Below, one piece after another: positions 1 to 64,000 of a DNA stretch of 64,000 bases. The position numbers and the translations under genes were made by a program. The stretch is from Gautieria morchelliformis (lineage: Eukaryota > Basidiomycota > Agaricomycetes > Gomphales > Gomphaceae), in contig WHVA01000023.1 of the NCBI GenBank assembly GCA_015179125.1, positions 372,001 through 436,000 on the forward strand, written 5' to 3'. How positions within the stretch are numbered: position 1 is the stretch's first letter; each line of letters opens with the position of its first letter. A model generated the notes under the pieces. The model was not told where the DNA came from, did no database searches, and saw nothing but the letters and a program-made list of their open reading frames with translations.

Positions 1-3000
1 TTTATGTGCTGGAAAGGTATTCATGGCGTACACATGAGTAACTTATAGGGAAACCCATAAGACACTTAGACATTAATCCACAACATTGACCAAGGAACAC
101 CAGAGAATTTCCCACGTATAATTACATATAACAAAAAAAGAAATCAACACACCTATGTGTGTGGATATTATACTGGACAGCCAGGTTGTGGACAACATTC
201 TTGACATGTATATATTTGACAACATAGAATTAACTTACAACATTATTGAATATACATTGTTATCATACTTAAGCACTCAAGCTATTATGTCAAAATTCCA
301 AATACAGTGGAATTTTTTTCAAATGCAAAACTAATACTCCTACTCATATCTGTTACAAGTATCTGTTACTCTATCTTGTAGTCTAATACTCTCTCATATG
401 TATATATATCTTTGAGATGTTTAAATATATACAGAATCATCTAATAACATCTATTATTCTCCTTATAAATGCTACTATATATTCCTATATGTTGTTATTA
501 ATACTCTTATAATGTATATTATATACTCATATATGCTGTATCACATGACCATTATGATTATCCTCCGTAGTCTAAACTGCACATTCACATATTGGATGTG
601 TTGGTGCAATGGTTCAAAGTCCTGTTAACTTACGTAAGTATTATCTCACTCTGTGCAGGTTCAATTCTCCCTTGGCCGTATTAGACTACAATATGGAGTA
701 ATAGTAGTTGTCTAGATATTTGTAATATATATGATGAGGAGTATTAATATGAATAATTATAATGATATAGTGTATATTAAAAGTGGGTAGAAAAAATAAG
801 AAGAGGTGTTCTCGTCGGCAGAGCTGCCGCTCGGGGAGGGACAAAAGAAAATTTAGTTATATCCCAACAATAAGATTGGCATGTACTTTCATCCTCTTCT
901 TTTCTATAATCTGAGAATAAAATGGGTGAAGCTACAGGTAATAAAAAGTTGTGAGCATCCACCATATGGCTCGGGATGGGCCAGCTTTATGCCAGCCTTT
1001 GCCAGAATGGACTTCTCAGGGTCTGTGTCTATGGCATCGGCCATCACGATACATATCATTCATGTGATACCATCATATGGCTCTTGTACACCATCTGGCT
1101 GGTCCAGTATGCCTTGACCTTCAGTCGGGGCCATGGACCGATCACACGGCTGTGATGCTGTGCGGACCATGTTGGTATATGCTCTGACTGGTGCTGGGGC
1201 AGGGTCGGTCTCAGGGATGGGCGCCTCTGGTGAATGGGCATCTGGAGGGGGTTGCATGACAAGTGTCGCCTGTCAAACCCATGTTGCGGAGAAGCAGCCT
1301 ACTATTGTAGGCTGCGCACGTTTGCCGTGCATCCTGTACAGCACGTGTGAGCAGCTCATCAGGCTGCCGGTCAGTGTGGCCTTGGGCCACAGCGGCTGCG
1401 GCATTCCATGCTAGCAGCTCGAGAGCCCATTGTCAAGATTGGTTTTTAGGCGTTAATATCGTGTATTAGTGAACACAGTGAATGCCCGAATAACTTGTGT
1501 GAAGAGATATGCCGTTCGGTGAATAGGGTGAACCAACAAATGTTCAGAAGATAAGAGGGCTGCCCGAACGGGGCTGGCCCTATCGACAGTCGTAGTGAAA
1601 TAGCCCATGGCACTTGACGATGTAACGTGCAAGGTATCACGGAAAGGTTGTTTAAGTATCAACAATCCTTTCGCCGGCGAAGGCACTCCTTCGGAGCCCT
1701 TTGCCGACAGCACAGATAATAGTTCGAAGGCTAAGGTAACGAAGGTGAAGTACGACAACTCACCAGTGGTGCTTAAGTCCTCCTCTTGTCGAAGATAAGA
1801 ATCTACAGGAGAGGGCTCAAGGCGATGATGATCACAGTGAGGTCAAGTTTTTGCACAAGATAGACGTATGATAATTAAACTGGGGAATATACATGCGAAT
1901 GGAAACTACTTATATCGAATACTCGTATGATATCAGCGAATATGAAAGAGGCCATCTGGAGTCAGGGTTGGATAGGGGTGCGCAGTCAGGATACAGAAAA
2001 GATGAAACACGTATACAATAGAAAGAAGGAGGAGTGCGAATGTGAAACAACAGGGGGAAAAGACGACGAAGGCACTTATGTATGAAAGCACACCTTGAGA
2101 CCTGCATAAATGTTACCCTGCACAGACTCTTCGTCTTCTGGGCTGATCCCACACGATCTACGGGTAGGGCATCCCGCCAATACATCCTGGCCATATGAAC
2201 ACCTAAAGGGGTTGCGTCGGGAAGGTGATGGGGCCAGTGATGAACCATCATGCCAGATAGAGGGTGTCGATCATGTTTGATGGTGTGCCTGCTGGCGAAT
2301 GATGCGAGCAGTGAATGGTTGTTCGGCGAGTGTGGCGAAGAGCAAATGGAGCGAACATAGAGGAGGAGTGATAGGAGGGTAGGGCGAACTCAGGTGAAGC
2401 TGCTGGAGGAGCGATGAGGGGGAATGTAGAGACAGCGAGGTAAGGGAAATAGACGCGTCATGACACCCGTGTATGGTGGCACACTGCACTGGCCTCCTTT
2501 TGTTGCCAGTGCACAGCCTCGAGCTCTAGGCTCTCCGTTGTGGCCTCAGAGTTAGGCTCTGAGATGACTTGTTCTCTGACGATCTGCAGATCATCTTGCG
2601 GCTGCTTGTAGGGGCTGTTGTGATATACGCAACTATATTATTTAAATCATCCATATATATACAGAAACTAATAAAAGAAACAAAAGAAGAATTTATCAAA
2701 GAATAGGAATGACACTCACAACATCACAGACATCAATACACGCAAGCAACACATGACATCACGATCAAGTAGCTATCTTATCTACCGATTAGATACGATA
2801 CAGGAACGAAATCATCGGCCATGTGTGGCCGATCAGAGACAGTGCGCCTGTCGGCAGATGGCATCGGCCATGACGTCGACAGGTGCCAGGCCACAGGCAC
2901 CGAGGAGGTGCAGGCACCAAACGCCGCAGAGGTATATAGACTGCGCAGGAGCATCGGACGTTACGGAATGATGACAGAACATCATTCCAAGCACGTATGC

Positions 3001-3720
3001 TCGATCAGCTGCCACATAGAAGAGGCACAGAGACAGCAGCCCCATCACCAAGAGCAGCATTTATGCTGCACAAGAGAAACTTAATTTCATTTTTTATATT
3101 GAGCTCCATGACACGACCAGCTGATTACTATCTTAACATCATGTAGACAGGAGCTTTGTATAATAGGTACAAGACTCTATTCCAAAGCCTAACACCCCTG
3201 TCATTATCCCGATCTTTTTTCATGGCTTTATGACTATAAATAGTCACCCCTTTAGTTACACATAGTTTTTCGGCCCATTTACCCATTATCCTGAACACTG
3301 GTAGTTATCACTGTTATAGTATAAATAGCTACCACAAATGTACGAACCGAACATCCAGAATTCACTGTAGTCTTGTTTGATAGCTACAGAACTTAATTCT
3401 CGATAGTTTTCTCCAAATCTTTGTTGAGAGTCTACTATTACTGCCTACTCTAACCTACTATCTCAAAAGCGAAGCCTTTTGAGACAGCTGTTCTCTAGAT
3501 AGAACTCATTTCTTCATCGATGTGATCACGTGACCACCATCCATCAGTGTCGGACATGCCCTGCAGAGCTTAGTCAGCACATAGCAAAAGGGCAGATATA
3601 GCAGTCCCAACCGCTAAGCAATAGGAATCTTTCATCAAGGCATTTTAATCTGATATTAAACCATAAAAGGGGCAACCGGCACTGTGTGTGATTCATTTCT
3701 GAATCATACGTCTTGCGGCC
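1..3720. other. AT-rich intergenic or decayed repeat DNA
   Basis: No convincing gene is visible. Open frames here are short, overlap on both strands and show no recognisable domain. The first 780 bases and 3100-3700 are strongly AT-rich; 800-3090 is more balanced and contains short self-complementary patches, for example around 2815-2900 where CGGCCAT-type motifs recur. It may be old transposon sequence, but no terminus could be placed. Confidence 0.5.
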
Positions 3721-3737
3721 GGCGGCAGCATGTGTGA

Positions 3738-4461
3738 TCAGTCCTGCTCCTGCTCCTGTTGATCATTGGGGGCGCGGTCTTGTTCGCTTGCCACCGATTG
3801 AGGCACATTCCTGGGGGATGCTGTGGGTTCTTTGCGTGAGCGAAGCACCTTCTGCATGTCCTCCAATGAGGCCGCGTCCCATTGCCAGATCTCCTCTATT
3901 TGGTGGAGTTCCTTGCTGAACTGCATGAGGGCTGTCATGATATTGTCAAGCCGCGATGCGATATGCTCATCATGCTTATGGCCCGTGAGCATGTTCCTAT
4001 GCAATGTGTCTTGCACTTGCTTGGCCATTGCTTCCGCCATCTCATTGTCGATGGCGTGTTTCCTCAAGCTTTTGTGGCTCAAGCTCGAATTTCTGAGCCT
4101 TGCCCATCATCGGGTGCTTGTCTTTTATTTTGTCATGCCCCATCAGGGGCGACGGTCGTTGCTCGACTTCATGAGCGGCAGGCTGAGTTTCGACTTCAAG
4201 ATCATCTCGAAGTATGCCCTGATCCTGAGGCTCTGCCGTTGGACAACGGTGAGACGTCTCTGCCCTTGCCCTTGTTCAAGGGCCAGGGGGATTGGGGTGG
4301 GGATGCCGGATTGTTGTCCAGTGGTGTCCCCTCTTCGACCACACTGGGTGAGACATGGTCTGGCCCTTGCCATCCTCAATTGGGGGGACTAGTGCGGTGA
4401 TATCTACGATCTCTCCGTCTTCTGGTGTCCTGGACTCTTGGTCCAGGGTAGCATCAGCCAT
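3738..4461 (-). pseudogene. Possible broken hypothetical or gag-like reading frame
   Basis: On the minus strand an acidic start (ATG near 4461, beginning MADATLDQES), a middle segment near 4379-4143 and a 114-residue glutamine/glutamate-rich segment at 4082-3738 lie consecutively in different frames. The last segment looks helical and charged, with a run of QEQEQD just before the stop. The order suggests one ancestral protein broken by frameshifts, or exons whose splice sites I could not confirm. I recognise no family. A retroelement capsid-like protein is one option because degenerate gypsy pol lies close by, but this is inference. Confidence 0.3.
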
Positions 4462-4751
4462 TCGCTAGGCTGCACCTGGGGTGTTGGCGGTGAGCTAGAA
4501 ACTCGCATCCTTCTAATCATCATGCTCACAGTCGACAGTAGAGGGTCTACTGGATGGTGTTCAACGGTAAACAGCCGTCGACGCAGCAATCTTTTTCAAG
4601 ATCATGCAGATTTCCACAAATCAGTTGTTCGCTTGGCAAACAACTGCAGGAAGTTCAAAAAGGTGTAAGAGAGTGGATCTTAGCACCTTGTATCACAAGG
4701 GCAAGCGGAACTCGACCAATATGTGGTTATTCCGTGTCACTGCAGGCATGG

Positions 4752-5122
4752 AAAAGTTTTCTTGTCTGAAAAACTGTTGAAAAAATTGTAAAGATTTTCC
4801 AAATATTTTTAGTGTTTTTTATGTAAAAAACTATAATAAAATTTTGTGTTTTTATTAGAATTTGTTGAGCAAGAAAATTGTAAAAAAATTCAAAGTTTTT
4901 TTCAGGGTTTTTTATGGATTTCTTTGTGTTTTCACAAGAAACTTATAAAAAGACAAAAAAACCCTGCAAAAAACTTTAAACTTTTTTACAATTTTCTTGC
5001 TCAACAAATTCTAACAAAAGCACAAAATTTTGTTAAAAGTTTTTTTACATTAAAAATCCTAAAAAAATTTAGAATATATTTACAGTTTTTTGAACAGTTT
5101 TTCAGACCAGAAAATCTTTATA
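4752..5122. mobile_element. AT-rich MITE or foldback element
   Basis: The sequence is a long imperfect palindrome centred near 4930. The left end around 4757-4795 (TCTGAAAAACTGTTGAAAAA) is matched by the reverse complement of 5075-5115 (TCTGAAAAACTGTTCAAAAA). Inner arms also pair: 4861-4925 (TTGTTGAGCAAGAAAATTGT) with 4965-5015. It has no coding capacity, is very AT-rich and is about 370 bp long, as expected for a miniature inverted-repeat element. No target duplication was confidently identified. Confidence 0.7.
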
Positions 5123-5167
5123 TGCCTCCAGTGTGTGCTTCATAGTGACAGTGTAAGGTAAGATGAT

Positions 5168-5303
5168 CTAGGGAACCGCCGCACGGTTCCCATGCAAGAA
5201 CTATACAGTGGATCCATAAGGATCCACTAACATTAGCTAATCTATTCCAGCAGCATGCATTGCCTTAAGGGCAATGCGGGTAAATAGGGTATTTACACTC
5301 ACC
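5168..5303. repeat. Cluster of short palindromes
   Basis: Several small hairpin-forming palindromes follow one another: GGAACCGCCGCACGGTTCC near 5172, TGGATCCATAAGGATCCA near 5210, ATTAGCTAAT near 5233, GCATTGCCTTAAGGGCAATGC near 5257 and TAAATAGGGTATTTA near 5281. They lie between the MITE and the degenerate gypsy pol, so they may belong to a terminus of either. Function unknown. Confidence 0.5.
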
Positions 5304-6040
5304 CACCAATACCTTGGCCCCTTTGTGGTAGTCTGGAGGGTTGGGAGGAATGTGTACTGAACCTACCCACATTGATGGCTTGGCTGCACCCAGTGTTCAA
5401 CATGGTGAAGCTCCTCCTGGGCCTAAGGGCCAGACCCCCACTGCCACTAGAAATTGTTGAATTGTTGACGGGGATCAGCACTATGTGGTTGACAAGAACC
5501 TTGACAGGTTGAGAATTGGACGTGGTTATTATACTGGAACTCTGCAAGTGGGAAGACTTCGTCCCAGTCATCCTACCTCTTGTTCATGAAGAGCCGAAGG
5601 TACTGCTCAAGTTCTTGGTTGATGCATTCCATCTGGATGTCTCCCTGTGGGTAACACATGGTGGTTGTGGCCACCAGAATCCCAAGCAACTGGTACAGTT
5701 CTTGGGTCAGCTCAGTCACAAACTGGGGGCCTCAGTTGGAAACTACCTGGTGCAAAAGCCCATGTAATTTCCAGACGTTCCTGAGGAATAGGCATGCCAC
5801 TCTGAGGGCCATCATGGTGGTCATGGTTGGGATGAAGTGGGACTGTTTGCTTACTAGGTCAACCTCACACATGACTGCATTGTACCCATGGGATTCCCGT
5901 AGTTAGATGATGAAATTGACACTAACCCTATCCTAATGAGACTCTAGAATCAGAAACAGGAGTAGCTGTGCACTGCCCAAGGTGTGGCAATTCTACCAGA
6001 CCCACCTGGGAGCACCCCGGAGGGTCAGGTCAGAGGCTTT
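5299..6040 (-). pseudogene. Degenerate Ty3/gypsy integrase fragment
   Basis: Reading the minus strand across several frames gives a recognisable integrase core: a stretch like SKQSHFIPT, then LFLRNVWKLHGL, then a VVSN-x-GPQFVTEL segment corresponding to the second catalytic aspartate region (D replaced by N and a stop), then a region like QLLGI...PQGDIQMECINQELEQYLR and a plausible AEFQYNN segment. Stops and frame changes interrupt it repeatedly, so it is dead. The 6099-6490 repeat abuts its upstream side. Confidence 0.65.
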
Positions 6041-6098
6041 CCAACTGATCATGTCCTGTGCCTCAAGGATGCAGCAATCTAGAGGGGAGATGATGTCA

Positions 6099-6490
6099 GG
6101 AGGTTGTTCAGATTGACAATAATGTACATTCTTCTTGGATATATTCAATATCTTTTAAAATATCAACCATAACCAAATTCATCACATATCATTTTGAGCA
6201 ATTTGTATATTGTGGATATTCTAAAAAATTTTAAATGTTCTGAGATTTTAAAAATATGTTTTTATGTGCTGAAACATAGTGTTTATTGAGATAACAGAGC
6301 AGTGTCGGATAGGATTTGGATAACCATATGTTAAAAGTATATAGGAAATTAGTTAGATGTACAATGATAAAATGTAGAAGCAAGTATATACAATAACTCT
6401 GGTAAGTTTGATATATCTGATTAGAAGGTATGTTTAAAATAATATGCATGTATCTTATGAAGATATATAACTATTGATGTTTAGACAAAT
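6099..6490 (-). repeat. Diverged inverted copy of the 577-bp repeat
   Basis: This segment is the reverse complement of the right three quarters of the 577-bp repeat found at 7932-8508 and 13841-14417. It begins GGAGGTTGTTCA, matching the repeat end CATCCTCC region, and continues through AATGTACATTCTTCT, TTTTAAAATATCAACC and TGTTTAGACAA in the same order. It carries many substitutions, unlike the two nearly identical copies, so it is an older insertion of the same family. Confidence 0.75.
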
Positions 6491-7931
6491 GCTTGTCCTT
6501 GGATGTATGAGTGGGGTTAGGTCGGTGGGGTGAAGAGGGCGAAACTACTTCAAAAAATGTAATTTAATTTTTCACAAACTTCCATGTTTTTAGTGCCTGA
6601 AAATCAGTGCTCAAAAGAACTTATTTTTAGTGCTCTTTAATGACATTCTTGAACAGTGATTCCCAGTGAAAGGTGGTCATGGTGGTGTATGGGAACTGCT
6701 GTTCAACCAGCATACTGTATAGTCTCGGATCAAGCTGTTCAACCAGCCTTCAAACTGTCTTTACTGTAAATTTGTATTCTGCATCAAAGGCCTTTAAAAC
6801 AACCATTTATCGCCATCATAAAAATGTCTACTATCCTCATAAGGCCTATTCAAACCTCCCTCTAATTATCTATGAATTTTACTTAATTTTCCGAGGCTGT
6901 CTTCACTCAGATCACTTATTTCTGTGCAGCAGAGTTGTGGATACACATGTCCCCACAACTCTGTTTTGGACTTCTGATTTCAAACTCCAACCAGACACTC
7001 GCGTCACTTGCGGATTGTGCACCCGCGGTCACCCACAAATCTGGTCAGGTGGCTCCTTCAGACTCAGCCTCTGAGTTCGAAAAGCCTAGTCATTTGCTTG
7101 TACAGCCGCAATGACTCAACCGACTCATGCACACCTTGGTAAGTCACATGTACATGACTCACCCAAGCTGTCATAAATCACATGAGTCCAATTCATGACT
7201 CATTCCTGACGAATCAAGCGCTGATTGGTGGAAAACCCTGTGGAGTCACCAGTAGGAGTCATTTCAAGTCACTGTGAGTCATTATGAGTCAGACAGAACC
7301 TTCCCACGCATTCTGAAAGCTTCTTCATGACTCATTCCCCCATTCCATTAATAGATAGAAGGTTCTACCGCTTAGTTAAGCGCCTGTACAATATGATATA
7401 AAAGGAGGCCCTTTGCCTGCCTTTCATCAGCCAATCTACCCATCTTCTATCCTACATGTGACATCGTGTGACTTGCATCTTACTAAGCTGCTAATCCCAG
7501 CTAGGGTTATTCACTTACTTTAGTGTCTAATTCCTAAAAAGTAGTTACTTTACTGCTTAGCCACTTGGACTAATCCTCCAGGTGTAATTCTACAGGGTGA
7601 GTCTGTCAATTGAAAGTCTTGCCATTCACACTCCAATACCCGAGACGATCTGATCAGTCGATTTTCCTGATTAGAGACTTTCACAAGTCACTTTGTTCAC
7701 AAAACTCGTCCCTCATTTTATTGCAGTGCGCTGGTAGATTATCAGGGCAGTCCATTTATAAACTCGCCTGCTAAGTACATTCCTTTATATTTGTAAGGAC
7801 CCAGCCTTTGGCCAGTTACTTACCGGTATAAGCTTCTTCCGAGCCCGAGTACTTGTGATTCTAATCCTGCGCCCGAGCCCGAGCTCGAGCTAGAGCTCAT
7901 ATCCGACCTTGATCCGATGCCCTAATCCCCT
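6491..7931. other. Repeat-like intergenic DNA with TGACTCA motifs
   Basis: No gene is supported. From about 7130 to 7340 the motif GAGTCA/TGACTC occurs many times in both orientations, followed by a TATA-like ATATAAAAGG near 7395. This resembles the promoter half of the TGAGTCA-bearing LTR at 26901-27868, so the stretch is probably an old LTR, but TG...CA ends and a target duplication were not found. Around 7860-7900 there is a GAGCCCGAGCTCGAGCT-type low-complexity palindromic patch. Confidence 0.4.
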
Positions 7932-8508
7932 TAGGAGGATGGTTGTAACTGTCATATATATGTATATATAGCTTAGCTCATCTATATTTCATAAAATATA
8001 TCAAAATTGAGGCAGTTGCCAGCATCTGTAAGGCATGCTTAATCCTAGCCCCAAAGTTCTTTCTCACAGTCTGCTGCTCCCCCAGGAAAAGGTGTATACC
8101 CCATTGTCTAAACATCAATAGTTACATATCTTTGTACTAATACATGCATATTATTTTAATCATACCTTCTAATCAGATCTCTCAACCATATATAATAATA
8201 TAGTACAGGTATTGTCCATACTTGCTTCTATATTCTGTGATTGTACATCTAACATGTTTCATGTATACTTTTAATATCTAGTCATCCACATCCTCTCTGA
8301 AATTGCTCTGTTATATCAATACACACCATGCTTTAGCACATACAACCATATTTTTAAAATATCAGAACATTCAAAAAATTTTAGGATATCCACAATATAC
8401 AAGTTGCTCAAAATGATGGACTATGAATTTGGTTAGGGTTGATATTTTAAAAGATATCTAATATATCCTAGAAGAATGTACATTGTTGTCAATGTGAACA
8501 TCCTCCTA
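7932..8508 (+). repeat. 577-bp terminal direct repeat, left copy
   Basis: It begins TAGGAGGATGGTTGTAAC and ends AATGTGAACATCCTCCTAG, so the repeat itself has short inverted ends (GGAGGATG/CATCCTCC). It is non-coding and AT-rich. It differs from the right copy at only a few positions, for example GGAAAAGGTG versus GGAAAGGGTG. Its right edge supplies the stop codon of the neighbouring transposase gene. Confidence 0.85.
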
Positions 8509-9810
8509 GTAGCGTCTACCCTTCTTCTTTTGACGTCTATTGTAGTCCTCTATGCACTGCGTTGTATCAAAATCTTCCTCCCTTACCCAAGTGTGATCTT
8601 CATAGTTTTTCCATTGAACTAAGTATTCTTTTCTCTTTCCTTTTGTCCTATGATCTACTATTTTGTTCACTTCATATGTATCTTCAATATCTTGGTCAGA
8701 TTCATTTGTATCTGTACCTGCTAATAATCGTGCTTGATACTTAGACATTTTCTTTGCATCCTCTGTAATATCCTTTAGAGTTGAGATTCTCAGTGACTCA
8801 AAGTCGAGGGTATCAGTTGATGGATAGTCAAAATGGCTCTCCATCCATGACATATGATTAGGTTGTGCTTGGAGCTCTCCTAATTTAACAAACCGTTTGG
8901 TATTAAGCAGCAAGCATGCTAATCTAAACTGCAAAGAGAATATCTTAGGATTTGAGGTTTGGACAGGCTTCTGATTATTTAACTTCTTAAATGTCATTCC
9001 TAACTCTCCAAATAAGCTTTCTATCTTTGATCTGAAACTACCAAATCTTTCATTGTAACACTTCTCCATATCTGATAGTTCAGCATTCTTCTGCTTCCGA
9101 ATTGGATGACAGAAATTCATTTCTTTCAATCTACCTTGCTTTACTACTTGTTTCACAAATAGTGTATAGCCTCCATCAAGAGCCATACGATCTGCCTTAT
9201 CCATCTTATCTCTTAAGTTCATTTCTGTGAACATTGCTCCATCAGAGTGGCTACATGGCAATGAATCAGAAACAAACAAAGACATCCCATGAAAATCCAT
9301 AATTACTTGAGTTCTCATTCCAGAATTTCTGTGTTTATGTGACCATTGTACTTTAGATGATCTTCCTATTTCTGTTCCTCTTGTCTCATGACCATCAAGG
9401 AATAAAGTTATTGTGTTGAATAGTTCTTCCTTATTATTATCCTTTGCAGATAATATTCTAATCCTTATGTTGGAAAACATATGAGCCAACAAATCAATGA
9501 TTTTGTCATTTAAGTCATTATTAAGGTCCTTTTCATGTCCAAAGAAACTCTGATGGATCGCATGAAAAGTACTCCCAGGTATAAATCTGTTCATATCACC
9601 AAATGTACAACCTTCAAGCAGATGATAGAGTATTAATAGTCCCTTCTCTACATTTCGATATGGACCTGGATGGTGCTTGAATGGAAACAACACTACTAGG
9701 AAGAAAAACACTGGTATTGGTCCAAGCTTCTCTAATACTCTTTTCTTGACGAGATCTATTTCAGAAACAGGTTTTAGTCCTGATCTATGAAATTTAGTTG
9801 GCTTCAACAA
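8506..9810 (-). CDS. DDE transposase with C-terminal chromodomain
   Basis: This is a cut-and-paste transposase of the DDE_Tnp_4 (Harbinger-like) type; residues are numbered from the codon at 9810. The catalytic triad is visible as D139 (FLDGHETRG), D190 (SHSDGAMF) and E264 (SKIESLFGEL), with an ALDGGY motif at about 211-215. The last 60 residues form a chromodomain (EYLVQWKNYEDHTW core), a histone-methyl-lysine reader fold better known at the ends of chromovirus integrases, where it can steer integration. The open frame has no ATG at its start. In frame upstream lies ATG 9885 followed by 15 codons and a TAG at 9837-9835, so this copy may carry a nonsense mutation near its N-terminus. The stop codon TAG overlaps the edge of the 577-bp repeat. 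Confidence 0.85.
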   Translation of the reverse strand: MLKPTKFHRSGLKPVSEIDLVKKRVLEKLGPIPVFFFLVVLFPFKHHPGPYRNVEKGLLILYHLLEGCTFGDMNRFIPGSTFHAIHQSFFGHEKDLNNDLNDKIIDLLAHMFSNIRIRILSAKDNNKEELFNTITLFLDGHETRGTEIGRSSKVQWSHKHRNSGMRTQVIMDFHGMSLFVSDSLPCSHSDGAMFTEMNLRDKMDKADRMALDGGYTLFVKQVVKQGRLKEMNFCHPIRKQKNAELSDMEKCYNERFGSFRSKIESLFGELGMTFKKLNNQKPVQTSNPKIFSLQFRLACLLLNTKRFVKLGELQAQPNHMSWMESHFDYPSTDTLDFESLRISTLKDITEDAKKMSKYQARLLAGTDTNESDQDIEDTYEVNKIVDHRTKGKRKEYLVQWKNYEDHTWVREEDFDTTQCIEDYNRRQKKKGRRY

Positions 9811-9885
9811 AGGCCATTTTTCATCAAGAAACCCCTAATGTTCATTCATCAACATTTGATATTCTTCAAGGAGTGACTCATTCAT

Positions 9886-10289
9886 TATAAAGGAAAGTTC
9901 TCAGCTACAACTATGAGTCGGAAAAAGGAGTGTTGTATAGTGGAGTTCATTGATAAGATGACGACTTTATATATTTCGATTTTATATTGCATTCACTATT
10001 CAACTCTCTAAATAAAACCATAAACAACGTAAAAGGAATATATAATTTTACTGGAATTATATTCTCAACTACTGGTCTGGATTACCTTCCACAATAAGTG
10101 ATGACATATACACTAACAGATGGAGATAAATCAATCAAACCAAACTTTGTAGTTAGCAGGCATGATTATAATAACAGTCTTTGTGATGATATGTAATTTA
10201 AACAACAGTGCTAGGACCTAGTTGACAATTTAATTATAAAACCAGATTAGATGAGTCAGTATTGAAAATTGATTCTGTGAAATTGTAAA
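9886..10289. other. Divergent intergenic spacer of the transposon
   Basis: An AT-rich, non-coding stretch separates the minus-strand transposase from the plus-strand triple-repeat ORF, so both genes would be transcribed outward from here. TATATATT-like runs occur near 9970, but no specific promoter element can be assigned. Confidence 0.45.
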
Positions 10290-11453
10290 TTGGGTCTAGT
10301 AGCCATGGAAGCCCAGATTGTCAAGCTCTCTAAAAGGATTGACAGAATCACAGAATGGATAGAAGAAAAAGATGAGATAATATCAAATCTCAAACAGATA
10401 TCTAAGGAACAACATAGAGAGATTATAGAATTAAGAGAGCAGATTAAAAATAATAAGCATGTAGGATTGCGAATTAGAAAGATGGCTGGATGTTTTCTAT
10501 TTTATGATTCACAAGATAATTGCTATAATCTAGAGGATATGCATGTCTTTATAGATGAAAAACCTCGCAAGTTGTCTACAGTGTACCGTAAAAAGAAAGA
10601 CCTGGTATCATATGATATCATAGATAATCAAATCAATTTTATGACAAAACAACACCACAAACCAGAACCAATGGTTCATGCTCAAAAGGAATCTCAGCTT
10701 ACTCAAGAAGAAATAAGCGGTAGAAACTTTAAATTTGATATCAATAGTATCACAGAAAATTGTAGGGTATATAATTCAGAAGATAATTACTTTGAGTTAG
10801 CAGACATGGATGTATTTATAGATGGAGAAGAAATATCCCCTTTAACAGCATATGATGAAGAGGATGATCTAGTATCATATGAGGTCAATGATAATAATCA
10901 AATAAATTTGCTAACAGCAAAACCAGATAAATTGGATCGTGCTAGATATATCAAAGGAATCACACCAAGTTGTAGAATACACGATTCAGAAGGTAATTAC
11001 TATGAGTTGGCAGACATGGATGCATATATGGATGGAAAAGAAGTATCCATTTTAACAGCATATTATGCACGTAAATATCTGGTATCATGTGAGGTCAATG
11101 ATAATAATCAAATAAACCTCGTGACAAAACCAGATAAGAATTGTGCAAAGGATAGTTTGGTAAATAAGTCTCCTCAAATGAGTAAAACTAGATCAAAACC
11201 AGATAAGCAATCAAAACTAGCTGAGATCTCAATATTTGATACTCTTGATGAGAAAGGAAATATCGATACTCGATCGATAATTGAGATTGATGATGAGATA
11301 CGCAAGCACCATAGATTAGATTCCAATAATGAGAGATCAATGTTAGATATGGCCAAGGAAAAAAAGGATAGATCAAAGGTAGATGAGAGATCAATCTTAA
11401 ATATTCTTCAGGATAGGTGCCCACCAATAATCCTAGAAGATGAGGTATTGTGA
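10290..11453 (+). CDS. 387-residue protein with three internal repeats
   Basis: I do not recognise the family. Residues 8-55 are rich in K, E, I and R with a heptad-like pattern and probably form a coiled coil. Three copies of a module of about 53 residues follow at 67-119, 157-209 and 227-279. Each has the order C-[RF]-[VIL]-x-[YH]-[DN]-S-[EQ], then an [LA]-[ED]-D-M-[DH] turn, a short [FY]-[IM]-D segment and D-L-V-S-Y...NQIN near its end. The C-terminal 100 residues are polar and rich in D, K and S. It lies in the same transposon as the chromodomain transposase and is transcribed divergently from it. Harbinger elements usually carry a second, Myb-like protein; no Myb motif is visible, so a comparable DNA-binding or partner role is only a guess. 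It has no frame breaks, in contrast to the transposase. Confidence 0.7.
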   Translation: MGLVAMEAQIVKLSKRIDRITEWIEEKDEIISNLKQISKEQHREIIELREQIKNNKHVGLRIRKMAGCFLFYDSQDNCYNLEDMHVFIDEKPRKLSTVYRKKKDLVSYDIIDNQINFMTKQHHKPEPMVHAQKESQLTQEEISGRNFKFDINSITENCRVYNSEDNYFELADMDVFIDGEEISPLTAYDEEDDLVSYEVNDNNQINLLTAKPDKLDRARYIKGITPSCRIHDSEGNYYELADMDAYMDGKEVSILTAYYARKYLVSCEVNDNNQINLVTKPDKNCAKDSLVNKSPQMSKTRSKPDKQSKLAEISIFDTLDEKGNIDTRSIIEIDDEIRKHHRLDSNNERSMLDMAKEKKDRSKVDERSILNILQDRCPPIILEDEVL

Positions 11454-11975
11454 CCTCTACATTTGTGAGTCATGGAACCTTGTCCATCCATTGATATAAA
11501 AACTTGGAACAGCATATAAGCTGAATTTCCAAATGACCCATAGAGTATACAGACATAAGATGGTATTATTATCATGGAATCTGAATTTAAATCCTATTAG
11601 ATTGATGAATTATGTATCATACATGTTTGTTTCTAAATACTAATTCAAGTACTGGAATTATCATCATATTCCATGGTAACTATTACTGTAGGATATATGA
11701 ATGTATTTCTACCAAAATCAGAGCTTATAATGTTAGAGATAGAATAAAGTATAATTACTAGTCATTGTTATCTACTCATGAAAGTGAATGTATTGGTTAT
11801 ATAAGTCATTCTATATGAAGGATATGTAGTAAGAGTAAAAATCATAATATTTAGCAATGTTTCTATTAAGATTCTTGATGATAAATATCAAGACTGTAGA
11901 AACTAAACTTTTAAACAAAGCTGGTACACTATCTTATGACTCATAGATTACCTCACCAAGTTGTAAAACGTAATA
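11454..11975. other. Non-coding interior of the transposon
   Basis: AT-rich DNA between the triple-repeat ORF and the tRNA-like segment. No ORF or repeat of note was seen. Confidence 0.4.
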
Positions 11976-12045
11976 GACCAAATAGCTTAGTTGGTAAAGC
12001 ACCCTATATACTGACGGGGTCCCAGGTTTGAACCCTGGTCTGGTT
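11976..12045 (+). ncRNA. tRNA-like sequence with pol III A and B boxes
   Basis: The 70-nt segment folds as a tRNA except for the anticodon arm. The acceptor strands GACCAAA and TCTGGTT pair with one mismatch, the D stem is GCTT/AAGC around AGTTGGTA, and the T arm is CCAGG-TTTGAAC-CCTGG, a perfect 5-bp stem. TAGCTTAGTTGG fits the A box and GGTTTGAACCC fits the B box. The anticodon stem is poor and position 33 is not U in the most natural fold, so it is probably a tRNA-derived SINE head or tRNA pseudogene. It lies inside the transposon and overlaps the 3' end of the minus-strand 243-residue ORF. Confidence 0.5.
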
Positions 12046-12735
12046 AATCGAACTTTCATTATCAGGGTCTGTAATACTTTCAAGTATATGTTTAAACATA
12101 TATTCGACAATGTCACAGACCTCTAATGAATCTTCTGTGATTTTTATACCAAATGGTCTATATAAAATCATAGGGGTTCGACCTCTTATTTCTATATTTG
12201 TTGTTTTGTAAACTTTTATTCTTCCATCTTGTAGTACAAGTATACCATAGACTGGGATTTTTTCCTGTGATTGAGAATAATACATTGTAGAATATAATGC
12301 AAACATCATACCCCTTAATAAACTATTATATATACAACATTCATTACATTTATCGTATGCTACAAGTAAAGGATACTTTATTTTACCACTTGATATTACC
12401 TTTGCAATCCTGATACAATGGGAATCAGGACTTAACACCCATTGTGAAACCATAAAATATGATATGCTCCTTATTATTAAATCATACAGCTCTTCAGAAC
12501 TGTAGAGCTGTGGAAGGATAATGAGCTCTCCACTAGAAAATTCTGACCATTGTTCCAAGAAAATTTGTTTGTTATCACAAATGAAGGTTTCTGTCTTTAC
12601 TTTCAAACCTCCCATTTTAATGAGAGACCTGTGGCCAATTGCCTTGATACCATCTGATTCAAAGGTTTGGGTACCACCAAAAAGGGCAGATATCTTACGG
12701 ACAATCCATTTTATAGCGAGCATCATCTCCTTCAT
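12004..12735 (-). CDS. Unknown 243-residue transposon protein
   Basis: An uninterrupted minus-strand ORF starting MKEMMLAIKWIV. Family not recognised. It has an amphipathic N-terminus, a central hydrophobic segment (LIIRSISYFMVSQW), a paired cysteine motif CNECC at about residues 131-135, and a C-terminal half with alternating hydrophobic strands (PVYGILVLQDGRIKVYK). That pattern resembles the nuclease-like accessory proteins seen in some fungal elements, but no catalytic motif could be assigned. The last 14 codons overlap the tRNA-like segment on the other strand, so the natural C-terminus may have been altered by that insertion. Confidence 0.55.
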   Translation of the reverse strand: MKEMMLAIKWIVRKISALFGGTQTFESDGIKAIGHRSLIKMGGLKVKTETFICDNKQIFLEQWSEFSSGELIILPQLYSSEELYDLIIRSISYFMVSQWVLSPDSHCIRIAKVISSGKIKYPLLVAYDKCNECCIYNSLLRGMMFALYSTMYYSQSQEKIPVYGILVLQDGRIKVYKTTNIEIRGRTPMILYRPFGIKITEDSLEVCDIVEYMFKHILESITDPDNESSINQTRVQTWDPVSI

Positions 12736-12747
12736 CTATGTGAATTG

Positions 12748-13320
12748 ACAACTTTGTGAAATCAGTTTTTATTTAGCATGTTGTGTAGTTCTAGTCATGA
12801 CCTGGTAGAAATGCATTTATCTACATGCCCATAGTCGCTTAGTGTATAATCTTATGCCATTGTGTGATAATAGGCACTAAAAAATATTATCTACAGCGCT
12901 AAGATACTCTTTACTATCAAACAAGGCATGCAAAAAGGTATGTTAATGAACTATAGATAAGAAATAAACCCTTACACATATCAGCAGGCACCAACATATA
13001 TACAGTAACTGAACATGACAGTGTCTTACTGTTTGATATTATTGCAGTTGGGTCACGTATTCCTCCACCTCATGAAAAGAGGACTACCACGATTTATAAG
13101 AAATGTCAGTCCGAAATTTTAGGTTCTTCACGCTGACTGATCTCATAATTAGCTACTTACAAGCTGAAATATATAGCAAAAGGCATTCAAAAAAGAGTCA
13201 AGTCTATTCTGCGACTGTAGATAATAATCATATGATTCTATAACTAATAGGAGCTGAATCCTGTCAAAACAAAAAGTGAATACAAACTGAGTTTAATATA
13301 ATGTACGAGCTGGATCAACA
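12748..13320. other. Non-coding interior of the transposon
   Basis: AT-rich DNA upstream of both the minus-strand 243-residue ORF and the plus-strand 70-residue ORF. No specific regulatory element could be identified. Confidence 0.4.
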
Positions 13321-13533
13321 ATGCTATATATCCCTACAGTAGGAGATAAAGTGACATTTATACATCCAATGACTGGGGAGGATATGAAGGGTGTTGTGAC
13401 AGCAGTAGATATTCTAGGGAGCACAGCGACTATCCTTTATGATAAAATAGGGCCAATATGTGGACCTTTTCAGTTAATTTCTAGAATACCAACATACCAA
13501 AAATTTGAAGCACTAAAAGAAATAATTGAGTAG
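13321..13533 (+). CDS. Small 70-residue transposon ORF
   Basis: The ORF starts at an ATG (MLYIPTVGDKVTFIHP) and has a beta-rich pattern of alternating hydrophobic residues with glycines, like a small barrel (SH3 or Tudor-type). A pattern such as GDKVTFIHPMTGEDMKGVV resembles a barrel strand-turn-strand. No family is recognised and it could be chance. It is included because its composition is protein-like and it lies inside the same mobile unit. Confidence 0.35.
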   Translation: MLYIPTVGDKVTFIHPMTGEDMKGVVTAVDILGSTATILYDKIGPICGPFQLISRIPTYQKFEALKEIIE

Positions 13534-13840
13534 ACTAACCCTGTGCCTGAATGAAGTGAACATATTCATATATAGGCTGATTAATATCCAACCCTATATA
13601 TACTAGAAAAGAATAAATTTTTCAGACCTCACATTGGTGAGTTTTTTTAAAAAACCCTTTTATAACTTACCATCTAGTAAGGAGACTGATTTGTTCTCAT
13701 ATTATAGGGTGAGGTGGCAATTTTGTTATAGGGAAATAAATAAATCTCCCTCCCAAGTGATAGCTCCACCGACAAGGATGTTTTTCCAGAAGCTTGTTAA
13801 CTTTCTCAGTGAGTCAATCTTGTTGAGGCATGTGATAAGC

Positions 13841-14417
13841 TAGGAGGATGGTTGTAACTGTCATATATATGTATATATAGCTTAGCTCATCTATATTTCA
13901 TAAAATATATCAAAATTGAGGCAGTTGCCAGCATCTGTAAGGCATGCTTAATCCTAGCCCCAAAGTTCTTTCTCACAGTCTGCTGCTCCCCCAGGAAAGG
14001 GTGTATACCCCATTGTCTAAACATCAATAGTTACATATCTTTGTACTAGTACATGCATATTATTTTAATCATACCTTCTAATCAGATCTCTCAACCATAT
14101 ATAATAATATAGTACAGGTATTGTCCATACTTGCTTCTATATTCTGTGATTGTACATCTAACATGTTTCATGTATACTTTTAATATCTAGTCATCCACAT
14201 CCTCTCTGAAATTGCTCTGTTATATCAATACACACCATGCTTTAGCACATACAACCATATTTTTAAAATATCAGAACATTCAAAAAAATTTAGGATATCC
14301 ACAATATACAAGTTGCTCAAAATGATGGACTATGAATTTGGTTAGGGTTGATATTTTAAAAGATATCTAATATATCCTAGAAGAATGTACATTGTTGTCA
14401 ATGTGAACATCCTCCTT
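13841..14417 (+). repeat. 577-bp terminal direct repeat, right copy
   Basis: Direct copy of 7932-8508 with only a few differences. It starts CTAGGAGGATG on the core side and ends CATCCTCCTTA at the outer edge, giving the TTA that matches the left flank. Confidence 0.85.
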
Positions 14418-14746
14418 AGTTACTGATTCCGCTCCATCACACATCATTCGTATATTACCTTGCCCTGACCTCACCCTGACCGTCCCCCGAATATGCTCGC
14501 CCCTGACTTGTACCCTCGCTCGTATATAAACCCCCCTGTATGCATTCCTACTCCTCAGTCTGAAAATCAACTATCGTACCTCTTGATCCTTAGTTAGTTT
14601 CTAAGCCTTCGCCTCTTGAGCCAAACCTCGCCTCTTATTCATTTACCTCTGAAATTGGAACTTGTGCGTAGGGTCGGCGCAGCACATAAGCTGAAGCCAA
14701 GTCCCTCTCCGACCTCCCTATCAGAACCTCGCTCGGTAACCTCGGT
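14418..14746. other. Flanking DNA with TATA-like element
   Basis: No gene. A pyrimidine-rich stretch is followed by a TATATAAA-containing block near 14523, which looks like a core promoter of an older retroelement or an unidentified transcript. It leads into the LTR beginning at 14747. Confidence 0.35.
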
Positions 14747-15236
14747 GTCAGGGGACACCCTGTTTTCCATTTCCAGTTCCGACACCACACCCAGTTCCGA
14801 CTCCATTTCCGACTCCGCTTCCGGTTCCGATTCCATCTCCGCCTCCGCTTTCGGAAATGATTCCGCTTCTGGGAGAACTTCCACCAGTTCTGCTCGCCTT
14901 GCCAGTTCCACTCCAATTTCCGACTTCCACTCTCGGAACAGTGTCGGAAATCAAGCAACTCGCGTAATAGGTGGCATCAAGGGTCGATCAAGGGTCGGGG
15001 AGGTCAGGGAGGTGCAGGGTTGATGGCGGGTGCCAAGTGTTGTCCCTGGCTGCGCAGCGTAGTATAATACGGGCTCGCTGACATTGGGGGTCCTTAGACT
15101 TTTCTCTTTGGATTTCCCCTTGTCAGGTGAGAATCCCCTCTCTTGTATGCTCTGTTCGTTTATACATACTTTGGATTTCCCCTTGTCAGTTGTGTGGTAG
15201 TGTGATCTCCACAACTAGCGAGGGTTGCCCTTACAC
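14747..15236 (+). mobile_element. Solo LTR, Ty3/gypsy-like
   Basis: It starts TGTCAGGGGACACC and ends GTTGCCCTTACA, so it has TG...CA ends. The flanks CTCGG (left) and CTCAG (right) fit a 5-bp target duplication with one change. Two copies of CTTTGGATTTCCCCTTGTCA (near 15106 and 15170) match the doubled CTTTGGATCCCCCTT motif of the LTR at 26192-26725 read in reverse, so both belong to one LTR superfamily. The first 200 bases contain a TTCCGA-type minisatellite. Confidence 0.7.
14765..14935 (+). repeat. TTCCGA-type minisatellite inside the LTR
   Basis: Hexamer-like units TTCCGA, TTCCAT, TTCCGC and TCCGCC repeat about 25 times with drift. This makes open frames rich in S and D or E in several frames, which should not be called genes. 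Confidence 0.7.
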
Positions 15237-15567
15237 TCAGACCTTACCTCGGGTTTCACCCCCGAGCTCGGTCAACCTTACGAAGGGTCATATCGTAACA
15301 ATATTTTGGAATACACTTGGACCCCGATAGTGTCCTTGAACCTACAGTCTTTTAGTTTATTGTTCAGTGCTGCTAAGAAATGTATTGCCTTCCATCTGTA
15401 TTAACTTGGACTAGTTCTTACGCGGATTGCAACCAAGGTCCAAATATTAAATTATTTCCGGAGTTGTGCTGCAGCATTGTTTAATATTCTTTGAGTCTCG
15501 TAAACGACACATTCTGATAGATTGAAGTGTTAGCAATAACACCAAAGTCTTGAAGGGTTCCAAAACA

Positions 15568-17044
15568 GCTGGCCTCGGACACTGGCAGACCAAAAATCTG
15601 CGACCTGCATATTTCAGCAGGTATCTGCTCTCAAATCTGCTGATTCAGTATACTGGTTAGAAAAACTAAAATAAAGCTACTTGAAATGACTTACACTGCA
15701 ACAGTGACACCAAGTTTTCTTGTACTTGGTAAGTTGATCATGCTGTTTACTTCAATTAAGAGTTTCGGACCACTTTCAAGTGGCAGCCTTGAAAATGTCC
15801 AGTGCCAGAAAACCCCATGCAACTGATCATCATGGCAAGTACCCCAACAGATGGAAATGTGTATATATGTAAGGCAACCTTGTTGGGTGCATATATGCTC
15901 CAGCACTAGAATCAAGCCAAATAAATTCCATTATTTGTGTTTCATTCCAATTTCATTTCAGATTGTTCCTCTATGATCACTTTATTTTTCTGAATTTTTC
16001 TGAATTTTTCTATCAAGTATGTGTACTTTTATTTCGGTTTGTTTTTCCAGCCAGCCCTCCTCCCTTTTGCTTCCATCATCCCGACCAGTCGGCTCTGCCG
16101 AATGAGCAACCCAAAATGATTTGGCCGCCCGCTCTGCCATGGGCGCTAAAGGGCCAGGTGGTAGTATATGCAAAGTAAGACACAATTTTGACTCTCTCAG
16201 TGACAATTAAATTCACTGAGAGAGGCAAGTAAATTAGTTTTATTTCCTTTGATTTATTGACCAAGAAATCCTGTAATAAATTGATTTCTAGGTAGTGTAT
16301 AATATAATCAGTGACAATTAAATTCACTGAGAGAGTAAATTGATTTCTAGTCTTTTCTTTTGAACTTAAAGTCCAGTCCTACTGCCTATAATTCCTGTCT
16401 CCTACAAACCTCTTTCTTTCTCTCCTCTCACCACCCCACTTCTTCCATCCCCCCATCAACCCTGGTCTCGCCCACAACCCTCCATCTTTGCTTTGACGCC
16501 TCTCATGGAGGTGAATATATTGAGTGCATACAGTACATGATATGAACTAAATTAACCGCTGCCTCCTTCCATATCTCCAGCAGCATCACAGACTCATCCT
16601 GGACTGCTGTATATCATGGGCAAGTAGTTGTATGAATGTCCCCACTCTTTCTTTCATTCCACTGCTGAACCAAACTTGTACCCACCTGCAGGATGGCGAT
16701 GTCCTGAGCTTTGACATTTAACATTGTGATACATTGGATTTTTCTCTACACTCGGATTAGCTAGGACAGATGCTGCTAGAATCTGTTTTGTGGCCATTTG
16801 CTAATAATACATATATTCTAATGTGCTCTAATCTGCTTTCAGTAAAATTTCTAAATCTACGCTTGTCTGCTTTTGTCAAAAGCCTATTTTCACAGATTTA
16901 TGCAGACTACGGCTGATTGAGCAACTCGAAACGGTACGTTCCCGGCGCTTGCAGTCTGCTCTCATCTGCCGGTTTATCACTTATCTGCACTGGTCGGGTG
17001 TTCTTTGAGGGAGCAGATTTTTTCTGCTGGCGTCCGATGCCAGC
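15568..17044. mobile_element. Candidate 1.5-kb element with 32-34-bp terminal inverted repeats
   Basis: The left end GCTGGCCTCGGACACTGGCA (15568) with following AAAAATCTGC is matched by the reverse complement of the right end, GCTGGCATCGGACGCCAGCA followed by AAAAAATCTGC (right edge 17044). Many TCTGC/GCAGA words occur near both ends, like subterminal transposase-binding repeats. The interior has no transposase. It contains a duplicated 32-bp block (ATTAAATTCACTGAGAGAG) near 16205 and 16318. No target duplication was recognised, so termini are approximate. Confidence 0.5.
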
Positions 17045-17897
17045 ATGACTACTTTTCACCGGACTGATTAGTCAGTGCTCAAAGTTACTGATTATTGCTG
17101 TTTGTGTGAAAAGGACCGAAATCTAATGTCGGTGTTCTGCAGTGTGCTAGGTTGTGAGTATCGACACTTGCCTGCTATTCCCAGCGCTGCCAAGCTGTTG
17201 GTGGAGGACGTACTTGAGAAACCATTTGTTGCTGTCTCCTATATATGATACACATCTTGGCTCTTATCGTCGACTCGGCGATGCGCCAGACACAGGTTTG
17301 GCACGACTTCTGACAAGGAAGATGATACAGAGGAGGGATGCAATTGTTTACTCTACGCTTGAACCATCGAAGCTCTCCTCCATCTGGATAACTAAAAGGG
17401 CTAGACCAAGTCGCCGCTGGCTGCAGCCTCGACCGGTGTGGTACCCGGGCCTGTCCGACTCGGACTGGACTCAGGCACGATGCACGTGACAGCGGAAAGT
17501 ACAGTATTCGTTTCGGGAGCATGCTAAATAATATCTGGACTATGTATGTACCTGCTCCGAGTCGACGTTGGCGTGTCACTGTGTTCTACGCATCGATCCG
17601 CGAGCACAGCTACATGCATGTGCAGCACGTGAGTCTCTCTTATGTTCTCTGACACCATATGTCCAGGGCTCTGCCAGCGCACCGAGTTGAGGTCTGAGCG
17701 CTATTTTCAATTTGCAATGCATGTGGACAGTGACAACGTGCGTGTACACTTTCCATGCAAGCACCCGACGAGCCTAAAGCTCTCTTGTCGTACTTCAGCT
17801 GTGGCGGCTGCTTCATCCGGGTCGTGCACGGCCCAGCTGTTCCTTATAACCTTCCACCCACCGCGCTGCGTTTCGAGCTCTCCTCTGCCCATCTGCA
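17045..17897. other. Intergenic, upstream of the deaminase gene
   Basis: No gene is supported; open frames overlap on both strands. The last 300 bases should contain the promoter and 5' leader of the deaminase gene, but no clear TATA or CAAT motif stands out. Confidence 0.4.
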
Positions 17898-19415
17898 ATG
17901 CGTGCGTAGATCTACTGTCTTTCCCATCGTCCAACGTTCACACAGATATGGAACATAGGCTTCATTATCCGCGATGATCCTACGGCTGTTGGCGAGTACA
18001 TCGGCAACTACATAGCACACCGCATCACCGAGTTTGCGCCTACGGAATCGAAGAAATTCGTCCTTGGGCTCCCTACAGGCTCGTCGCCCATTCCCACCTA
18101 CAAACATCTCATCAAGCTTGTCAAGGCGGGCAAGCTCTCGTTCAAACATGTTATCACTTTCAACATGGACGAATACGTTGCATTGCCAAAGAACCATCCT
18201 GAAAGTTATCATGCGTTCATGTATGTGCCTAGTCCGTGAGAGGACGTAACTTCCTTCATTTGCATTGCGCAGGTTCACGCAGTTTTTCTCCCACATCGAC
18301 ATCCCACCTGAGCAGGTCCATATTCTCGACGGCACCGTCGAAGATCTTAAGGAAGAGTGTGCCACTTACGAAAAGCGTATCAAGGAAGTCGGCGGTATCG
18401 ACCTATTCCTCGCAGGTATTGGTGAAGATGGCCACTTGGCGTTCAATGAACCGGGTAAGTCACAGCCGTTCTCGACTGTTATTCTCATTCTGATGCCGCC
18501 CAGGCTCATCTTTGGCATCACGCACCCGTATCAAAACTCTGGCTTATGACACCATTCTCGCCAACTCCCGGTTCTTCGGGAATGACTTGACTCAGGTGAG
18601 TATTCTCGTTCTGATTATATAGACTGGAGTCCGCGGAATGGTACTGTTGTGTCGTTGGGATTTCTGAAGTGCGAGCCTGGTTTGATATGGGCGGCGCTCG
18701 CTAGTATGAGTAACACGTCACCGCGGCATTTAGGTGCTGAGGATGATGTTACTCTCTGCGCGGGTAGTAGCTCGCGCAGCTTACTACGTGGCGAGCCGCT
18801 ACTTGATAGATGACCACGGCTCTCTCGGGGTCCGAGACCACTAATAGTGTCCTGGAAAGCTTATGTTTCCCTTCTATGACCATGTTCTCGTCATGCTACC
18901 CTTTCTCCTCTACTATTAATAACACTACGATCAGGTACCACGCATGGCGCTCACGGTAGGCGTAGCGACTGTTCTCGAAGCCCGGGAGGTCGTCGTTGTC
19001 GTCACTGGCCAGCGCAAGAGTCTTGCGCTCAGCAAGGGTGCGTTCCCACATACGTTGCACACCTCTTTGCTAATTATACAATGCTTGACTAATTTGACAG
19101 CGATCGAGGAAGGTGTCAATCATTTGACGACGCTAAGTGCGCTTCAGATGCATCCGTGGGCCCTGATTGTTGCAGATGAAGATGCGACAGCTGGTGAGAC
19201 GACTTTTACACTTACTCTTTCTCCTTTCCTCGTGATCGCACCACCTTGTTGCACTCTTCAAACTCACGCCTTCGTAATACTCCTCAGAGTTACGCGTCAA
19301 AACCGTAAAATACTTCAAGTCCATCGAGCGTGTCCAAGACGAGGTGGAGGCTACACATCGCGCGCTGGCGAAAGGAAAACAGTGCGTGCCGTCCCAAGTT
19401 GGGCAGATGGATTAG
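17898..19415 (+). CDS. Glucosamine-6-phosphate deaminase
   Basis: The NagB-type enzyme converts glucosamine-6-phosphate to fructose-6-phosphate plus ammonia in the cytosol, the last step of N-acetylglucosamine use. Seven exons splice to 287 residues with all phases closing: 17898-17901, 17959-18220, 18273-18454, 18504-18595, 18935-19037, 19101-19193, 19288-19415. The first exon is only ATGC; its GTGCGT donor joins to give MRFIIRDDP, the usual N-terminus. Motifs visible are [11 protein letters not shown] (substrate loop), FNMDEYV (catalytic Asp) and [20 protein letters not shown] (catalytic Asp-His-Glu region). The fourth intron is 339 nt, far longer than the others. The 3' part is duplicated at 25298 onward. 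Most basidiomycetes keep this gene near other GlcNAc genes; none is seen here. Confidence 0.93.
18596..18934 (+). other. Unusually long intron of the deaminase gene
   Basis: 339 nt between GTGAGT and ATCAG, against 48-94 nt for the other introns of the gene. It contains a GCG-rich block near 18755-18800 with short inverted matches around AGCTCGCGCAGCT. It may contain an old insertion. Confidence 0.6.
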
Positions 19416-19790
19416 AGCGTCCTATGGGCTTGCACGACCGGGTGCGACGTCGAGATTGTTGGAGTGAGCAAGTATTATGGACATTGGCAGGTGCACGGCG
19501 GTGCGAAGGTCAGAAATATGGGGTGCGGGGGCGTTTGGTGAACTATACTTGTGGCTAAGCTCATGATATATCTCATGTGCCCTTATTCAATGTCTGTGGT
19601 TTCTCGTAGAGTATACAGTCCGTCTTCATTACGTCTTCGATGTTTATAGACAACTTGTAGAAGTGCCGTGTACATGTAGTAGTGCTTTAATATGATGTTT
19701 TTAGATGGAAGGATGCATATTGTAAGGCCACGCACGTACGTATATGTTTATATAGAGGCGGGAAGGGGAGTGTTAGCTCGTGGTTTTTAT
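19416..19790 (+). other. 3' flank of the deaminase gene
   Basis: Non-coding sequence including the probable 3' UTR, also present in the duplicate at about 25590-25965. No polyadenylation signal can be assigned with certainty. Confidence 0.4.
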
Positions 19791-21480
19791 TAAACCACAG
19801 AAGAAAAGTTCTCAGTCAGGATACTTATCATTTCATCTTTCTTTTTATCATGGACTGCGTCTCACCTATTCTTTCACGTTTTCCATCACATCAAGTCGAG
19901 TCGAGCCGAGTAGAGGCGTATATATGCTATGCGCCACCGAGCCGCGTCATCAACCTAAGCCTATCATCATATATTTTATTATCACCCTCATCCATTCAGC
20001 CTCTTTTCGAGTCAAATATTAGCCAGACCCGACAAATTATGCACACAGGGGCACATGAAATCATCATTGAGGCTAAACTTCGATTCAGGCAGGAATAAAG
20101 AGCCCGGATAATCATTATCATTATTTTCCCCTGTCCATCACCCCTGTACTTCACAGTTTAAATAGTTGGACCTTACACAGAAGAAAAACACAGACTTTAT
20201 GATTTTCTTCCAAGCCTGCTTTGAGTTACAAACCACTCTGGATTATCTTTGTTTTTTTGTCACTCTAAATCTTAAAAGCTTTGAGTTATAAGCTTCAAGT
20301 TACATTCTGTTCCTATCATAAAAACATACCCAACACTTGACCTCACCCTTGCTCTTATAGATTAAATGTCTCATGGACTCACCATGGCTCAACTGACCAT
20401 GGCTGCCCTTCCACACCCGAAACATGATATTCACAAATTCCGTGATATCAAACCGAAGTCCAGTAAAGACAATTGGATGTCCTGGAAATGAGAATTACTT
20501 GCCACAGCTCAAGACAGGGGATTATACAAAATGATTACTGGCACAGATGATTATCCAGACAATACCAATGGCACTGTTGTCATACATCTGTGCCAGTAAT
20601 CAGTTTGTATAATCCCCTGTCTCGAGCTGTGGCAAGTAATTCTCATTTCCAGGACATCCAATTGTCTCTACTCAGCTTCAGTTTGATATCACGGAATTTG
20701 TGAATATCATGTTTCAGGTGCGGAAGGGCAGCCATGGTGAGTCTGTGAGACTTTTAATCTATAAGAGCAAGTGTTGGGTATGTTTTTACGATAGGAACAG
20801 AATGTAACTTGAAGCTTATAACTTGAAGCTTGCAAGATTTAGAGTGACAAAAAAATGAAGATAATCCAGAGTGGTTTGTAACTCGAAGCAGGCTTGGAAG
20901 AAAATTATAAAGTCTGTGTTTTTATTCTGTGTAAAGTCCAACTATGAAGTACAGTGGTGATAGATAGGGGAAGAATGATAATACTAATTATCTGGACTGT
21001 TTTTTTCTGCATGAATTGAACTTTAGCATCAATGATGATGCTATGTGCCCCTGTGCACATAATTAGTTGGGCCTGGCTAATATTTGACTCAAAAATGATA
21101 GAGGATCAAGGAATGAGGCTGATAATGGAATGTATGACGAGGGACTCATGGATTGATGAATTGATGACTAGGCTCGTGGTATGACTCGTTGAATCACTCG
21201 TTGACTCAACTCATACCTGGTGAAGATGTTCCCTGCTCGGTAGTATGCATATATACGCCTCAACTAGGTGTGATGGGAAATGTGAAAGAATAGATGAGAC
21301 AGTCCATGATAAAAGAAAGATAAAATGATAAGTGTCCTGACTGAGAAATGTCCTTCTGTGGTTTAATAACAGTGGTGAATTACTGTGATGGCATAAGTGA
21401 AGTTGAATAATGTGGTGTGCATGTTTACTCAGGATTATTAGATGCTTGATTGGCTCTGCAGCCACTGGGCTTGTCATTTA
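19790..21480. mobile_element. Foldback element: head-to-head retroelement ends
   Basis: The segment is a giant imperfect palindrome centred near 20590. The left arm runs 19790-20590 and the right arm (20590-21480) is largely its reverse complement, sharing the AGAAAAACACAGACTT, CTCGAAGCAGG and ACTTATCAT blocks. Near the centre each arm encodes the start of a Copia-like Gag (MAALPHPKHDIHKF, then DNWMSWK, a stop, and ELLATAQDRGLYKMI). Two 5' ends of one retroelement therefore face each other with no pol between them. A second locus with the same architecture is at 26731-29139. Confidence 0.65.
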
Positions 21481-21519
21481 TTTAACAAACTCGGCCAAAT
21501 GTATGTGAACTGTACCACT

Positions 21520-22166
21520 AAGTATTTCTGACATCTTGATGAATTTAAATTCTACAGAGCTTAAATCTTATTCAATTTCAATGGAAAGTGAGCTAAACTG
21601 CTGAATGATGAAGCGGTAAGCCGACAAGAGGTAATCTGAGGTGCAGCATGTCACATGTTAGGGCCAGATGCGAGTGTGTTTTCAATATCCAATCATTACA
21701 GTAATGATCGCCAAGCTGTGCATGGTCATCCTCGAATGGGAACAGATGTCACGACATTGCTACATTTCGAGTTGTAACCAGCGTCTCTTACATAAACTCT
21801 TTGGACAGACTGGCCCCACATACGCCGCGGACCCGTGTAGATCTCGCCCGCAAATGGACTGTGGCGTTTGACTACAATATCAAGTTGACCGCAGCTCACA
21901 CGGCTGTCTTCGATGTCCCGCGCAATCAAGGATCTCATGCAGTATGTGACTAGTGTGCTTTCATTAGGCTCTTTCGCTTCTCTAACAGCTTGGCGACACA
22001 GAGGCCAGTAGAGCGGCAGTCTAGGCTTCCTCCGAATATATACCTCTGGCGACTCTCATCAACCCTCAAGCACATACAATTTCAAGCACAGTCACTGGCT
22101 CGTTTTTGGTCGCTTATCTGACATGTACCGACACAGTGTAGGATTCTCGCTGATATTCCTACGATT
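21520..22166. other. Intergenic, upstream of the DUF6535 gene
   Basis: No gene supported. An additional 5' exon of the DUF6535 gene could lie here but none could be confirmed. Confidence 0.35.
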
Positions 22167-24792
22167 ATGCGTACTGACTTGCTTGGGTTGCTGCATCAGC
22201 CCGTCGTGAAAGGCCGTTACCACTCTGCGTCGAAGCATACTTTTGCTTCACAGTTGGGTCTCGAAGCCGATCAAGCTCTCGGGAATGACCTGCGTGGCGA
22301 AGGCAAGCTATGGTCTATGTATGCCAAGGAGTCAATAGAATACGACAAGGCCATGTTGACAAGTTGGAACGATTCCCTGGACGTCTTGCTCATCATGGTG
22401 AGCAAGGTTGTATATGACACGTTTATGGGCGCGGCTCAAAAGTAGGCCTAAGGCCGGCCTTTTCTCTGCCGTCCTTACATCCTTTATCATTGACTCTTAC
22501 AGAATGTTAACTCCTGACCCTCAAACGACAACCACCACACTCCTTTTTCACATCACGCAACAACTCGATACGTTGCTACCCACAAACAATAGCAATGTAG
22601 ACTCGCTCTCTGGGGTTTCGTTATCGCCGCTCATTACCCCCTTCCAACCATCATCTTATATATGGTGGATTAACGCCATCTGGTTCTCGAGTCTAATGTG
22701 CAGCCTCTCCGCCGCATTTTTCGCCATGCTCGCTAAGCAATGGCTCCAGGCATACACTTTGAATCGTCCGGGCCGTATGGAAACACACGCTAGGCAGCGT
22801 CATTTCAGATATGCTGGTCTTGTTACTTGGAAAGTATCCGAGATCATTTCTACCCTCCCTATTCTTTTACAGGTAGGGTTTTCCTTGTTTTTCGTAGGGC
22901 TCGACATACTCCTGTGGTCCATCGACCCTGATATGGGGTACATATTGATCTCCCTCACCGTCCTTTTATTAGGATTTTTTGTCATTACAACGATCGCACC
23001 GCTCTTTGACCTTGCATGCCCCTACAAGACACCATTTTCTTTGACTGTGCGCATGCAGGTTCGATGGGCGTACTGCCAAGGATCCGCATTAACGGAGTAC
23101 ACACGCGCTTTGTTCAGCGCCATTCGCTTTCGGAACCCCATCCCTTCATTCCAATTGAATCACGCCCCGTCAAACTCGGAAATGGAGCGTGCTGGCATCG
23201 ATGAAGCATGTCACGTTCTCAACGTTGGAGCCATAGGATGGCTGGTGGCTACCTCGCACAACCTCGAGGTGGTCGACGTAGCTCTGAGAGCGACATCTTC
23301 TCTTAGGCCAGACTTCAGTGCAACGTCAATGCTTCTCGAGAGTGGTGCTATCCACCTGCTAGCGGATAGACTGGAGCCTCCCTTCATTGAGGATCCATCG
23401 TCCGAGTCGGCCTCCGTCGCCTTCAGGCGACATGCTGCAAACAGCATCCCATACCTTGCCTCCATGTTTTGCGCCCTGCGCCATTGCACGCAAAGCGACA
23501 TAGCTCCCATACGCCTCAGTCGCTTTCACTGGCGAGCATGGATTGTTTCATGGGGTGACTTCACCCTGGAACAGCGCGTATCTGAAGGCTGGGACCTTGA
23601 CGCACTCGCCTTATACCTGTGTGCCAGTACTCAATGCGACAGAGCAGAAGGTCGTCGTGCGAATAGGGAGTTCGGTGTCATGGTGGAACTTCTGAATCGG
23701 CATTCTTCAGGAAAATCCCATTTGCAGAGTTTCTCTGTCTGGGCGTTGGTCGACACTATTGCACTCTGGGGTGCCGAATTCGGTGAAGCGTCGATGACTT
23801 CGACTCGTCCGGCAGTGGCTGCATGCCTACTTCGACTCTTGGGGTTGCCGTATACCATGGGAGACCCTGTCACCTGCGCTATAGGAGTAGCACTCGGTGT
23901 CTTCGTTCTTGGCTTCCAGAAGCACGAAGTGGCCCAATATAGAGACGAGGAAACGAGGCGACAGGACGCCCAAACCTTACTCATACGCGGGGTCGTCGAC
24001 ATCATAAAAGACAACCCTCACGACACGGCGTCGCGGTACTGCCTTGGAGGAACCGATTTCGAGGCCGGGGGGTTGGTTATCTGCAAACTGCTCATCGAAA
24101 ATAATGTCCCATCGTGGCCTAGCGGGGCATCCACGGCTTTAATCTCAGTGCTTTCATTCTCCAAGTCCGAAAGCTTGACGTGCAGGGTCTTGGAAACCTT
24201 CCGACGACTACTTTCCTTTGATTCGCAATCGACGGTCCCGAAATTATCATCTACAATCATTCCACTCCTGGAGACGCCAGCGACGGAACCCGTGCAGATC
24301 AAAGCGACACAGGTCCTTGGAGAAATGATGCACTGGAGGGAACATAGAAAGACCGTCCTTGGACAGCGTGGTTTGCGCGCCCTCATCCGAAACTTGAATT
24401 CCCAATGTGGCGATCTTTCCAATGCCTCCTCTCTCGCTCTGGTGGGCCTTGCAGGGGACCCAGATGCACGGGATAGGATGGTGGATTTGGGGCTAGCTGA
24501 GGGATTGACGACGTTCTTCGCTTCCAGCAGTGCCACCCAGCAAAACCTCGCCTACTGGTCGTGGACTTTCCTAGGGTCCACATGGATCGAGCGGCACGAT
24601 GTTTATGGGAGTGACTTCAAACAGACCTTCCGTGAACTGATACGTGTCTTGGAGCATTCCATGGGCGCCGGAGACGGTATGCATGACCCTAGTATGACTC
24701 CCGTCCCCCGACGTGATCTGCAACGAATTCTTCAGAGCTTGAAGCGGATATCGGACAAATGGGAGAGCGATTCACTGGCAGAGAAGGAGTGA
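22167..24792 (+). CDS. DUF6535-type membrane protein
   Basis: Family of unknown function that is multiplied in Agaricomycetes. Two exons (22167-22397 and 22453-24792; intron GTGAGC...CTAAG) give 856 residues. Around the junction the typical entry LWSMYAKESIEYDKAM...SWNDSLDVLLIM-AGLFSAVLTSF is seen. Four hydrophobic segments follow: LFSAVLTSFIIDSY, WWINAIWFSSLMCSLSAAFF, ILLQVGFSLFFVGLDILLW and ILISLTVLLLGFFVITTIA, with the conserved AKQWLQAY between the second and third. The C-terminal 550 residues are soluble and helix-rich, with armadillo-like segments such as NASSLALVGLAGDPDARDRM. The N-terminus is the first ATG of the frame; an upstream exon is possible. The gene stands alone between the two copies of a direct segmental duplication. 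Confidence 0.9.
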
Positions 24793-25297
24793 CATGTAGG
24801 GACGGACCTTGATTGTGGTTGGGTATGATGAAATAGGCCCATTGTTCACTGAAGTGTTTTCAATTACCAAGGGGGTCCTGCAGGTCCCGGTACGTTGTCA
24901 ATTCACCCCCAGAAGCATCAAGGTTTCTCATCGGCTTGATAAACCGTAGTAGTCAAGGCTGTATATCAGAAACCTATCTGAACGCAATTGAGTGCGGCGT
25001 CTGGGTGTCGCATTGCTTCCATTGCGGTGTCCTAGTGATTTATATCTTGGGGGCAAGGAATCTGCCTGCTCTTTTATCTCGCTTTCCTTGCTCTCGGGGT
25101 GGTGCTCAGTTCCGTAGGTCCATTGCGTAGTAATACCATGTGGTATCGTCGCGACTTAATTAACTGGATTTTCTCCTAACTGCTGGTAGGAAATCCACTA
25201 CTTCATTGCCACCGAAATCCCACGTATTGACATCGTGACTTTCCCGCATCTATTCACGGTCCTTGTTAATTTTTAGCCACGTATATTATTCGTGGAT
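24793..25297. other. Intergenic, downstream of the DUF6535 gene
   Basis: No gene seen. It ends exactly where the duplicated deaminase 3' end begins. Confidence 0.4.
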
Positions 25298-25584
25298 AAG
25301 GTGTCAATCACTTGACGACGCTAAATGCGCTTCAGATGCATCCGCGGGCCCTGATTGTTGCAGATGAAGATGCGACAACTGGTGAGACACTTGCTCTTGC
25401 TCTCTTCCTCGTGATCGTACCACTTTATTGCACTCTTCAAACTCACGCCTTCGTAATGCTCCTCAGAGTTATGCGTCAAAACCGTAAAATTCTTCAAGTC
25501 CATCGAACGTGTCCAAGACGAGGTGGAGGCTACACATCGCGCGCTGGCTAAAGGCGTATCATCCCAAGTTGGGCAGATGGATTA
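25298..25584 (+). pseudogene. Truncated duplicate of deaminase exons 6-7
   Basis: Matches 19110-19415: [25 protein letters not shown], the intron and the last exon up to the same CAGATGGATTAG stop. Exons 1-5 are absent, there are substitutions (W to R in the HPWAL segment) and the GGAAAACAGTGCGTGCC region is deleted. It cannot make an enzyme. Confidence 0.85.
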
Positions 25585-26191
25585 GAGAGTCCTATGGGCA
25601 TGCACGACCTGGTGCGACGTCGAGATTGTTGGAGTGAGCAAGAATTATGGACACTGGCAGGTGCACGGCGGTGCGAAGGTCAGAAATATGGGGTACATAG
25701 TGGGGCGTTTAGTGAACTATACTTGTGGCTAAGCTCATGATATATCTCATGTGCCCTTATCCATTTTCTGTGGTTTCTCGTGGAGTATACAGTCCGTCTT
25801 CATTACGTCTTCGATGTTTATAGACACCTTGTAGAAGTGCCGTGTACATGTAGTAGTGCTTAATATGATGTTTTTAGATGGAAGGATGCATATTGTAAGG
25901 CTACGCACGTACGTATCTGTTTATATAGAGGCGGGAGGGAGGGGTGTGTTAGCTCGTGGTTGTTATTAAACCAGAGAAGGACATTTCTCAGTCAGGATAC
26001 TTATCATTTCATCTTTCTTTTTATCATGGACTGCATCTCATCTATTCTTTCACATTATCCATCACATCAAGTCAAGTCATCAACCTACAAGCCTATCATC
26101 ATATATTTCATTATCACCCTCATCCCTTCAGCCTCTACCATTTTCAAGTCAAATATTAGCCAGGCCCAACAAATTATGCACACAGGGGCAC

Positions 26192-26725
26192 TATAAGGGC
26201 AACCTAGGCAGACGCTCTACACTCAAGCGGCGAACTGGCAAAGGGGGATCCAAAGTAAGATAGAGAACTATATACAGGACACAGACATACCTGGCGAAGG
26301 GGGATCCAAAGAGAAAACTCAAGGAACCCCTTTGCCACCTAACTACGACTATAAGTAAACTCAGACATGCTAGCCCGATCACCGAATGCCCAAGTTACAT
26401 AAGCAATCACACCAGCGATAACAGGGCTGGACAGATAAGGAAGGAATGATGTCGGAAGGGGCCGTGACATGAAGGGAAATAAACGGAACACAGGACAGAA
26501 GGATGCTGAAGGCTAGGAGAAGCTCAGGGGTCACAACAACATGCATATCGCGATAATGCATAATCAGCAATAATGCATATTGCAATAATGCTACTGCGAT
26601 AATGCACCATCAGCGATAATGCATACTGCGATAATGCATATCGCGATAAAGCATAATCAGTGGTAATGCACTTCGCAATAATACACATTGCGATAATGCA
26701 TTGTGTGATTGGTGTTCCCCTGACA
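26192..26725 (-). mobile_element. Solo LTR with GGCAC target duplication
   Basis: Flanked by GGCAC on both sides (26187-26191 and 26726-26730); the other copy of the duplication has GGCAC only once, which proves insertion. On the minus strand it starts TGTCAGGGGAACACC and ends GGTTGCCCTTATA, relating it to the LTR at 14747-15236. It contains a minisatellite of about 165 bp. Confidence 0.85.
26540..26705. repeat. GCGATAATGCAT minisatellite in the LTR
   Basis: Twelve-base-like units GCGATAATGCAT with variants (GCAATAATGCAT, GCGATAAAGCAT) alternate with AATCAG spacers roughly ten times. It lies at the 5' (U3) end of the minus-oriented LTR, the same relative position as the TTCCGA array of the related LTR. 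Confidence 0.75.
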
Positions 26726-26900
26726 GGCACATGACATCATCATTGAGGCTAAACTTCAATTCAGGCAGTAACAAAGGGCCCAGATCATCATTTTCCCCCT
26801 ATCCATCACCCCTGCACTTCACAGTTTAAATAGTTGGACCTTACATAGGATAAAAATATGGACTTGTTGATTTCCTTCCAAGCTTGTTTCAAGTTATAAG

Positions 26901-27868
26901 TGTCAGAACCATCCACACCGGGTGTAATATCCCAATGTTGAAGACCCTGCACTAAGAAGGGGTGCCTGTTCTGGTTGGTCGAAAGAGATAAGAAGAAGGA
27001 CAAGTCTGAAGTAGACAAGCCTTGAAGTAAGAGATTGAGAGAAGAGAGGTGATAGACTGAGCAAGGTATCCTCAAGTGCTTAAGGGCACAGGAGACGGTG
27101 TAATGTATATGATAACCAAACTAGCGAAATACATGGAGCAAGCTCTGGTATTTATCTACTTTGGAAAAGGGGGATGAGTCACAATGAGTCAGAATGAGTC
27201 AGAATGAGTCAGAATGAGTCAGAACGAGTCAGAGTGAGTCAGGTGAGTCATGAAGAGGAGTCAGGAGAATAAAGCTGATATGGTACACAATAGGGGAACT
27301 GAGTCATAATGAGTTGTCCTAACCCCTGAGCCAACCAACAATTCAGAACCATACATCTCTGCTCCAGACACACAGCCTCTGAGGCAATGCTTGACTTTCC
27401 AAGTCAATTGAAGGAGATGGTGTAGGGTTAGGTGGTTGAGAGGGTTGGAAATGATCGAAACAATATGGGTCATAACTGGTGCTAACCCCGCTTTCCAATA
27501 TCTGAATCTCTACACTTCTCTTGCCCTCATGCACAAAGGGAATATAGTCCATAGGCATGTCAACTCATCCTGAGGAAGGGTCGAAGAAGAGTTCATGGGG
27601 ATCAAGGCTTCCCCAATCCATGCTGTCGGCACTCATCCTGCCAGATTGTCGCCTGGTGTGGACCAGTGATGGTGCCTGAATGCTTGGCAACATCTGCATA
27701 GGGAATGATGGTGTAGGCGCATGTGTGGCAGTGGCAGTGAAGCACATGGCAGGTGATGGCTCAACTTGGGGTATGAAGATGTGATGGTAGTGGTCTGATG
27801 AGACAATTGGGGGAAAAGATTCCATGTAAGTGCTCAGCACAGTTGGTGAAATAAACCAGTTCATGACA
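26901..27868 (-). mobile_element. 968-bp solo LTR with ATAAG target duplication
   Basis: The flanks are ATAAG at 26896-26900 and 27869-27873, and the foldback copy at 20 kb is uninterrupted at this site. Ends are TGTCAG...GACA. Read on the minus strand the LTR ends ATTACACCCGGTGTGGA...CTGACA, a typical fungal gypsy LTR end. It carries a TGAGTCA array upstream of its probable transcription start. Open frames inside are not genes. Confidence 0.88.
27173..27255. promoter_or_regulatory. Tandem TGAGTCA array
   Basis: A 10-bp unit AGAATGAGTC repeats about eight times, so TGAGTCA recurs once per helical turn. TGAGTCA is the binding site of AP-1/Gcn4-type bZIP factors. It sits in the U3 part of the solo LTR and would place bZIP sites on one face of the DNA. 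Confidence 0.65.
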
Positions 27869-29316
27869 ATAAGCCACTCTGGATTATCTTCATTTTTTCA
27901 TCACTCTAAATCTTAGAAGCTTCAAGTTATAAGCTTCAAGATACATTCTGTTGCTATCATAAAACATACCCAACACCTGACCTCACCCTTGCTCTTATAG
28001 ATTAAAAGTCACAGACTCACTATGGCACAACCAACCATGGCTGCACTTCCCCACCCAAAACATGATATTCACGAGTTCCATGATATCAAACTGAAGTTGA
28101 GTAAAGAAGAATTGGATATCCTGGAAATAAGAATTACTTGCCACAGCTTGAGACAGCATATTATACAAAATGATTACTGGCACAGATGGCTAGGCTGAAG
28201 TTGAGTTAGGGGGATACTGACAGCCTTGATAGGATTGACTATGACAACAGTACCATTGGTATTGTCTGGATATTCATCTGTGCTGGTAATCATTTTGTAT
28301 AATCCCCTGTCTTGAGCTGTGGCAAGTAATTCTCATTTCCAGGACATCCAATTCTCTTTACTCAATTTGGGTTTGATATCATGGAATTTGTGAGTATCAT
28401 GTTTCGGATGCGGAAGGGCAGCCATGGTCAGTTGAGCCATAGTAAGTCCGTGAGACTTTTAATCTATAAGAGCAAGGGCAAGGTAGAGTGTTGGATATGT
28501 TTTTATGATAGGAATGGAATGTAACTTGAAGCTTATAACTCGAAGATTTAGAGTGATGAAAAATGAAGATAAGCCAGAGTGGCTTATAACTCAAAGCAGG
28601 CTTGGAAGAAAATCATAAAGTCTGGGTTTGTATTCTGTGTAAAGTCCAACTATTTAAACTATGAAGTACAGGGGTGATGGATATGGGAAGAATGATAATA
28701 CTAATTATCCGGACTGTTTGTTTCTGCATGAATTAAACTTTAGCATCAATGATGATGCTATGTGCCTCTGTGCACATAATTAGTGGGGCCTGGCTAATAC
28801 TTGTAGTATGACTCATTGAATGACTTGTTGACTCAACTCATACCTGGTGAAGATGTTCCCTGCTCGGGAGTATGCATATATGCACCTCCACTCAGTGCGA
28901 TGGGAAATGTGAAAGGCTAGATGAGAGACAGTCCATGATAAAAGAAAGATGAAATGATAAGTGTCCTGACTGAGAAATGTCCTTCTGTGGTTTAATAACA
29001 GTGGTGAATTACTGCGACAGCATAAGTGAAGTTGAATAATATGGTGTGCATGTTTACTCGGGATCATTAGATGCTTGATTGGCTCTGAAGCCACTGGGCT
29101 TGTCATTTATTTAACAAACTCTGGCAAATGTACGTGAACCACCAATATATATAATAGTCGACCCATAAAGCCCGGTCATCACAGGGTTGATTGTTGCCAC
29201 ATCTATAAGCTTTGTTACAGTGACCCAAGCTCCAACAGGCAGGCCTCAATGCGCAGATAGCTTCTACCAGACTGCGTGCGTAAGAAGGCCTTGGGAATAT
29301 GAGACCCTCATAAAAA

Positions 29317-31212
29317 CTAATCACCGCGTTCGTCACTTGCCCTTGTCGTCACATTAGGCAGGCGCGACGAAACCGACAAGGCCAGCAGAACGAGAGCAAT
29401 GAGTACAATGTAAACGAACTGACCTCCGAGCAAGTTATATTCAAGGGAAAGGGCGAAAAGCGAGGATGCGGCGGCAGGGCCGACTGCCCGTGTCAGAGAG
29501 ACGAGGCTTTGGCTCAAGCCGGTGGTCGTGCCCAACGCATTCCGCGTAGGAGCGGCACTGGTGATGAAAATGGCCGCACAGCCTACGGAAGGAATGTTAC
29601 TGGAGATTCGCAAACGCGCGGTTGTCACGAAGTACTCACCATATGCAAACCCAGAAACTACACTTGCGACCTGTTGGATGGCTAAGACTGTGATCACAGC
29701 TGCATCAATCTTTCCTTCCCGCTTGGCGAAATGGCTCATTAGCGGCCAGGAAAGGTAGACGAGGGAATAAACCACAAGTGCGCCCCTGAATGTCGTCTTG
29801 GTTCCGAGCCTTCGATGTACAGGGGCAAAAAAACGACTTGAAAAACACCACTGACGATCCCATTCAGTCCGAGAATGAGACCGATAGTTGGTGCATCTAA
29901 ACCCAAACCGCCAAATGGAATGGGTGTGGATAAGATGAGGGGTTGGAGAAAGGCGAACACAATGGCGAGCTGTACAAATGGCCTCAAAAGAGAAGAATGG
30001 GTTAACAAAGGTGAATACGCACCAAGGCAATGGTCGCGTTGTTCAGAATGGCTATGCGAACTCTAGGGGTCAAAACTTCCCGAATGGATGGTGGAGATGG
30101 AGGTAAATAATCTGGAAAAAGAGGAGTGGCCGCCGTAGGATTCCCATCGGCAACGGCGCTGTCAGTATCCGCGGACGTTCCATAGCTACCGGTCACCCTG
30201 TCGCGACGCTTGTGGTTGAGAGTCTGGATACCGAGCTTGATTACAATCAGCAAAATCAAATTTCCACAGACGCACCTCTTTCAACCATATGAACGCAGTT
30301 GTGAAGGCGGTGACACAAAACAATCCCGATACAAAGCAAGGAAGGGCGAAAGGGTAATCTTTCCAGAACTTTGACCATCCAAAAACACCGGGAAACCTTT
30401 CATAAGGATGAGAAAGGCCGCCACCAATAAAACTTGCAGCAGAGACCCCAGCTAGTCATTCAACAGTTACCATGGCACGGAGCTCTATAGAACACCAAGC
30501 ACACCTGCAAAGACTAGTTGCAGAAAACTGAACGTCTGAGCTTGATTTGTCTCGTCCGTCATTTCAGCCATCATGCTTTTCATCACACCAATGTTCCCAT
30601 TGAGTGCACCCGATAATGCTCGGCTCATCATCAGCGTGAAGAATGTTTTGGAGAGACCAAAAAGCGTAATGGATAGCGTAAGACCCCATAGGCCTATGAG
30701 CAATACAGGACGTCGACCAAACCTACAAAGGAGACTCAGGATTTTCGATAAACAAAGTAGTGCCCTGACCTGTCAGACGCTCTACCCCAATAAAAAACAA
30801 AGACCATCTCTGTTAGGAAAAACAGTGTGTTCTGTTGGAGCATTAGAAAAGCTTCGCGTACTAAACATTTCGCAACATGCTTACTATGCTGCCTGCATAA
30901 TAGCCTATTTTCTTCTCGTCGCCGTGTGTTATTCCATACTCGTAAATCAACTGAGCGATGATCAGTGTAATGTCGAGAGTGGATCGACAAGATCGAATCA
31001 ATCGTCACCTGGTTTATAAATGGAAAAACCACGAATGCCTTGACATATTTTTATCATGTTTCCTTACATGCTTTAGAGGAGTCAACGCAGGACTAACTAA
31101 CAGTTATTGGCTCGGCAGCTTGAATGTAAAGGAGGATGAACAATTGAAACTTGGGTAATGGCGTCGGTGTTGTCAACCCTGTTGAATCTCTCAGTGTTGG
31201 GGCATGAGACAT
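29317..31212 (-). pseudogene. MFS transporter (DHA1-like) with a one-base frameshift
   Basis: Twelve-segment drug:H+ antiporter-like membrane protein. Nine exons: 31212-31102, 31038-31009, 30950-30885, 30831-30770, 30722-30505, 30451-30276, 30235-30023, 29969-29640, 29582-29317. The start gives MSHAPTLRDS...TPLPKFQLFILLYIQAAEPIT. Motif A is present as GRASDRFGRRP, followed by SRALSGALNGNIGVMKSMMAEMTD and GLGLDAPTIGLILGLNGI. All phases close to 490 residues except that exon 8 changes frame at the seven-T tract 29833-29827: before it the frame reads GVFQVVF, after it FAPVHRRLGTK. One T is missing relative to an intact gene; as sequenced, translation stops at 29739. Either a young pseudogene or a homopolymer sequencing error. 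Confidence 0.85.
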
Positions 31213-32380
31213 TGGCAACTCTAGGCAGATGGGTTCGTAGAGTGACTCGCCGAGGCCGTAATATTTGGCATCATGCTTACATAAGCAGGGACGTGGAATT
31301 TGTCTTCCTTGAAGCGGACCTATCGTTCCCTTTACTATGCTAATCAACTTTGCTAACTTCGTGTTCTCTCTGTTATCTAACATGCAAATGAAAGGCTCAC
31401 GGTGGCAGTGCCTACCGAGGCACAAAACAACCTCCGTCATCATCCTCCAGTTCCACTGTCACTGTGGCACAGGATAGATTCTTGGGAATATAGTACCGTA
31501 CGCGCATATACCACCGGATCCTCCGAAATTTATTCCTCTGCAACCTGTCAAAACCGAATAACGACCCATGCCCTAGGCAGGAATACGCCTGCTCGGCGTT
31601 GATTAATGATTGCTGGTATGGTGGAGGCCGTCCTAGGTGGCTTGGTATTGTGAGTTTGGCTTGACGACACCTATCTGAGGCAATGCTCATAAACCTCACG
31701 AATGTTCGCTAGCCTGCAAAGGTTACAGCACATTCGGTACTTACGGATGTCTTCCCTACTCGGACGGCTATTCTTGTGAATCTTCAAAAAGAAGTCTTAG
31801 AGCAGGAGGACGCTTTGAAATACTTTCATCGTTTCTCTGGTTGTATGATTGTATCTTCGTGTGTTTTGACAACAGATTCCTTGAGTTGCTGTCTAATTTG
31901 TGTACGACTTGGCCATGAAAGAGCTAAGCTACTAAGTAACTATAGCTTTGTTTTAAATAATTACTCCAACGAACAGTGGCCGGCTAGTTATAAGTATGTC
32001 CTTACATCTTGGACCGAATTTTATCTTTCCCTGTCGGTTATCGCCACCTTCCCGGCGTTCGACTGATGGGAGTCTCTGGCTAAACGCACGGCTGGAGGGG
32101 CGGGGCTGACCGCAGGTATATCGCTGCTCATTAGCAGGTGTCCGCGCGTGGCAGAAAAAGAAGTTAGTGCTTTATCTAGGCGAGCCTCAGTCGGAATCAT
32201 GTAGATTTAAACTTAATTAACCACCCCAGTGTTCTCGCCCGAGGCCAGATGAGCTGTACACGACATTTGCAAAGATTAGAACATGTTATCAAAAGTTCAA
32301 ACTATAATATATGTTATGTAGCTGTTTTGTCAACGCCGTGGTTGAATATGCTGCGCGACATCCCGAAAGCCTTATTGTCC
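31213..32380. other. Intergenic between MFS and aldehyde dehydrogenase
   Basis: Contains the MFS promoter and the 3' side of the dehydrogenase. Open frames on both strands look accidental. Confidence 0.4.
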
Positions 32381-34755
32381 TCAAGCACGGATGGCGTCAA
32401 GAACACGAGTCCTGTTCGCAACAACGAGGAGAACAGTGAACACCGCGACGGACCACCGCATCCAGTTAACTGAGTCACCCTCCCCTGGGCGTGGGTAGGG
32501 TATCTTTGGCATGGCTGCCTGGTTGGCTTTCTTGAGATTCTTGTCCTAGAATAAGCATGTTCAGATATCTCCGCAGCACACGAGGAACGAACGGCGTACG
32601 GTGTATGGTGGGTAGCGGATGCTCATCAACAAATCAATCCTGTGGACAGAGGCAAATAAGAACAGATAGCTTCCGAAGTTGTCGGGACGAATTTACCATT
32701 TTGGGGACCGTAGCACGGGCCGTTGATGGGTGAACGTGTCAAACGAAAATTTACCCTTGTGGACGCCATCTAGGAAAGGGGTAGCACATATATCTGGGAG
32801 GGGAGATGGCACGATCTTGAGACTTACAACCAGAGCCCCCAACTCCGCCGAAGGGTGCAGCTGACACTAGAATGGGCGACATCCATGACTCTGAACCCGA
32901 AGACGGCGGCAGACAAACGCACCAATGCCTTGAAACAAAAGATCATTTGCTACGAAAGCACCAGAAAGTGTACGCTTGCGAACTGCACAATAACACGTGA
33001 GACGGACGGGTGCTGATACATATATTAACACACCATAGTCGCAGACATTCGCGTCATTGGAAAAAGCGTAAAGAGCTAGAGGATGATCGCTGGCAGAGAA
33101 TTTCAATACGGCCGCATACTCGATATCGATTCACTTGGAGATGAACACGAGTACTCACTGACTGTTGATGTACTCCAGAGCTGAATCGATGTCGGGAACA
33201 GATACGATGGGCAAAACGGGTCCAAAAATTTCTCTGGGTGATAGGGGTTAGCTGGAGCCCATGCGAACAAGGGATTCTGAGCTTGCTCTTTCATCAATGA
33301 ATCGGTGAATGAAACATGTGTCACGACCGTGGGAGAAATATACTTATCCTCTTTGCTCATTTCACCTCCCAGGATCACGTTACCTGTAACAGCATACAGT
33401 GAGTAGGCAAGCTTCCAGGCCATAATACACATCACCTTGGGTGTTCTTCAACATCCCTGAAATCCTATCCCAATGACTTTCAGAGCAAATTCGAGAGAAA
33501 GAGTCTGATGTGTGGGGGTCGGGGCCGTAGAATGCAAACCAATGCTTTTTAAAAGCATCGACCAGCTTTGATTGAACGTGACGTGGGACAAGGACGTAGT
33601 CAGGCGCCACACAGACCTGTAAAGTTTCATTGTTTTCACACCTTCCTCCAGTTCGAAATAAAGAATGAATGAATGATTTACCTGCCCGGCGTTTATCATT
33701 TTGGCCCAAAGAATGCGCTTAGCGGCCATGTCGAAATCTGCGTTTGCGTCGACTACGGCAGGGCTCTTTCCTCCCAACTCAAGGGTGACAGGAGTCAGGT
33801 GAGTCGCTGCTGCTTTAGCGATGAGACGCCCAACGCGCCCACCCCCTTACAGATGTACATTAGCTGGCCGGGTAGGATGTAATGCGCTTGTGTGAAACGC
33901 ACCTGTGTAGAGTACTTCACACACACGGTGAGTAACTGGTTACTGTAATAGGCTGATAACATAGAATTTTACGCACTATGATCCCATTGCAACTCCAGCA
34001 GCTGCACAAGGAATATCAGCATAAGCACGTTGAAACAAATTAAACTCACTTTAGTGGTTTCTTCGACAGCGCCGTTAACTATTCTGTACAAGTCGTTGTC
34101 AAGATATTTGGGGAATAACTCCGTAAGGAGTGCAGATGTAACCGGTGTCAGTTCGGATGGCTTTACAACTGCGGCGCAACCTGCAGCTATGGCCCCAGTC
34201 TATTGCTTACCTTTCAGTCTTGGACGGTGTTGCAGCATAAATATTACGCACCAGGGGGGCAAGGCAATACAGAGGGAAATTGAAAGGAGTGATGATAAGG
34301 ACGGTTCCCTTAGGCTCCTTATACACTTTCGGTGAAAACGCAAACCAGTCGATACTGAATGGGACCTTTTCCGGCTTCGTCCAGGATTCGATATTCTTAT
34401 AAGCGTACATGCATTCATTTATGATAATAGACAGGTCGAAACTAGTAAATAAGATGAGCTCAGTGAAGAACAGTAACTGCACGACCGACGGACAGGTTGG
34501 TCTCGATTTTGGGACGTCTCAAATCTGCCAGGAGAGCTTCCTGAAAGCGGGGGATATTGTCTTGAAACAAATAGGCAAGCTGCAAGAGCTGTTCTTTGCG
34601 GTACGCAACGCTGTCTGTTTTCCCTCGACGAAACGATGCTCGCAAGTGCTCCCGGATCTGGGAAACTTTGTCAAATAGTCATGTAATTTATTTTCCGTTC
34701 CTGTAGACCATACCTGTGGGAGGTCATGAACCGGGGTGTATACGAGACTGGCCAT
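32381..34755 (-). CDS. Fatty-aldehyde-dehydrogenase-like ALDH
   Basis: NAD(P)-dependent oxidation of aldehydes to acids, probably at the ER membrane. Sixteen exons close to 510 residues: 34755-34714, 34657-34494, 34441-34252, 34199-34050, 34001-33977, 33914-33903, 33845-33682, 33616-33436, 33383-33287, 33233-33159, 33089-33034, 32982-32923, 32866-32828, 32769-32697, 32639-32600, 32545-32381. Visible: ITPFNFP, the cofactor loop YTGGGRVGR, catalytic Glu in LELGGKSP, catalytic Cys in [21 protein letters not shown], and [11 protein letters not shown]. The C-terminus has a hydrophobic helix ([14 protein letters not shown]), as in class 3 membrane ALDHs. The sixth exon is 12 nt and supplies ILYTG. 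The intron at 33286-33234 is GC-AG. Confidence 0.93.
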
Positions 34756-35777
34756 GGTAGTCAAATTTTGTCTTGCGTGAGCGTAGGTGTAGGTATGGCG
34801 GGGTTCAAATTGTTTAATATATACCTCCGGATATGATGTCGGGTCTAGTTTTTTCCAACTGCCGTCTAAAACCCGTCATAGCCCGAGCCAGGACGCCCAG
34901 AAGACGGGCGGGACGGGACGGGACCAAGCTGTTATGGGGCCGGTGTTGAACGTTGAACGTTGACGTTGAGGCTTGAGGTCCCGGAACCAGAGACCCGGAG
35001 CCGGGACCGAAAGACGTAGAAATGCCCGACCAGGGGAGCGGACGCGTCCCGGCAAACCCTAAATCCATTATGTAAGCAATATAGTTTGCCCACAAGAACT
35101 CATCGCCGGCCACGACGAGCACGCTCCTGACTTACTGTGGCCTGAAACCCTCCGCTGTTTGTATATATACGCTAGCGATATGTCAAACCTATTTTCACTG
35201 CTTAGTGTGGAAAGGCTCGGTCTCCTTCAAGCTGTCAGCTTTGAACAGCTTGTCGCGTTCATTGACCTTATCAAACCGAGCGGAAGAGGGGGAGATGTGA
35301 GTGTTCAGCGAAGGCGGCGGTGTGGAGCAGTGAGGCACTTACCTTAGCTGTGAGGCGAGCAGTCAGAAGAACACATTGTAAAGCGTGCGAGCGAGATCCA
35401 AGAAGGAAAATTCGGGTACACCGTGCTTATGATTGTGAGCCTCAGCGCTGTCGCGCACTCGGAAGTTGATGCTGCATTTTGCGTCGATTGACATAGGCGT
35501 TGTGACCTCCTTGAACAGCGAGGGAGATAAATGGTGTCTAGAGCAGTTTCTGCGGCGCGGAAGACATGGTGAACTAGTTCCTGCTGTATGGTCACCTTAT
35601 CATGGTCTCTTAGGTTAAGTGGACGCGTCAAATGGACGGCTCCCTATGGCCGTGCCCAGGGCGGTGGTTATGTAAGCCTGGTGCCTGAATGAGCCAATAA
35701 GCGCCTAGGAGCTGCGACGACTGCGCTAAGCAATCAATCACTTCTCTGCGCCTCCAACCTGAAATATTAATATTAAC
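34756..35777. other. Divergent promoter region with a possible small gene
   Basis: Separates the dehydrogenase (minus) from AIP1 (plus). On the minus strand, 35570-35400 contains a protein-like stretch (KEVTTPMSIDAKCSIN and PEFSFLDLARTLYN) preceded by ATG TCTTCCGCGCC near 35572, and 35300-35215 reads VNERDKLFKADSLKETEPF. Frames do not join without a stop, so I do not call a gene. GGGAC-type direct repeats occur near 34905-35010. Confidence 0.35.
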
Positions 35778-38700
35778 ATGTCCTCGAAACGTATTCGTGT
35801 GTACCCCCCGAACCCTAGCACCACACGGGGCACGTCGACCAAACTTGGGTCCAGCGGTGACAAGATTATATATGCCCACGGGAAGAGTGTCGTGGTGCGT
35901 GGCTTCCAAGATCTACGGCTCACGCATATCGTAAAATGTTGATCTTCTTGGTCTAGATCAGAGACCTAGCTGTCAGTTTCTCGTCACGACTTGTACAATG
36001 CTAAAATTGAGCGAGACGTTGTCTCCAGAATGCAGCAAACGACGTTGTGTATTCTGGCCACGTCCACCCGACCACAGCTGCGCGCATCTCACCGTCAGGG
36101 TACTACGTTGCGTCCGCAGACACTCAGGGAAATGGTGCGCGTATCATATAACTATCGGGGCGTTGGTTGCTGACTTATTCGTGCAATTCAATTAACAACT
36201 GCTGGTCGGGGATGTAGTGCGAGTGTGGGATGCAGTGGGAGAAGATCAAGTTCTTAAGGCTGAATATAAGGTTCTCGGTGGCAAAATGTGCGATCTGTTA
36301 ACCATTCGTGGCCCCCATCTCCTTGACCCAGAGCCGTTCCTTCAGAAATGACCTCTCATGGGATGGTGAGAGCAAACGTATCATTGCAGTTGGGGACGGT
36401 CGAGAGAAGTGAGCGTTTTCGTGTCGACCTGAGGTGCTTACCATCATACTCACTCTGACAATCACTCTACATGTGAACATCAGGTTTGGGCACGTCTTCC
36501 AATTTGATACCGGGTCTTCAGCAGGCGAAATTGTAGGGCATGCAAAGGCGCTCAATGCTGTTGCTATCCGACAACTGCGCCCGTTTCGTGCTGCAACGGC
36601 CGGTGACGATGGACTGATTGTGTTTCACACCGGTATGTTTACCGAAGATCAATGACGTCATTCTCATACTCGACCAGGCACGCCGTACAAATACGAGAAG
36701 GTATGCCTTCCAAGCTCACTATTTGCCATCATTACCATGCCGTGACAGACTTTGAAAGCGCACACGAACTTTGTACACTCAGTTGCGTATGCGGGCTCTG
36801 GAGCACACTTCGTCTCCGTAGGCGCCGATGCTAAGGTATTTTTGTGGGATGGCGTTTCGGGCGAACGTGCGGCTGAATTTGTGGATTCTGGAGATGGGGC
36901 ACACAAAGGTAGCATCGTGAGTAATATGTCCATTTGAATTCACCTTGGGAGTCATGGTATGCGCACGGACAGTACGCAGGGGCGTGGGCGCCTGATAGTA
37001 AGAGCATCGTCACCTCGTCGGCGGACTGTACCGTTAAGCTCTGCATGTCCCTTGTCATATCACGGATGCATGCGCGTTAATAACGCTCTCTGTTAGGGGA
37101 TGTCAAGACCCGCAAAGCCACCACAACTTGGACCGTTGGATCTGGGGTAGAGCATCAACAGATGGGGAACACATGGACGGGTAATGGGTCCATCGTAAGC
37201 ATGAGCATGGGGGGTGTACTGAACGTGTTTGACCCACGTGAGGGTGCGGGTCCCGTCAGGATGATCCATGTGCGTTTTCCCTTCTTTTTTGAAATAGGCA
37301 AGCAACCTTGAAGAGTCAGGCGCATGTCGATATGGGAGCTTAGCACAAGTCAAGTTGTCATCACGACTGCTGCTAACATTCCTATCATTAGGGCCCTCAA
37401 AAAGCCATAACATCCAGTGCCACATCGATATCTTCATCAACCTTTTTTGCAGGCTCTGCTGACGGACGTGTCCACTCGTATCCCGTCGCGGAAATAGATG
37501 CAGCACCTAGATGTGAACGCGTATCGGGCCCAGGTCATACTAACCTTGTGTCTGGCATTGCGAGTGCCGGAACTACCACATGGAGTGTTGGATTTGATGA
37601 TTGTGTCCGGGAGTTAAGCGTACAGGACGGTGTCGATGCATTTTCAAAGTGAGCACCCTTCTTATATGCCTCCTTACAAGTATTGTGGAGTTGGCGAAGG
37701 GGAGGGGGTGGAGGCTGCCGATGGCAAGTTTAGTTAGTCCCTGACACGCCATTTACAGCATGACGTACGGACCGACAGCTTCTCAGCCTAAGAGTGTTGC
37801 AACGTCCACCGATGGACATGTTTTCGTGGCAGAGACGGGCCACGTCGAGGTGTTGCGCTCGGGCCAGCGTGTCTGTGCTGTAGATGCGCAATACGGTGCG
37901 ATAAGCGTTGATGTAAGCGCAGGCATTGTCGCCGTTGGTGGAGAGGTGTGTATTTCAGGATTTGAATTTGGTATGGGTACGATAGCATGGTGAATGGTCC
38001 GTCGGATCGCACTCTCGAGTCCCGAGGATTTCATAGAGATGCCACGCATTTAACGTGGCTCAGCTGAGAAGGCTGATTCAGTCAGCTTATGCTGACCTCT
38101 CCTTCTTTTAGGACGCAAAAGTGCATTTGTATAACTGGAACTCCAACGGGACCCTCACGGAAGCGGGATTACTTGAGGGCTCTAATAAAGGCCCTGTAAG
38201 CTCCCTGGCGTTCGCTCCTGGTGGTGCCCTGCTGGCCGCTGGAGACGTAAGTAACTCTTCCATGGACTACTCTATCTCGCAGGCAGCCCCATGTTATGCT
38301 AGTTTCTCACGAACTTCACATTTTCAGAGTACAGGAAAAATCGTCGTTTATGATGTGAAAGAGCGCAAGGTAACGCGATAGTCTCACTTTCTCAGCATCC
38401 ATCTGCCTCATGACATGCGACTTGTTAGGCCTCTATCTCGCGATGGACATTCCACAATTCACGGATTCATTCTCTGGCTTGGACAACAGATGGCGCCCAC
38501 GTTGCGTCGGGCTCGCTTGACACGCATGTATATGTGTGGAGCATTGCAAAGGTATGCTGGTAGCCCAACTCTGGATGCCGTGCCCTGATCCTGTCTTCAT
38601 CCCAACTAATATGCTTGCTCCCCCGCTAGCCTATGCGAAATATCGCGATCAAGAATGCAGGTCCAGGGGGCGTTTGGGGCGTGCGCTGGGTTCCTGGCGC

Positions 38701-38782
38701 AGACTCGGGCGCAGAAGGCAAGTTGCTGAGTGCAGGTGCAGATGGCGCCGTGAGAATGTGGGGGGTTGTGTTCCATGTGTAG
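35778..38782 (+). CDS. Actin-interacting protein 1 (AIP1/WDR1)
   Basis: WD40 protein that, with cofilin, disassembles actin filaments. Fifteen exons close to 623 residues, the usual AIP1 length (two seven-bladed propellers): 35778-35930, 36029-36134, 36218-36287, 36346-36408, 36484-36632, 36678-36700, 36749-36916, 36973-37042, 37097-37269, 37392-37648, 37759-37945, 38112-38246, 38328-38369, 38429-38551, 38630-38782. The N-terminus YPPNPSTTRGTSTKLG is diagnostic. WD units include NVRVWDAVGED, AKVFLWDGVSGE, CTVKLWDVKT and THVYVWSIAK. The eighth intron starts with GCATGT (GC-AG). It is divergent from the aldehyde dehydrogenase and convergent with the CipC-like gene. Confidence 0.94.
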
Positions 38783-39292
38783 GTGTTGGTTAGTAAAGAA
38801 GGGTGGGTAACCATACATGTCGAATTGCCGCCTTGCGCTGCGCCTAAGGACCTGGTGCACTTGTGTTGACCGATTTTTGCCTAATCATATGTCAGGCCTC
38901 AGGCCTATTCAGGATGCCAAGTTTCTGCAGCCGGGAGCTAGCAAGTGGACCCAGAAACTCGAAATTCGAAATTCCCTACATCTGATATATTTTACATATG
39001 TGGAAGGTGTCACATCATTTGACTCTTGCGCCTGGGCGATGATGTCACGTCGAAGGCATATTTTTGAAACAGGGCGCGCCATAAATGAAACAAGTGGTCG
39101 CCTTGCCAGGTTTAAATTAGCAGGATGATACCTAATTAAAGTGAAATGAGACCTCTGGCCGGAGGCGACTGCCAACGTTTGCACTTCACACAAGTAGTAG
39201 TTATTCAAAACAATTGCGTCTTTCGTTGCTTCATATTTCAAAATACATCTTACGAGAAATCACAAACAGCAGACTGGGGCTTCGCGATACCC
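38783..39292. other. Convergent 3' intergenic region
   Basis: Lies between the stops of AIP1 and the CipC-like gene. No coding signal; only the two 3' UTRs are expected. Confidence 0.45.
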
Positions 39293-39787
39293 TTAGTACT
39301 CGCCGCCGCCAAGAAGACCCTCCTCAGCCCGCTTCTTGGCCTCGTGCTTGGCCTTCTGTTTGTCGATTGCATCAAGTCTAGATGGACGTGTTGTCAGACG
39401 AGGGATGGTCGTTCTGAAGTAGTTGGAGTATGCTCACCCCTTGGTCTCGACCACATGGTCGATGAATGCACCACTGAACGCGGCCACGAGTTCCTTGGCC
39501 TTACTGTCAACAAAGGACATGGTTAACCGAAAGCTGGCGTGCATTGAGGCTGAACGCACGCATGGCTGTCGGGCTTTCCGTTCTCAGCGCAGTGTTTCTC
39601 GTATGCCTTGGCAGCTTCGTACGCCGCTGCGCCAGCGATCAGCTCGTGCGAGAGCGATGCCTTGTGACCAGCGCCTTCGACCTGTGGGCATCATGCTATC
39701 GTTAAGGACTGATACTGGGAGTGTGCAATCGTTACATACTGCCTCGTGGTCTGAGGAGTGGTTGTTAAGAAAGTCCAAAATGCCCAT
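39293..39787 (-). CDS. CipC-like stress protein (DUF3759)
   Basis: Small fungal protein related to Aspergillus CipC, induced by concanamycin and other stress; molecular role unknown. Four exons (39787-39740, 39681-39560, 39503-39438, 39377-39293) close to 106 residues. The conserved core is clear: GHKASLSHELIAGAAAYEAA, then AENGKPDSH, ELVAAFSGAFIDHVVETKG and KQKAKHEAKKRAEEG. The start MGILDFLNNHSSDHEA is the first ATG and replaces the usual MGWFDxDS. No signal peptide. Confidence 0.93.
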
Positions 39788-41458
39788 TTTTATCTGAAGT
39801 GTTGTCGTGAAAGGTAGTAGTGAGTGAGTTAGTCTCGCTCCTTGAGACTTATATACGACTCGTGAAACCAAACTCCGACCATATCAGTATCCTGTGCAAC
39901 GGCCATCGCCGATGCCGACATGTTCTAAATGTGACACTGCACCGCAATGAGTCTCCACCTAACAGCCATTTAGGCTAACGCGTGGCGGTCCAGGGCAGCA
40001 TTAGCCTCTAGTCTATCATAGCGTCCCGGTCACTCAACTTCCGAAAGGCATGGGTTGTATCGTATAATAAGTTATAATTGGTCTGCAACGGGCTTGCATC
40101 GTGTTGTAGGTATTGTGAGCTGAATACGATCACTGATTTGATCGTGGGGCAAAATCAGAAGAAGGTATAGTCTGGCATGGGCACAGCGTAAGTATGATGC
40201 CGTTCTCGGTCATAATTCCTCGCTTGAGCTTACCCTGGGAGTGACATGCCGCGAATCCACATTCGAAATTCATAAGTCGGGGGGTCACCTGAGGCGCACA
40301 GCAAACGTTCGCTAACGCCACTTCCAGTTGCCCACCGTGACGCAATGCTGTATACGTGATGAAGGACCATCTGGTAGTTCTTCCGAGGTGGGGTCGGGAT
40401 CAGCAAACGCCCGGTGGTTCATGCAAATACAGCTAAACAAGGAACCCTATGGAAGCTGATTGGTTGCTGCGGGCCTCAGTGCCCATGATGATGTCTACTA
40501 AGATGTCCTGATGAAGACACAGTACGTCCCGGCATGAGCTGCGTGGCGCTGTCGAATATGTCGAAATTGAGGTCGCGAGGAAGAAGTTGATGATGGCCGG
40601 GCTTGCCTGTCACTATGAAAACGACTGGCGAGGTACCTTCGCAACAGGCGTTATGTAATTCTCACCTAATGACATTCAAGGCCTGAACCCAATGCTCACC
40701 GTACATGACCCAGAAAGGGTGTACTTATAAGCAGCAGTAGTATGTCAGACGATCTGCGTACTACGCAGCTTCAATAATTGCATGCAACTGGTGGAGCGGG
40801 ATAAACGCTATGACGAGTATGACGAGTGAGACTTCAGGGACTCTACCTAATTCAAGCGTTGAACTGGTCCCAACCCCAACCCCAACTTGCTAGCGTAAAT
40901 TTCCACGGGTGCAGGTACTTACCGCAACAACGCTGCTAGTGATTCATAATGTGCAGGTAAGTCACGTATGTCCTCATGACTGGATCATAGTCAGAAGCTA
41001 GCAAATTTTTACTCCGCCGTGGCCATGCATAGTACAACAGGCTCGATCGATCGCAAAACCATGAAAACTAAAAAATGTAAAACGGGCTATGGGTAATCTT
41101 TATGTTTGCATCTGCAAATGGCTCATATATGGCTGGCGTAAACGCTGGCTATCGATGTGCACCAGCAGTTTTTGGCAGATCGAAAACAACATGGCGATGA
41201 CCACTGTAAAACGATCGCTCATCGACACATTCCTCAGATTCTAGCTCGCCCTCTGATCTCCCATATGAGCTAACTGCAAACTTCCCGTGCGCGGCGAAAA
41301 GTAGCAAATTCATACAATACGCATGGGACGGATAAGTAGTTAGGAAGGGTACTGTAGTTGCTTAATGATTAGTTTCTTAGAAATTACCATATTATAATAA
41401 TATCAAATATATAGCAATACTAGAAAGAATAGGAGTTAAAAAAAAGTAGAGTGTAAAG
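39788..41458. other. Intergenic
   Basis: No gene or convincing repeat. AACCCCAACCCCAAC near 40870 is a short C-rich run; 41380-41450 is AT-rich. Confidence 0.4.
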
Positions 41459-41890
41459 AGCTAGCTAGGAGAGTCCGCGAGCGAGGTCACCAAGATTCCT
41501 GAAAGAAGACTGTGCTTGTATGTCCTCGCGGTTGAAGGGCGGGCAATAGCCAACAAACCTGGGATCAAAGATGGCTGCGTCCCCTTTCTTCTCCTGCTGA
41601 AGGAGAATGTCGGTGTACATGATCGAGCGGAACAGTTGGCACGACCTTCCGTAGTACATACTTCATGGAATGAGATGTGCTTCTGGGGGCGGAGCGCCAT
41701 GCGAACTTTCGCATGGTCGATTTCGGTTGAGGTGCAAAGACAAGGGAATCCTCAAGGGCGGCTCTCCCTGGAAGAGGTTTTGTGTTTTCCCTGCATAGTA
41801 ATTGATCAACACATGCAAAATAAGGGAAGCCAAGATACTTACGGCTCCAACCCATTTGCGCTCTTCCTTAGAGACCTCGGACCGCGCCAT
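41459..41890 (-). CDS. Unrecognised gene fragment, exons next to tandem repeats
   Basis: A minus-strand ATG at 41890 opens MARSEVSKEERKWVGA, followed by a GTAAGT donor and a possible 50-nt intron. Downstream frames read EDSLVFAPQPKSTMRKFAWR and then MYYGRSCQLFRSIMYTDILL...FDPRFVGYCPPFNREDI up to a TAG near 41465. These pieces look like exons of a small conserved protein but I cannot name it. The first exon is embedded in a 182-bp unit that is tandemly repeated upstream; the next copy has CTG in place of the ATG. Confidence 0.4.
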
Positions 41891-42175
41891 GCGGGCGTTG
41901 ACTCCCGTTGTGGTTCAAATATAAATGAATCCTCAATGACGGCCCTCCCTGAAAGAGCTTTGGGTGTGTTTTCCCTGCGTAGTAATTGATCAGCACATGC
42001 AAAATAAGGGAAGCCAAGATACTTACGGCTGCGACCCATTTGCGCTCTTCCTTAGAGACCTCGGACCGCGCCCTGCGGGCGTTGACTCCTGTTGCGGTTC
42101 AAATATAAATGAATCCTCAATGACGGCCCTCACTGAAAGAGCTTTGGATGTATTTTCCTGTGTGTAGTATCGTGA
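41750..42175. repeat. Tandem repeat, about 182-bp unit, 2.3 copies
   Basis: The phase marker CCTCAAG/CCTCAAT followed by a GGCC- or GGCT-rich CTCNCTG block recurs at 41750, 41931 and 42114. Each unit carries AATTGATCA(A/G)CACATGCAAA, then CCAAGATACTTACGGCT, CTTAGAGACCTCGGACCGCG and GGTTCAAATATAAATGAATC. The unit contains a splice donor, part of an exon and upstream sequence, so promoter-proximal DNA appears to have been amplified. Confidence 0.75.
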
Positions 42176-42304
42176 CCGAACCACTATGCCTACAGAGGAC
42201 GTCCGAGGGAACTGAAGCAATGGACACGGAGTGAGACGCGGCTGGTCGCTATGGTTCAGCCTGTGTTCCAACAGACAGGTTCACCGCAGCCACTTGAGGT
42301 ACAC

Positions 42305-42540
42305 CCTCTCCAGGCACATGCATTCTACAGAAGAAGCATTCACGCTGGGTGTATATTACCAGTACTTGTACAAACTCACTGAAGCCGCTAATTACGCTGC
42401 ACCCTACGAAGCCGTCGGGGGCATCTCCGGGGTGCGGTGCAGCGTAATTAGCGGCTTCGGTGAGTTTATACAGATACTGGTAATATACACCCAGTGTGAA
42501 TGCTTCTTCTGTAGAATGCATGTGCCTGGAGAGAGTGTGT
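42305..42540. repeat. Long inverted repeat, arms of about 105 bp
   Basis: Left arm 42305-42407 (CTCCAGGCACATGCATTCTA ... GCGTAATTAG-type end GCTGCACCC) is almost perfectly complementary to 42432-42536 with a 24-base loop. The arms would form a stable cruciform or a long hairpin RNA. No coding role evident. Confidence 0.8.
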
Positions 42541-42969
42541 GTTGAGAAGTTAGGACTCATCCTCAGTGAGTTTATATGTAATTCTCCATGTGTGCTTATT
42601 CTGTTCGCCTGTAGGTTCACCAAGTCGGTCGGGGGGCGACGATAGTCTCGGGGATGTCAGCCTGCATCCGTACGTCCGAGGGTGGGTTTCCTGATCCACC
42701 CGTCATGTGGTCAATCTGATCTACACCATTGTTTTCCAGGTAGGCTTCCAGAGCTGATAAATGTTTTACCGCGCCGTAGTGTAACCATGTTCGGTCACCG
42801 GACTGCCACTGGATCTCGAACCAGGCCGTGCGGCCCTGTCCGAAGTGGGAGAGAGTTCCCTTTACAAGGAATTCTGGTGCGCTTCCTAAATTAGTAGGCT
42901 AGGAAGCACCAGGAGCCAAGGAATGCTAACGAAGCTAGAGTTCGCGTTCAGCATTCTACTCCCGAGGTC
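42541..42969. other. Intergenic upstream of the RGG ORF
   Basis: No gene. Probable promoter region of the ORF starting at 42970. Confidence 0.35.
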
Positions 42970-43683
42970 ATGGAGACTCCCGGCAACGTGCAGATCACAA
43001 CGGCGTACGTACCCCATCCTTACCCCGCCGCGCATCCAAACCCCTACGAAGGTGTCAATCCCTACGCAGGGTATCCCGCGTATACGCCGGTTCCTGCGCC
43101 TTCCGCCGGTCTGATGTCAATGGATGACCACATGGCACTCATGCAGAAGATCCGCGACTTTGACCGCGGAAACCGCCACAGCGTCGTAAAGCCCTATAGA
43201 GGAGGAGGACGAGGAGGAGGTCGCGGTAAGAACAAAGCGTGGCACAAACTACACCCTTACCGAGGATATCCTTCGTCACCCCGTCGTAAACTGAGTGCTG
43301 CCCACGACTATGGCGATAGCAGTTCATCCTCACGCCTCTCCACGCGCCTTTCCGGGCTGTCAAAAGTCATCGACACGCAGCGTTCGGCCTTGGAGGCTTG
43401 GCAGAACGAGATGACGCTGCGTGTTGACAACGCTGCTCTTGATATCCAGGAATCAAGCGATGCTGGGAAAGGCAAGGGAAAGGGTATGCCTGATCAGCAT
43501 CGCACCAATGACTATACCGCACTCACCAACGTTATATCCAATATTTACAGCCGTATCGCCGATCGCGCCTGGAATCGAGACGGACTCCAACATGGACGTC
43601 ACGGCAGACGCGTCAGACGCATTCCCAGACAGACGAACAGTCTGACAGACTTACTGTTCGCCATTGAGAACTACAAAACATGA
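42970..43683 (+). CDS. Hypothetical protein with RGG tract
   Basis: Single-exon ORF of 237 residues from ATG. The N-terminal 45 residues are rich in P, Y and A (PHPYPAAHPNPYEG), residues 50-68 may be helical (SMDDHMALMQKIRDF), and residues 77-87 form an RGG box (YRGGGRGGGRG) as found in RNA-binding or Gag-like proteins. A serine-rich and then a helical stretch (STRLSGLSKVIDTQRSALEAW) follow, with a basic stretch near the end (RHGRRVRRIPRQ). Not recognised; could be a domesticated or stray retroelement Gag or a lineage-specific protein. No second exon is needed. Confidence 0.5.
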   Translation: METPGNVQITTAYVPHPYPAAHPNPYEGVNPYAGYPAYTPVPAPSAGLMSMDDHMALMQKIRDFDRGNRHSVVKPYRGGGRGGGRGKNKAWHKLHPYRGYPSSPRRKLSAAHDYGDSSSSSRLSTRLSGLSKVIDTQRSALEAWQNEMTLRVDNAALDIQESSDAGKGKGKGMPDQHRTNDYTALTNVISNIYSRIADRAWNRDGLQHGRHGRRVRRIPRQTNSLTDLLFAIENYKT

Positions 43684-44538
43684 TTTAAACGGCACCAATG
43701 TGCCACGATATTTTTTTTCTGAATTCCTCGTCAATCGATATAAATATGTCAGGCACGAAATGTACTTTACCACCCTTTTTCGAAGCTACTGGGCTTCAAA
43801 GTACCCTTTGATTTTACTGTCAGCATTCTTTCTGTTCGACTGCGTCGAACAGGGAGGGCGAGTGTTAAAAACCGGCATAACTATAAGCGGAGATCCAATA
43901 CGGCCGACCACTTACGCACACCAAGGGTAAGACACGGGTACCTAGGCCCGTGTCTTATCTACGAAAGCATACATGTAAACTAGGCGAGAACCGACCCTGA
44001 GATATACTTGGTTCTGACTGGTTATCCCGTCCACTACAGATTTCAAAGTCCTCTCTAACTCCTTACCGGTGCGGGGCTTGAATTCAGCAGCGTTTACTTT
44101 ATCATTGGTGGTTCTCGTGAGTCCTTAACCCACCTTTTGATCAACTCAGTTGCATAACGCTGTCTGCTTGGGTGTATCAAGTCGGGGAAGAATGGAACTG
44201 CTTTACTAATTGATCTTGGTTAGATACGGCACTTCCACACCTGGACGATACTATAGCTATCTAAGAATTATTAAATTTGCAACTAGGTGTTGACATAATA
44301 TATATTGAGATAGGGAATGCACCGATGGAACAAGTCAATCATATAGTATTCATCACTGGAAGTTAGCTGGTGCGTGGTTCATGCTCGTCCATTTGCGCTA
44401 CCTGCTCAAGTACCGCAGAGCTCTATATCTTACCAAAATCATTTGAGTAAAACTTTCGGAATGATTGAATAGTATGAATACATCATTATGAGATAATATA
44501 AGCTGCCCTCAACATGACCTGGCTCATGTTATAATAAT
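43684..44538. other. Intergenic with a short hairpin
   Basis: A palindrome near 43929-43954 (AAGACACGGGTACCTAGGCCCGTGTCTT, given as arms AAGACACGGG and CCCGTGTCTT) stands in otherwise AT-rich non-coding DNA. Confidence 0.4.
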
Positions 44539-45900
44539 TCATATCGCCCAAGAGCCTTCCCTGGCCAAGATACTATCCACCGTATCCTCAAGCGTGTGTT
44601 TCCAATCTATGAATGTAGGCAGGCCGAGGACATCCTTCGCCTTACTCGTATCAAACCTAGCTGCAGGCTTCAAGTCTTCCTCAGACACGACCACATTTCC
44701 ACCATCCGCAAGTCTGCTTTTCAGGCCAGGTCTTACCTTGGCGATATGCCTTACAGCCTCCTTCCAGGTAAAAGTCCCGGAATGTAGGATGATGCGCCGT
44801 TTCTCTCCTGGCTTTCTCTCCTTGGCGGAAAGGGAGAGCACAGCACTTCTTGCGATGTCCCTAATGTCGACAGCGTGTTGGGTCGAGGAGTCGGGAGAAG
44901 CCCCAGAAAGCAGCTGATAGATCTCCGCATTGGTGCTGAGAGATGATATGTTGGAGATGACAAGAGAAGGGGCGAAGGGACCATAGACGTATGCGGGCAG
45001 TACTGTTTGTGTTCAGTTATTTATAAGGCAATGTGATGGAGAGGAACATATATAAACGTACGGGTTATGAGGTCAATTTCAGGGTGTGCTTCAGCAAATT
45101 CCCAGGCAGCACGCTCTGCAAGGGTTTTAGACGCAGCATATGTGGTGATGGCAGGGGCATCGGGCGTAACATCCTCCTTCGACACCTGTCTCCAGTCTAA
45201 CCCAAATAATGAACGACAAGAAATCAAGTCAGCTAGCGTACCCACCTTTATCAGTGAAAACGCGCGATCCGTCGGCCAGGTCTTCCGGCTTAGTGAATAC
45301 CGCAGCAAAACTGCTGAGAACTGTGATTTTGAACACTTTGGCCTTATACGCCTGCTGCATTATGTTCATCGTGCCGCCTATTGCGACCTGAAGTTACTGT
45401 TAGGTTCAGCCTGGACGACTCGAAAGGTAACTGGAGAGTCGAACCTTCCCAGGATCCGCCTCCCTCCCAATTATGGGTGAGGCAACGTGAATCACAGCAT
45501 TGACATCTGCAGTACGCATTCGGAGGACCGTATCTATTAGACAGAACGAATACGTGATTAAGCAGCCCTGCATACCCCGTAGAGCTTCAGAGAAATCGCC
45601 CCCAATGAGATCGTCCACGGCTGTTACTTCGAAGTTAGGGTGGGGGCAGTTCTTTCGCAGCTGTTCCGCCTTGTTTGAGCGAGAAGTTCTGCAGGAGCAC
45701 AATGTGAGCAGGAGCACTGAGAAAAAGGATCAAACCAGAGCTGCCTTACCCTCTTACGACGAATCCAGCTTGCAGCAGGTGTTCTACGATTTGAGAGCCG
45801 ATGAATCCGGAAGCTCCAGTGACCTGAAAGTTGAACTTTTAGGATACGGCCACTCGCAAAGAGTTGTCTAACTCACGAGTATTCTGTTTTGCGAAGACAT
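44539..45900 (-). CDS. NAD(P)-dependent epimerase or dihydroflavonol-reductase-like SDR
   Basis: Extended short-chain dehydrogenase, cytosolic, substrate unknown (family acts on carbonyls of ketones, aldehydes or phenolics). Seven exons close to 337 residues: 45900-45877, 45823-45750, 45688-45576, 45506-45445, 45387-45246, 45196-45062, 45002-44539. The start MSSQNRIL-VTGASGFIGSQI gives the GxxGxxG nucleotide-binding motif; AVIHVASPI, SSFAAVF and the catalytic Y-x3-K pair in TYAASKTLAE are present, then LPAYVYGPFAP. The C-terminal half contains the expected substrate-side KSRLADGG and an ARFDTSKAKDVLGL motif. It has no neighbouring pathway gene. Confidence 0.92.
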
Positions 45901-47295
45901 TTAGTGCGTGGTTTCAAACTTGGTTGGTGAAACCAGCCATGGTCGTCGCACCAACTTTTATACCCAATAGAACTGAATGACGTGGCCTCCTGTCTCGCTA
46001 ACGACCATTGTGCTCTGCGATATGTCGGGGACTCTGGCATTGTATAGGCTGAGCATTGTATAGGCTGACTAACTAAAACACAATCCTTACCGATATATCG
46101 CGTCACTGTTGCGTCACAGTAAAAAATAATTATTCGTAATTACTAGCATAAAGTGTCCACAGTTTTCAGCGCCCCATCCCCAACAGCTATTATCACATAG
46201 CCACACACAACCGTACTATGTAATTAGAAAGATTTAAGATCTCATGCACAACAAAGTGCAAGGCATCGAAGCGCCAAGCTTTACTCCTACAACCAATGTC
46301 GAAAGCAGGATAAGGAACAATACGCGGTGAGAGAGACTAGACAGATGGACTTGGCAACGAGAATCAGCACAGGAGTGGAGGGTGTCAGGATTCTAGAGAC
46401 AACGGGGAATACAGCATCAAGCTGACAGCCTCCAAAGTCTGTGATCCTGATGGGAGGACGATGATGACGCCGAGGGACAGACGGAGACCATGACAAACAA
46501 GGCAGGGGATATCGTCTTACATAGTGCGTGGCCCCAAAAGACAAAAATTGGATAAAAATAAATAATAAAAATAAAAAGGAAGGGGATAATTAGACACAAA
46601 AGGGAAACGACTGTCAGCTTGGAAATTCGACTGAGCAAGAGGCATCAGCAGGATTCAGTGGATGATGCGGTTTTGGCTTGGGGGACTAGGACATACAATT
46701 GCTACTCACAGAGGAATGGTTAGCGGTGAGAATGATTAGTAGCGGTGAAGTTCTTTACTGTTCATACTTTCATTCGCCTCCCGGTTCTACTATCAAGAAC
46801 CGCGTTGCCTGTTGCCACCAGTAATTGCCCACCGTCAAACATAGCACGGCCCCACAGAAAAGAAAACTAGGGCACATCATTATATATCGGAACGTGTATA
46901 TATGACAAGAAGGATCATACCACTCGAACTCCTCTTCGTTGAATACACAGATGCAAGAAAGACTGGAGAGGGGCTGGTGCATACATGCATAAACGTCATA
47001 CATGACGACGGCAGGTCATATCCGAATCTAGGCAAAGATAAGATACGAAACCGAAACGGTATGTAGGTGACGAAGCATATTATAAAATCGACCGATTGAG
47101 GAAAAAATGAATACAACATTATTACTCAGTCCATCATCAAATACAAAGAAACGTCCGGGGTTAGAGAGCGAATGTCCACGTGCAGATGTCCTACTAGATC
47201 ATGAAGAGCGGTTAGCTGACGGGACGAGCCAACCTAAACTGCACGGCGTCAACAACGTACCTCTCATAAGGCGAAGATGCTGTTCAATCGAGCCA
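45901..47295. other. Intergenic
   Basis: No supported gene; open frames are short and overlap on both strands. AT-rich near 46540-46590. Confidence 0.4.
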
Positions 47296-48074
47296 CAGAT
47301 CAGTGCTGCAAGGCCCATCACTTTCCCGGGACCATGTAAGCCACGCTTCGTACGAAAGCTCGTCGTCCACAATGTCAGGGTACACTTTACTGGAGAGGAC
47401 AATGCCGTCGGCCTCGCGACCCGTCTTTGTCGCCAACGCAGTTACTAGTTCGTCCCATGGGGGCACGGCGGGGAACTGAAAGAGAGAGGCTGGTTCATGC
47501 TGGTCGTGCTGAGATATATACACGTCGAAGCCGAACAGATCCTGTAGGTAAGCGGTTAGGACGGTAGTTGTGAATGCAAGGGGTGACACACATGACTACC
47601 ACGGAACAATCTCGAGTTCGGAGCTAGCGACATGGTGTCGATGCTGCTGCTCGATAAGTTGGCCTCAGAGAGAGGGGCTTCTCGTTCGGACTGCTCTAAA
47701 GACGAGGCAGACGTGGAGTCGAATTCTTCTTCTAACCCACCAAACATATGGGGCGCTTCGATGGGGGAAATATATGAGTGGGCTGGAGCTCGAGCGAACA
47801 AGTCTGAGCTGTCGGCGAGGACAGGCATCTGTCTCGTATTGGTATCTGGCAGGATAGGGATGCCTGTAGCCTCTGAGGTACGGAGCTTCAGCTTAGCGAA
47901 GCAGCGTCGCAAAGGAGAGGGTGAAGGGTCAGAAGACAAGAGGATGATTCTCTGTACGTTTATGCCACAGTATAAATGGCAGCCTCGATTTTCGGAAGTT
48001 GTAGACATAAGCCGTACTCGAGACATGTCGCGGACAGGCGGCGAGTCCGAATGCGGTCCCGAGACCATCGCCAT
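47296..48074 (-). CDS. Hypothetical protein, splice structure uncertain
   Basis: Two minus-strand blocks read like protein. The first, from ATG 48074, runs to about 47597 and ends MSLAPNSRLF; it is rich in S, P and E with EAPHMFGGLEEEF in the middle. The second, 47560-47296, reads YLQDLFGFDVYISQHDQHEP ... PPWDELVTALATKTGREADG ... YEAWLTWSRESDG and stops at TGA near 47296. An intron around 47600-47565 should join them, but I found no donor/acceptor pair that keeps frame. The family is not recognised. The 5' end overlaps half of a 23-bp-arm inverted repeat. Confidence 0.4.
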
Positions 48075-48115
48075 CTTACTTGGAACTGGGCCTGGTCTCT
48101 GGACCGCATTCGGAC
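48045..48115. repeat. Inverted repeat with 23-bp arms
   Basis: GTCCGAATGCGGTCCCGAGACCA (arm 48045-48067, shown split: GTCCGAATGCGG and TCCCGAGACCA) is complementary to 48093-48115 with one mismatch and a 25-base loop. It overlaps the start codon region of the minus-strand hypothetical gene. Confidence 0.75.
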
Positions 48116-48635
48116 CTGAAGGGAAAGCATACGTATCGATCAGTGAGGTAAGTCTTATTCCACAAGTTATAACATATGGTGAGAGTCAAGACGGGAGTTG
48201 TTGAGCATCTATGGGCGTTAGATGCTGGTTGGTACAGCCAGACAGTTCGTTCGTATTTTCAGGTCACAGGTCCAGGCGCAACGGTTGGGGTGTCCTAGAA
48301 TGTCTCGGGCTGACGCGACCTCGGGATTCGGGGGAGCTCGCCAGCGCTCGGGATCCGATGAGCTAAGTACCCTCTTCACCAAGCACCTTCTGCATGAGTG
48401 CCTTCAAGTGTCTGTATCGTTGTCTAGAACCCAGAAGTTTGTTGCATTTGGGTCGGCAGTGGCATGGTGCTTTGTCGTGAAGTCAGCTAAAGAAAATTAA
48501 GTCTGTCCTTTCAAGCTCCGACAATCACGTTTTGCATCTCTCTCCGCCACTACCACCACCACCATTTAACCCTTTCGTTACTACCGCTCACTAGCACTTT
48601 TCCTCCGCTTCCCTCAATAACACCTTTATAACATC
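48116..48635. other. Intergenic
   Basis: Promoter-side DNA between divergent hypothetical loci. A CACCACCACC-type low-complexity run lies near 48555. Confidence 0.4.
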
Positions 48636-49880
48636 ATGAATCTATCCATGCTCAATGATCCGCGTGTTCTCATGGACTTCTGGTACGTGTTCTCACTAAT
48701 GCGCATATTAAAATGGTAACCCTACGATCTACTGACGATAACGTATTCTATCTCTGAGGAAGGCTTTTAGTACCCACGGAATTGATGACGATGACATTCT
48801 GGAATCGCTGAACGCTTGTAAGACTTTTCCAAGTCGATATGCGAAAGCGACTGTATGCGTACTTAATCTCCTCTATTTCAGTCTCTAATGCAGTCCAACA
48901 ATCTCAGAATAATATAGAACGTGACCTCACTCCCTCTACCGATAATTCTTCCTCTCTGCCTCCATCCTCAGATCCAGCACTACAGCCCAAGATCGACACT
49001 CCGAGCAACGACACTGATATAACGAACCAGATGTTCTACAGCAGGTTGAATCAACAGCACAGTGCGAAAGGAGTGCGAAAAACGAGCCAAACATTGCTAC
49101 TCGTTACCTTTGTTGTACCTCCTTGCTTACGCCCGCTCGCACACAGGCAATACAAGTCGGCCGCGTGCGCACACGACGCTCCGCCTCATAGGCACGCTGC
49201 GTGTGCCCGGGTGGATGTTCGACGCCGTACGCTCACCCGCACACGGCGTCTTTACCTGCACACATGGTGGCTTTATCTGCGCTGCACGCGCCGCCGCCCG
49301 TGCCCTCACTCCACATCCACAAAGTGTCCGGGTCGCTGATGAATGCCAGGTTCTTCATCTAGTAGGCGGGCCTGGCCTGTCGGCGCCCACCGGCTGTGGA
49401 TCTACGGGACGTTCAGGAACGGGCGGGTGGAGGAGTACTACTTCCGGAGCATGACGGTTCGCGGGGGGGAGGTGAGTCGGTGGTGGGCTGGCGGACGGCG
49501 GAGCTGCATAGCGCGGACCTGGCGTGGGTGACGGAGTGCTGGAGAGCGTGCGGTGCTGGTTGGGGTCTTCCTGGGAGGTGTTGCGGCTCGCGCGCGGGGG
49601 GGGGGGGAGGGGGGGCACAGCTGGCGGCACAGCTGGACGCTCTGGCGGACACGCTAGACCTGATCTCCGATGACGACGATAGCGGGACGAAGAGGAAGAG
49701 GAGGACTGACGCATTCGTTGAACGCGCTCAAGATCGCTCTGCTTGTCGAACCTCTGCTGCTAGCTCTCGGCTCTGCCACTCATCGTTCCACCATCTGTTT
49801 CTGACGGCTTTCGCTATCGCTGCCTCAAGCGCATTGCAAGTCCGTGTGTTTATTCTGCCTGCTATGTTTTCATACCCGTG
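48636..49880 (+). CDS. Hypothetical multi-exon protein, 3' part uncertain
   Basis: The first exons are well defined: 48636-48682, 48759-48817, and a third starting 48892, giving MNLSMLNDPRVLMDFWKAFS, then THGIDDDDILESLNAFSNAV and a Ser/Pro-rich stretch. A donor near 49061 (GTGCGA) and acceptor near 49146 (ACACAG) would continue with TLRLIGTLRVPGWMFDAVRS and VFTCTHGGFICAARAAARAL. Further frames give LWIYGTFRNGRVEEYYFRSM, then LHSADLAWVTECWRA and, after a G-rich tract, QLAAQLDALADTLDLISDDD with a KRKRR basic motif. The family is not recognised; the acidic/basic tail looks nuclear. GC content is much higher here than in neighbouring regions. Exon borders after 49.1 kb are unresolved. Confidence 0.45.
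49585..49612 (+). repeat. G-rich tract
   Basis: An uninterrupted run of about a dozen G followed by A and seven more G. It could form a G-quadruplex and is prone to sequencing error, which may explain why reading frames around it are hard to connect. Confidence 0.7.
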
Positions 49881-50953
49881 ATCTCTTGTGACCTTATCAT
49901 TGTAGCTATGCTGTCTACTGGGTGGTCGGCAACGAGCCGCCCGGTTGTGTATTGCATTCTTTTTCGGCTCCTACTGCAGTGTATAGTAGCACTTGATACC
50001 AGTGACATGTATACAATTTGAACTTATAAGTAGTGATTTGGACACTGATGAGTAGTGCTTTTAATGGTCATTTTTACTACTGCACACATCAGTGCCTTCG
50101 ACTTCGCCGCAGCTCCATCGAAGGCACTGCGGACAAGTGTCCGGGCACTGATCCGCAGCGGAAATGACACTTGTCATCAGTCCCTCCGGAACTGATAACA
50201 AGTGCCTTTTCTTCCTACAGTGAGAGCACGAGAAAGTTTTCCAGCAAAGACGCGCAGATCGAGCATATCCCTAAAAGGCAGTTCCAAGATCACCCACATG
50301 ACGCCTCTTCGGTACTTTACGAGAATCTCTGGATGCTTGCATGAATTCACCAACCTTTAGTTATCTTGAGAGACGGGATTCCAGACTGAAGAACAGAGCT
50401 ATCCCCTGAAGTTTCTCAGCGTTGTTACTCACCCGTATTAGTGCCAGTATTGCATGTCCAGAGGGGCGGTGTTCTTCATGAGGGTGTGAACACTCCGTAC
50501 TATTCCTAAAGGTGTCTTAGCTCCTTTGCAATCGCCTGCACTCGTCCCGTTCTCTCAAGAGCCGAGGAGGGGACAGAACTTGGCAGGCTCGGTGCGAAGG
50601 TACCGCAGTTTTGGTCAACTTGAGCCTCACACGACCCCGGTTTGAGTTGCCGGGAGCAAAATGCGGTAGTGCTCATCTCCGCTCCGAAGTACCGGAGCAC
50701 GCCTGAACCCTCGGCGAAAGAAGAGGAGGGTCTTGGCGGCAAGTCCCAGAAGTGCCGCTGTCAGATTGCACAGGGTCATAGGACAAGAATTGCAGAAGGG
50801 TTGCAATGCAGGTGTTGCATAAGGACCTAACCTACTGTATGTGAACGTGTTGTGGGTGAATGTCTTATCAGAATTGTATAAATCACGTGCAAGTAACCAG
50901 AGGTGGAAGTAATATGAGACAAACGTCAAGCCTGTTGTTCGTTCTCCACTGCC
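49881..50953. other. Intergenic containing a MITE
   Basis: Apart from the hairpin-rich element at 49971-50222 no gene is seen. Part of the RING-gene promoter probably lies in 50600-50953. Confidence 0.4.
49971..50222. mobile_element. Hairpin-rich MITE, CACTG ends
   Basis: The right end reads on the minus strand CACTGTAGGAAGAAAAGGCA then CTTGTTATCAGT, and the left end reads CTGCAGTGTATAGTAGCA then CTTGATACCAGT. They align as a terminal inverted repeat of about 30 bp. CACTG ends recall CACTA-type DNA transposons. The inside is full of short hairpins, e.g. AGTGCCTTCGA...TCGAAGGCACT at 50090-50130. Confidence 0.55.
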
Positions 50954-51868
50954 ATGAATATGTCAAGTCCTCATTGCGATTGTGCTGTACAAACCTCCTC
51001 TTCTATGACAGGGCTCACAGCTCTCATCGACGACGCTACGAATGTCCAGGCTGAAGAGGCTGAAGACATTGCGCGCTGCCACTCAGGCATGAGTGTCAGC
51101 GTAGCTACTCCATATGAGTGGACTCCAGGCGCACAATCTCATTTAAACCCTCAAGAAAGGACTGGCAAATCAAGTGCAGCCGCGCGGCATTTCGCGAAAT
51201 ACGAGCCACGGCAGCTGGAGCAAATAAGTCATGAGATAGAGCTGGGATGGGATTGTGGGATATGGTATGTAAGAGTGGCTGGTTCTGAAGGGTTTTCCTA
51301 ACCTGCGTCAAGTCTAGAGACGGCGGAAGACCCATGTGTGACACGATGCGGCCACTTATATTGCCAGTCGCATCTTAACCACGTACGTCTTCATACTTCC
51401 AGAGCATTTTATCCACTCACTCTACCATACACCCTTTCATGATACCAGTGGCTCTCTACCCATCCCTCTTGCCCCGTTTGCAAAACACATTGCACCCCCG
51501 CACAAGATGTGGTGCCTATTTTCTCCCGCGGTCGGGCATCCCCATTGTCCTCACCTATCTCTTCATCCCCGCGATCGCCTACGCCGTCAGACGACGTACT
51601 TCGTGACTGTCGTGCTGCGCCACTCGCCTCAGAAAGCCGCCCCAGATCACCGACAAGAAATGACTCCATTATGTCCGATTATGATATATTTCACGCGGAC
51701 GAACAACCCACACCGATCCCTCCCCTTAGACTTGACTCCGATTCATCCCATTCCCACATACAGCCAGCCCCCCATCCCCTCACAGTCTCATACCAAGTCG
51801 CGCATTACCTCGGCATCGCTTTGCGCATTGTTGGGATAGGCATCATTTTGAGTGTTCTATTACGCTGA
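50954..51868 (+). CDS. RNF5/RNF185-like membrane RING E3 ligase
   Basis: Probable ER-anchored ubiquitin ligase. Three exons (50954-51264, 51313-51382, 51449-51868) close to 266 residues. The RING runs across all three: WDCGICLETAEDPCVTRCGH, then LYCQSHLNHWLSTHPSCPVC. It is followed by KTHCTPAQDVVPIFSRG, the segment that follows the RING in RNF5 proteins (V-I-P-x-x-G-R-G). The C-terminus is a single hydrophobic helix (YLGIALRIVGIGIILSVLL), as in family members. The sixth metal ligand, normally Cys in C-x2-C, is His (CQSH). The N-terminal 95 residues are unrelated to known parts and an upstream exon is possible. Confidence 0.85.
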
Positions 51869-52941
51869 GGTCTTAGGTGGTTGCCTGAGTCTAACAAACT
51901 CTTTCCCGCTTCCTGTCAAATCAACAGCAGTGAAGCCACATATGACATGATACATCGCTCCACGCTGGATATTATACACACCTGCATAATGGGTAGTGCA
52001 GTTGTTCCCGGATCTCTAGCATTTTTGTCGGGTCAGGATGCTGTAGCTCGCCATGTCCACCTCTCTTATGGTTTCGGTTCATAATTGGTTTACCGTATTC
52101 TGCCACCCTACTTCACTAAATGGCATTGCAGTCCCTCGGCAACGTTGGATGGCGAGCTGGATTCCCATATCGTTGAAACTACAGGACAGATGATCAGTTA
52201 GTAGGGAATAAAAGTGGACCCTTTTTATCCAGACCAGCACTCCTGATCATTTCATCCGTTTCCCATCATCCTGCCGGCTCGATCATGTACAGATCCGAAT
52301 CTTATGGCAAATCATGTGTCAGACTGGCTACTAGAGCAGACGGGTCATCACATGTAAGCTTGCCAGAGCTGTATACAAACAACAGCTCCATGGCATCGAT
52401 GAACACCCTTCTGACGAGCGGCTAGTAGAGCGCTGGAATGATGAATAACACGTTTTCTTTGTACAAGTTTGAGGGTGGTCGCAGAAGGAAAAAACGGCTT
52501 AGGTATTATTAGGCGCCGAGCGCGCACTATACAGTACCCCAGAAAAACAATGCGAGGTTAACTGACTCCAACATACATCACGTATGACGCGTTCACGGCG
52601 CTGACCGCCAGTTTTCCGCGTGCGGGAATCTTGAACTTCAATGGCGTTTTTGTGTAAAAATAGTGGGAATCAAAACGGAAATATTATCTGGTTCAATGCG
52701 GAAGCATAACTGATGTATTCAACTTCCGTTTCCGGGAATCCAGCGCTTTGCCCCGTGGGTACTTAAAACTTTCAAACGGCAGCGAAGTATGATAGGAGTT
52801 CGCCGCGGGACCAATTGACAAAGTGCGAAATCACGTGCCCACTCCAACTGCGGTGGAACAACAAGCCGAAATGCCTTCAAGTCAATCTCTTGGACCATCA
52901 CTACTAGGTGGTTGTGACGAATAATACTTGATTCCACGCCC
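51869..52941. other. Intergenic
   Basis: No supported gene; ORFs here lack homology-like features. Presumed P450 promoter in the right half. Confidence 0.4.
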
Positions 52942-55566
52942 ATGGTGTACTCTTCGGACGTATTCTTCGAGGTGATAAGCCCCACATACATCTACCTCAC
53001 ACTCGGACGTACGTGGTCTTTCATTACAATACGAAGATTTAAGCAAATCTTACCCTCAAATATTAAGTCCTATCTGTTTATGCCCTCCTCCATCAGCTTT
53101 TCCTCAGGCCCCTCTTTTTTTCGCCTCTTCGACATGTGCCGGGGCCGCGGTTCGGCCATCCTCTTTATGGTCAATTTAAGAATATTGTTACCGCAGAAGC
53201 CGGTGCGTACACTCTTCCACCGCGGCCCCATGTAGCTCAGCATGTGGCACCGACCAGGCACGCTCCAACGTGAATGGGCAGAAAAATATGGACCTGTTGT
53301 CCGGGCTATCGGTCCTCTAGGAGTTGAGAGGATGATGTTTCTTACCCCGAACGCCCTTCAACGTATCCTTGTGACCGATTGGATCAACTATCCTCGAGTA
53401 ATTGCGTTCTTTTGCATGTCTAGCGGCGTTGTTAACCTTCAACTTTCACCTCACTAGCCGGACTTTCTGCGCAATATTCTTGGGATATCTGCAGGCTATG
53501 GTCTATTGACTGTGACAGGGACTAAACACAAACAAATGCGACGCGCCATGAATCCCGCCTTCTCCCTTCCTAATCTCATGGCTCGTGAGTACACAAAATC
53601 GATCGATCCAAGCAATCTATTTTATTGTACCATCGTCAGAGACCGATATGTACTACCCGCCACTCGAAGGGTGCGTGTTTTCTGCCCAAAAGAGCAACCA
53701 AAGGACTCCCAACTGAAACTAGTTCCCCTCAGTCTGGTTAAAGTCCTTTATGATCGGATTGGTTCCCAACCCAGCCCAGAAGCTGGAGTCGAAGTAGAAA
53801 TGTATGATTGGAGTAAGTATAATCCACACTCTCATTCGTGTTGTCTTGATCACACACACTTTCTCGCTTCAGTGTCTAAGGTCACTTTGGACATCATTTG
53901 TGACACGGCGTTTGGCTACCATACAGACTCTGTCCACAACCCCCATAATGAGCTCGCATTAGCTTACCATGAACTGATTAATCTTCAAAGTGGTGGGTCG
54001 GGTCGGGTCTCCGTACATAACAGACTCTACTGATCCCGTATCACATATTTCCACCGACGGCCCTGAAACGTTCTTTACAGGCTCAAACATAGCGCGCTTT
54101 GTGGCCCTCCTCACTATACCAGGCTTCCCAAGGCTTCTTCGTAGTGACTTTGCTTACCGAAATCGCCAGTGGCTCTTCCGTGGCTCGTTCTTGTGTGAGC
54201 GCTCCCGCCAAAGGACCTTCACTCGTACAGAAGACTGATTGCACTGCCTTCCGCCACTTTTCTTCTGAACCACTGTCAAGCTCCGTCACGGACCCTCCTT
54301 TCAGCAATGCATCGCATCAATGCTGTGGCCAGAGAGATGCTCAAGGAGAAGCTCGCCGAAGCTGATGTAAAAGATGCGGCGAGTAAGCGAGATATTATGA
54401 GCCTTTTGGTCCGGTATCTGCTTTCATGTTATTTTGTGATGTTTCGCTCTTATGATTGTTGTTACTTCAAGTGCACGAATGAATGAAAAGGGAGACGGCT
54501 ATAGGATGAGTGACCAAGACTTGGTTGAGCAAGTGGTTAGTTCACTATCAAATACACTCCTTTCTGGCCACGCCCTGACCTTCCATGGTTCAAATATCTA
54601 GCTTACATTCCTTGGCGCTGGACATGAGGTAGTCTCCCCCTACTTTGTTCACCCACTTAATCGCGAACTTATGCATCACCTTTCGCTCCTCAGACTACAG
54701 CGTCTGGGCTCTCGTGGACTCTCTGGCTACTTGCAAAATCTCAAGAGGCTCAGAATCGTTTGCGTACTGAAGTGACACCGATCATTCAGAATAATCCTCG
54801 TCCAGACTATCGCACTTTGAAGGACCTGCAGTGGCTGGACTGCGTCGTGTGAGCAGCCCATTATGATAAGTCATATAACACTCAACATTTTTTTTCAGAA
54901 TGGAATCGCTTCGAGTACTTCCACCTGTTCCAATGACGGTCCGTAAAGTTCAAAAAGATGATTGGGTGGAAGGGCTGTACCTTCCCAAGGGGACGCTATT
55001 GTATATCCCGGTATGTTTCGCCTACAGTAGACCGCTGATGTTTTTGAATGATACTGTGTTATGTACAGATTCGTGTTGTGAACACCTGGTCCAAGATTTG
55101 GGGGGATGACGCCCAAGAGTGAGGTTATCCGCTATATTCTGATTTTGCTCCCTACGATTTTTTTCATATACCAGGTTCCGCCCCGAAAGATGGCTCAACC
55201 TTCCTTCTACTTACAACCCGACGTTCTCCCTGCTTTCTTTCATCACTGGACCACACGCTTGTATAGGCCGCACTATGGCGATCATGGAAATGAAAGCTAT
55301 CTTGGCGTACGTGATGCTGCATACGATGCAACCATTCGCCTTGTTCTCAGCCACCTAATTGCTTTTCTTTGGCACAGAATTCTCATTGCTCACTTTACTT
55401 TCGAGCCTGCGTACGAGGGGCAAATGGCCAACCCAACGGCAGCTATAACCATGAGTGAGTTGTCCAACTCCCCGGCGTGATATTTGAATGATCTCTATCA
55501 TTTGCCTTAGAACCAGCTGATACCCTCCCCCTAAGAGTCAAGATAGTTGGTAACGTAGGCACCTGA
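52942..55566 (+). CDS. Cytochrome P450 monooxygenase
   Basis: Heme-thiolate monooxygenase. Splicing from 53108 on is firm: 53108-53202, 53258-53397, 53458-53584, 53640-53670, 53733-53812, 53873-53992, 54081-54194, 54305-54413, 54472-54535, 54602-54628, 54694-54848, 54899-55010, 55069-55118, 55175-55306, 55378-55454, 55511-55566. Visible: VPGPRFGHPLYG hinge, I-helix GAGHETTASG, ExxR in MESLRVLPP, FRPERW, and the heme loop FITGPHACIG. The first exon is inferred as 52942-53012 (MVYSSDVFF...YIYLTLGRT) with a weak GTGGTC donor, giving 519 residues in phase; a hydrophobic N-terminal anchor is only partly visible, so the true start may differ. Substrate unknown. Confidence 0.9.
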
Positions 55567-55821
55567 GATGTTGGGACAGCTAAAGCAGACAATGTATATA
55601 CGCCATATATAAACAAGCGCCTTCAAGTGTCCTTCAAGTTTACAAAGAGATTAAACGCGATAGACTCGCTCAACAACTGGCAGCTCAGAAAGGTTTTGTG
55701 TGGAGTTGGGGTATTGTTACACGTATCAATCTCAAGGTACCGAACGCATACATTGAAGCACAGGATTCGCTGGAAAGTTTGAGTCTACGACAGGACTCGC
55801 GACTGGCTGAGATCGTCATGA
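55567..55821. other. Convergent intergenic spacer
   Basis: Between the P450 stop and the stop of the minus-strand hypothetical gene. Confidence 0.4.
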
Positions 55822-56919
55822 TTATGAGCATACATCTTTCTGTAACAGACGTACCTTGCGCGATTTTTTCCTCCTCCTCTTCTTTGGACGCGGCACAGCT
55901 GTGGAGCCCAGGGTGGGGTTTTCTAGCGGTACGACCATTGGACCCTGTACTGATGATAATGCCGTAGGCGAGTGACAAGGGGCCGAATTCCTGGGCGGAT
56001 CTGAATCCACTTGGTGAGAGATCTCCCCGTCTTCCAACTCATTTTCCGAGAATGAATGGTCGGGTTCCACGGTCATCGGGTCAGGGAGTGAAGAACCCTG
56101 CTGCATGCCTGATGCTTCGGCGTCTACAGAGCTCATTGCGGCTGGTGGTATGGTTGTCGAACTTTCGGCTTGCTCAGCAGCTAGCTTTCGCCGCTCCTTC
56201 TTCTTCGCCTTATCATTCGCCCTTTTCATGTGCGTTCTTATATGCCCCCAGGAGATATCATCTCCTCCACTTTGCAGAAATTCCAGAAAGCACGCGATTG
56301 GCTTGTGAGGAAAGACAGAGTCGGTTGTCCGCTTCTGGATCACAATGCGTAACTCTGCTGGTTCAAGCAGAGAGAGGAACGTCGCAAGAGACTTTAGAAG
56401 TCCGGGGGAATTTTTCCTCGAGCTTGGTATATTAAATTTGCCTGTAAGACGTTCTGAGTCCCGACGAGTCATGGTCATTCTGCCAAAAGGGTTGCTGCTT
56501 GATTTATCATCGGGGAGTTCCAATCCTGATTTTTGGACAGAATCCGTGGCTGGCATAAGAGGTCGAAAAAAGTCATGAACCCCTTCTATACATAGGGTTG
56601 TCAGGTATAGAGGGGCCTTCCGGGCCTGGGCCTTTGATAGACGGGTAATGATGAGGCTGGCAAGTTCGCCATCGGAGAGAAATGTGAGTAAGGCTTGTAG
56701 AAGGGCCTGAGGATCATCCGGAGAATAAGAATTTGTGTCCGTGTATATATTTTCACAAGACCCGGGGTCTTGTTCCACCTGGTCTAGTCGCACGGTACTA
56801 CTAGTACCCTCCGATTCGAGAATATATGAGCGCTGTCGTTTTATTGCGCTATGAACCATCCTATGAAAAACTAAATGAGATATTGCCCAAGGTGAAATTA
56901 CTTGACAACCTTTGACCAT
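55822..56919 (-). CDS. Hypothetical charged protein
   Basis: Uninterrupted minus-strand ORF; the open frame continues to 57021 without an ATG, so ATG 56919 (MVKGCQVISP) or ATG 56859 (MVHSAIKRQR) is the likely start. Residues 60-200 look folded and helical (DDPQALLQALLTFLSDGELA, SLIITRLSKAQARKAPLYL, GLLKSLATFLSLLEPAELRI). A conserved-looking HKPIACFLEFLQSGGDDISW precedes a basic coiled stretch (KRANDKAKKKERRKLAAEQA). The tail is acidic and then very basic (PRPKKRRRKKSRK), a probable nuclear localisation signal. Not recognised; a nuclear or chromatin-associated role is inference. Confidence 0.65.
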   Translation of the reverse strand: MVKGCQVISPWAISHLVFHRMVHSAIKRQRSYILESEGTSSTVRLDQVEQDPGSCENIYTDTNSYSPDDPQALLQALLTFLSDGELASLIITRLSKAQARKAPLYLTTLCIEGVHDFFRPLMPATDSVQKSGLELPDDKSSSNPFGRMTMTRRDSERLTGKFNIPSSRKNSPGLLKSLATFLSLLEPAELRIVIQKRTTDSVFPHKPIACFLEFLQSGGDDISWGHIRTHMKRANDKAKKKERRKLAAEQAESSTTIPPAAMSSVDAEASGMQQGSSLPDPMTVEPDHSFSENELEDGEISHQVDSDPPRNSAPCHSPTALSSVQGPMVVPLENPTLGSTAVPRPKKRRRKKSRKVRLLQKDVCS

Positions 56920-58079
56920 ACCAAAGGCTATATGGGACGAGCTGGGTACAAGAGACGTAGAGTTCCACCGGTTAACCGAGTAGGCGCAGCTACTTACTAA
57001 AGATTGGCTTCTGGCAAGCAATTAGATAACCCCGACTCACTGGTCCTTAGCTCTAGCTTTAGGTATTAGTGAGCCTTATAATAGATCGGGTCGTACTGTG
57101 GGTTTAAGAAGAAATTAAGTGAGGAAATAAAGCGTGTTGCACAACGCTGGATCGAAGCTTCCGAGAGTTGGGCTTTCTCAGCTTACGCACAGTTTAGTGT
57201 CACATTGTGAACGAGTCACGATATCAACGTATATGTTTCCGTCCTAGACAGTTCGATCCTCGATATGCTTATTGGCATCAGTGGAGTTATTTATACAATA
57301 GTGAGTTTTTCAAGCCTTTGGCCGCTCTGAAGCCTACTCAACTTGCCTCTATTTACCTTCCATCAGTCAGCAATGATATATACGGCGATTGCGCTACGTA
57401 TTTCTAATCGCCCTGTTCTACGACGACTTTCCTGGAGACTCCGTCAGGGTAACGCGGCGGGCCACCGAGTACCATTCCAGTACCACCTGCGATCCTCTAG
57501 AAAACATTGTTGCTTCTGGTCGTGGTCCATAAGCGGGCTTTGAACCAGTGATACATTGTCAAGTCCTACTCGCTGTGATCAACATCGGAAGATGGTGCAG
57601 GGGTATCATCTCGTACTCTTCCGAGGCCGAGGAAGGTTGTTGGCACCAGCTTCTCGACATTCATCCACCGATGATTTTCATGACCAGCCAGCGCCGAGTC
57701 GCGGAAAAATCGGCCGCCGACCAGTACACGAGCTCTGAATGGATTCGCATCAACAACTTGACGGGAACATTAGAGTAAGTAATCAAGACACCATGCATCC
57801 CCATGAAAAAAAGCTCAGGGAGTGCCCTACCTGCTGTAACTATTCGAGTCCCAGAAAGGAAAGGGTAACAGCTGACTCATGAATTACTAATCATGCCAAC
57901 GTACTATGTAGAGGCCGGCGTCGCCGGCATGCCCTTGGTCGAAGACATCGGAGCACAACTTTTATTCATGGTTAATAATACTGTAAGGAAAGTGTCGCTC
58001 TTACTCGCTCTATTAGAAGCAGTCGTCGATATATTGTCACCACTTGACACCATCGCCGTATCGAGTGGTGCTCTGCCTT
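56920..58079. other. Intergenic with probable retroelement debris
   Basis: No intact gene. Reading frames in 57.5-58.0 kb are short and broken; they lead into the RNase H fragment at 58080 and probably derive from the same element. Confidence 0.4.
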
Positions 58080-58420
58080 GTCAACTCCGTCGTCTGGGGA
58101 GCTTCCGATGCGGATTTAGTTATTTTCTACGATGCATCGCTTGAAGGCATGGGGTTTTTACGTTCCTGAGCTTAGCTTGGCTTTCACATTTTCTTCTAGG
58201 GCTCTGCGTTGTGTCCTGGCTCTTGTCTTTGCCGCTACGCACCTGCTCCTGCCGCAAACAACTTCGCTCAGAGTATTCCACGTCCCGGGATTCGATAACA
58301 CCGTTGTCGACGCGCTGTCCCGCAGACTCTTCCACGTTGCTTCGTCCATTCACCCGGACCTGCACATTCACCCTTTCAAACCCCCTCGGAATGCGATGGG
58401 GGCTGCAGCATGACGTTCCA
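58080..58420 (+). pseudogene. Retroelement RNase H fragment
   Basis: Across two frames the plus strand encodes VIFYDASLEGMGFYVPELSL, the DAS motif of RNase H, and further on LRVFHVPGFDNTVVDALSRR, the (V)PGxxNxxADALSR motif that ends the RNase H domain of fungal reverse-transcribing elements. The intervening sequence is frame-shifted and upstream reverse transcriptase is not recognisable. Dead fragment. Confidence 0.65.
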
Positions 58421-58942
58421 AGCTTCCACGCGAGACCGGCAACCCGCTCGTGCTGCATGGTCCCGCGACAAGCTCTTTCGTGAGCGTGCCAGCGCACTTG
58501 GTCACTCCATTGAGCACTCCGCCGTTCAAGCACATAATTCTCACCTAAGCTTATCTTAGCTTGTGTAAAATCCATAATTTTCCCATTGAACCAACTCCAG
58601 ACACCCTCGGTTTTTTCGTCGTTTTGACTCATGTCGCATCACATCAGCCTTCTCCATTGCTGCGTACCTCTCCCGCATTTGCAACTGCCTCAAACCTGAC
58701 TTCCCTGCCGTCCGCTCCGCTAGTAACTGTCCTGTCGTGTCTCGCTGCCTAGCCGGCATGGTCAGGACATGGGCGATGTGAGCCATTGGTCGTAACACTA
58801 CAGCAAGTCGATGGGTTTGGCCGTTGGACGCCAATGCGTGCGCGACGTGGATTATATACTACACCCTATTGTAATTTTTCCGTTGGCTAAGACAACTTTA
58901 GGATGGGAAGTCGGAAGCAGCCAGGCCGCCTCTAAAGCAATC
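58421..58942. other. Intergenic
   Basis: Non-coding sequence between the retroelement fragment and the stop codon of ELP1. Confidence 0.4.
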
Positions 58943-61900
58943 CTATTTCTCCCTTGACCTTATCCAACCGACTTTCCATGGTACGTCCGAAACAGCTGGC
59001 CTTGGCACTTTTTCCGTGAGAATCGCCTTACGCGGCTCCCCCTCAGCTCCTGACGCCGTGTCATGTCCCTCCGGCGAAGTCCTCTCTCGTTCCGTCCATA
59101 TACGCTCGATGCTACCGCGCATCGCCTCTTCTAGAACTTCGACTTCTTTCTGGAGCTCACTAGCCTCACTTGCATGCTCGTCGGAAAGAGTGAGCAAATG
59201 CGGTAGCAAGGCACGACATTCAGCTGCAGACAAAAGGATTAATCAGAGGCAACCATAAAATACATATTTGTTAGCAGCTCGTTTTTGACACAGGCTGCGC
59301 ACGCACCGTGGACAGCCTCGAGCCGACTGACGAGTTTGGTCAAGCTCTTGAGAAGATATTCCTCTTCCTCGGCGGTGCCTTTCCGTCCGGCCTTTCGGTC
59401 AAGCTTCCGCTTAGATCGTGAGGTGCGCCTGGGGACGTCGTACACGCCGAATAAAATGAATAAATAAAATATTAACGATGCATAAATCCTCACCGAGACC
59501 GATCAGAGGACGTGGGCGCGACCGTGTAGCGTGTGAACATGGTCCCGGGGTTAGACACATCTGTCATGACGTCCACGTTTGCCAAATTCGCATCTTCCAC
59601 CCCATAAAACGCCTCTGGGGACAAGCTCGTTCTCAGAGGCCGTTGCGCAGGTGAAATAATGCCGTACCCGAACTCACCCGGCTCGTCTGCCTTCTTCGCG
59701 GCAAGCTCGTCCAGCCGCCGAACCTGTTTATCCAACAGGTCGCGGATTTCACCGACCTCGTCGGAGATCGAGGAGCGGGCATCGAGTGCACCGGGCATGA
59801 TGACGAGGGGGACGACGTCGTCTCGTCTGTGGAGGGATGCCTGGAATTATATAGGTGAGAGGGGGGGAAGATAAGACGGCGCAACGCACTTACGATGCGC
59901 CGGGCCTCCGACCACGCGCTGCCGCGTACGAGGGATGCAATGGCCTCATCGACGTCGCCGACGTAGTCGAGCAAGACGCGCGCAGCCTCCACATGCCGCT
60001 GCTTCGATCCGAGCTCGTCTGCGGCGCGATATTATAAGCAGGGAGAAATGCGGCGTTGAAATCAAGACATGATGAGCACACCTGCCACGCGACGCGCTAT
60101 GACCACCATCCTATCACCAGTGATACCTTCCTTCTCGACGAGGTCGAACAGCTCCTGCCAGTCTAACGCCTTCTCATACGCCGCCATCGCTTTTCTGGGC
60201 CGAGAGGCCTGTGCGAACGCTGAAACCCCGAATTGATGAGTGAGACTGTATCCCACCTTGGCCATGAATCTGAACCAAACGCACCCAAAGCAGCGGGGCT
60301 AAACTCCCGGCGGTCGAATAGATGGTCGCCGTACAGCTCCAGCATTGCCTGCGAAAGAGTCAAAAATTCAGCCCCAACTCTCTAAACACACAATGAACCG
60401 CAACAAACCTCATACGCCGCCCGCTCTTCCCTCCACAACTCGAGCGCATCAGCATACAGCGCGTGTTTCTCCACGTACGCCTTCGCTTCCTCGAACCGCT
60501 CCGGGCCCGCGAGGTGCAGACTACGCAATGCCTTCGCGTGCCGCCCGAGGTGGTCGTCGATCTTGAAGTGTTGGTACGCCCCCTCGAGGGCGCGCAGCGC
60601 GCGCAGGAAGGGGAGGTACTCGCGCGGGTCCTGATGTGCGCATAAGCAAGCCGCTAGACACACGTTTGCACTTTGCACTGAGTGCCCGTCGTACCCACCT
60701 TCTGCGAGTATTGCGCCACGAGGAGCACGAGTGAGAAATCGTACATCCCCAGCGCGGTATCGAACAGCCTCTCCGCATCGACGAGAAAGATGATATATTT
60801 CACCGCGTCCTCCACGAGCTCCGCGTTGGTCCCTAAATTACGTGCTCAGCGCGCCAGAAAGATGAGATGGGATATAGTGCGCACGAAGACGTACCGCGCA
60901 GTTGGAGGAGGAGGGATAGGCCAGCCTCGTAGTCGGGGGGTGTCTTGACGACGTGTGCTGTGAGGATCGTGTTCACGTACCTCGTCAGGTCACGCCGCTC
61001 GAGCTCGGCGCGGATGGCGTCGCAGAGGCGGGCGACCGTATCGGGCGGTAGAGACGATCGTCTGAGCAACGCAACACAAAGGCAAGAGTCAACCGCCGCG
61101 TATAAAAACACTACAACGAAGGGCGAAATACACACCCCAAGCCGGAGAGGAAGAGATTGAGATGGTCCACGTCATCCAGCTGCGCGACGAACGACGCTAT
61201 ACTCGCGCCGAACTTATCTTGGTCCAGCTCGACGAGCACGTTCAGATCAACACGGTGCTTCCGGCACGCCATGAACGCTGCGCCGTAGTCGCCCCTAAAG
61301 CAAAACCAAACCAAACCAAACACCGTGAACAAAATGAATGTCTAAAATAAATAAGGTATCGATAACAGGGCACCGCGCACGCACCTCCGTACCCCCGCGC
61401 GCACGTGTTCCATCACGAGCGGGCGGGGCATGACCGTCTCCAGGTTCCCGCGTGGCATCTGCAGCACAAGACTCGTCGTGCTCGGCACCACGGTCACGAT
61501 GCGCGCGCCGCGCTCGATGCGCCGTTTTTCGAAGGCATCCGCGATAGTAGCTGGGTTCGCGGACGACAGCAGTGCGTCGCGGACGACGGCGAGCCGTGCG
61601 AACACGGCCTCGTGCGCGGGGGCGGTCGTTGTCCAGATGAGGAAGGGCGGCGCCAGGGCGTGGGACGTGCAGGCGTGGGAGAGGGCGTGGGGTGTGTGTG
61701 TTTGTGTTTGTGTTTGTGTTTGTGTTTGTGTTTGGGAGGAGGAGAGCACGGGGGCCGCGACGTGCAGTGTCGACCCAGCGAGGCCCACGAACAGAGAAGA
61801 AGGGGAAGGGTCCACCCGTACTGCGGATGCGGATGCGCAAAAGGCGGGGAAGCGTGCTACGAGTGTCGCTGTCGCGTCGCCGGCATCGCCCACACCCACA

Positions 61901-63999
61901 CCGACACCCGGGTCTCCACGCACAGCGTCAGCGGCGCCCTCGGCTGCATCTGCATCACGTGCACGAGCCTGTCGCAAGGGCACTATACATACACACAACC
62001 CAGTGAGCATCCCACACGAACACAGCGACGCCGCTCCAAGAACCAAAAACCGGAAACTTACCTTCCCAAATCCCCCCGTCGGGGGCCTGCCACGTCACCT
62101 TCCCTCTAGCCTCCACCCCATCCCCATCCCCACCCATACCCTCACCCTCGCCCGCCCCCACCCCACATCCCTCCTCCTCCTCATCGTCCACGATCCGCCC
62201 CGCCCGCCCGGGCATAGCCACTGCCCATGTACGCACGGTGCGCAGAGGCACAGCGCCCGACGCTGACTCTGTTATACCGTGTGCATTTGGATGTGGATCT
62301 GACGCGGAAGTCGCCGGAGCAGGCGTGGGCGTGCGTGTGCCGGCGGGGCCAAGCTCCAGAAACCGAACCACGTCTCTCCGCCCGCCCCGCCCGTCCCCGT
62401 CGCACAACACACCAACGATCCACGCCTCCCCCGCCCCACGCTCCCGCCCCCGTTCCCGCCCTTTCCCTTCCTCTGTTTCTGTTCCTTCCTGTCCCCACCC
62501 CACACCCCTCCGCACAAAAACCTGTCTCCCCCGCCCCGGCTCCACGCCCACCTCTCTCAGGTCCGCACTCCACAGCAGGGTAGGCTGCACCGCTTCTCGC
62601 GTCCCTTTGCCTTTCGCCTTCCCAGGTGGGAGGCACCGTATGCCCCAGAGCGTGACAACGTGCGGGGAAAGGGTCGTAAGCGTGTCTGTGTCTGTGTCTG
62701 CGTCTGCGAGGAGAGGGCCTGCGTGTGCATCTGCAGAATCACGGGAGAAGCGCGCGGGTGCGGGTGCGGGTGCGAATGCTACGTGGAGTGGAGGCGCAGC
62801 AGCAGCAGCGAGGGAGGGGGACGTGCGCACGGCGGAAAGAGAAAGCCTGCACGCCGCCATGGGCGGCGGCACGTTCTGCGTCCGGAAGGGCGTCAAAAGG
62901 AGTGCGTCTATCCGCATGCAACACACAAAATATCAGCTGGGTTCTCGAGAGGAATGGAATAAGAATAAAAGATGATGGGGGGGACGACACGCGACACGCA
63001 CCGCCGTCGACGACCGCTACGAGGCCGGACCCCACGGAGGCAGGCGACGCCGCGACGGCGGGCGCGAGCCGCGTCGTGAGGAGGCATTCTTCGGACGGGG
63101 CGGGGCGGGGCGGGGGATAAATCAGCGTCAAGAAAATAAACAGCGGAAAGCGGGGCATCACATCACGCACTATTGGTCGAGAGGAAGAGCCGCGCGGGGT
63201 CCTCCGCGTGCCATGTCACGGACGTCAGCACCGCGCCTGGGCCTGGGGCAGGGGCGGGGGCGGGGATCTCGAGCTTGAGGTACCAGTGGTAGTTGCCTGT
63301 TGTCCAGAGCTGGACTGTGTGTGGTGTGGTGGGGCCCGGAGAGCGCGTCAGCATGCCGTCAAACATGAAGTAGTGTGGGATATAATATGTGGTGATAAAT
63401 ATGGTAAACGCCGAGGTGGCGTAGTGCCGCGGGGGACGATAAGATGAGTTGGAAACAGGGAATAACAACATAACAAGAGAACGAAGAAAAAAAAAATATG
63501 TAAGGAACGACGTACCGACATCGCCCGCATCGCCCCGCTGGATCCACACACTGAGCACGGTGGAGTCCGCATTCCACGCGAGGGCGTGTACGCGGTAGCC
63601 CCAGCGCAGGCTGCTGCCCGTGCTATTTTGAACACGTTCCCCTTTCCCCAGGGCCGCCTCCCGCAGGGTGAACTCGCCATGCCGCAGCCCGTTGCGCTCG
63701 AAGAAGACGACGTCGTGCCGGCCGTCGACGCCGCGGCCTAGGCACCACTGCTTACTATCATCCCCCGCCTCCGCCTTCGCATCTCCCTCCGAGTCCCCGG
63801 CGCGCACTTGACTCCCACCCGCACCCGCACGCGGGACACCCCCGCACCGCTGCACCCCGGCGATGAGCCCCCCGCTGGGGCGCCACGCAACGGCGTGCTC
63901 GAGCCCCGAGACGGGCTCCGCCGTGCTCTGCAGCACGCCCGCGCGGCTGTAGATGCGGACGACGCGCCAGCCTTTGCCTTTGCCTTTGCCTTCGCCTTT
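58943..63999 (-). CDS. Elongator complex subunit ELP1 (IKI3/IKAP), 5' partial
   Basis: Scaffold of the Elongator complex, which installs the cm5-type modification on U34 of tRNAs; mainly cytosolic. Multi-exon, running off the right edge, so the first 200 or so residues are missing. Landmarks from 5' to 3': first WD40 propeller with [20 protein letters not shown] and [17 protein letters not shown] (63.7-63.2 kb); [20 protein letters not shown] linking to the helical part (61.4 kb); [31 protein letters not shown] and [20 protein letters not shown] repeats (60.3-60.1 kb); and the C-terminal [20 protein letters not shown] segment that binds tRNA and dimerises. Stop TAG at 58943. Introns are short. 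Two coding microsatellites extend it: (QT)n at 61690-61735 and a KG run at the window end. GC-rich, unlike the left of the window. Confidence 0.9.
61690..61736. repeat. Coding TGTGTT microsatellite in ELP1
   Basis: TGTGTT units repeated about seven times on the plus strand; in frame on the minus strand they encode alternating Gln-Thr. It sits in a loop between strands of the second propeller and would be length-variable. Confidence 0.75.
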
Positions 64000-64000
64000 G
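63960..64000. repeat. Coding GCCTTT repeat at the window edge
   Basis: Hexamer GCCTTT/GCCTTC repeats to the last base; in frame on the minus strand it encodes alternating Lys-Gly just before [11 protein letters not shown] of the ELP1 propeller. Its length is cut by the window border. Confidence 0.7.

Follow-up and report, generated by a model that had tools for sequence, protein, structure and literature searches.

A probable composite-like DDE transposon with recombining terminal direct repeats in the fungus Gautieria morchelliformis

How does a transposase gene come to lie between two long direct repeats, and do repeats and enclosed DNA move as one block? The question is raised by a locus of Gautieria morchelliformis (contig WHVA01000023.1, positions 372,001 to 436,000; these 64,000 nucleotides are the window), in which a core lies between two direct copies of a repeat, M, each 573 bp long and 3 substitutions apart (Table 1). 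An earlier note on this DNA had reported 577-bp direct repeats from position 7932; the direct repeats with few differences are confirmed, while the additional letters belong to the flanks. The outer TTA flanks, the 8-bp perfect inverted ends GGAGGATG/CATCCTCC on each M and the core with four ORFs are as it had described them. On the inner sides, TAG follows M-left and CTA precedes M-right, TTA being found on neither. An empty paralogous site (L011:731-990), read base by base, carries a single TTA.

Table 1. Coordinates of the element and its parts within the window.
Feature	Position	Strand	Basis or remark
Left 3-bp target duplication, TTA	7931..7933	.	sequence; empty paralogous site
M-left, terminal direct repeat, 573 bp	7934..8506	+	inverted ends GGAGGATG 7934-7941, CATCCTCC 8499-8506
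Core (internal region), first letters TAG, last CTA	8507..13842	+	sequence; other core copies
ORF1, DDE_Tnp_4 transposase with C-terminal chromodomain	8506..9594	-	Pfam; stop codon overlaps M edge
ORF2, 382 aa, repeated ~70-aa units	10305..11453	+	without credible family match
tRNA-like segment	11976..12046	+	Rfam tRNA 39.9 bits; identity across copies
ORF3, 243 aa, fast-evolving	12004..12735	-	without credible family match
ORF4, 70 aa, fast-evolving	13321..13533	+	without credible family match
GTGATAAGCTA, adjoining M-right; truncation point of a longer core, by comparison	13832..13842	+	L082 (C387); match ends
M-right, terminal direct repeat, 573 bp	13843..14415	+	inverted ends 13843-13850, 14408-14415
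Right 3-bp target duplication, TTA	14416..14418	.	sequence; empty paralogous site

The window copy appears to be a shortened derivative of a longer element. In C387 (L082), GTGATAAGCTA continues as core for about 1.1 kb and only then meets its own diverged M. By this comparison, an M would have come to lie inside the core of the longer element, creating a new right end and removing a nuclease gene.

Pfam placed both a DDE_Tnp_4 domain (1.9e-13) and a Chromo domain (6.3e-10) on ORF1 of the window, confirming the chromodomain-bearing DDE transposase that had been proposed; its start, from comparison with L010, would be at 9885, and an in-frame stop follows soon after in the window copy. An uninterrupted 459-aa copy of the transposase is found at L010:1497-2876:-. 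Across the six ORFs scanned, DDE_Tnp_4 was the best Pfam family for the transposase (1.7e-12), which would tend to speak against membership of the Kolobok superfamily, and among NCBIfam models it matched transpos_IS5_4 at 4.8e-04, under the family cut-off. The Pfam scan gave no credible match for ORF2, ORF3 or ORF4 of the window. Longer element copies carry a further gene, ORF5, which is missing from the window copy, where M abuts the shortened core. It is a putative PD-(D/E)XK nuclease-like gene: seven of 11 copies matched the PADLOC PD_DExK profile (best 2.5e-07), the P-D...E-x-K motif is invariant in all 11, and dN/dS is 0.16-0.41. ORF5 had no Pfam match and no credible PDB match, whether searched as a single sequence or as a profile. 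As a candidate second nuclease, ORF3 was rejected, with no profile-profile link to ORF5 and no PADLOC match.

M is a repeat family in its own right. A 24-base pattern of its 3' end fits 376 sites, the reversed control none, and M occurs in two forms, of about 573 or 647 bp. Of 506 candidates, ranked by their likeness to the M of the window, the best 40 supplied copies, 11 of these 40 rows lying outside the direct sample of M copies, and one exact pattern supplied others; because of this sampling, the short form is over-represented among solo copies (22/25). Duplicates were removed before counting, among them L066, whose flanks are those of L060. Perfect 3-bp duplications flank 23 of 25 solo M (the exceptions being L064 and L063) and comprise 15 different sequences, so that the claimed TTA target duplication holds for the window copy and fails as a trait of the family. 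The pattern is NWN, with A or T as the middle base in 22/23; G directly follows the duplication in 19/23 and C directly precedes it in 13/23. Transposition of M only and recombination of a full unit would both leave such duplications, which therefore fit either origin.

Whole M-core-M units also carry target duplications. Among ten loci at which both M and both outer flanks could be read, the outer 3-bp duplication is perfect in five (C260 TTA, C284 CTT, C345 TAT, C242 TAA and C837 GTT), differs by one base in C448, C165 and C771, and is mismatched in C133 (ATA/TAT) and C701 (GAT/TTA). We tentatively attribute the imperfect and mismatched flanks to ectopic recombination; in C165 the left boundary can be placed at either of two adjacent bases, and a large insert splits the core. 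C245, with a truncated left M, and C497, with inverted M, belong to the 12 M pairs compared below and lie outside the ten loci. The joined flanks of C260 were crossed without an M-sized gap in 40/40 scored matches; among the 40 matches listed for two further loci, 3 run across the junction of C284 and 32 across that of C448, while the other 5 represent the query loci themselves or copies of them.

A search for left core ends listed 41 matches, and all 24 that were read with an intact core start adjoin M. Outside these 24 are two loci with damaged core starts: C812, where a piece of M lies 13-15 bases away from the core, and C837, whose M-core junction bears a deletion. At C455, C258 and C443 the core match begins a few bases late, yet core is joined to M, and C202 provides the one case of a core-M-core tandem. 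The earlier note had counted a core with different termini against its reading. One such case was found, in diverged form: the right core end of C154 is related (85%) and continues into GGAGGATA, after which comes a repeat body that shows no significant similarity to M; we read this as a probable sister family and not as a refutation. A core-core junction, the scar that M excision would leave, gave no exact match in a search with the usual right core end; allowing up to 2 mismatches returned 140 sites against 132 and 125 in controls, and the near-junction sites read among the matches listed proved to be the beginning of M, a site inside the transposase gene or unrelated sequence. With no core-core junction for the usual right end, the argument for transposase action on M alone comes from the duplications, and recombination could leave the same trace.

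Comparison of M copies revealed homogenisation of left and right M within an element and no separate lineages of left and right M. The median distance between left and right M was 1.06% within an element and 4.85% between elements, a difference reached in none of 20000 permutations, although these tests ignore shared ancestry and the M copies were chosen by similarity to the window. Between elements, distances were 5.3% (left-left), 5.0% (right-right) and 5.1% (left-right). In the M tree, 6 of 12 left-right pairs are sister tips, a number that 0 of 5000 random pairings reached; in C133, C771 and C701 the two M are distant. M was only weakly linked to its adjacent core (Mantel r 0.21, n 16; r reached in 214 of 10000 permutations). 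For example, C284 and C653 differ by 0.9% in M-left and by 3.3% in the core, whereas C437 and C694 differ by 6.5% in M-left and by 1.4% in the core. Given the likeness of the M of one element and the weak link between M and core, the element probably works in part through recombination between M copies.

The most plausible reading of these data, and one that we consider likely, is a composite-like DDE DNA transposon: a core with two direct M, both bearing short inverted ends of their own, moved by the chromo-DDE transposase, with recombination between M in play. The core-encoded transposase would act on the M ends, and its insertions, of one M or of an entire M-core-M unit, would create 3-bp duplications at target sites that are mostly NWN. 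Recombination among M copies, which the element's putative PD-(D/E)XK nuclease may stimulate, would generate solo M, maintain the likeness of the M pair in an element and allow cores to change M, possibly by a core entering a resident solo M.

A stronger form of that last step is possible, and we put it forward tentatively. Here the core would behave in a homing-like manner: the putative PD-(D/E)XK nuclease would cut M, and gap repair would copy the core into a resident solo M, which would template both flanking M. The solo M would be landing pads seeded earlier by transposition. If this is true, the element would use two coupled routes, transposition seeding M and recombination filling it, and, together with the animal KolobokP elements discussed below, would represent a second independent evolution of a strategy that couples terminal direct repeats with a nuclease encoded by the element itself.

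It is rather unlikely that unit transposition and local repair suffice, with M-core-M always moving as one block, gene conversion between neighbours and no homing. The five matching outer duplications, the whole-unit empty sites and the left-right similarity within elements all agree with this explanation, but it predicts a shared history of M and core, and the low Mantel correlation and the discordant pairs C284/C653 and C437/C694 speak against one; solo M could obscure that link through ectopic conversion. There is only a slim chance that the element is a classical composite transposon in which two MITEs came by chance to flank a core on one occasion and the resulting block has been moving without change from then on. 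The earlier note had offered mobilisation of the core by two MITEs as its alternative, and the part that stands is that solo M have duplications of their own; an M inside a core making a new right end also fits. Static capture is not supported: it predicts that left M group with left and right with right, whereas between-element distances are about equal and left-right distances within elements far lower, so that the M distances and tree contradict it unless homogenisation is added.

An LTR retrotransposon-like element, reverse-transcribed in trans, would account for long direct repeats, solo copies, repeat sharing in the tandem and homogenised pairs, and is nevertheless scarcely credible: we reject it because the ORFs scanned had no Pfam match to a reverse transcriptase or integrase and a DDE_Tnp_4 transposase is present. 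The M ends GGAGGATG/CATCCTCC and the core start TAGTAGCG, which we presume not to be a primer site, also speak against it. Finally, a duplicated or collapsed repeat in the assembly, which the earlier note had raised, might be suspected in a repetitive genome of 1113 contigs in which a small number of loci are present in duplicate, flanks included (L060/L066, C455/C258), but is very unlikely, since cores attached to M are found again on many further contigs, with two M in the same orientation around a core at 11 loci and inverted at a twelfth, C497, and with differing M sequences and flanks.

Among known systems KolobokP comes closest; Kojima and Bao (2022, PMC9587614) presented it as unlike any other DNA transposon. 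As the available text describes it, an internal region lies between long terminal direct repeats with their own short inverted ends; solo repeats have mainly 3-4 or 4-5 bp duplications; there are two repeat-length classes, multimers sharing repeats and no strong target preference; and a DDE transposase is accompanied by a His-Me finger (I-PpoI-like) nuclease, across seven animal phyla. The M family shares the long direct repeats with inverted ends, the solo copies, one tandem (C202), the two repeat lengths, the pairing of a DDE transposase with a putative nuclease and the lack of a strong target preference. It differs in that its transposase combines a DDE_Tnp_4 match with a chromodomain, its ORF5 has PD-(D/E)XK signatures (a His-Me finger nuclease had no match at E<=1 in the six ORFs scanned), its host is a fungus, and it contains additional ORFs as well as a tRNA-like segment that is conserved. 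For KolobokP, excision of the repeat is reported to leave traces; none was found for M in the one pattern search with the usual right end.

By profile match, the DDE_Tnp_4-type transposase with weak IS5 similarity is akin to PIF/Harbinger and the PHIS superfamily (Han et al. 2015, PMC4482050), as are the 3-bp duplications, the terminal G and the inverted repeats in which the element ends; the target C|NNN|G recalls the C|TNA|G of NuwaII. In contrast to canonical PIF/Harbinger elements, M duplications are NWN, with TWA in only 3/23, and the scanned ORFs gave no Pfam match to Myb/SANT at E<=1. The chromodomain and long terminal direct repeats set the element apart from PHIS, the words "direct repeat" and "chromo" being absent from the text of PMC4482050 available to us. 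PHISTA / TET+ Harbinger elements of rust fungi (Kojima 2025, PMC12730594) are likewise fungal and PHIS-related and, as in the M element, have a third protein without Myb/SANT; they differ by TA duplications, and the accessible part of that paper describes no terminal direct repeats and lacks the word "chromodomain". Outer repeats that can exist alone are shared with bacterial composite transposons and IS26-type pseudo-composites, systems in which a circular unit can be directed to a copy already in place, as outlined in the part of PMC9587614 at hand; the M element differs by its transposase gene in the core and its non-coding flanking repeats.

Among the literature matches listed, which lie outside subscription papers, preprints and Repbase, the architecture is described only in PMC9587614. 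The new transposon architecture suggested by the earlier note has some support in the M-core-M units with duplications (5/10) and the empty sites, and is preceded, as far as that source goes, by KolobokP. The M element looks like a second version of a KolobokP-like design with another transposase class, nuclease signature and host. A second case, in another kingdom and with other enzymes, suggests that LTR-like repeats with a nuclease are a recurrent solution and no curiosity. Models of KolobokP become testable in a fungus, where invasion of resident solo repeats by cores could be read from strain comparisons; the likeness of M within elements and the weak M-core linkage already provide quantitative evidence bearing on them.

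The tRNA-like segment of the core is a separate feature. ARAGORN predicted no tRNA in the window and none around this segment, which is the best-conserved stretch locally, with a mean pairwise identity of 0.97 against 0.80 on each side across 15 element copies.

The two near-identical direct repeats (M) and the four core ORFs described in the earlier note were both recovered: the M copies of the window element differ by three substitutions over 573 bp and share the ends GGAGGATG/CATCCTCC, with TTA on the outer flanks of the pair and TAG and CTA on the inner flanks. ORF1 matched DDE_Tnp_4 (1.9e-13) and Chromo (6.3e-10), and comparison with an uninterrupted 459-aa copy in another genomic stretch (L010) revealed an in-frame stop near its start. 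One protein encoded in the window carries DUF6535, a domain suggestive of an agaricomycete fungus.

Features of the window element and of a related family (window positions unless a contig is named)
Feature	Position	Length	Description
M-left	7934-8506	573 bp	sequence
M-right	13843-14415	573 bp	sequence
Core	8507-13842		four ORFs
tRNA-like segment	11976-12046		Rfam 39.9 bits
Sister family	L091 (C154:44800-45430)		related core right end, GGAGGAT terminus, different repeat body

Across the genome assembly (122 Mb, 1113 contigs), a 24-base pattern of the M 3' end occurred at 376 sites when as many as three mismatches were allowed, and its reversed control at none. Searches with the core DNA, the left core end and the right core end gave at least 87 matches (best 40 of 120 candidates scored), at least 41 (best 40 of 46) and at least 40 (best 40 of 46), respectively, which suggests that the majority of M copies stand without an adjoining core. 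Perfect 3-bp duplications flanked 23 of 25 delimited solo M copies; they comprised 15 different sequences of the pattern NWN (middle base A or T in 22/23), with G directly after in 19 and C directly before in 13. Only three of the 23 were TWA. The TTA duplication proposed earlier therefore holds for the window copy as its own target and is not a rule of the family. A 55-bp M fragment (89% identity) upstream of the element, at 6434-6488 on the reverse strand, is probably a relic of another copy.

Among ten M-core-M loci with both M copies and both outer flanks read, the outer duplications were perfect in five (the window element, C284, C345, C242 and C837), differed by one base in three (C448, C165, C771) and were mismatched in two (C133, C701). 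When the flanks of the window element are joined, they align without interruption to a related site in L011 that has only one TTA (71% identity), and the junction was crossed in all 40 scored matches (1013 first-look candidates), so the element was inserted in a high-copy host repeat; this repeat (~7790-7933 and 14419-14568) appears LTR-like by eye. The C284 junction was crossed by 3 of 40 genome rows and that of C448 by 32, the remaining five being the query loci or copies of them. M was joined to the left core end in all 24 ends read with an intact core start, and C202 carries a tandem core-M-core.

About 22 kb from the C284 element, its left flank, M and the start of its core are found again in inverted orientation (C284:21262-23062 and 44156-46000) with an identical common flank of 251 bp, probably an inverted segmental duplication. 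In L046 (C812), the left M contains a 478-bp interruption; between this M and the core, which lacks its first ~145 bp, lie 15 bp that are almost the same as the host flank beyond the right M.

Within an element, the median difference between the two M copies is 1.06%, versus 4.85% between elements, a likeness reached in 0 of 20,000 permutations, which ignore shared ancestry. In the M tree, 6 of 12 left-right pairs were sister tips (six reached in 0 of 5000 random pairings) and three further pairs fell in clades of 3-4 tips; the discordant pairs were C133, C701 and C771, the last two with one short and one long M form each. An unchanged block moving since one founding capture predicts that left M resembles left M; the between-element distances were instead about equal (left-left 5.3%, right-right 5.0%, left-right 5.1%). 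Distances of M-left and of the adjoining 1.7-kb core were weakly correlated in 16 elements (r 0.21, reached by 214 of 10,000 permutations, again ignoring shared ancestry): C284 and C653 differ by 0.9% in M and 3.3% in the core, C437 and C694 by 6.5% and 1.4%. Local conversion between an element's two M copies would by itself account for their likeness, but leaves this weak linkage unexplained. Core and M thus seem to have been re-paired, with both M copies of each element kept alike.

Insertion of the core into a resident M followed by gap repair predicts both features. The observed features that bear on how the element moves are the 3-bp duplications (at solo M and half of the M-core-M loci), the empty sites, the homogenised M pairs, the weak M-core linkage and a nuclease-like ORF under constraint. 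The chromo-DDE protein would act on the M ends, the nuclease may stimulate M-M recombination, and the chromodomain could bind chromatin or steer the element to it. A pattern search for the usual right end found no core-core junction of the kind expected as an M-excision scar.

The architecture has a precedent in KolobokP (PMC9587614), for which solo repeats and multimers are also described and which encodes a nuclease of the homing type; the models proposed there are a circle entering a solo repeat and induced unequal crossover. The Gautieria family differs from it in host and in the signature of its putative nuclease, and probably in transposase class. With PHIS elements, as described in PMC4482050, it has the transposase type and 3-bp duplications in common, but not TWA, Myb/SANT or the direct repeats; no PHIS element with M-core-M architecture was found among the matches listed from the open-licence literature.

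The window element has a short right-end form seen in three loci (itself, C284 and C771); the commoner form, in at least 40 rows, is that of longer elements, in which ORF5 (about 207 aa) adjoins M and is followed by a 116-aa ORF. In 11 ORF5 copies, down to 48% identity, the P-D...E-x-K motif is invariant, and the PADLOC PD_DExK profile matched seven of them (best 2.5e-07); Pfam and PDB searches gave no match. The dN/dS was 0.16-0.41 for ORF5, 0.18-0.77 for the 116-aa ORF and 0.54 for ORF1 (one pair). ORF3 (0.5-0.9) and ORF4 (0.9-1.1) are possibly relaxed or arms-race genes, unlike the constrained nuclease-like ORF5.

In the window, GTGATAAGCTA abuts M-right; in the diverged C387 copy, whose ORF5 is broken, it runs on as core for ~1.1 kb, through the remains of ORF5 and the 116-aa ORF, to a diverged M. 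Matches to the window in C586, C128, C271 and C644 stop 4-26 bases short of its M. These alignments are most simply explained if an M placed after CTA within a longer core became the new right end of the window element, by which the nuclease-like gene would have been lost from this copy. C154 encodes an ORF5 70% identical, and its related right core end continues with CTA and GGAGGATA; the repeat body beyond them shows no significant similarity to M. It is best read as a sister family in which the end motif was kept and the repeat body changed.

The tRNA-like segment of the core is the most conserved stretch of its neighbourhood in 15 element copies (mean pairwise identity 0.97 versus 0.80 on either side). 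ARAGORN called no tRNA in the window or around the segment, and its anticodon arm appears abnormal by eye. As a guess, it might serve as a pol III promoter or an insulator.
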